NCBI GenBank assembly: GCA_020353355.1
Contig: CP070694.1
Span: 3,756,322-3,790,341 of the forward strand
From: Desulfobacterales bacterium
GTDB taxonomy: Bacteria > Desulfobacterota > Desulfobacteria > Desulfobacterales > JAHEIW01
DNA: 34,020 nucleotides
Direction of reading: 5' to 3'
Below are positions 1 to 34,020 of the stretch, piece by piece. How positions within the stretch are numbered: position 1 is the first letter of the stretch; each line of letters starts with the position of its first letter. Below the pieces are notes generated by a model. It did not search any database. It saw only the letters and a list, made by a program, of their open reading frames with translations, and was not told where the DNA came from. Made by a program: the position numbers and the translations under genes.

Positions 1-55
1 CGCCGAACCTGTGAACACTTACCGATATTTTTATTGCGAATGGAAGGCTTTAAAT

Positions 56-886
56 ATGAACGGCTCAAATGCATACCCCCGTCTAACCAAATCCTATAAG
101 GGTGCCTACCCCTTCAAACTCGGCACAACATCCTTTATTTACCCTGATTATTATGTTCCCAACGTGCAACGGCTCGGGGCATTTTTCGATGAAATTGAAA
201 TACTGGTTTTTGAGAGCAGCGGCATGGAATCTCTTTTTTGCGGCGCGGTGATTGATGAACTTGTTCGCCTGGCAATGGAATTGAATCTGAGGTATAATAT
301 ACACCTGCCCACAGATATATCCATCAGTGATCATGATAGCCGACGACAGCGTTATGCCGTCGACACACTGGGTAGAATTATAGAGCGGATGTCACTGCTT
401 GCTCCGTCCTCCTATTGCCTGCACATCCCCTATAATGAGAGAAACTTTGAACGCCCCAACAAAAAAAAATGGTGCGAGCGAGTCAGAGCGAATCTCGAAA
501 GACTGCTCAGCGTCGGTATAGAGAACCATAAGCTGGCGATTGAAACCTTGGATTATCCGATTGACCTGTTAGAAGACGTTATCGGCGATCTGAATCTAAC
601 GATCTGCTTGGACGTGGGGCACCTTATCCGTTATGGATATGCGGTTGCGGACGTATATCATCGATATTTTGCCAACATTTCGAGCATTCATCTGCATGGC
701 GTGGAAAATGACCATGATCACGTGTCGTTAGAACGGCTGGCTGAAGAACATATCCATCCTGTGATGAGGATATTGAAGCGATTTGCAGGAATTGTGTCCT
801 TGGAAGTATTTTCCTACTCTGATCTAACTGGTTCGTTGCAATTTTTACAACGGTGCTATAAAAATATAAGTCCAACCGAGAGTTGA
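56..886 (+). CDS. cbiR: AP-endonuclease-like TIM-barrel metalloenzyme, probable cobamide-remodelling hydrolase CbiR
   Basis: The protein belongs to the sugar-phosphate isomerase / AP endonuclease 2-type TIM-barrel superfamily. The overall pattern (PFKLGTTSFIYP near the N-terminus, then FDEIEILVFES) resembles proteins annotated as CbiR, which hydrolyse the nucleotide loop of cobamides so that the corrinoid can be rebuilt with another lower ligand. Candidate metal ligands are visible in order: Glu in LAIETLDY (about residue 163), Asp and His in CLDVGH (about 186 and 189), His in SIHLHG (about 212-214) and Glu in SLEVFS (about 250). I chose ATG 56 because GGAAGG lies 8 bases upstream. The in-frame GTG at 11 sits inside a sequence matching the intergenic repeat words seen near 6590. 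The gene ends four bases into a possible TTG start of the recC frame. The superfamily call is firm; the cobamide role is an inference from remembered similarity, and no other cobalamin gene is visible. Confidence 0.66.
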   Translation: MNGSNAYPRLTKSYKGAYPFKLGTTSFIYPDYYVPNVQRLGAFFDEIEILVFESSGMESLFCGAVIDELVRLAMELNLRYNIHLPTDISISDHDSRRQRYAVDTLGRIIERMSLLAPSSYCLHIPYNERNFERPNKKKWCERVRANLERLLSVGIENHKLAIETLDYPIDLLEDVIGDLNLTICLDVGHLIRYGYAVADVYHRYFANISSIHLHGVENDHDHVSLERLAEEHIHPVMRILKRFAGIVSLEVFSYSDLTGSLQFLQRCYKNISPTES

Positions 887-915
887 ATTTATTGACAGCC
901 TCTGAGTTCTGTTCT

Positions 916-3900
916 ATGCCAAACCTAACCATTTATTTCAGCAATCAACTCGAAATTTTGGCTGAACAATTGGCCCAGATTGTTCGAATGCCGCTATCTT
1001 CTCCGTTAACCCCTGAAATCATTGTAATTCAAAGCAGGGGCATGGAGCGCTGGATTTCTATGGAGTTGGCCAAGCATAACGGCATATGGGCCAATTGCCA
1101 TTTTCCTTTTCCCAATGCCTTTCTGCAGGATATCTTTAAGCGCTTCATCAGCGATCTGCCGGAGTCGTCACCATGGGATCCAGAAATACTGACATTTACC
1201 GTAATGAAGACGCTCCTTGCCTGCATCGGACAGCCGGGTTTTAAAAGCTTGAACGCGTATCTCGATGATGATCCGAATCACCTTAAATTATTTCAACTTT
1301 CACAAAAAATTGCCGGAACATTTGATCAATATTTAGTTTTTCGACCGGAACAAGTGCTCGGCTGGGAAGACGGCGCCGAAGCCGATGACCATTTTCATTC
1401 CTGGCAGGCAATCCTGTGGCGGGAACTTGTAAAAATAAATGGACTCGGGCATCGGGCTCGATTACGCAGAGATTTACTTGCGATGATGGCCAGCGGATTC
1501 AATGAAACCGAATATTTGCCGGAAAGAATTTCTGTATTTGGAATATCATATTTGCCGCTGTTTCATCTGGAGGCCTTTGCGGCGATGTCCCGCTACACGT
1601 CGGTTGCCTTTTTCCTTTTAAATCCATGTAAAGAATATTGGACGGATATCGTTTCGCAAAAACAGCAACACCGAATTCGACGTAAATATCAGGATACCGC
1701 AGATATCTCTGCCGAACTTCATCTCGAAGAAGGTCATCGGCTGCTGGCGTCAATGGGAAATCTCGGCAAAGATTTTTTTCACCTGCTGAGTAATTTTGAC
1801 TGTGAAATCCATGAACTTTTTGTTGAACCACCGATTCACGATATGCTGTCTTGCATTCAGGCCGATATTTTAAATCTTCAAATCAGAAGACAGGTTGAAC
1901 CAAACCATGGCAGCGAGTCATCATTCGGATCATCTCCAAAAGATCCGCTTCGGGTGACAGACGGGGATACGTCGATTCAAATCCATTGTTGCCACAGTCC
2001 CATGCGCGAAATAGAGGTGCTGCAGGATAACTTGTTGGCGATGTTTGAAGAAAATCCCGAGCTGCGGCCCAAAGACATCATTGTTATGGCTCCTGACATC
2101 GAGTCCTATGCCCCATATGTTCATGCCGTTTTCGATGCACAGACGAATCCAGCGCATAGAATCCCATTCAGCATCGCCGACCAAACCGCCCGCAAGGAAT
2201 GCCCCTTGATGGACGGTTTTTTTGCCTTACTCGATCTTAAAGACAGCCGACTGGGGGGTGCCCAAGTACTCAGATTATTGGAATATCCGTCTGTTAAAAT
2301 TAATTTCGGCTTCGCCGATTCGGACATTCACGCCATCGAGCGCTGGATCAAGCACATCCAGATCCGGTGGGGCAGGGATGAGTACGATCGATTAAAATTC
2401 GGCCTTCCCCGTTTTTCCGAGAACACCTGGCGACACGGAATCGAAAGACTACTTCTGGGTTATGCCATGCCGGGTTATCAACGGGAGATGTTTGAGGGAA
2501 TCCTTCCTTACGATGATATTGAAGGAGAGGATGTCACGGTACTGGGAAAATTTGTAGAATTTGCCGAGCAGGTCTTTCGCTGCGTAGACATCCTAGAACA
2601 TCCCAAAACCCTCAGTGGCTGGAAAGATGCGTTGCACGTCATGCTTGAACAATTCTTTGCTGCGGATGAAAATATCGAAAGAGAAATACAGACGTTGCGA
2701 AACCTTTGCGACGAATTGGCGGATCGTCAAAAGCAATCCGGTTTTGATGAAACGATTGAACTTGAGGTCATTCGCGCCTATCTTAGCGGTCGCCTGGAAT
2801 CAACTGGTTTTCGTTCCGGTTTTATGTCGCGGGGTGTTACATTTTGTGCCATGTTGCCCATGCGAAGCATTCCATTCAAGGTCATCTGTTTGGTTGGATT
2901 GAATGCAGATGCCTTCCCAAGGGATTTGCAACCGGTGAGTTTTGACCTGGTTGCGAACAACCCCAGAATTGGTGATCGTTCCCGCCGAAATGATGATAAA
3001 TATCTTTTTCTCGAATCGATTATATCCGCCAGAAAAAAGCTATACATTTCCTATGTCGGTAAAAGCATTCAGGACAACTCTCGGATACCGCCATCGGTGC
3101 TGGTCAGCGATCTGTTGGATGCAATAGAGGAAAGCTTTTATCTCCCGGGAAAAAATATCCGCAAGCACGTGATTGTCGACCACGGCTTGCAGACCTTTTC
3201 TGTGGTTTATTTTCAGGGAGATCCAAAAAGTTTCAGTTATTCTCAAGAAGATATGTTGGCCAGTACGCAAAGACAATCTCCCGGGGCGTCTGCCCTGCCT
3301 TTTATTTCCAAAAAGCTGGATCTGACGGCGGAGGAGATTCAAGAATGGAAATCTATTGATATCGACACCTTATTTTTATTTTTTTCAAATCCTGCCAGAT
3401 TTTTACTCGAAAGGCGCATCGGCGTTTTTCTGGATACAACGACAACGACAACCGCGGAGCGAGAAAATATTGAATTAACGGCGCTGGAGGAATACATTGT
3501 CTCGCAAAATCTCTTCAACAGCCGGCGATCCGGTATGGATCTTCAAGATTTTCGTCCGATTCAACATGCGCTCGGTCAACTTCCCCCCGGCCAGGTGGGC
3601 GATGTGCTCTACAATGAAATGAGCCTTGATGCCGATGCCTTCGTCAATCGGATCACAGCCTATACCCAGACCAAAATTTCCGACCCACTTGACGTCGATT
3701 GCGATATCTCGGGTTTTCAGCTTAACGGCCGTCTCACAGACATCTACGAGCGTGGATATGTTCATTTACGCTATGCCAATCGCAAAGCAACAGACCTCTT
3801 GAGATTGTGGATCTATCATTTGATCTATTGTAGCCTGAAACCTGAAAATTGGCCGTCGGACAGCTTTCTCATCAACAAAAACGGTGCGATAAAAGTAAGC

Positions 3901-4218
3901 TATGCTCCCCAATACAGAGAGATTCTGGAATTACTGGTTCAATTATTTTGGCAAGGGCTGGCGGAACCCATCCATTTTTTCCCGGAATCATCCCTGGAAT
4001 ACGTTGAGCAAATGCTAAGAAATCCAGATGATCGGCCGCGGGCGTTAATGCGTGCCAGAAGAAAGTGGTTGGGCGGCGAATATCAGCGCGGTGAATCAGA
4101 AGATGCCTATTATCAACTGTGTTTCAGAAACATGGATCCGCTTGACGTGTCCTTTGAAAAAATCGCCAACCGTATCTATCTCCCGCTGTTGGCGCATCGC
4201 ACGGAGATGAAACTTTAA
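916..4218 (+). CDS. recC: Exodeoxyribonuclease V gamma subunit RecC
   Basis: RecC is the Chi-scanning, nuclease-dead subunit of the RecBCD helicase-nuclease that processes double-strand breaks for recombination. The length of about 1100 residues matches the E. coli protein (about 1120). The N-terminus reads MPNLTIYFSNQLEILAEQL, the usual beta-strand plus SNxLE opening. It is followed by the RecC signature IIVIQSRGMERWISMELA and then CHFPFPNAFL. Further on, FKVICLVGLNADAFPRD and DDKYLFLESIISARKKLYIS match the inactive helicase motifs of the family. I chose ATG 916 because the family begins at this point; an in-frame TTG at 883 overlapping the upstream stop would add 11 residues. recB and recD lie downstream but are separated from recC by three unrelated genes, so one transcript cannot be assumed. 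The identification is secure; the exact start is not. Confidence 0.95.
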   Translation: MPNLTIYFSNQLEILAEQLAQIVRMPLSSPLTPEIIVIQSRGMERWISMELAKHNGIWANCHFPFPNAFLQDIFKRFISDLPESSPWDPEILTFTVMKTLLACIGQPGFKSLNAYLDDDPNHLKLFQLSQKIAGTFDQYLVFRPEQVLGWEDGAEADDHFHSWQAILWRELVKINGLGHRARLRRDLLAMMASGFNETEYLPERISVFGISYLPLFHLEAFAAMSRYTSVAFFLLNPCKEYWTDIVSQKQQHRIRRKYQDTADISAELHLEEGHRLLASMGNLGKDFFHLLSNFDCEIHELFVEPPIHDMLSCIQADILNLQIRRQVEPNHGSESSFGSSPKDPLRVTDGDTSIQIHCCHSPMREIEVLQDNLLAMFEENPELRPKDIIVMAPDIESYAPYVHAVFDAQTNPAHRIPFSIADQTARKECPLMDGFFALLDLKDSRLGGAQVLRLLEYPSVKINFGFADSDIHAIERWIKHIQIRWGRDEYDRLKFGLPRFSENTWRHGIERLLLGYAMPGYQREMFEGILPYDDIEGEDVTVLGKFVEFAEQVFRCVDILEHPKTLSGWKDALHVMLEQFFAADENIEREIQTLRNLCDELADRQKQSGFDETIELEVIRAYLSGRLESTGFRSGFMSRGVTFCAMLPMRSIPFKVICLVGLNADAFPRDLQPVSFDLVANNPRIGDRSRRNDDKYLFLESIISARKKLYISYVGKSIQDNSRIPPSVLVSDLLDAIEESFYLPGKNIRKHVIVDHGLQTFSVVYFQGDPKSFSYSQEDMLASTQRQSPGASALPFISKKLDLTAEEIQEWKSIDIDTLFLFFSNPARFLLERRIGVFLDTTTTTTAERENIELTALEEYIVSQNLFNSRRSGMDLQDFRPIQHALGQLPPGQVGDVLYNEMSLDADAFVNRITAYTQTKISDPLDVDCDISGFQLNGRLTDIYERGYVHLRYANRKATDLLRLWIYHLIYCSLKPENWPSDSFLINKNGAIKVSYAPQYREILELLVQLFWQGLAEPIHFFPESSLEYVEQMLRNPDDRPRALMRARRKWLGGEYQRGESEDAYYQLCFRNMDPLDVSFEKIANRIYLPLLAHRTEMKL

Positions 4219-4232
4219 CTTCTGGTGTAAGT

Positions 4233-4409
4233 AGGTTTCAGGTGTCAATTGTCGGGTGTCAGGGTAAATAATTTAGGAATTGCGTATTAAGGAATTTAGG
4301 AATTGAATGAATTCTTCCGATTTAATTCCTGAATCCCTGAATTCCTTAATTCCTGAACACCTTAATTTTTCTACTAGCCTTTTCTGACACCTGACACCTG
4401 AATACTGAA
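4233..4409. repeat. Nested inverted-word repeat (families A and D) between recC and fha
   Basis: The outer arms, 4233-4263 and 4384-4409, carry the word CAGGTGTC/GACACCTG two or three times in opposite orientation. Inside them, 4273-4308 repeats (T)TAGGAATT and 4322-4365 repeats its complement AATTCCT(G/T)AA. The whole segment can fold as one long imperfect hairpin with an outer G+C-richer stem and an inner A+T-rich stem. It has no coding potential. The outer words recur near 14340, 20323, 25295 and 32464, and the inner words recur near 26230. Confidence 0.85.
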
Positions 4410-4452
4410 AACTTAGTTAAAACTTATTCTAACAGACCAAAGGGGTGGACAC

Positions 4453-4827
4453 ATGGCAATGATCGTTCAATTACATGAAGGTGTAGTCATAAAAAAATTT
4501 GAGCTGGATAAACCGAAACTGCGTATCGGTCGAAATCCTGACAGTGATATTTTTATTGATGATGGCGTCGTCAGTGCTCAACATGCAGTCATAGAAATGA
4601 AGCAGCCCTCGAAGGGCACAGCGGAATATTACATTAAGGATTTGGGAAGCACCAACAGCACTTTTGTGAACGGCACCCAAATTACCAGCAAAAAATTAGA
4701 ACACAATGATATCATTCGGGTGGGTTGGAATAATTTTAAATTTATCGATGAAACCAAAAAGGATCCGGATAAAACGGCAAAAATCCATAAAAGCTGGATA
4801 CCGGGAGTGTACTATACAAAAGACTAG
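4453..4827 (+). CDS. FHA-domain protein
   Basis: This is a 124-residue protein that is almost entirely one forkhead-associated domain, a phosphothreonine-binding beta sandwich. The conserved residues are present: Gly26-Arg27 in LRIGRNPDSD, Ser41-x-x-His44 in VSAQHAVIE, the loop LGSTNSTFVNG at about 64-74, and the final strand DIIRVGWNNFKF. The C-terminal 25 residues look like a flexible tail. The start ATG has AGGGGTGG just upstream (4441-4448). There is no signal peptide or membrane segment, so it should be cytoplasmic. No Ser/Thr kinase or phosphatase is present in the window, and its partner is unknown. It sits between recC and a FliK-like gene, separated from both by repeat-filled gaps of over 200 bases, so it is probably not tightly co-transcribed with either. 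Confidence 0.9.
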   Translation: MAMIVQLHEGVVIKKFELDKPKLRIGRNPDSDIFIDDGVVSAQHAVIEMKQPSKGTAEYYIKDLGSTNSTFVNGTQITSKKLEHNDIIRVGWNNFKFIDETKKDPDKTAKIHKSWIPGVYYTKD

Positions 4828-4886
4828 CAAGAAAATTTCATTTTTTGGAATTCAAAGCGATTTAATTTAAAGACTTGGAGCCGGTT

Positions 4887-5027
4887 AAAATCCGAAATCC
4901 GAATATCGAAATCCGAAACAATCTCGAATTACCAAAATTCAAATGACCGAAACCACATCTGTTTTGAATTTAGAATTTGGGCCGTTCGGATTTATTTCGA
5001 ATTTCGTGCTTCGTGCTTCGAATTTTG
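4887..5027. repeat. A+T-rich inverted-word repeat (family B, CGAAATCCGAA type)
   Basis: The left part (4887-4953) reiterates AATCCGAA, ATATCGAAA and CAAAATTCAAA. The right part (4961-5027) carries their complements GAATTTAGAATTTGG, TTCGGATTT, TTTCGAATTTCG and GTGCTTCG(AATTTTG). The words appear in both orientations but in shuffled order, so this is an imperfect inverted repeat. It fills most of the 233-base gap between the FHA gene and the FliK-like gene. It contains no plausible gene. Confidence 0.8.
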
Positions 5028-5102
5028 TAAGATGATATCATTACACATGAACCATGAATATTGGATTTTTCTGACGTGGTTGACCGTCGCACGGACAAAC
5101 GT

Positions 5103-6266
5103 ATGGATATTTCCCCTTTAATCAACGTCTTTCTTGATTCGAAAATAAACGAAACTGGCATCGCCCAGGTTACACTTAAGCCGGGAGATGTTCTTCGTAT
5201 AAAGATTGTTGAGAATTTTGATGACCAGCTGGTATTGGCTGACTTTGGAAGATTTCGGGCAAAGGCGGAGATAAAATTTCCGGTAAAACCCGGTGAAGAA
5301 TTCATGGCCAAAGTGGTCGACACCGGAAGTCAACTTCGATTGCGTGTGGTTCATCCTGATAAAGATGCCGTCGATCGGATTTTGGGTAAATTCGAATTTT
5401 TGTCCGATGAAACATTTCAACAAAGTCGATCAGAAATCCAGCGGGTTTATCGTCAAATACACCATCTGGCAGATACCCAGAAATTGCCCCGGGCTATTGT
5501 CCGGGCCTTAAGCAATACTCACAATCATTTTGCAGCCCTGACATTTGGTGAAAATACCGCGAAATTAGCTTCTGACCTTCGAACCTACATTGAACGGTCA
5601 GGGTTTTTCTTTGAAAAGCGACTCGAAGATATTCTTTGTAAACTGGTTGAAAGCAGTGCAAAATTATCCTCAAAAAACGTGATAGATTCGGCTGAAGTCA
5701 AAAGAATTCTTGCCACAGATCTAAAACCGAATCTTCTCCGGTTACACGATTTATTTGACGTCAAAGAAACGACACCACCATCTGCCGAAACCAAAAACTT
5801 GGCAAAAATCAAATCCGCAGTGGATAACTTGCTGTCCGATATCGCCAATCAGCAAAGCCTGGCAGTCAAGAGGCAACTTCATCCGGATCCTTTTCACGTT
5901 TTGACTTTTTTCTTGCCGTTAAAAGAAAACGATCAAAAAGCAAAATTAAAAGTGTATTATCCCAAAAAGAAAAAAGACACTGCCAAAAATGGTTTTAAAA
6001 TATCCATATTGCTGAATATGAAGCCAATGGGTGAGATCCGCTCCGACCTTTTGCTTTTGAATAAAGATTTGACCATCACTTTTTTTGTAAAGGATGACAT
6101 GCACAAACGGGCAATAGATCGTAATTCTCCGGAAATTAAGAGATCTTTGCAGCATTTGTTTGACTATCTGATTGTCCGGACGGTTATTTCCGACAAAAAG
6201 ATTGAAGATTTTCATCGGGAAGATTGGAATTTTGCCGAAGACAAACGGGTCAATGTGAGAATTTAA
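5103..6266 (+). CDS. FliK-like (flagellar hook-length control family) protein, divergent
   Basis: This soluble protein of about 387 residues has no obvious catalytic motif. The N-terminal part (ISPLINVFLDSKINETGIAQ, then LKPGDVLRIKIVENFDDQLVLADFG) looks like a small beta-rich domain. The C-terminal 130 residues (DPFHVLTFFLPLKEND, ILLNMKPMGEIRSDLLL, LTITFFVKDD, then a terminal helix pair) resemble the Flg_hook domain of FliK. The neighbour supports this: its stop overlaps by one base the start of an FlhB C-terminal-domain homologue, the FliK/FlhB-type pairing also seen in Bacillus ylqG-ylqH. No flagellar genes are nearby. The start is uncertain. I prefer ATG 5103, with TTG 5061 as an in-frame alternative adding 14 residues; neither has a clear ribosome binding site. 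The functional assignment is a context-assisted inference. Confidence 0.6.
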   Translation: MDISPLINVFLDSKINETGIAQVTLKPGDVLRIKIVENFDDQLVLADFGRFRAKAEIKFPVKPGEEFMAKVVDTGSQLRLRVVHPDKDAVDRILGKFEFLSDETFQQSRSEIQRVYRQIHHLADTQKLPRAIVRALSNTHNHFAALTFGENTAKLASDLRTYIERSGFFFEKRLEDILCKLVESSAKLSSKNVIDSAEVKRILATDLKPNLLRLHDLFDVKETTPPSAETKNLAKIKSAVDNLLSDIANQQSLAVKRQLHPDPFHVLTFFLPLKENDQKAKLKVYYPKKKKDTAKNGFKISILLNMKPMGEIRSDLLLLNKDLTITFFVKDDMHKRAIDRNSPEIKRSLQHLFDYLIVRTVISDKKIEDFHREDWNFAEDKRVNVRI

Positions 6267-6532
6267 TGAAGAAAAAAACCTCAAAGGCCGTTGCATTAAC
6301 CTACGACGTCAGGAAAAATAAAGCGCCGAGGGTTGTCGCCAAAGGAAAAGGCTATCTCGCAGATAAGATCATCGAAATCGCCAAGCAACATGATGTGCCC
6401 TTATACGAGGATAAGAATCTGGTACAGGTACTCGAAGCACTTGACCTTGAGACCGAAATTCCCCCGGAATTATATCGGGCCGTCGCGGAAGTCCTGGCAT
6501 TTATCTATCGAATAAATAATAAAGAGTTGTGA
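6266..6532 (+). CDS. FlhB C-terminal-domain homologue (FhlB type)
   Basis: This 88-residue protein matches only the cytoplasmic domain of FlhB/YscU, the export-gate protein that switches substrate specificity in flagellar and type III secretion. The diagnostic stretches are AVALTYDVRKNKAPRVVAKG, then ADKIIEIAKQHDVPLYEDKN and LVQVLEALDLETEIPPELYRAVAEVLAFIYRIN. The NPTH autocleavage site of true FlhB is absent, as are all transmembrane helices, so it cannot be the export-gate component itself. The start ATG at 6266 overlaps the TAA of the FliK-like gene (TAATG), implying translational coupling. In some bacteria such stand-alone domains can substitute for the FlhB cytoplasmic domain; whether that happens here is unknown. 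The family call is confident. Confidence 0.87.
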   Translation: MKKKTSKAVALTYDVRKNKAPRVVAKGKGYLADKIIEIAKQHDVPLYEDKNLVQVLEALDLETEIPPELYRAVAEVLAFIYRINNKEL

Positions 6533-6638
6533 GCGTTCAAGGTTCAGCGTTCTGAGGTTAAAGATCTAGATAACCCAGAACCCTGAACGCTGAACCTGTG
6601 AACCTTTGAGCCCTGAACGATGAACCCTGAATCTTTGA
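6533..6638. repeat. Inverted-word repeat (family C, CTGAACGCTGAACC type) upstream of recB
   Basis: The left arm, 6533-6563, reads as GTTCAAGGTTCAGCGTTCTGAGG words. A small palindromic centre (ATCTAGAT, 6563-6570) follows. The right arm (6571-6638) carries AACCCTGAACGCTGAACC, TGTGAACC, CCCTGAACGATGAACCCTGAA. The last words run directly into the GAAGGG ribosome binding site of recB. The same words occur at bases 4-16 of the window, just upstream of the first gene. Confidence 0.82.
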
Positions 6639-6648
6639 AGGGTTTGAA

Positions 6649-9600
6649 ATGAAAGCCTTCAACATTATAAATAGCCCGTTATCCGGGACCAACCTGATTG
6701 AAGCCAGCGCTGGTACCGGCAAAACTTATACCATCGAAGGTTTGTTTGTCCGGCTTATACTGGAAAAACAACTGTTGGTCGATCAAATCTTGGTGGTGAC
6801 ATTTACCAATGCCGCCACCGAAGAGCTTCGAGATCGAATCCGAAACAAACTGCGGCAGGCCAAGGAAGGTTTTTCCACAGGCTCAAGTGACGATCCCCTG
6901 GTCAACTCGTGGGTGAAGCACCACGGCCATCCGAGGCTAGCGCTTCAATCGATCCATGAGGCGTTGATTAATTTTGATCAAGCTGCAATTTTTACCATCC
7001 ACGGATTTTGTCAGAGAATTTTATATGAAAATGCTTTCGAGACGGGTAATCTGTTCGATGCGGAACTGATAACAGATCAAACCGACATGATTCAAGAAAT
7101 TGTCGATGATTTTTGGCGCACGAATTTCTATACGGCACCCCTGGAATTTGTCAATTATGTGATCCGTACGAAAAAAGGTCCCAAAAGCTTTTCCAAGCTG
7201 CTCTCCAACGTCAAAGCTTCAACTGTTAAAATCATACCTCAACTTGACAAACCGCGACTTAACAATCTGCAGCCATATCGTGAGGCCTATCAGCGGCTCA
7301 AACGGGTATGGTCACCATCACGAGAGTCAGTTATCCAAACGCTTAAAAATCCGGCGTTGAGTGGTACATATTACGGTAGCCTGAAGCCGGATTCTACCAT
7401 AGCCACGTTGACGAATCGGGACTTGAAAATTTTGCCGCTGATGGAATCCATGGACCAATTAGCGGATTCAAAAAGCAACGGCTTTCCATTATTCAATGAT
7501 TTTGTAAAATTTACCTCAAGCTACATTTCTAAAGCTACTAGAAAAAACCAATCTCCTCCCGCCCATGACTTTTTCAACCTCTGTGATGAGGTGTACCAAT
7601 TTGCCAACGCTCTCCAAACCGAGATGGACCATTACGTGCTGTATTTGAAAACGCGCCTCTTCGATTTTGCCAAGAAAGAATTGCAGCAGAGAAAAACGAA
7701 GAAGAATATCTGGTATTTCGATGACTTGTTGACACTGGTGAAAAATGCCCTGGAAACATCACGGGGCAATGCACTGGTAGATTCTGTTCGACAAAAATTC
7801 AAGGCCGCCTTGGTCGATGAATTTCAGGATACCGATGACATCCAATACAACATATTCACGCGACTATTTTCGACCAAGGATCATCTGTTGTTTATGATTG
7901 GAGATCCCAAACAGGCCATTTATGGTTTCCGGGGGGCCGATATATTTTCCTATATGAAGGCCGCACGCCATGTGACCTCAAAATTTACGCTGGCCAAAAA
8001 CTGGCGATCCGATCCTGGTCTGATCGCGGCGGTAAATAACATCTTTTCAAATGTGAATCTGCCGTTTGTATTCAATGAAATTCCGTTTGAAAAAGGAAAA
8101 GCCGGAAAACACGACTCAGCCGGGCAACACAATGAAGCCCCCCCGCTGACCATATGGTTTCTAGGTTCAAATACCATCAACGGCGAGAAAAAGATCATAT
8201 CCAAAACAGATGCCGCGCAATTCATAGCCGGCGCGGTTGCCGAGGAGATTTGCCAATTGATTACACCCGGCCCATCGAGTGTGGCACCGGGTGATATCGC
8301 GGTTTTGGTGCGCAAAAACAAGCAAGCGCAACTGATAAAGCATCACTTATCGGCCAAAGGTATCCCGTGTGTTCTCTATAGCACCGGAAACATTTTCGAT
8401 TCGCACGAAGCCATGGAAATGGAGAAAATCTTGATCAGTATTTCAGAACCCAGAAATTTTGCTTATTTGAAAGCAGCATTGGTCATGGATATGATGGGCC
8501 TGAGCGGGGACCAATTGGTTTCCGCGGATCAAGACTCTCTGTGGTGGGAGCGGCGGCTCTCTCAGTCCCAAGAATATTTTCGGGTATGGAATAATCATGG
8601 CTTCATACGCATGTTTCGACTGATTTTGGCAAATGAACATGTCAAAGAGCGTCTCTTGGCGTTTGTCGATGGCGAACGCAGATTGACCAATGTTCTTCAC
8701 CTGGCCGAAATTCTTCACCACGAGTCAATTGAAAAAAATCTGGGAATTAGCGGCCTCATAAAATGGCTGGCCGAGCAGCGCAATCCGTCCACAGCGCGTC
8801 TAGAAGAGCACCAACTTCGCCTCGAAAGCGATGATCATGCAGTTAAAATCGTCACCATTCATAAAAGCAAAGGGTTGGAATATCCGATTGTGTTTTGTCC
8901 GTTTGCCTGGGAAGGCACAGCGCCAGATCCAAACGAGGTGGTCTTTCACGATATCGACCGGGATATGCAATTGACCTTTGACTTGGGTACTGAATTGCAC
9001 GCCCGGCATCATTTGTTGGCCCAGCATGAACTTTTGGCTGAAAATCTGAGATTGTTATATGTTGCGCTCACCCGCGCAAAACAGCACTGTTACCTTGCTT
9101 GGGGACGCATTAATACTGCTGAAACATCTGCAATGGCGTACCTGTTGCACGGCTCGGGAGTCTCAACAAAGGACATTAGAAACAGCGATATTATCGGATC
9201 GTTAAAAGAGATTTTGGGACAGAAGACAGAAGATGAGCTATTTGCCGAGTTGGAGCATCTTGCTCGCCAATCGAAGGACAGCATCGCCGTGGTTCCGCTG
9301 CCGATGGCTTCGGAGCGAACCTATAGGATTCCCAAAGAACAAGATGGGCAGTTGGTTTGTCGGAACTTTCTGGGAAGCATTGACCACTTTTGGAAAATAT
9401 CAAGTTATTCATCGCTGGTATCTCCCCATGCAGCGGACATCGATTTGCCGGATCACGATGCCTACCGGATTTCCATCACTCGTTCTTTCGATCCGTTATC
9501 AGATGATATGCATTTGCCGGATAATTACCGCTTCGATGATATTTTCTTTTTCCCCAGAGGTGCCAGGGCCGGTATTTTTTTTCATGACCTTTTTGAACAC

Positions 9601-10281
9601 CTCGATTTCACAGAAACTTCTCAAGAAATTGTACGCAGAATGGTTGCCCAAAAGCTTCACGATTATGAATTCGAAAAAATATGGCAAAAACCAATTTGCA
9701 GCATGATCGCCAACGTCGTGAGCATTTTACTGCCGCCGGGTAGAAGCGAGTTCTCGCTGTCTGAGGTTTCACTATCCGACCGTGTCAATGAAATGGAATT
9801 TTATTTCCCCTTGAACCCGATTGGGCCCAAGACATTCCAAAAGATATTCAAAAACGAGATAAATCCTCATTTTACGGCGGATTATACTGAAAAAATGGAA
9901 AATCTGATCTTTGCCCCAGCAGCCGGTTTTATGAAAGGTTTTATTGACATGGTATTCTGCCATCAGAACAAATTCTACATCGTAGATTGGAAATCAAATT
10001 ATCTCGGCTCAACCCCGCAAGATTACACCCCCGACAGCTTAGAAAAAATAATGGCTGAAAATTTATATATCCTACAATATCATTTGTTTACTCTGGCCCT
10101 ACTCCAGTTTTTTCGGCAACGTAAACCGGATTTTGATTACGACACCGAGTTTGGTGGTGTATTTTATATTTTTATTCGGGGAGTTAATGAGCGGCGAGAG
10201 TCGACCCACGGTGTGTTCGTGGATCGCCCCTCTTTGTCTCTCATCAATCGCCTGGGTGAGATCTTAATTCCTGGTTATTAG
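6649..10281 (+). CDS. recB: Exodeoxyribonuclease V beta subunit RecB
   Basis: RecB supplies the 3'-5' SF1A helicase motor and the only nuclease domain of RecBCD. Its 1210 residues compare with 1180 in E. coli. Helicase motifs in order are Walker A ASAGTGKT at 19-26, VVTFTNAATEELRDRI, FTIHGFCQRIL, Walker B VDEFQDTD near 389, IGDPKQAIYGFRGAD, KNWRSD, VTIHKSKGLEYPIVF and LLYVALTRAKQ. The C-terminal nuclease domain shows FFHDLFEHLDF, Asp about 1100 in GFIDMVF, and Asp1113-Trp-Lys1115 in YIVDWKSNYLG, the DWK signature of RecB nucleases. All catalytic residues therefore appear intact. ATG 6649 follows GAAGGG at a good distance. recD starts 63 bases downstream, so the two are probably co-transcribed. 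The family assignment is certain. Confidence 0.97.
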   Translation: MKAFNIINSPLSGTNLIEASAGTGKTYTIEGLFVRLILEKQLLVDQILVVTFTNAATEELRDRIRNKLRQAKEGFSTGSSDDPLVNSWVKHHGHPRLALQSIHEALINFDQAAIFTIHGFCQRILYENAFETGNLFDAELITDQTDMIQEIVDDFWRTNFYTAPLEFVNYVIRTKKGPKSFSKLLSNVKASTVKIIPQLDKPRLNNLQPYREAYQRLKRVWSPSRESVIQTLKNPALSGTYYGSLKPDSTIATLTNRDLKILPLMESMDQLADSKSNGFPLFNDFVKFTSSYISKATRKNQSPPAHDFFNLCDEVYQFANALQTEMDHYVLYLKTRLFDFAKKELQQRKTKKNIWYFDDLLTLVKNALETSRGNALVDSVRQKFKAALVDEFQDTDDIQYNIFTRLFSTKDHLLFMIGDPKQAIYGFRGADIFSYMKAARHVTSKFTLAKNWRSDPGLIAAVNNIFSNVNLPFVFNEIPFEKGKAGKHDSAGQHNEAPPLTIWFLGSNTINGEKKIISKTDAAQFIAGAVAEEICQLITPGPSSVAPGDIAVLVRKNKQAQLIKHHLSAKGIPCVLYSTGNIFDSHEAMEMEKILISISEPRNFAYLKAALVMDMMGLSGDQLVSADQDSLWWERRLSQSQEYFRVWNNHGFIRMFRLILANEHVKERLLAFVDGERRLTNVLHLAEILHHESIEKNLGISGLIKWLAEQRNPSTARLEEHQLRLESDDHAVKIVTIHKSKGLEYPIVFCPFAWEGTAPDPNEVVFHDIDRDMQLTFDLGTELHARHHLLAQHELLAENLRLLYVALTRAKQHCYLAWGRINTAETSAMAYLLHGSGVSTKDIRNSDIIGSLKEILGQKTEDELFAELEHLARQSKDSIAVVPLPMASERTYRIPKEQDGQLVCRNFLGSIDHFWKISSYSSLVSPHAADIDLPDHDAYRISITRSFDPLSDDMHLPDNYRFDDIFFFPRGARAGIFFHDLFEHLDFTETSQEIVRRMVAQKLHDYEFEKIWQKPICSMIANVVSILLPPGRSEFSLSEVSLSDRVNEMEFYFPLNPIGPKTFQKIFKNEINPHFTADYTEKMENLIFAPAAGFMKGFIDMVFCHQNKFYIVDWKSNYLGSTPQDYTPDSLEKIMAENLYILQYHLFTLALLQFFRQRKPDFDYDTEFGGVFYIFIRGVNERRESTHGVFVDRPSLSLINRLGEILIPGY

Positions 10282-10344
10282 GCCAAAATTCATGAAGTGT
10301 TTGCTTTCTGATTTTTTACGAGATTATCAATACTAGATTGTTAC

Positions 10345-12198
10345 ATGAATAATTTAATTATAAGTAATCTTTATTACAAGAAAAAATTCTCCAAAATAAA
10401 TATTCATTTCGCACGCTTTATGGTCAATTTTTCGGACGATGTGGATCTGGATGTTTTTCTTGCCGCAGCTCTGGTGAGCCGTGCTGCCGAAAATGGGGAT
10501 ATCTGCATCGATCTTCATGATCATGCTGAAAAAATTATCCTGGAGAAAGAAAATGGGCATGATGCCCTGATTTGTCCCAAAATTGACCGATGGTCGCGGA
10601 AATTATTGATGTCTCCGGTGGCAGGGAGACCGGGGCAAAAACGGCCACTAATTCTGGATGCTCAAAATAGACTTTATCTATATCGCAATTGGGAATATGA
10701 AAACATCCTTGTCGAGCTTATCAAAAAACGGGTAAATGATACGGTTACGGATGTAGATATTACCCGCTTAACCCAGAGCATCACCAAGCAATTTCCTGAA
10801 GATGATGGCAAATCAATCAACTGGCAGAAAATTGCCGCCGTCACAGCGCTATTAAAAAAAATCTGCATTATTACCGGTGGGCCCGGCACAGGAAAAACAT
10901 TTACAATTACCAAAATTCTTGCACTATTGACAGAACAGGCCGCCGGAAGCAAACTTAAAATTTGTCTGGCAGCGCCTACCGGAAAGGCAGCAGCCCGACT
11001 GCAAGAATCAATCAGACAGACAAGCCATAAGTTAAATTGCGGTGATCGGATAAAAGACGCCATCCCCACTGATGTTAAGACGATTCACCGCATGTTGAGG
11101 CCTAAACCGGAATCCCCTTTTTTTCATTATGATCGTGAAAATAAGTTACCGGCCGACATTGTTATTATTGATGAAGCGTCCATGGTAGATCTGGCCTTAA
11201 TGAGCAAGCTGGTGCAAGCAGTTCCGATGAGTTCCCGGTTGGTGCTGATCGGCGACAAAGATCAGCTGGCATCGGTCGAAGCCGGTTCGGTTTTGGGGGA
11301 CATTTGTGATCGGAGTAATTTGCATGGTTTTTCTGATGATTTTTGTAAACGCGTTTTTGAGATAACCCAAGATAACCTGGAGGCTGCCATTAGGGAACCA
11401 AGGCCCAAACCAGGTTTGCAAGATTGTATTGTAGTTTTGCTCACCAGCCATCGATTCACTGCTGACAGCGGGATCGGGAGCTTGAGCCGGGAGGTCAATC
11501 GCGGCAATGCCCATGGGGCGTTCATGATGTTAAAGGATACAGCAGATAAAACCATTGTGTGGCATGAAATGGGAGCTGCACGAGATTTTTTTAATATCCT
11601 GGCAAAAAAAATAATTGAGGGCTATAGTGAGTATTTGAAGGAGGCAGATCCGTTATCAGCCTTTGCACGGTTAAACCGGTTCAGAATATTATGCGCCCTA
11701 CGGGTGGGTCCCTTTGGCGCCACGTCCATCAACAAATTGGCTGAACAGGTGTTATACCAGCACGGCTTGATTCAGTTAGGTGGCAATAGTGCAAATCCGT
11801 GGTATAAAGGCAGACCGATTCTGATCACTCGCAACGACTACGGTCTAGGGCTATTTAATGGGGACATCGGAGTCACATTGCCGGACCCAGACTCCAAGCT
11901 TTACGTCTTTTTTTCGGCCGGTCACGGCGAACTCAAACGCTATGCAATCCATCGTTTGCCCGAGCATGAAACGGTATTTGCCATGACGGTACATAAAAGT
12001 CAGGGGTCGGAATTTGATGAAGTGGTATTGATCCTGCCGGATAAAGATTATCCGGTATTAACCCGAGAATTGGTCTATACGGGATTAACCAGAACAAAAA
12101 AGACATTTTCCATTTGGGCCAATCCTTCGGTTTTCAACAATACCATAAAGCGCACAGTCAGCCGCACATCCGGTCTTAGAGATGGGCTCTGGGGATAA
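10345..12198 (+). CDS. recD: Exodeoxyribonuclease V alpha subunit RecD
   Basis: RecD is the 5'-3' SF1B helicase of RecBCD. Its 617 residues compare with 608 in E. coli. The N-terminal domain has FLAAALVSRAAENGDICIDL, typical of RecD. Walker A is TGGPGTGKTFT (178-185) and Walker B is IIDEASMVD (about 275-283). LIGDKDQLASVEAGSVLGDI, TVHKSQGSEFDEVVLILP and ELVYTGLTRTKK complete the motor motifs. ATG 10345 is the only ATG that preserves the full N-terminal domain; an in-frame ATG at 10420 would remove part of it. The upstream ribosome binding site is poor. It follows recB on the same strand with a 63-base gap, and the next gene is unrelated, so recD probably ends this unit. Confidence 0.96.
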   Translation: MNNLIISNLYYKKKFSKINIHFARFMVNFSDDVDLDVFLAAALVSRAAENGDICIDLHDHAEKIILEKENGHDALICPKIDRWSRKLLMSPVAGRPGQKRPLILDAQNRLYLYRNWEYENILVELIKKRVNDTVTDVDITRLTQSITKQFPEDDGKSINWQKIAAVTALLKKICIITGGPGTGKTFTITKILALLTEQAAGSKLKICLAAPTGKAAARLQESIRQTSHKLNCGDRIKDAIPTDVKTIHRMLRPKPESPFFHYDRENKLPADIVIIDEASMVDLALMSKLVQAVPMSSRLVLIGDKDQLASVEAGSVLGDICDRSNLHGFSDDFCKRVFEITQDNLEAAIREPRPKPGLQDCIVVLLTSHRFTADSGIGSLSREVNRGNAHGAFMMLKDTADKTIVWHEMGAARDFFNILAKKIIEGYSEYLKEADPLSAFARLNRFRILCALRVGPFGATSINKLAEQVLYQHGLIQLGGNSANPWYKGRPILITRNDYGLGLFNGDIGVTLPDPDSKLYVFFSAGHGELKRYAIHRLPEHETVFAMTVHKSQGSEFDEVVLILPDKDYPVLTRELVYTGLTRTKKTFSIWANPSVFNNTIKRTVSRTSGLRDGLWG

Positions 12199-12307
12199 GC
12201 TGAAGGGTTGCATTTGCATTCACCTTCGCCGGAATACCCTGTCCGCGGACTTCGGGGATGCGGCCTTAAATCTGAGCCTGACGTGAACTTAATTCTGAAG
12301 GGATAGA

Positions 12308-13327
12308 GTGAAAGCTATGAAACGTACAGTTATTAAAAGCACAGGTCGTTATGTTCCGCCAAGAGTCGTAACAAATGATGATTTGGCAAAATGGATGGAT
12401 ACTTCGGACGAATGGATCCGTCAACGCACCGGGATCGAGCAACGTCATTGGATACCCGAAGAAGGCGGAGTGGGATCATCAGATCTTGCCCTGGAGGCAA
12501 CCAAAATAGCCCTTGATCGCGCAGGTTGGACTCCTGCGGATATCGATTTGATTATCTTTGCCACCTTGAGCCCGGATATTTTTTTCCCGGGACCGGGCTG
12601 TCTGCTTCAGCATAAACTCGGTTTGAATTCAACACCAGCATTGGATATTCGGCAGCAATGCACGGGATTCATCTACGGCTTGGCAACCGCAGATGCCTAT
12701 ATCCGCAGCGGATTGGCAAATCGAATTCTGCTGGCGTGCGCTGAGGTCCATAGCACCGGACTGGATATATCCACTCGGGGAAGGGATGTGGCTGTCATAT
12801 TCGGCGATGGCGCTGGAGTTGTTTGTGTAGAGGGTATCGAGACGGATCAAGACGTTGGTGTTTTGGCATCATCGCTGCACGCCAACGGCGAATTTGCAAA
12901 AAGTCTCATGGTAGAGGCCGCGGCTTCCCGACTCAATCCGCGTATTAGTGAAGAGATGCTTAGAGAAGGTCGTCAATATCCGGTCATGGACGGCAAAACC
13001 ATATTTAAAGAAGCTGTTAGAAGTCTTCCAGACGTTTCACGAGAAGTCTTACAAAAGGCAGGATTATCACTGGAAGATATCGATTTATTTATTCCGCATC
13101 AGGCCAATATGCGGATTAACCAATTTTTCCAGCAATCTTTGAAAGTGCCGGAGGACAAAGTATTTCACAACATTCAGCGCTATGGAAACACGACAGCAGC
13201 CAGTATCCCCATCGCTCTGGATGAAGCACTCGAGATGAATATCGTCGGGGACGGGAGTACCGTAATTTTTTTGGCCTTGGGTGCCGGCCTCACGTGGGGC
13301 GCAGTGCTAATGCGATTGGGGGGGTAA
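12308..13327 (+). CDS. fabH: 3-oxoacyl-[acyl-carrier-protein] synthase III (FabH family)
   Basis: This thiolase-fold enzyme condenses an acyl-CoA starter with malonyl-ACP to begin fatty-acid synthesis. The catalytic triad is in place: Cys118 in DIRQQCTGF, His264 in FIPHQANMRI and Asn294 in RYGNTTAASIP. N-terminal TSDEWIRQRTGI and C-terminal GAGLTWGAVLM are also typical. The 339 residues are slightly longer than the usual 317-330. GTG 12308 was chosen because GAAGGG lies five bases upstream; ATG 12317 is an alternative start three codons in. The active-site context reads QQCTGF rather than the classic ACAGF/ACSGF, so this may be a FabH paralogue with a different starter preference. It has no fatty-acid gene neighbours (no fabD, fabG, acpP or plsX). 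Confidence 0.9.
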   Translation: MKAMKRTVIKSTGRYVPPRVVTNDDLAKWMDTSDEWIRQRTGIEQRHWIPEEGGVGSSDLALEATKIALDRAGWTPADIDLIIFATLSPDIFFPGPGCLLQHKLGLNSTPALDIRQQCTGFIYGLATADAYIRSGLANRILLACAEVHSTGLDISTRGRDVAVIFGDGAGVVCVEGIETDQDVGVLASSLHANGEFAKSLMVEAAASRLNPRISEEMLREGRQYPVMDGKTIFKEAVRSLPDVSREVLQKAGLSLEDIDLFIPHQANMRINQFFQQSLKVPEDKVFHNIQRYGNTTAASIPIALDEALEMNIVGDGSTVIFLALGAGLTWGAVLMRLGG

Positions 13328-13338
13328 TTTAGCAGGTT

Positions 13339-13512
13339 TCAGCGTCTTGAGCATGAGACGGCTTCAGCCAAAATTGCATGAATCCGATCTAACAACATGC
13401 ATGTATCCGAACATTTTGGAAATATCTTTCGTCGCTCGCATGTTTTGCAGGGGCTTTTAATGAGATAGCCGATCTCAAAATCAAACTTATATCGAAATAC
13501 ATTTTTATTCAT
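13339..13512 (-). CDS. Small cysteine-rich protein (CX2CX8CX3C), function unknown
   Basis: The minus strand encodes a 57-residue protein from ATG 13512, reading MNKNVFRYKFDFEIGYLIKS and then PCKTCERRKIFPKCSDTCML. The four cysteines in a CX2CX8CX3C arrangement suggest zinc or iron-sulfur binding. The pattern FEIGYLxKSPCxxC recalls small uncharacterised proteins of sulfate-reducing bacteria, but that is recollection, not a search. The frame stays open upstream to 13596 (85 residues), but the extra sequence looks non-conserved. The ribosome binding site is weak. It lies alone in a long gap, opposite to both neighbours, so it could also be a decayed remnant. Regular cysteine spacing argues against chance. 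Confidence 0.5.
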   Translation of the reverse strand: MNKNVFRYKFDFEIGYLIKSPCKTCERRKIFPKCSDTCMLLDRIHAILAEAVSCSRR

Positions 13513-13647
13513 TTTGATGCCATCAACGTCTTTGTAGGTAGGGAATTTATGCGTTCCGCCGCTTACAGCCTGCCAGTACCAGCTGAGAACGAACAATCAT
13601 GCTTATCATATGCATCAGCTCAACTCAAGTAGAAAACCTTGGGCATT

Positions 13648-13676
13648 GACAATATTTCGATTGACGGATAAACTAG
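13648..13676 (+). promoter_or_regulatory. Candidate sigma-70 promoter upstream of ispF
   Basis: A perfect TTGACA (13648-13653) is followed after exactly 17 bases by TAAACT (13671-13676, four of six matches to TATAAT). It lies about 140 bases upstream of the ispF start, in an otherwise A+T-rich leader. It could drive ispF-uvrB-uvrC. Confidence 0.45.
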
Positions 13677-13816
13677 CGATTAGTCAAAAATATCCAGTGC
13701 TTTCAAGTAATTAAATTAGTCCTTGCCCCAGGATCAAATTTTCATGTCACTCAAAGGGAATTTTGAAACATTCTATTTGAACAGCATATTTCAGCTGTTT
13801 TGAAGAGGATAGGCAT

Positions 13817-14284
13817 ATGCGTGTTGGGATTGGATATGACGTTCACCCGCTGGTCAAAGGACGTAAACTAATTTTAGGAGGGGTTACGATACCCTTCGAG
13901 AAAGGCTTAAAAGGTCACTCCGATGCAGATGTTCTGGTGCACGCAGTTTGTGATGCGCTTTTCGGCGCAGCAAGTTTGGGGGATATCGGCCTGCATTTTC
14001 CTGATACCGATCCCAAATATAAAGATGTCTCCAGCATTGAGCTTCTGGCCAAAACCTTTCAAATGGTGAAAGCCGAGGGTTTTTCCATTCTTAATATAGA
14101 TGCCACCATTTTTGCGGAAGCGCCGAAATTATCACCCTATCGATCAGCCATGCAGCAAAACATTGCTTCAACTCTAAAATTAGAACCGGATCAGGTTAAT
14201 ATCAAAGCCACCACCACTGAAGGACTTGGCATGATCGGAAGCGGGGAGGGAATTGCGGCGATGGCTGTAGTATTGATCGAGTAA
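13817..14284 (+). CDS. ispF: 2-C-methyl-D-erythritol 2,4-cyclodiphosphate synthase IspF
   Basis: IspF cyclises CDP-methylerythritol 2-phosphate in the MEP isoprenoid pathway. The 155 residues are the standard length. The zinc ligands Asp8 and His10 (GYDVHP) and His42 (ADVLVHAVCDAL) are present, along with the substrate loop GLKGHSDADVL, the DIGLHFPDTDPKYK segment and the C-terminal NIKATTTEGLGMIGSGEGIAA signature. GAGGAT upstream supports ATG 13817. Two other genes of the same pathway, dxs and ispA, lie about 16 kb away on the opposite strand. ispD is not adjacent, although it commonly neighbours ispF. uvrB follows after a 298-base gap filled by a repeat. Confidence 0.97.
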   Translation: MRVGIGYDVHPLVKGRKLILGGVTIPFEKGLKGHSDADVLVHAVCDALFGAASLGDIGLHFPDTDPKYKDVSSIELLAKTFQMVKAEGFSILNIDATIFAEAPKLSPYRSAMQQNIASTLKLEPDQVNIKATTTEGLGMIGSGEGIAAMAVVLIE

Positions 14285-14339
14285 AAATGCGACTTTACGG
14301 GTTGTCAACGAACTGGCACTGGTTAACATTGTATAAAGA

Positions 14340-14569
14340 GGTTTCAGGTGTCGGGGTATATGGCTTGGGGCGTGGGGCGTGGAGCATAGGGTTTAAGGCC
14401 AAAATTAAAAAGGTTAGCTTTGAGGCAATCGAATTCGGAAGGCGGAATTCGGATTAACTAAACCTGGAACGCGAAACGCGTAACTTTGAATCCTGAAGCT
14501 TTAATCCTTTACCCCATGCCCTTTGCCCCATGCTCCCTGCTTTATACCTGACACCCGAAACATGAAACC
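14340..14569. repeat. Long nested inverted-word repeat (family A plus CCCCATGC words) between ispF and uvrB
   Basis: The left arm (14340-14396) reads GGTTTCAGGTGTCGGGG, then GGGGCGTGGGGCGTGGAGC, then ATAGGGTTTAA. The right arm (14493-14569) carries the complementary order: TTTAATCC, CCCCATGCCCTTTGCCCCATGC, ATACCTGACACC, GAAACATGAAACC. A third, inner word set is visible at 14430-14475 (GAATTCGG twice, then CGCGAAACGCG). The element fills the 298-base gap nearly completely and ends only 14 bases before the uvrB start. Confidence 0.85.
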
Positions 14570-14582
14570 AAGAAAATGAACG

Positions 14583-16573
14583 ATGTCCACCTTTAAGTTG
14601 ATTTCACAATTTGAACCCGCCGGCGATCAACCCGCGGCCATCGATGCCCTTAGCCGCAATATATTGAACGGAAAGCGTCACAATGTCCTTCTGGGTGTCA
14701 CGGGTTCCGGAAAGACATTTGCGATGGCGCACGTCATCGCGAAAGTGAACAAACCAACCCTTGTGATCGCCCCGAATAAAACCTTGGCAGCCCAACTCTA
14801 CAATGAGTTTAAGCAGTTATTTCCGGAAAATGCGGTAGAATATTTTGTAAGTTATTACGATTACTACCAACCCGAAGCCTATATCCCTTCCACGGATACT
14901 TATATTCAAAAGGATTCTTCCATTAATGATATGATCGACAAATTGCGCCATTCGGCTACCCGCTCTGTTTTATCACGACGCGATATCGTGGTGGTGGCAA
15001 GCGTTTCCTGTATTTTTGGACTGGGAGCGCCCGAAGATTATCTGTCGATGCGGGTAGACCTGCAAAACGGGATGGAACTCAATCGGGATCACCTATTGTT
15101 TAACCTGATTTCGATCCATTATACCCGCAATGACATTGATTTTTATCGAGGGATTTTCAGGGTTCGCGGTGATCGGGTGGAAATATTCCCAGCGTATGAG
15201 GAAGATAAAGCCATCCGCATTGATTTTTTTGGTGATCAGATTGAGGCAATTTCAGAAATTGATGCCTTGCGGGGCAAAATCCTGCGGCGCTTGGATCGAA
15301 TCACCATATTTCCGGCGAGTCATTATGTTACTGAAAAAGCCACTCGAAAACGAGCCCATGAGACGATTGGTGAGGAGTTGAAAGAACGCATCGAGTATTT
15401 CCGCAATGAAGGAAAACTTATTGAGGCCCAGAGAATTGAAGAACGAACCAATTTCGATCTCGAGATGATTCAGGAGCTTGGCTACTGTAACGGAATCGAG
15501 AATTATTCGCGCCACTTCACCGGCCGCCAACCCGGCCAGCCGCCGCCGACGCTGCTCGATTACTATCCTAATGATTTTCTATTATTTATAGATGAAAGTC
15601 ATATTGCTATTCCGCAACTGTATGGTATGTACAGGGGAGATCGCTCCAGAAAAGAAACCCTTGTTGAATATGGATTCAGACTGCCATCAGCTTTAGACAA
15701 TCGCCCACTTCGCTTCGAAGAAACCGAAGCACGTATTTCCCAGGTCGTTTATGTGTCAGCAACGCCAGCCGATTATGAACTTGAAAAAGGAAAACATGCG
15801 CTGGTCGAACTGATCGTTCGACCCACCGGTCTGGTGGATCCTGTGATGGAGATCAGAAGTGCCAGAAATCAGGTGGATGATTTGTTGGATGAAATTATGG
15901 CGCGTCGACAACGCAATGAAAGAGTCCTCGTGACGACACTGACCAAACGCATGGCCGAAGATCTTACCGAGTATTATTCTGATTTGGGTGTTCGTGTTCG
16001 CTATTTGCATTCCGATATTCATACGTTAGAGCGAATGGACATTATTCGAGATCTGCGCATAGGAAAATTCGATGTCCTGATTGGTATCAATCTGTTAAGA
16101 GAAGGTCTTGATATTCCCGAAGTTTCGCTGGTCGCTATTCTGGATGCCGATAAAGAGGGCTTTTTGCGCTCAACCCGCTCGCTGATTCAAACCTGCGGCC
16201 GTGCGGCCAGAAATGTCAGGGGAATGGTGATCATGTATGCAGATGTGGTAACCCAGTCCATGAAGCGGGCCATGGATGAAACCAATCGTCGCCGAAAAAT
16301 CCAGCAATTGTATAATCAGAAAAACAACATTATACCGGAGACAATCCAAAAGGAAATAACGCAAATTTTTAATTTTGGATATCAGTCAGAATTAGAAACC
16401 CTGGATAAAGTATCTGAAACCCTGGCCAAATATGATTCAACAGAGAATCTGGATTCAGCCATAAAATCGTTAGAGGAAGAAATGTATGCCGCCGCTAAAG
16501 CGCTAGAGTTTGAACGCGCTGCCGAGCTTAGAGATCAGATTGATGAATTGAAAAAATTAATTGTTTTCGAAGC

Positions 16574-16577
<4 letters not shown>
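14583..16577 (+). CDS. uvrB: Excinuclease ABC subunit UvrB
   Basis: UvrB is the damage-verification helicase-like subunit of nucleotide excision repair. The 664 residues are close to E. coli's 673. Walker A is GVTGSGKTF (Lys44), and the beta-hairpin signature [12 protein letters not shown] that inserts between DNA strands follows at about 91-103. DESH of the Walker B is in [12 protein letters not shown], and [20 protein letters not shown] and QTCGRAARN form motifs V and VI. The last 40 residues ([19 protein letters not shown]) are the UVR domain that contacts UvrC. No good ribosome binding site precedes ATG 14583, which lies just behind a large repeat. The stop overlaps the uvrC start (ATGA), so the two are translationally coupled. 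No uvrA is present in the window. Confidence 0.98.
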
Positions 16578-19340
<2,763 letters not shown>

Positions 19341-19700
19341 TCCCCCCCTCCTTTGCATTTTCAATTTGATTAATAGACGACCGGTGGAAATAGCATATCT
19401 TTCGATCTGCTTAAAAAGTAATCTTGGTTAACATAATTTCGAATATTGTCAAGCCATTTTATATGATAACCATTATTGACAGATCGTATAAAAATAGGAT
19501 AAATTATTATAGTTTAGGTATACAATTAGCCTTTTTTTTGGGTTGACAAAATGATCTAATCAAGCGAAAAATCGCAACCCTGGGTTTGAACCGTATGTGT
19601 ATGCACTTCATATAGATTAAAGCGGGATTTTTCAATGAATCTTTTCGAGCGGTATCGCAAGTGGCGGGTGGAAATTCGATATTGATAAGAGTGGAATCAT
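19341..19700. promoter_or_regulatory. 360-base divergent intergenic region between mdh and mglA
   Basis: This A+T-rich region contains TTGACA boxes on both strands: 19447-19452 (minus, towards mdh, without a convincing -10) and 19476-19481 and 19543-19548 (plus, towards the GTPase gene). A small GCGA-AAAA-TCGC hairpin lies at 19564-19575. I see no ORF and no word-repeat family. It probably contains promoters for both divergent genes. Confidence 0.5.
19476..19505 (+). promoter_or_regulatory. Candidate sigma-70 promoter for the MglA-like gene
   Basis: Perfect TTGACA (19476-19481) is followed after 18 bases by TAAATT (19500-19505, four of six matches to the -10 consensus). It lies about 195 bases upstream of the start. 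A second TTGACA at 19543 with AAAAAT after 18 bases is a weaker alternative closer to the gene. Confidence 0.33.
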
Positions 19701-20309
19701 ATGGCGATAGTTAATCTAAAGAAAAGGCAGATCGAGTGCAAAATCGTATACTACGGACCCGGTCGGTGCGGTAAAACGACGAATCTTGAATATATCCACC
19801 AAACATTTACCAAACAGGTCCGCGGGGATATGGTTTCAATTAATACCGATGGAGACCGAACGCTTTTTTTTGATTTTCTGCCCCTTGAGCTCGGTAAGGT
19901 CAAAGGATGCGATCTAAGAGTTCAATTATATACGGTACCCGGGCAGGTGCGATATAGTTCTACCCGAAAACTCGTGTTAAGAGGGGCTGATGCGGTTGTG
20001 TTTGTGGCGGACTCTCTGGAAGTTCGGCGTGAAAAAAATATGCTATCGCTGAAAGACCTTGCCCAAAACTTAAAAGAATATGGTTTGAATATCTTTAAAG
20101 TACCGCTGGTGATTCAATACAATAAAAGAGATCTGGCCGAAGCAAACATTCCGTTAATGCCGATTGAACAAATGGAGCACGATTTAAATCGTCAACTGAA
20201 GGTCCCGGCTTTTCCGGGCGCCGCTATCAGAGGTGATGGCGTCGGTAAAACACTGCATGCCTGCCTAAAACTGGCAATGAAAGCAATTCAAAAAGAGTTA
20301 AACCTTTAG
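19701..20309 (+). CDS. mglA: MglA-family small Ras-like GTPase
   Basis: The 202-residue protein is a bacterial Ras-like GTPase of the MglA family, which sets cell polarity and controls motility machinery in Myxococcus. The P-loop is GPGRCGKTT (19-27), preceded by the family's CKIVYYG. TLFFDFLPLELG is the MglA-specific stretch, TVPGQVRY is switch II, ADAVVFVADS the following strand, and VIQYNKRDL the guanine-specificity motif. ATG 19701 is preceded by AGAGTGGAA. No roadblock-domain MglB (its usual GAP) is adjacent. Instead the next two genes encode a DUF4388/cNMP-fold protein and a PilZ protein on the same strand, pointing to a signalling role. The family assignment is confident; the process it controls is unknown. 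Confidence 0.93.
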   Translation: MAIVNLKKRQIECKIVYYGPGRCGKTTNLEYIHQTFTKQVRGDMVSINTDGDRTLFFDFLPLELGKVKGCDLRVQLYTVPGQVRYSSTRKLVLRGADAVVFVADSLEVRREKNMLSLKDLAQNLKEYGLNIFKVPLVIQYNKRDLAEANIPLMPIEQMEHDLNRQLKVPAFPGAAIRGDGVGKTLHACLKLAMKAIQKELNL

Positions 20310-20322
20310 CCTTTAATGATCA

Positions 20323-20446
20323 AGGTTTCAGTGTTCAGGTTTCAGGTTTCGGCAATTGTAGCCCTTTCCCCTGACACCCGCCTGCGCGGCCGTAGCCGCT
20401 ACGGCGCGGCGAAGGCCCGAAACCTGACACCTGAAACCATGAAAAC
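20323..20446. repeat. Family A repeat with a G+C-rich palindromic core
   Basis: The left arm (20323-20352) has GGTTTCAGTGTTCAGGTTTC words, and the right arm (20416-20446) has the complementary CCCGAAACCTGACACCTGAAACC. In the centre is a perfect 8-base palindrome pair, GCCGTAGC-C-GCTACGGC (20389-20405), inside a local G+C-rich block much richer than its surroundings. The element sits between the GTPase gene and the DUF4388 gene. It lacks a T tract, so it is not a standard terminator. Confidence 0.85.
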
Positions 20447-20502
20447 GAACAATTTAAAAGACAAATGATGTTCGTTGCCGATAACAATTACGAGATGTAA
20501 TT

Positions 20503-21675
20503 ATGAGCACCAGTGTCGCATTTGCAGGAGATTTGGATTTCCTTAATTTAGGTGAGCTATTACAGCTGTTGGGCACCAATGGGGGCTCCGGTATTTTGCG
20601 TATCATCAGCAAACATGCACCGGAACCGGGGGTGATCTATGTTGAAAAAGGAAACCCGATCAATGCGACCAATGGCTCCCAGACGGGATTGGACGCTATT
20701 TATTCCTTATTTGGTTGGACCGAGGGGCAATTTGAATTCGTCCAGGACAATTTGAGCTGCGATAAAACCATTACAAAAAGCCGTATGGAAATTATTCTAG
20801 ACGGTTTAAGAATGCTGGATGAAGGTAAAATCGTTAAACTCGGACCCGTTTCAACCAAACAAAAAGCGCAAGAATCACATACGAAATCAGGCGATTTGCC
20901 CTTAATTAAAGGACCGCTGGTGGATTATTCCTACGTTGTCGATGAAGAGGTATTTTACAACGGCGACGAAATCGTGCGTGAGGGAAACCACGGCAACTGG
21001 GTGTGGGTTATTTTAGAAGGAACCGCTGAAATTGTAAAAGATTCTTCAAATGGCCCCTTGCGAATACTCAGGATCGGCGATGGTGCGTTTTTAGGCAGCA
21101 TTGCCTCTTTATTGTCAGGAGATAATGTGCGCAGCGCCACCGTAGTGGCGGTGGGGAATGTTCAACTCGGGATGCTGGACTCACAACAGCTTACCAGCGA
21201 ACTTGCGAGCCTGTCATCGGATTTCAGAGATTTGGTGAAAAGCCTTGATTTTAGGCTGCGGCAGGTTACCAATATGGCGGCTGAAATCCACAGTCACAAC
21301 GAAAAGCTCAAGGATTTTATCAAAGGCAAAAAACCCATCATTAAACAGGGCCAAAATGAAGAACGATTATTCAAAATTAAAAAGGGGGAAGCATTCATTG
21401 CGCGCGAAGCCGATAATGATTTTACGCCACTGACCTGCTTGAAAGAGGGTAATTATTTCGGCGCCATCCCCTTTATCGATATGGGGCATGAGCCGCATTC
21501 TGCCGGTGTCTTTGCCTCGCCGGATCTTAAGTTGAGTGCAGCAGATTCCCAAGCGCTTCAAGCGGAATACGATAAAATATCTTCAACATTGAAGAATATT
21601 ATTCAGCATCTTGCCACGTGTATATCCGTAACGACCTTGGTCGCCGGTAATTTCCAAAAAAAGATTGCCGGCTAA
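20503..21675 (+). CDS. DUF4388 (PATAN) protein with two degenerate cyclic-nucleotide-binding folds
   Basis: This soluble signalling protein has 390 residues. Residues 5-100 (FAGDLDFLNLGELLQLLGTN, GSGILRI, GVIYVEKGNPINATNG, DAIYSLFGWTEGQFEF) form a DUF4388/PATAN domain, common in Deltaproteobacterial regulators. Residues about 145-230 are a cyclic-nucleotide-binding beta roll (FYNGDEIVREGNHGNWVWVI, then LRIGDGAFLGSIASLLSG). Residues about 265-345 look like a second one (IIKQGQNEERLFKIKKGEA, then LKEGNYFGAIPFID). The phosphate-binding cassette is degenerate in both: the usual FGExAL...RxA Glu is replaced (LGSIA, FGAIP), so nucleotide binding is doubtful. It has no DNA-binding domain. It lies between an MglA-like GTPase and a PilZ protein and is probably their adaptor, by inference. 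Confidence 0.85.
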   Translation: MSTSVAFAGDLDFLNLGELLQLLGTNGGSGILRIISKHAPEPGVIYVEKGNPINATNGSQTGLDAIYSLFGWTEGQFEFVQDNLSCDKTITKSRMEIILDGLRMLDEGKIVKLGPVSTKQKAQESHTKSGDLPLIKGPLVDYSYVVDEEVFYNGDEIVREGNHGNWVWVILEGTAEIVKDSSNGPLRILRIGDGAFLGSIASLLSGDNVRSATVVAVGNVQLGMLDSQQLTSELASLSSDFRDLVKSLDFRLRQVTNMAAEIHSHNEKLKDFIKGKKPIIKQGQNEERLFKIKKGEAFIAREADNDFTPLTCLKEGNYFGAIPFIDMGHEPHSAGVFASPDLKLSAADSQALQAEYDKISSTLKNIIQHLATCISVTTLVAGNFQKKIAG

Positions 21676-21722
21676 AACCCATCATCTTTCAAATTATATT
21701 TAACATGATTAAGTGAATCCCA

Positions 21723-22076
21723 ATGACACTAGAAGAAAAAAGAAAGCATGCAAGAATCAATTCACTGAATTTGTCCTATATTTGTCTTGACGAAAAAAAC
21801 AAAAAAATCAAACAGGGAATGGGAAGAACATTGAACGTTTCCGAATCCGGTATTCTTTTAGAGACTCATTTTCCGATTGACACCGACCATATTGTGTTAC
21901 TAACTATCGGATTGGAAGAAGATATCGTTGATATCAAAGGCAAACCCGTTCACTCCAAAACAAACGCCCAAGGATTGTATGAGGTGGGCATCCAGTTTAT
22001 GGGACATGATGAAGCGACAAATAAGATCCTGAAAAAATTTATAAACACCGTTAACCAAAAGAAGCGACCAAAATGA
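21723..22076 (+). CDS. PilZ-domain (cyclic di-GMP-binding) protein
   Basis: This 117-residue stand-alone PilZ domain has both c-di-GMP contacts. The RxxxR motif is Arg7-Lys-His-Ala-Arg11 and the (D/N)xSxxG motif is Asn38-Val-Ser40-Glu-Ser-Gly43, followed by the beta-barrel strands [30 protein letters not shown] and YEVGIQFMG. It should therefore be a functional c-di-GMP receptor. It follows the DUF4388/cNMP-fold gene by 47 bases. Its stop overlaps the purC start (ATGA at 22073-22076), so purC is translationally coupled to a signalling gene. The ribosome binding site before ATG 21723 is weak. Confidence 0.92.
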
Positions 22077-22969
22077 ATATGCCGATTAGAGAAACCGATT
22101 TTCCAGAATTGAAGTTATTAAAAAGGGGTAAAGTCAGAGATATGTATGATCTTGGCGATAGCCTCTTAATGGTTGCAACCGATCGACTTTCCGCATTTGA
22201 CGTGGTTATGCCTGATCCTATACCGGACAAAGGCATCATCTTGACCCAGATTTCCTTGTTCTGGTTTGAGATTATGGAGTCGCTTGTACCCAATCATGTC
22301 ATCTTCAGCAATGTGGACGAGTTTCCCGCGATTTGTCAGCCTTACGCAGATGTTCTGCGGGGCAGAAGCATTATTATTAAAAAAACCGAACCGCTACCGG
22401 TGGAATGTGTTGTCAGAGGTTACCTATCCGGGTCGGGCTGGAAATCCTATCAAGAATCCGGAAGCGTCTGTGGTATTCGATTGCCGAAAGGTTTGCAAGA
22501 ATCCGACAGGCTGCCGGAGCCCATTTTCACACCAGCAACCAAAGCAGAACTTGGCGACCATGATATTAATATTGATTTTGAAGAAATGATCAAGATCATC
22601 GGTTCCGAGCGGGCCCAAAAACTCAAGGCGCTCAGCCTTGAAATTTATAAAGCGGGGGCGGAATTAGCAGCTGGACGGGGCATTATTATTGCGGATACCA
22701 AATTTGAGTTCGGCTTGATCGATGATGAGGTTATTTTGATTGATGAAATCCTCACTCCCGATTCTTCACGGTTTTGGCCAAAGGAGACGTATTCACCCGG
22801 TGGTGCTCAAAAAAGCTTTGATAAACAGTACGTCAGAGATCATCTGAGTACATTAGTCTGGGACAAAACACCACCGGGACCATCGTTGCCTGAGGGTGTG
22901 ATTCTAAAAACGCGCCAAAAATATTTGGACGCATTAACCCAGCTTACCGGCAAAAGCTACGGTTTGTAA
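22073..22969 (+). CDS. purC: Phosphoribosylaminoimidazole-succinocarboxamide synthase PurC
   Basis: PurC joins aspartate to CAIR in purine synthesis. The 298 residues correspond to the longer (yeast ADE1-like) type rather than the 237-residue E. coli type. Signatures are [27 protein letters not shown] at the N-terminus (ATP loop), [47 protein letters not shown] and [15 protein letters not shown] near the C-terminus. ATG 22073 overlaps the PilZ stop; ATG 22079 two codons in is possible. No other purine genes are visible, so it is an isolated pathway gene. Confidence 0.97.
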
Positions 22970-23051
22970 GGATCTACGCTTCTAATGGTCGATATGATGT
23001 CACGCAGCGCCTATTTGTCCCAACAGCAGTGTTAATAGAAATTATATCAGA

Positions 23052-24008
23052 TTGAACGATATTGAAAACATTCAGCTGTCTGCTGTTAAGTTAGAAGATA
23101 ACACATACCGAATTACCACCAAGGCCAAGGTCGATGATCTTGCCGCATCGATTCAACAGATCGGTTTAATCCATCCCCCCTTGATAAAGCAAACCGCCTC
23201 AGCCGGTTATGTTATCGTTAGCGGTTTTCGACGGATCGCCGCATGTATGTATCTGGGCTGGAAGGAGATTCCAACCCGGGTATTGGATGCAGACATCGAC
23301 GATGCCCGGTGTGTATCCTACGCCATCGCCGATAATGCACTGCAGCGACCGTTGAATCTGATTGAAATATCCCGATCCATCGCTTTACTGTCCACCGTGA
23401 TCACGGATGATGATGCGTTGGCTGAGACGGCATCGAAATTGGGTTTACCTGCGGATCCCGGTCTGAATCGAAAAATTAAGAAAATATGCGATCTTGCAAC
23501 ACCAATCCAAGACGGTATTCTCGCAAATACGATCTCATTGGCCATGGCCTTAGAGCTTGCTAAGTTTGACGCCAATATTGGGGTGGCGTTCGCCAAGATT
23601 TTTGCGCAGCTGAAAATCGGATTAAACAAACAACGGGAACTGATCGTGTTGTTAGATGAAATAGCCCATCGGGAAAATACCACTATCGAGAACCTGCTGA
23701 ATGAAAAAGACATCAGACAGATATTGGATGACGATAATCTTGATCGCGCTCAACAGCGACAACGCATTCGAGAGTATCTCACGCAACGGCGTTTTCCGAC
23801 GATATCCCGGACTCAACATGAATTTAAGAAACAAATCAAAAACTTAGAGCTTGACCATCGAATGGCCCTCGTGCCACCAAAAGATTTTGAAGGTTCAAGC
23901 TATACTCTGCGGTTGAGCTTTTCGGGCGTATCGGAGCTTGAAGAGCTTCAAGGCAAACTGGACAGAATAATCCAAAGTAAGGGTCTTGCAAAATTCTTAT
24001 CCAAGTAG
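23052..24008 (+). CDS. ParB/Spo0J N-terminal-domain protein
   Basis: This 318-residue protein has a ParB-like N-terminal domain: VDDLAASIQQIGLIHPPLIK (about 28-47), GYVIVSGFRRIAACMYLGW with SGFRR in place of the GERR box, then IPTRVLD and NALQRPLNLIEISRSIALL. The middle has a helical, HTH-like segment (ASKLGLPADPGLNRKIKKIC, then ISLAMALELAKF). The C-terminal part is helical with basic patches and does not look like a typical ParB dimerisation tail. The start is TTG 23052, since no ATG or GTG lies upstream in frame or near the domain edge. No ParA ATPase is adjacent, so it is unlikely to be the chromosome-partition ParB. It is followed after 167 bases by an SPL-like radical SAM gene on the same strand. 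Confidence 0.8.
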   Translation: MNDIENIQLSAVKLEDNTYRITTKAKVDDLAASIQQIGLIHPPLIKQTASAGYVIVSGFRRIAACMYLGWKEIPTRVLDADIDDARCVSYAIADNALQRPLNLIEISRSIALLSTVITDDDALAETASKLGLPADPGLNRKIKKICDLATPIQDGILANTISLAMALELAKFDANIGVAFAKIFAQLKIGLNKQRELIVLLDEIAHRENTTIENLLNEKDIRQILDDDNLDRAQQRQRIREYLTQRRFPTISRTQHEFKKQIKNLELDHRMALVPPKDFEGSSYTLRLSFSGVSELEELQGKLDRIIQSKGLAKFLSK

Positions 24009-24079
24009 CTTTTAAAGACACGAACTATACAGAACGACATAAATCATTGCGCATACATACGCAGCGTTCTGCATGTTTG

Positions 24080-24096
24080 AAACTATGCGATAGTTT
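24080..24096 (+). terminator. Possible weak hairpin after the ParB-like gene
   Basis: AAACTAT-GCG-ATAGTTT forms a 7-base stem with a 3-base loop, immediately followed by T-AAAA rather than a long T tract. The flanks TTTGAA and TTCAAA extend the symmetry loosely. It is A+T-rich and weak as a terminator; it may be an operator-like palindrome instead. Confidence 0.3.
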
Positions 24097-24175
24097 TAAA
24101 ATCAATGATTCAAAGGGCGAATACGCAATTTATTATGACGCTGTGTATAAATTGAAGCATGGAAGTTAAACCGCT

Positions 24176-25291
24176 GTGGCGATCACGAAACTTTACATCG
24201 ATCAACGTGTTCAAGATTTTCCAGAAACCTTATCGATTCAATCCCGTCTAAATTTACCTGCCACCGTTGTAACGAATTGCCAAGATGTATTTGATTATGT
24301 TTTGTCTTCTAAAGATCCGATTCTAAAAGCAAAACAAACTCTTTTGCTTACCTGTAACAACGGTGCATTTATAAAAAATTGCCCTGGAACACGTTGTTAT
24401 ACCTGTTGTGATTATAAAATTTTACATATCGGCACGTTTTGTCATTTGGACTGTACCTATTGTATTTTGCAGTCTTATTTTCATCCACCCGTGCTTCAAT
24501 ATTTCGTCAATCACCAACACCTATTGGCGCAGATGAAAAATTTGTTTGCTCAACAGCAAATCACGAGAATCGGTACCGGTGAGTTTACCGACAGCATGAT
24601 CTGGGAGTTATGGACCGATTTATCGAGTCTTCTCGTACCCGCCTTCGCAGATCAACAGTATGCTACCCTAGAATTGAAAACAAAAACAACTGCCATTGAG
24701 GGATTGAAATCTCTTCGCCACAACCACAAGACAATTGCTGCCTGGTCGTTGAATACCCATCGGGTGATTACCCGCGAGGAACACTCGTCGGCATCACTGA
24801 CAGCGCGGCTTAACGCAGCGGCAAAATGTGCCTCATGGGGATATCCACTGGCTTTTCACTTTGATCCCATGGTTATTTATGAGGGGTGTGAAAAAGAATA
24901 TAAGCAGGTTGTTCAGCAATTATTTTCGACAGTGGACCCTGGCCGCATCGTTTGGATCAGTCTTGGCACCTTGCGATTTATGCCAGCGTTAAAAAAGATC
25001 ATCCAGAAACGTTTCCCGGAATCCAATATCATTTATGGCGAATTTATCACCGGCTTAGATGGAAAAATGCGCTATTTCAAACCGTCGCGTATCGAACTAT
25101 ATCGCAGCATGGTTTCGCGGATAAGAGAGCTTGCGCCCCATGTATGCATCTATTTGTGTATGGAAGATAACGACGTTTGGAAGGAATCTTTAGGGTTTAT
25201 TCCTGATGACTATGGCGGTTTGCCGAGAATGCTGGATGAGCGTGCGATTCAGCATTGCCAGCTAGATCCGAAAGGACTGATAGGGAAATGA
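24176..25291 (+). CDS. SPL-family radical SAM protein (spore photoproduct lyase-like)
   Basis: This 371-residue protein of the spore photoproduct lyase family belongs to the radical SAM superfamily. The cluster-binding motif is Cys89-x3-Cys93-x2-Cys96 (CHLDCTYC), preceded by CPGTRCYTCCDYKILHIGTF, typical of the non-spore-former SPL-like group. Downstream, IGTGEFTDSMIWE, LELKTKT, AAWSLNTHRVI and FHFDPMVIYEGCE follow the partial TIM-barrel strands. True SPL repairs the thymine dimer 5-thyminyl-5,6-dihydrothymine; whether this one does is not known. No sporulation gene is present. It is encoded by GTG 24176 with GGAAG upstream, just after a ParB-like gene, and the pairing suggests a joint role in DNA metabolism. 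The family is confident, the substrate is not. Confidence 0.88.
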   Translation: MAITKLYIDQRVQDFPETLSIQSRLNLPATVVTNCQDVFDYVLSSKDPILKAKQTLLLTCNNGAFIKNCPGTRCYTCCDYKILHIGTFCHLDCTYCILQSYFHPPVLQYFVNHQHLLAQMKNLFAQQQITRIGTGEFTDSMIWELWTDLSSLLVPAFADQQYATLELKTKTTAIEGLKSLRHNHKTIAAWSLNTHRVITREEHSSASLTARLNAAAKCASWGYPLAFHFDPMVIYEGCEKEYKQVVQQLFSTVDPGRIVWISLGTLRFMPALKKIIQKRFPESNIIYGEFITGLDGKMRYFKPSRIELYRSMVSRIRELAPHVCIYLCMEDNDVWKESLGFIPDDYGGLPRMLDERAIQHCQLDPKGLIGK

Positions 25292-25294
25292 AGG

Positions 25295-25354
25295 TTTTAG
25301 GTGTCAGCCCAGCCGCTGGGCGCAGCAGCGGTCAGTTTGATTAAAAAAGAAACT
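25295..25354. repeat. Family A repeat copy with G+C core and conserved AGTTTGAT flank
   Basis: It begins four bases after the SPL-like stop with AGGTTTTAGGTGTCAG. It contains the palindrome CCCAGC-C-GCTGGG (25308-25320). From 25328 to 25354 it matches, in reverse orientation, bases 32543-32567: GCGG(T/C)CAGTTTGAT, a run of A, then AAACT. This shows that the two are copies of one dispersed element. Confidence 0.75.
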
Positions 25355-25383
25355 TAGTTTTATGCGAGGGGTCAACTGAAAAA

Positions 25384-25512
25384 GGAACATCGAAAATCGA
25401 ACTTTGAACGTCCAACATCGAATAATGTATTCTGCAGTTTGTTTTAAATAGATAAAGCGCAGCGCCATCAATATTGGACGTTCGATTTTGAACGTTCGAT
25501 GTTCGACGTTCA
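25384..25512. repeat. Inverted-word repeat (family F, GAACATCGAA / TTCGATGTTC)
   Basis: The left arm (25384-25422) carries GGAACATCGAA, AAATCGAA, TTTGAACGTCCAACATCGAA. The right arm (25473-25512) carries the complements: TTGGACGTTCGATTTTGAAC, then GTTCGATGTTCGACGTTC. The words are present in both arms but in permuted order. The spacer is about 50 bases. Confidence 0.82.
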
Positions 25513-25576
25513 TTCTGTTAACTGTTCCGGCCAGGCGGAGTTTCATACGAGATGTCAGGTGTCAGCGGGGATTGTT

Positions 25577-26221
25577 ATGAGGAGACGGGTGCTCATCTAT
25601 ATTCTTATCTGGTGTTGTTATCAATTCTACACCCAAGAATTATTGGCGCAAACATGGCATCATGTCAAATGGGTAGATGACGGAGATACGATCGTTTTGC
25701 ACGATGGCAGACAGGTGCGCTATATCGGCATGAATGCGCCTGAAATCGAACATGAAGATCGCAAGGCCGAACCTTTTGGGCACAAGGCCAGAGCATTTAA
25801 CAAAAAATTAGTACATCAACAAAAAGTCCGCCTGGAATTTGATGAGGAACAGCATGATCAGTACGGCCGATGGTTGGCATATGTTTTTCTAAAGGATGGC
25901 ACGTTGGTAAATGCGAGCCTGGTTGCGCAGGGGTATGCCTTTTATTTATATCGCAGCCCAAATCTTAAATATCATTCAATTTTGCTAACATCACAACGGG
26001 AAGCGATGTCGCAAGGGAAGGGGATTTGGCATAATTGGCGAGAACAAAACGCAACCTATATCGGAAATAAACACTCCCGGCGCTTCCATCTACAAAACTG
26101 CCCATTTGCGAAAAAAATAGGCACGCGAAACAGGATCGTCTTCTCGAAAAAATGGGATGGATTTTGGGCCGGGTACGCACCGGCAAAAACATGCGTCAGG
26201 CAATATTGGAGCTACGAATAA
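25577..26221 (+). CDS. Secreted thermonuclease-type nuclease (SNase) with C-terminal metal-binding-like domain
   Basis: This 214-residue protein starts with a signal-peptide-like segment (MRRRVLIYILIWCCYQFY, then a possible cleavage near LLAQ), so it is probably exported. The staphylococcal nuclease domain follows: WVDDGDTIVLHDGRQVRYIG with the calcium Asp and catalytic Arg, NAPEIEHE with the catalytic Glu, QYGRWLAYVF with the second catalytic Arg, then VNASLVAQGYAFYL. The last 50 residues (YIGNKHSRRFHLQNCPFAKK, IVFSKKWDGFWAGYAPAKTC) form a module with two Cys and one His that resembles the Ada-type metal-binding domain often fused to SNase. ATG 25577 is chosen over ATG 25499 because the latter lies in a repeat and would hide the signal peptide. 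It converges on the EF-G gene. Confidence 0.88.
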   Translation: MRRRVLIYILIWCCYQFYTQELLAQTWHHVKWVDDGDTIVLHDGRQVRYIGMNAPEIEHEDRKAEPFGHKARAFNKKLVHQQKVRLEFDEEQHDQYGRWLAYVFLKDGTLVNASLVAQGYAFYLYRSPNLKYHSILLTSQREAMSQGKGIWHNWREQNATYIGNKHSRRFHLQNCPFAKKIGTRNRIVFSKKWDGFWAGYAPAKTCVRQYWSYE

Positions 26222-26227
26222 AAAAAT

Positions 26228-26318
26228 TGCCGGATTTAGGAATTGAGGGGTAATAATTTCGGATTGCGGATTTAGAAGATTATAAATTTAAATAGAGAGA
26301 TTGAGGGATTGATTATAG
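26228..26318. repeat. Degenerate family D repeat (TTAGGAATTGAGG words)
   Basis: GGATTTAGGAATTGAGGGG, TTTCGGATTGCGGATTTAGAA and GAGAGATTGAGGGATTGATT reiterate the words seen in the inner arms of the 4233-4409 element. I see no complementary right arm, so this may be a half or decayed copy. Confidence 0.55.
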
Positions 26319-26339
26319 AATATATCCTTCGCCGTGATT

Positions 26340-26411
26340 GTGGGAGCGGCTTCCATCCGCGACTATCTATTTCCTGCTAGGCAAATTATCGCGGCTGGAA
26401 GCCGCTCCCAC
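26340..26411. repeat. REP-like 23-base inverted repeat (GTGGGAGCGGCTTCCA type)
   Basis: Arms 26340-26362 and 26389-26411 are 23 bases each and complementary at 22 positions (the mismatch is CCATCCGCGA against TCGCGGCTGG), separated by 26 bases. GGAGCGGCTTCCAGCCGCGA is a widespread extragenic palindrome type in Proteobacteria. A CAAAAAAAT tract follows. It lies between two convergent genes and could terminate both transcripts. Confidence 0.88.
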
Positions 26412-26474
26412 CAAAAAAATAACGATAAAATACCTAAATTTTAGATCACTTTAGTTCACTTAAAACTTGATATG

Positions 26475-28547
26475 CTATTCTTTGCTTTTATTTGCTTCCT
26501 CGATAATTTTTTCGGCGATTTGGGCAGGCACCTCGTCATAATGCGAGAACTCCATGATATACATCCCGCGCCCCCCGGTCATGGATCTAAGATCCGGGGC
26601 GTAGGTCAGAAACTCCGCCAAGGGCACCTGAGCGTTAATGACTTGATACTTTCCGGCACTGTCCATCCCCAGTACCCGTCCGCGTCGTCCGTTAAGATCA
26701 CCCATAATATCGCCCATGAATTCATCCGGCGCAGTGATCGTGACCTTCATAATCGGTTCAAGCAGCGTCGGCCCTGCCTGTTCGGCAGCTTTTTTGAATG
26801 CCAGTGAACCGGCGATCTTAAATGCCATCTCCGAGGAATCCACCTGATGGAAGGAGCCATCATCCAAGGTTGCCTTGAAGTCAACGCAGGGAAAACCGGC
26901 CAGCACACCTTTCTGACAGGATTCGACAATTCCCTTTTCAACGGCAGGGATGTATTGCCTGGGGATTGCCCCGCCGACAACCGCATCAACAAATTCAAAC
27001 CCTTGACCTCTGGGTAACGGTTCAAGCTGTATCCAGCAGTCCCCATATTGACCGTGGCCTCCGGTTTGTTTTTTATGTTTTCCCTGGACTCTGACTTTCT
27101 TCTTAATGGTCTCTCGGTAGGGAACTTTTGGAATATTCAACTGAACCTCAACGTTGAATTTTCGTTTGAGCTTGTCGACAACCGTTTCGATATGAATTTG
27201 TCCCAATCCAGACAACAAAATTTCTCTGGTTTCCGATCGTCTATCCAATTTCAATGACGGATCTTCTTCCAGAAGTTTGGTCAAAGATGAAAACACCTTA
27301 TCTTCGTCACCCTTTGATTTGGCGACAATGGCAAATGAAATCAGCGAGGGGAGCGGTTCGGCACATTTATAAACGATTTTATTGTTATCATCACACAGGG
27401 TATCAGCGGTGGTTGTCTCTTTTAATTTAGCCATGGCCACGATGTCACCAGGACCTGCACCATTTATGGGTTTCTGTTCCTTGCCGGTTATGATTAACAG
27501 TTGATTGTATCTTTCCTTTGTCTCCTTGGTGGAGTTGTAAAATGTACCATCAGCGCCAAGTGATCCGGATACAACCCTTAATATCGTTAAACGACCGGCA
27601 TATGGATCAGCCACGGTCTTAACAACAAACGCGGAAAAAGGGGCATTTGGATCGGGTTCCCGTTCAATTTCATTGTTCGTGGAGGGATCCAAACCGATTT
27701 TGGCACCGCGATCGGCAGGGGAGGGCAGTGCAGTGACAATCAAATCCAGCAGCAGATCAACTCCGATATTTTGGGTAGCCGAACCACATACCACCGGTAC
27801 AAAAGTTCGTGATAACGTCCCTTTGCGCAATGCGGACTTCAGCTCATCCGTAGTCAGCGTTTCACCTTCCAGGTAGCGCTCAACGAGCTCATCATCGGCT
27901 TCGGCAATATTTTCGATTAATTCTTCCTTTTCAGATTCCACTGATTCCTGTAATTCTTTAGGAATGTCTACTACCTTGCCTTTGCCATCAGCACCATAGG
28001 TGAAGGCTTTTGAGTTGATTAAATTCACAATTCCTTTAAATTCAGCTTCAGCGCCAATCGGCAGCTGCATAATGATTGGCTTTGGTTCAAAATTGTCTTT
28101 TGCATCTAAAAACGTGCGTTGAAAATCAGCACGCTCCCGGTCCAACTTATTGATGAAGATCACACACGGTTGGTTAAATTCTTCGGCAAACTCCCAGGCC
28201 TGCTCGGTCTGAACTTTTATGCCATCGACCGCATCAATAACCACCACTGCGCCATCAGCAGCTTCGAGACAACTTTTGGTGTCTGAAAAGAAATTTTGAT
28301 CACCGGGCGTATCGATCACTGTGATGGTGTGTTTCTTCCATTCAAGTTGATGGAATCCACTGCTGATGCTTGAGCCGCGCTTAATTTCTTCCGGCTCAAA
28401 ATCCATGGCCGTATTACCGTCTTCCACGCGTCCGAGTCGCTTGGTTACTCCGCCGTTAAACAGCATCGCTTCGGCAAGAGATGTTTTTCCGGCACCGCCA
28501 TGGGCAATAAGTGCGATATTTCGCAGGGTATCAATCTTTTCGCTCAT
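26475..28547 (-). CDS. fusA: Elongation factor G-like translational GTPase, divergent (EF-G2 type)
   Basis: This 690-residue protein has the five-domain EF-G layout and the C-terminal MEFSHYDEVP signature. The N-terminal G domain is unusual. The P-loop is AHGGAGKTSLAEAM instead of AHIDAGKTT, switch I runs through GRVEDGNTAMDFEPEEIKRG, and the G3 motif is DTPGDQNF, where canonical EF-G has DTPGHVDF, so the catalytic His is replaced by Asp. FINKLD is the guanine-specificity motif. These features mark an EF-G paralogue rather than the housekeeping copy, which normally lies in the rpsL-rpsG-tuf cluster, absent here. GAGAGGAG upstream of ATG 28547 is a strong ribosome binding site. The gene is 129 bases downstream of tlyA, with which it may or may not be co-transcribed. 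Confidence 0.92.
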   Translation of the reverse strand: MSEKIDTLRNIALIAHGGAGKTSLAEAMLFNGGVTKRLGRVEDGNTAMDFEPEEIKRGSSISSGFHQLEWKKHTITVIDTPGDQNFFSDTKSCLEAADGAVVVIDAVDGIKVQTEQAWEFAEEFNQPCVIFINKLDRERADFQRTFLDAKDNFEPKPIIMQLPIGAEAEFKGIVNLINSKAFTYGADGKGKVVDIPKELQESVESEKEELIENIAEADDELVERYLEGETLTTDELKSALRKGTLSRTFVPVVCGSATQNIGVDLLLDLIVTALPSPADRGAKIGLDPSTNNEIEREPDPNAPFSAFVVKTVADPYAGRLTILRVVSGSLGADGTFYNSTKETKERYNQLLIITGKEQKPINGAGPGDIVAMAKLKETTTADTLCDDNNKIVYKCAEPLPSLISFAIVAKSKGDEDKVFSSLTKLLEEDPSLKLDRRSETREILLSGLGQIHIETVVDKLKRKFNVEVQLNIPKVPYRETIKKKVRVQGKHKKQTGGHGQYGDCWIQLEPLPRGQGFEFVDAVVGGAIPRQYIPAVEKGIVESCQKGVLAGFPCVDFKATLDDGSFHQVDSSEMAFKIAGSLAFKKAAEQAGPTLLEPIMKVTITAPDEFMGDIMGDLNGRRGRVLGMDSAGKYQVINAQVPLAEFLTYAPDLRSMTGGRGMYIMEFSHYDEVPAQIAEKIIEEANKSKE

Positions 28548-28676
28548 TTATACTCCTCTCTCTCTTGAACTTTTACTCAAATAAGTCGCTAAATTAAGAA
28601 TTCTTTTTCTGTCGTTTAACCGGGTTGTGAAATAGTAAATTTGAATCTTTAGCGGGTAAACTTAAAAAAATCAACC

Positions 28677-29423
28677 CTAATTTTTTAGCGAAATGAAAAA
28701 TTCGCGATTGCCTTTGGGACCCAGGAGAGGGGAAGGGAACACCGACTCGCATGTTAAGCCAATATCGGTGAAAAAACGTGTCAGGTCTTCGATGACGTGT
28801 TTATGTTGTGCCGATTCGCGCACAACACCACCTTTGCCGACCTGACCTTTGCCGACTTCGAACTGCGGCTTGATCAAGGCTATAATGCGGGTATCATTAT
28901 TCTTTTTTAAAAATTTGACGACTGCCGGAACCACAAGTTTAAGGGAGATAAAGGAAACATCAACGGTCACCAGATCAACCGGATCAGGAACAGCATCGAC
29001 AGACATCTTGCGAATATTGGTGCGTTCAATTACCACAACCCGCGGATCTTGCCGAAGATTCCATGCCAACTGTCCGTAGCCCACATCTACGGCATAAACA
29101 CGCCGGGCCCCGTGGCATAATAAGCAATCGGTAAACCCCCCGGTGGAAGCACCCACGTCTAAGCAGATCAGGCCCGTAACATCAATCTGAAACTGGTGCA
29201 ATGCGGCGTCAAGCTTAAGACCCCCGCGACTGACATAGGGAATGTCACTACCCCGCAATTCGATCTGATCATCTGACCAAATCAACGCCCCCGCCTTGTC
29301 AACGGGCTGATTGTTGACCAGAACATCGCCGGCCATGATCAGCGCCCGCGCCCGTTGGCGACTTCCGGCCAAGCCTTTTTCGACGAGGATCTGATCCAAC
29401 CTGCGTTTTTTTTTGGAAGCCAA
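28677..29423 (-). CDS. tlyA: TlyA-family rRNA 2'-O-methyltransferase (S4 + FtsJ domains)
   Basis: TlyA methylates ribose 2'-OH groups of rRNA. Its 248 residues are the usual length. Residues about 8-67 are an S4 RNA-binding domain (RRLDQILVEKGLAGSRQRAR, ALIMAGDVLVNNQPVDKAG). The FtsJ-like domain follows: YVSRGGLKLDAAL (catalytic Lys), the SAM loop CLDVGASTGGFTDCLL, VYAVDVGYGQLAWNLR, VTVDVSFISL (catalytic Asp), IALIKPQFEVG (Lys) and NREFFISL (Glu). The start codon is TTG 29423, because no ATG or GTG lies before the S4 domain. The upstream ribosome binding site is poor. dxs lies upstream with a repeat in the 184-base gap between them, a gene order I associate with Desulfobacterota. Confidence 0.95.
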   Translation of the reverse strand: MASKKKRRLDQILVEKGLAGSRQRARALIMAGDVLVNNQPVDKAGALIWSDDQIELRGSDIPYVSRGGLKLDAALHQFQIDVTGLICLDVGASTGGFTDCLLCHGARRVYAVDVGYGQLAWNLRQDPRVVVIERTNIRKMSVDAVPDPVDLVTVDVSFISLKLVVPAVVKFLKKNNDTRIIALIKPQFEVGKGQVGKGGVVRESAQHKHVIEDLTRFFTDIGLTCESVFPSPLLGPKGNREFFISLKN

Positions 29424-29468
29424 CGTTAGTGATCTCGAAAAAAGTCAGAAAATCAAACTTTTTGCGAG

Positions 29469-29565
29469 TGTGTTTTGTATTTGGTGTTTAGTGTTTAGCA
29501 TTCTAACATGCCGACATAGAGTCAAATATTTCATACCAAACACAATATACGAAACACCAAACACT
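29469..29565. repeat. Inverted-word repeat (family E, TTTGGTGTTT / AAACACCAAA)
   Basis: The left arm (29469-29500) repeats GTGTTT, TTTGGTGTTTAGTGTTTAG. The right arm (29533-29565) carries ACCAAACACAATATACGAAACACCAAACAC. A further perfect 9-base pair, TGATGAATT/AATTCATCA (29566-29574 and 29587-29595), lies just after the dxs stop. The element fills the gap between dxs and tlyA, inside an apparently co-directional gene string. Confidence 0.8.
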
Positions 29566-29607
29566 TGATGAATTTGACTTTTTACGAATTCATCAACGTT
29601 AAAATTT

Positions 29608-31512
29608 TTAAAGATTGGCCGTTAACCGGTGGGAAGAATTCATCATTCGTTTGGCCGTTTCTACAATAGCAGAAGCATCGAGCCCGTATTTTGACCTCAA
29701 GATCCGCTGGGATCCGTGTTCGACAAACGTATCCGCAATGCCCAGGCGTTCCAGATAATAACCGCTGACACCAAAATCATTCAACACTTCCAGAACAGCG
29801 CTGCCAAAACCACCCTGCAGCACATTTTCTTCTACTGTGATAATCCGTGGTATTTTTTCAGCAAGCGCGGAGATCAGCTCATTATCAATTGGCTTGATAA
29901 ATCGGCAATTTACAACGGTAGTCGATATTCCATGCTCCAACAACAATTCCCGGGCCGTCAAGGCTTCACGAACAGATCGGCCCACGGCCAGAATAAGAAT
30001 ATCGGATCCTTCGGCGAGGATTTCTCCTTTTCCGATGGGCAATGTCTGTAAGGTCTCATCAAGGTCGACTCCCGTGGCGGTTCCCCGCGGGTATCGAAAC
30101 GCAACCGGGCCATCATGATTCAAGGCCGTATACAGCATATGGCGCAGTTCATTTTCATCTTTTGGTGCCATCACCACCATATTGGGTAAACTTCTCAAGT
30201 ACGATAGATCAAAGAGGCCATGATGGGTAGGTCCGTCCTCACCAACGATGCCGCCGCGATCTATTGCGAAAACCACCGGTAGCGACTCCAGACAGACATC
30301 ATGCAGGACTTGATCAAACGCGCGCTGTAGAAAGGTAGAGTAGATGGCAACTACGGGTCTCAGGCCTTCCGTTGCCAATCCTGCAGCAAATGTCACGCCA
30401 TGTTGTTCGGCAATTCCCACATCGAAAAATCGCTCCGGAAAAATCTTTGAAAATTCTGACAGTCCCGTTCCTTCCGGCATGGCTGCGGTAACGGCAATGA
30501 TACGCTCGTTCTCTGTCGCCAGCTTTATCATGGTTTCCCCGAATACTTCCGTGTAGGAAGGAATCGAATGTTTTTTGTCGAGGCAATTGCCGGTTTCGAC
30601 TTCAAAGCTTCCGCATCCGTGGAAGTAAACCGGGTTTTCTTCTGCCGGTGGATATCCTTTACCCTTGGTGGTGCTGACATGTAACAGCACCGGTTTGTCT
30701 ATCTGACTGATGTTACCTAAAATATCAATCAAATGATTTAAATTATGTCCATCTATGGGGCCGTAATACTCGAAATTAAAGGCTTGAAACAACATCCCTG
30801 GCGTTACAAACGCCTTCAGGGATTCTTCGGTGCGTTTGGCCAATTGGTAAAGGTCGTCGCCAAATTTGGGCAGCGATTTAATGAAATCGCCAAGTTCCCT
30901 TCTTAGGCCTCGCAATTTCTTGGCAGAAAATGCACGACTTAAAAATGAGGAGAGGGCTCCGACATTTCGAGAAATGGACATTTCATTGTCGTTCAAGATA
31001 ACAATCATATTTTTATCTTTATGGGTGTAGCCGACCTGGTTAAGGCCTTCATAGGCCATCCCTGCCGTCATCGATCCGTCACCGATCACAGCAATCACTT
31101 TGGCCGCTTCCTGTTTGACCTCTTTGGCGCAGGCAATGCCCAGGCTGGCCGAAATCGATGTGCTGCTGTGCCCGGTGGTGAAGGCATCATAAGGACTTTC
31201 ACTGTAACGGGTAAAACCGGACAGACCTTTGTATTGACGAAGTGTATTGAACTGCTCGCGCCGGCCGGTGAGAATCTTATGTGCATAGGCCTGATGGCCA
31301 ACATCCCAAATCACTTTAGCATGGGGCAGATCAAATACGTAATGGATGGCAATGGCCAGTTCCACAGCGCCGAGGCTGGAAGCGAGATGTCCACCGCTTT
31401 GAGACACAACCTCCACAATCACATTCCGAATTTCCGAGGCAAGCTCCGGAAGTTGTTCTCGGGAAAGCTGTTTTAAATCAGTAGGTGAGTTAATCTTTTC
31501 CAAAAGGCTCAA
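29608..31512 (-). CDS. dxs: 1-deoxy-D-xylulose-5-phosphate synthase Dxs
   Basis: Dxs condenses pyruvate and glyceraldehyde 3-phosphate, the first step of the MEP pathway, using thiamine diphosphate. The 634 residues compare with 620 in E. coli. SQSGGHLASSLGAVELAIAI, WDVGHQAYAHKILTGRR, TGHSSTSISASLGIA and the ThDP motif VIGDGSMTAGMAYEGLN...ILNDNEMSIS are all present. The transketolase half has AAMPEGTGL, DVGIAEQHGVTFAAGLA and FAIDRGGIVGEDGPTHHG. The start is TTG 31512; the family begins with MSLLE-like sequence and GGAAGGAG lies ten bases upstream. A tiny reading frame, ATG AAA CAT TGA, lies between that site and TTG, its stop overlapping the start. ispA ends 40 bases upstream, indicating an operon. 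Confidence 0.97.
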   Translation of the reverse strand: MSLLEKINSPTDLKQLSREQLPELASEIRNVIVEVVSQSGGHLASSLGAVELAIAIHYVFDLPHAKVIWDVGHQAYAHKILTGRREQFNTLRQYKGLSGFTRYSESPYDAFTTGHSSTSISASLGIACAKEVKQEAAKVIAVIGDGSMTAGMAYEGLNQVGYTHKDKNMIVILNDNEMSISRNVGALSSFLSRAFSAKKLRGLRRELGDFIKSLPKFGDDLYQLAKRTEESLKAFVTPGMLFQAFNFEYYGPIDGHNLNHLIDILGNISQIDKPVLLHVSTTKGKGYPPAEENPVYFHGCGSFEVETGNCLDKKHSIPSYTEVFGETMIKLATENERIIAVTAAMPEGTGLSEFSKIFPERFFDVGIAEQHGVTFAAGLATEGLRPVVAIYSTFLQRAFDQVLHDVCLESLPVVFAIDRGGIVGEDGPTHHGLFDLSYLRSLPNMVVMAPKDENELRHMLYTALNHDGPVAFRYPRGTATGVDLDETLQTLPIGKGEILAEGSDILILAVGRSVREALTARELLLEHGISTTVVNCRFIKPIDNELISALAEKIPRIITVEENVLQGGFGSAVLEVLNDFGVSGYYLERLGIADTFVEHGSQRILRSKYGLDASAIVETAKRMMNSSHRLTANL

Positions 31513-31552
31513 TGTTTCATTACTCCTTCCTTTTAGACACTTTTAACTATTT

Positions 31553-32443
31553 TTAATGCTTACGCTCGATAACATAAGTGGCAATCGCACGCAACGGATC
31601 AGATTTGTTATCAAAAAATTCAAGCGCCTGCAATGCATTGCGCACTAATGTTTTTGCAAATTCTTTTGATTCTTTGAGACCAAGAATAGAAGGGTAGGTA
31701 CTCTTACCCCGAAGTTGATCCGTGCCAACGGCTTTGCCCATCAGCTCCGGATCGCCTTCCACGTTGAGAATATCGTCAGCAACCTGAAATGCAAGTCCAA
31801 TGTTTTGGGCATATCGTTCAATCACCTCAATTTGTTGATAATTTCCGCCCCCGAGGACAGCACCGCTGAGTAACGACGCCTCTATCAGAGCACCGGTTTT
31901 TAGAAGATGCAGGGACTCGAGCTCGCAACGGGATAATTGTTGGCCCTCCGAGGAAATATCCAGCATCTGTCCCTGAATCATCCCGTGATATCCGGCGGCC
32001 CTTGAAATCAAACGAATGACGCTTAACCATTTTGCTGAATCGGTCGCTTCTGAAATCTGGACGGATGAAAGAATCTCAAAGGCCAGGGTCAGAAGGGCGT
32101 CACCGGCAAGAATGGCGGTGGCTTCGTCAAATGCAACATGGCATGTCGGTTTTCCCCTGCGCAATTCATCATTGTCCATGGCCGGTAAATCATCATGAAT
32201 GAGAGAATAGCTATGAATCATTTCCAGCGCTCCTGCAGCCGGTAGTACGTCGACTGCTTCGCCACCAACGGCTTCAGCCGCAGCCAGGCACAAAATGGGC
32301 CTCAATCGCTTCCCACCGGCCATCAGTGAGTATTTCATGGCCTGCACAATCCGAAGGGAATCATCTGCCTTCTGATAAATCGATTCCAGATACTCGTTCA
32401 CCAGTTTGTTTTGTTGCGCGATATATGACCTTAGGTCAAACAT
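31553..32443 (-). CDS. ispA: Farnesyl/geranylgeranyl diphosphate synthase (polyprenyl synthetase) IspA
   Basis: This trans-prenyltransferase extends DMAPP with isopentenyl diphosphate. The 296 residues match E. coli IspA (299). KRLRPILCLAAAEAVGG is the N-terminal signature, and the first aspartate-rich motif is Asp84-Asp85-x4-Asp90 in HDDLPAMDNDELRRGKPT, the bacterial six-residue form. MIQGQMLDI, Lys in LKTGALIEAS and the second aspartate motif FQVADDILNVEGD follow, with KSTYPSILGL near the end. Product chain length is not decided by sequence alone; C15 is most likely. It lies between xseB and dxs in the usual xseA-xseB-ispA-dxs order. The 176-base gap to xseB contains a repeat. Confidence 0.96.
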   Translation of the reverse strand: MFDLRSYIAQQNKLVNEYLESIYQKADDSLRIVQAMKYSLMAGGKRLRPILCLAAAEAVGGEAVDVLPAAGALEMIHSYSLIHDDLPAMDNDELRRGKPTCHVAFDEATAILAGDALLTLAFEILSSVQISEATDSAKWLSVIRLISRAAGYHGMIQGQMLDISSEGQQLSRCELESLHLLKTGALIEASLLSGAVLGGGNYQQIEVIERYAQNIGLAFQVADDILNVEGDPELMGKAVGTDQLRGKSTYPSILGLKESKEFAKTLVRNALQALEFFDNKSDPLRAIATYVIERKH

Positions 32444-32463
32444 AACTCAGGTTTAACTTACTA

Positions 32464-32617
32464 TTGTCAGGTGTCAGTTGTCAAAGTCAAGGATTCTGAT
32501 GCCTCGTATGAAACTTCATGATATCCAAGGTTGATAGTCTTGAGTTTTTTTCGATCAAACTGGCCGCTTCCGCGGCCAGCGGCGGCGCTGAACACTGACA
32601 CGTGCCACCTGAAACCT
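32464..32617. repeat. Family A repeat with G+C core between xseB and ispA
   Basis: The left arm (32464-32482) is TTGTCAGGTGTCAGTTGTC. The right arm (32588-32617) is CTGAACACTGACACGTGCCACCTGAAACC, ending against the xseB stop codon. The centre holds CTGGCCGC-TTCC-GCGGCCAG (32560-32579), a perfect 8-base stem, with the AGTTTGAT-type flank that matches the copy at 25328-25354 in reverse. On the minus-strand transcript no U tract follows the stem. Confidence 0.83.
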
Positions 32618-32619
32618 AC

Positions 32620-32856
32620 TTAATCGGATTCATCCTCCGGTTTAAATGGCACCTCTGTGATTTCTCCGGCGGTATTTGTCAATAAAATCGATATCTTTTT
32701 TTCAGTTTCTTCAAGCATTTTCGAACAAGACTTTGATAACTGCACGCCTTCTTCAAATTTTTTGATTGCTTTTTCCAAAGGAATATCCCCGGATTCGAGC
32801 TCCTGAACAATTTGTTCCAGCTGTTTCATGGATTGTTCGAAGGTTTTTTTAGCCAT
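32620..32856 (-). CDS. xseB: Exodeoxyribonuclease VII small subunit XseB
   Basis: XseB is the small helical subunit that assembles around XseA to form the single-strand exonuclease VII. The 78 residues are typical (80 in E. coli). The N-terminal signature TFEQSMKQLEQIVQELESGDIPLEKAIKKFEEGVQLSKSC is diagnostic, followed by a helix ending KMLEETEKKIS and an acidic tail (KPEDESD). The start ATG 32856 lies inside the end of xseA, overlapping by eight bases, with AAAGGAA upstream within xseA coding sequence, so translation is coupled. Confidence 0.96.
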   Translation of the reverse strand: MAKKTFEQSMKQLEQIVQELESGDIPLEKAIKKFEEGVQLSKSCSKMLEETEKKISILLTNTAGEITEVPFKPEDESD

Positions 32857-34020
32857 TGGATGATTTTCCTTTCACCTGACAAAACAGCGTGCCTTTTGCC
32901 AGCATTACCTCTACTTCCTGGTGCAGTGCAACCATGTCGCTATCTTTGACAATGCGGGCTTGCGGTATGGTTCGGGTAATGCTGTACCCTCTTTGCAAGA
33001 TGTCCATGGGACTGAGGGCATGTAAGGTTGCGATGAGTTCACCGAGTTTTGATTTTTTTAAATTAGTATATATTTCAAATGATTTCAACATATAAGAATA
33101 AATATAATTAAGCTTGTCATTCATTTTCTTGGCCTGGATCAATGGATTGTTGGCATAGAGGCGATCGCTCCACCAACCAAGATACTCCTGTTTTGAGGTT
33201 AAATAAACAGATATTAATCGGGTTAGTCGTGTACTTAAATCATCAATTGTGAGCTGCAACTTTTGGATCTTCTTTCGCGGATCAACCAATTTTTCAGAAA
33301 TTACATTTTGTTTAAACTGTAACTCTTTGATATATCTATAAATATTTAGTTTTAAAGCCGAAGAGAGATCGGCGCAGCGACGCATTAAGGCCGTTTTTTC
33401 CGGCACTACCATTTCAGCGGCCGCCGAAGGCGTCGGTGCCCGTAAATCGGCCACAAAGTCGGCAATGGTAAAATCGGTTTCATGACCAATGGCAGACACA
33501 ATCGGTATTTGCGAATGGAAGATGGCCTTGGCTACCGGCTCCGAATTAAAGGCCTGCAAATCCTCGATGGAGCCTCCGCCGCGGGCCAGAATAGCCACAT
33601 CGGCATCACCGCGGTCATTCAGTATCTTTAGAGCGGCGACAATTTCATCTTCAGCACCGTCGCCTTGGACTTTGACCGGGATGATGTCGATGGCAACATT
33701 TGCAAATCGTCTCTGAATTATTTTCAATATATCATGAACAACGGCACCGGTTGGCGACGTGATGATGCTGATTTTTCGCGGCAGCACCGGCAACGGCTTT
33801 TTATGGGCCTCATCAAAATATCCTTCTTCAGACAGACGTGCTTTCAGCTTTTCATAGGCGAGTTGCAATGCACCGATGCCATAAGGCTCCATATATTCAA
33901 AAATAATCTGATAGGTCCCGCGGGGCTCATAGACACTGATGCGACCCATGCCCGTGATGCTCATGCCGTCTTCAGGATCGAATTTTAAATGGCTTTGTTG
34001 TCCGCGGAACATCACGGCAC
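32849..34020 (-). CDS. xseA: Exodeoxyribonuclease VII large subunit XseA (5' end beyond the window)
   Basis: XseA is the catalytic subunit of exonuclease VII. About 390 C-terminal residues are in the window and the frame is open at the right edge; the missing part is the N-terminal portion of the OB-fold. The visible start AVMFRGQQSHLKFDPEDGMS is the second half of that OB domain, ending YEPRGTYQIIFEYMEP. The catalytic domain shows ISIITSPTGAVVHDILKIIQRRF, ARGGGSIEDLQAFNSEPVAKAIF and VSAIGHETDFTIADFVADLRAPTPSAAAE, the core motifs of the family. A long helical segment follows, then LSPMDILQRGYSI, typical near the C-terminus. It overlaps xseB by eight bases. The coding end given here is real; the start is the window edge. 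Confidence 0.97.
   Translation of the reverse strand, partial: AVMFRGQQSHLKFDPEDGMSITGMGRISVYEPRGTYQIIFEYMEPYGIGALQLAYEKLKARLSEEGYFDEAHKKPLPVLPRKISIITSPTGAVVHDILKIIQRRFANVAIDIIPVKVQGDGAEDEIVAALKILNDRGDADVAILARGGGSIEDLQAFNSEPVAKAIFHSQIPIVSAIGHETDFTIADFVADLRAPTPSAAAEMVVPEKTALMRRCADLSSALKLNIYRYIKELQFKQNVISEKLVDPRKKIQKLQLTIDDLSTRLTRLISVYLTSKQEYLGWWSDRLYANNPLIQAKKMNDKLNYIYSYMLKSFEIYTNLKKSKLGELIATLHALSPMDILQRGYSITRTIPQARIVKDSDMVALHQEVEVMLAKGTLFCQVKGKSSNG

Follow-up and report, generated by a model that had tools for sequence, protein, structure and literature searches.

The substrate of spore photoproduct lyase (SPL) is thymine in DNA, and DNA is likewise the target of ParB proteins. In true SPL, the H-donor Cys is essential in vivo and the radical relay includes a Tyr (PMC3742179). 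SplB-like radical SAM enzymes also stand beside a DNA-associated partner in the SRAP/ImuB-C operons (PMC3765255). The ParB-CTPase fold is found in the ParB, Noc and KorB clamps and in orphan proteins without a ParA partner; its Box II is defined as GxxR, and its nucleotide specificity cannot be predicted from sequence (PMC12704722). The main text of that ParB-fold survey makes no mention of radical SAM or photoproduct. No description of a ParB–SPL pair, or of a trio with a GT2 glycosyltransferase, was found in the open-access papers searched, and subscription work could hold one. The component folds are known; the pair and the addition of GT2 appear undescribed.

Here, such a pair was analysed in a Desulfobacterales genome (single contig, 5.3 Mb; completeness estimated at 85%), in which the ParB-like and SPL-like proteins each occur as a single copy. 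Within the window, that is, the whole stretch of 34,020 nucleotides analysed, the two reading frames lie in tandem on one strand with a gap of 167 bp. The pair and its flanking genes are as follows.

22073..22969, + strand: purC, directly before the ParB-like gene throughout Desulfobacterales
23052..24008, + strand: ParB-like gene, 318 aa, TTG start; Pfam ParB_N, 7e-11
24176..25291, + strand: SPL-fold radical SAM gene, 371 aa, GTG start; Pfam SPL, 8e-27
25499..26221, + strand: SNase-fold nuclease gene, downstream of SPL and near it in 51 of 81 Desulfobacterales loci

The preliminary description had placed the second protein in the SPL family, and both the Pfam match and the predicted structure agreed with this assignment: the AF2 model (pLDDT 94.8) matched 4fhf over its full length, with TM values of 0.79/0.86. 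Like SplB (PDB 4FHC, 4FHF), the enzyme has the full-length fold, the CX3CX2C site and a Tyr preceding the last cluster Cys, and its Lys170 and Ser191 align with conserved SPL residues. In contrast to SplB, it carries Glu136, Ile97 and four extra invariant Cys, has a ParB-like partner and relatives without SASPs, and scores far below the cut-off of the TIGR04070 equivalog model (114 bits vs. 400; 134 bits for L141). The positions concerned, with conservation taken from an alignment of 58 SPL-like sequences, are listed below.

24380..24409, + strand: extra Cys motif CPGTRCYTCC, residues 69-78; C69, C77 and C78 invariant
24440..24463, + strand: radical SAM CX3CX2C, C89, C93 and C96; cluster Cys invariant
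24572..24595, + strand: GTGEFTDS with Glu136, aligned with the H-donor Cys140 (Gt)/141 (Bs)
25157..25159, + strand: Cys328 in YxCME, the fourth extra invariant Cys

In an alignment to 4rh0, true SPL lacked the CPGTRCYTCC motif, bar one Cys at a different spacing. The pattern of invariant residues suggests a putative auxiliary metal cluster on Cys 69, 77, 78 and 328. Glu136 was invariant in all 58 aligned sequences, and Ile97, next after C96, stands where SPL has the relay Tyr98 (Gt)/Y99 (Bs); hence, neither the catalytic H-donor Cys nor the relay Tyr of SPL is present. Moreover, SASP (PF00269) was found in 0 of 40 relatives, with a positive B. subtilis control, in line with the non-sporulation context put forward earlier. 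Because the H-donor Cys is replaced by Glu, the relay Tyr is replaced by Ile and the relatives lack SASPs, UV or photoproduct repair by this enzyme is not supported. In short, this radical-SAM protein combines the SPL fold with an altered active site.

A ParB-like clamp might still scan DNA and deliver the enzyme to reverse the photoproduct or another, non-photochemical thymine lesion through a changed H-atom relay. The full-length SPL fold and the ParB fold of the partner fit such a role, a new conserved Cys could substitute for the H donor, and SOS operons of other bacteria hold SplB-like enzymes (PMC3765255). We consider it unlikely, however, since an invariant Glu and an Ile occupy two positions that are mechanistic in SPL (PMC3742179), the 40 relatives lack SASPs, the neighbouring repair genes are lineage-specific, and a glycosyltransferase partner would be unexpected. 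The SRAP/ImuB-C operons likewise differ from this locus in having another partner family and an SOS context, which was not found here (PMC3765255).

The ParB-like protein comprises an N-terminal ParB-CTPase fold, a degenerate HTH region and a distinct C-terminal domain. ParB_N was the sole Pfam family matched, and all NCBIfam ParB models scored below their cut-offs (TIGR00180, 44 bits vs. 58.45). Its AF2 model (pLDDT 96.6) had Noc, KorB and ParB as its top predicted-fold matches in the PDB, and free serine kinase and SbnI were also among the matches. Furthermore, the family profile aligned with Noc (E 6e-26) over profile residues 29-211, which span the nucleotide-binding boxes and the HTH region. 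The elements below were compared across 75 relatives.

23163..23177, + strand: Box I (C-motif) loop G38-LIHP; G38 invariant in the 75 relatives
23223..23234, + strand: Box II (P-motif GxxR), GFRR, G58-R61; G58 and R61 invariant in the 75 relatives
23334..23366, + strand: Box III equivalent NALQRPLNLIE, N95-E105, aligned with ENLQREELTPIE of Noc
23664..24005, + strand: SPL-associated C-terminal domain, residues 205-318 (P249; FEG with E280)

The protein thus has the ParB_N fold, Box I and GxxR of the ParB-CTPase fold, as do the ParB, Noc and KorB clamps and the orphan proteins (PMC12704722), together with a Box III-like DNxxxRxxNxxE. This last element is ENxxR-like, with N95, R99, N102 and E105 at least 90% conserved (n = 75), and the residue preceding N95 is Asp, not Glu. 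The motifs SGFRR, CX3CX2C and CPGTRCYTCC were present in the translated reading frames as first reported. SGFRR had been taken to replace the GERR box; the letters were confirmed, but the P-motif is not lost, as GxxR is kept. Given the definition of Box II as GxxR and the invariance of G58 and R61 in 75 relatives, GFRR is, judged from the alignment, a normal GxxR variant.

As originally noted, the window contains no parA, a feature shared with the orphan ParB-CTPase-fold proteins (PMC12704722). A canonical chromosomal ParB was not found in the assembly either, where the only TIGR00180 hit was the orphan, below cut-off; the completeness of 85% may explain this. In contrast to ParB, Noc and KorB, the ParB-like protein has a degenerate HTH, a C-terminal domain of its own, a near-obligate radical-SAM partner and an N-domain that is lost in some lineages. 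Pfam HTH_ParB (PF17762) was recognised in 9 of 75 members, and the Noc alignment runs through this region. No palindromic site common to the regions upstream of the ParB-like gene was found, and palindromic words were rare there. Since the HTH is degenerate and a common upstream site is lacking, sequence-specific DNA binding by the ParB-like protein is doubtful. A parS-like upstream site was rejected, as the 10-mers in common among Desulfobacterales look like purC coding sequence.

Residues 205-318 matched no Pfam family, and neither did a set of short partners of ~170-190 aa, which consist of the C-terminal domain alone and lie directly upstream of SPL at six loci (L185, L187, L188, L189, L194 and L200). 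Locus L193 may hold a seventh, which a contig end may have clipped. The nucleotide-binding N-domain is therefore absent, and thus dispensable, in some lineages. Because these lineages retain only the C-terminal domain beside SPL, the sequence comparison points to this domain as the part bound most tightly to the enzyme, with a putative docking role. These data also bear on a regulatory explanation, in which the ParB-like protein would bind close to the operon that encodes it and set the expression of the enzyme through transcription or dosage. Such a role would suit the operon position and has precedents in the ParB relatives KorB and VirB, which control transcription; it is nevertheless very unlikely, considering that the upstream regions share no conserved palindromic site, that the pair is retained when unlinked, and that the C-terminal domain alone is enough in some lineages.

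The association of the two proteins was evaluated in 297 genomes of the phylum, using an alignment of the ParB C-terminal domain as the query for partners. Both proteins were present in 164 genomes and neither in 112, with SPL only in 18 and ParB only in 3. All three ParB-only cases fall at contig ends where the SPL gene would be, and in 10 of the 18 SPL-only genomes the match is a weak one to another SPL family. Among 116 relatives from the order, the SPL-like protein was matched in 107 and the ParB-like protein in an almost equal number. The order-level tally, which was read from match tables and excludes distant SPL families and ordinary ParBs, gave 99 genomes with both, 11 with neither, 4 with SPL only and 2 with ParB only (Fisher 1e-10; the co-occurrence statistics ignore phylogenetic kinship). 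Joint loss was seen in several families: the pair is gone from G022, G026 and G039 and kept by their family mates G086, G087 and G095.

Gene order was similarly consistent. Where the pair could be placed, SPL was the next gene after ParB on the same strand in 83 of 115 cases, and the remaining 32 were unlinked with both genes retained. In 40 fetched loci, the reading frames overlapped or lay within 20 bp of each other in 31, with first-possible starts inflating some of the overlaps, and the pair was found in many unrelated gene contexts. Inspection of long open frames revealed none that joined two of the ParB, SPL and GT2 domains.

Taken together, the co-occurrence, the same-strand adjacency, the retention of both genes when unlinked and the order kept across unrelated contexts indicate that the ParB-like and SPL-like proteins are almost certainly functional partners. 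The pairing proposed from this one genome is decisively not confined to it, as both the neighbourhood survey and the 297-genome comparison showed. Chance is excluded by the invariance of C69, C77 and C78 (n = 58) and by the conservation of the pair across the phylum. A long syntenic block holds both genes in Desulfobacterales, so that slow genome rearrangement might merely have kept two unrelated genes together; this is extremely improbable, given the overlapping genes in unrelated contexts and the co-retention and co-loss of the pair. Linkage by synteny alone was accordingly rejected, on the grounds of the unrelated contexts and the unlinked yet co-retained pairs.

The preliminary description had read the nearby RecBCD, UvrBC and ExoVII genes as a functional context. 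RecC, RecB, RecD, UvrB, UvrC and XseA were indeed confirmed inside the window, but the interpretation did not hold. The UvrBC genes are there because of a Desulfobacterales syntenic block, uvrB-uvrC-mdh...purC-ParB-SPL-SNase, in which other genes sometimes stand between ParB and SPL; in other lineages, the pair lies beside GT2, purC, nadB, clpX/lon and many unrelated genes. The DNA-repair genes near the pair are thus lineage-specific synteny, and a DNA-repair island was rejected since the neighbours differ from lineage to lineage. The position of purC next to the ParB-like gene is probably synteny as well, placing purC outside the system; where SPL is unlinked, purC is still found beside ParB in one genome or more (L207). 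The SNase-fold nuclease is at most a candidate member of the system. SNase relatives also occur near the pair outside the order (L145, L156).

In many Desulfobacterales, a TetR regulator, an acetyl-CoA synthetase, an MFS transporter or a CBS/cNMP protein is inserted between the ParB-like and SPL genes, a gap that resembles an insertion hot spot (L062, L064, L074, L136 and others). The SPL-like protein matched none of the PADLOC defence models, and the ParB-like protein showed only a weak, partial match, limited to residues 22-97, to a model of a type II MTase, which does not class it as a defence protein. Searches of plasmids, phages and viral contigs gave no close relative, and a phage or plasmid origin was rejected.

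In at least 44 genomes from 15 families, the gene immediately before the ParB-like one encodes a GT2 of a single subfamily, in the order GT2–ParB–SPL where SPL could be placed; five further genomes, whose ParB-like gene is elsewhere, have this GT2 immediately before SPL. Orthologs occur about once per genome and were found in 170 of the 297 genomes, of which 155 contain all three proteins; 108 genomes contain none of the three. The catalytic domain matched Pfam at 4e-40, and the nearest NCBIfam models were polysaccharide enzymes, all far below cut-off. The protein has the GT2 catalytic domain of TuaG and EpsE, but it forms an orthologous subfamily of its own, marked by a KRGGHPDQLSxxxWGxDRFR tail and present roughly once in each genome, and is contiguous with ParB–SPL in many families. 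It is probably the third protein of the system. Its link is looser than that between ParB and SPL: GT2 is retained where the pair is lost (G022, G026, G039), and the pair is retained without GT2 in G054 and G102. In the host genome, the single-copy ortholog lies outside the window and unlinked to the pair (C1:583170-583985, L222), where it adjoins a large gene resembling an HrpA-type helicase. Unlinked GT2 loci had no constant additional neighbours.

An alternative is a glycan, cofactor or small-molecule pathway, in which a sugar or nucleotide sugar would be rearranged by the radical SAM enzyme and passed on by GT2, and the ParB/Srx-fold protein would serve as an NTP-binding switch or a kinase, not as a DNA clamp. 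The contiguity of GT2 with the pair in 44 genomes agrees with this explanation, as do the degenerate HTH and a fold that covers free serine kinase and SbnI and has known ATP and GTP binders (PMC12704722). On the other hand, both partners have DNA-acting proteins as their nearest homologues, and no further recurring glycan genes were found around the trio. We regard this pathway as possible, but rather unlikely.

Our best guess, an unproven one, is nucleic-acid base modification: the two folds come from families that suggest nucleic acid, the altered active site leads away from photoproduct reversal, and GT2 suggests that a sugar is added. In such a two-protein, or with GT2 probably three-protein, system, the C-terminal domain of the ParB-like protein would dock the radical-SAM enzyme, and the N-terminal nucleotide-binding clamp, where present, would switch the complex or load it on nucleic acid. 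The SPL-like enzyme would then modify a base via a 5'-deoxyadenosyl radical, and GT2 may attach a sugar. We assign this mechanism as a whole a probability of roughly 0.37, resting on homology, predicted fold, motif changes, co-occurrence, operon structure and the loss of the N-domain alone in some lineages. A more specific version, anaerobic hypermodification, is itself quite doubtful; here, the SPL-type enzyme would activate the base, the orphan ParB-fold protein would dock or load it, and the dedicated GT2 would glycosylate the product. By analogy, such a system, widespread in a bacterial phylum, might parallel the logic of base J synthesis without needing oxygen; we hold that comparison to be just as doubtful.

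As the catalytic residues of photoproduct repair are missing, the pair seems to be an anaerobic enzyme system not described before, and not a UV-repair system. It is a single-copy pair in most Desulfobacterales and in more than half of the sampled phylum, and no function was assigned to it in the literature found. Here, an SPL fold is in use without the photoproduct-repair residues, an orphan ParB is tied to one enzyme family, and a glycosyltransferase is added; what SPL-like proteins do in anaerobes that form no spores thereby becomes a testable question.

Two further arrangements of SPL-family genes were observed. At L190, an SPL gene without a detected ParB partner is flanked by a THEP1-type NTPase gene and a gene for a ThiI/NFACT-R-like protein; L191, also without a detected partner, has a similar layout. 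In addition, six genomes, four of which lack the ParB–SPL pair, encode a second, more distant SPL-family protein of ~30% identity in open frames of ~400-490 aa (G022:C49:52673, G026:C105:3313, G039:C2:304171, G056:C17:342, G062:C62:5055 and G071:C15:4089).
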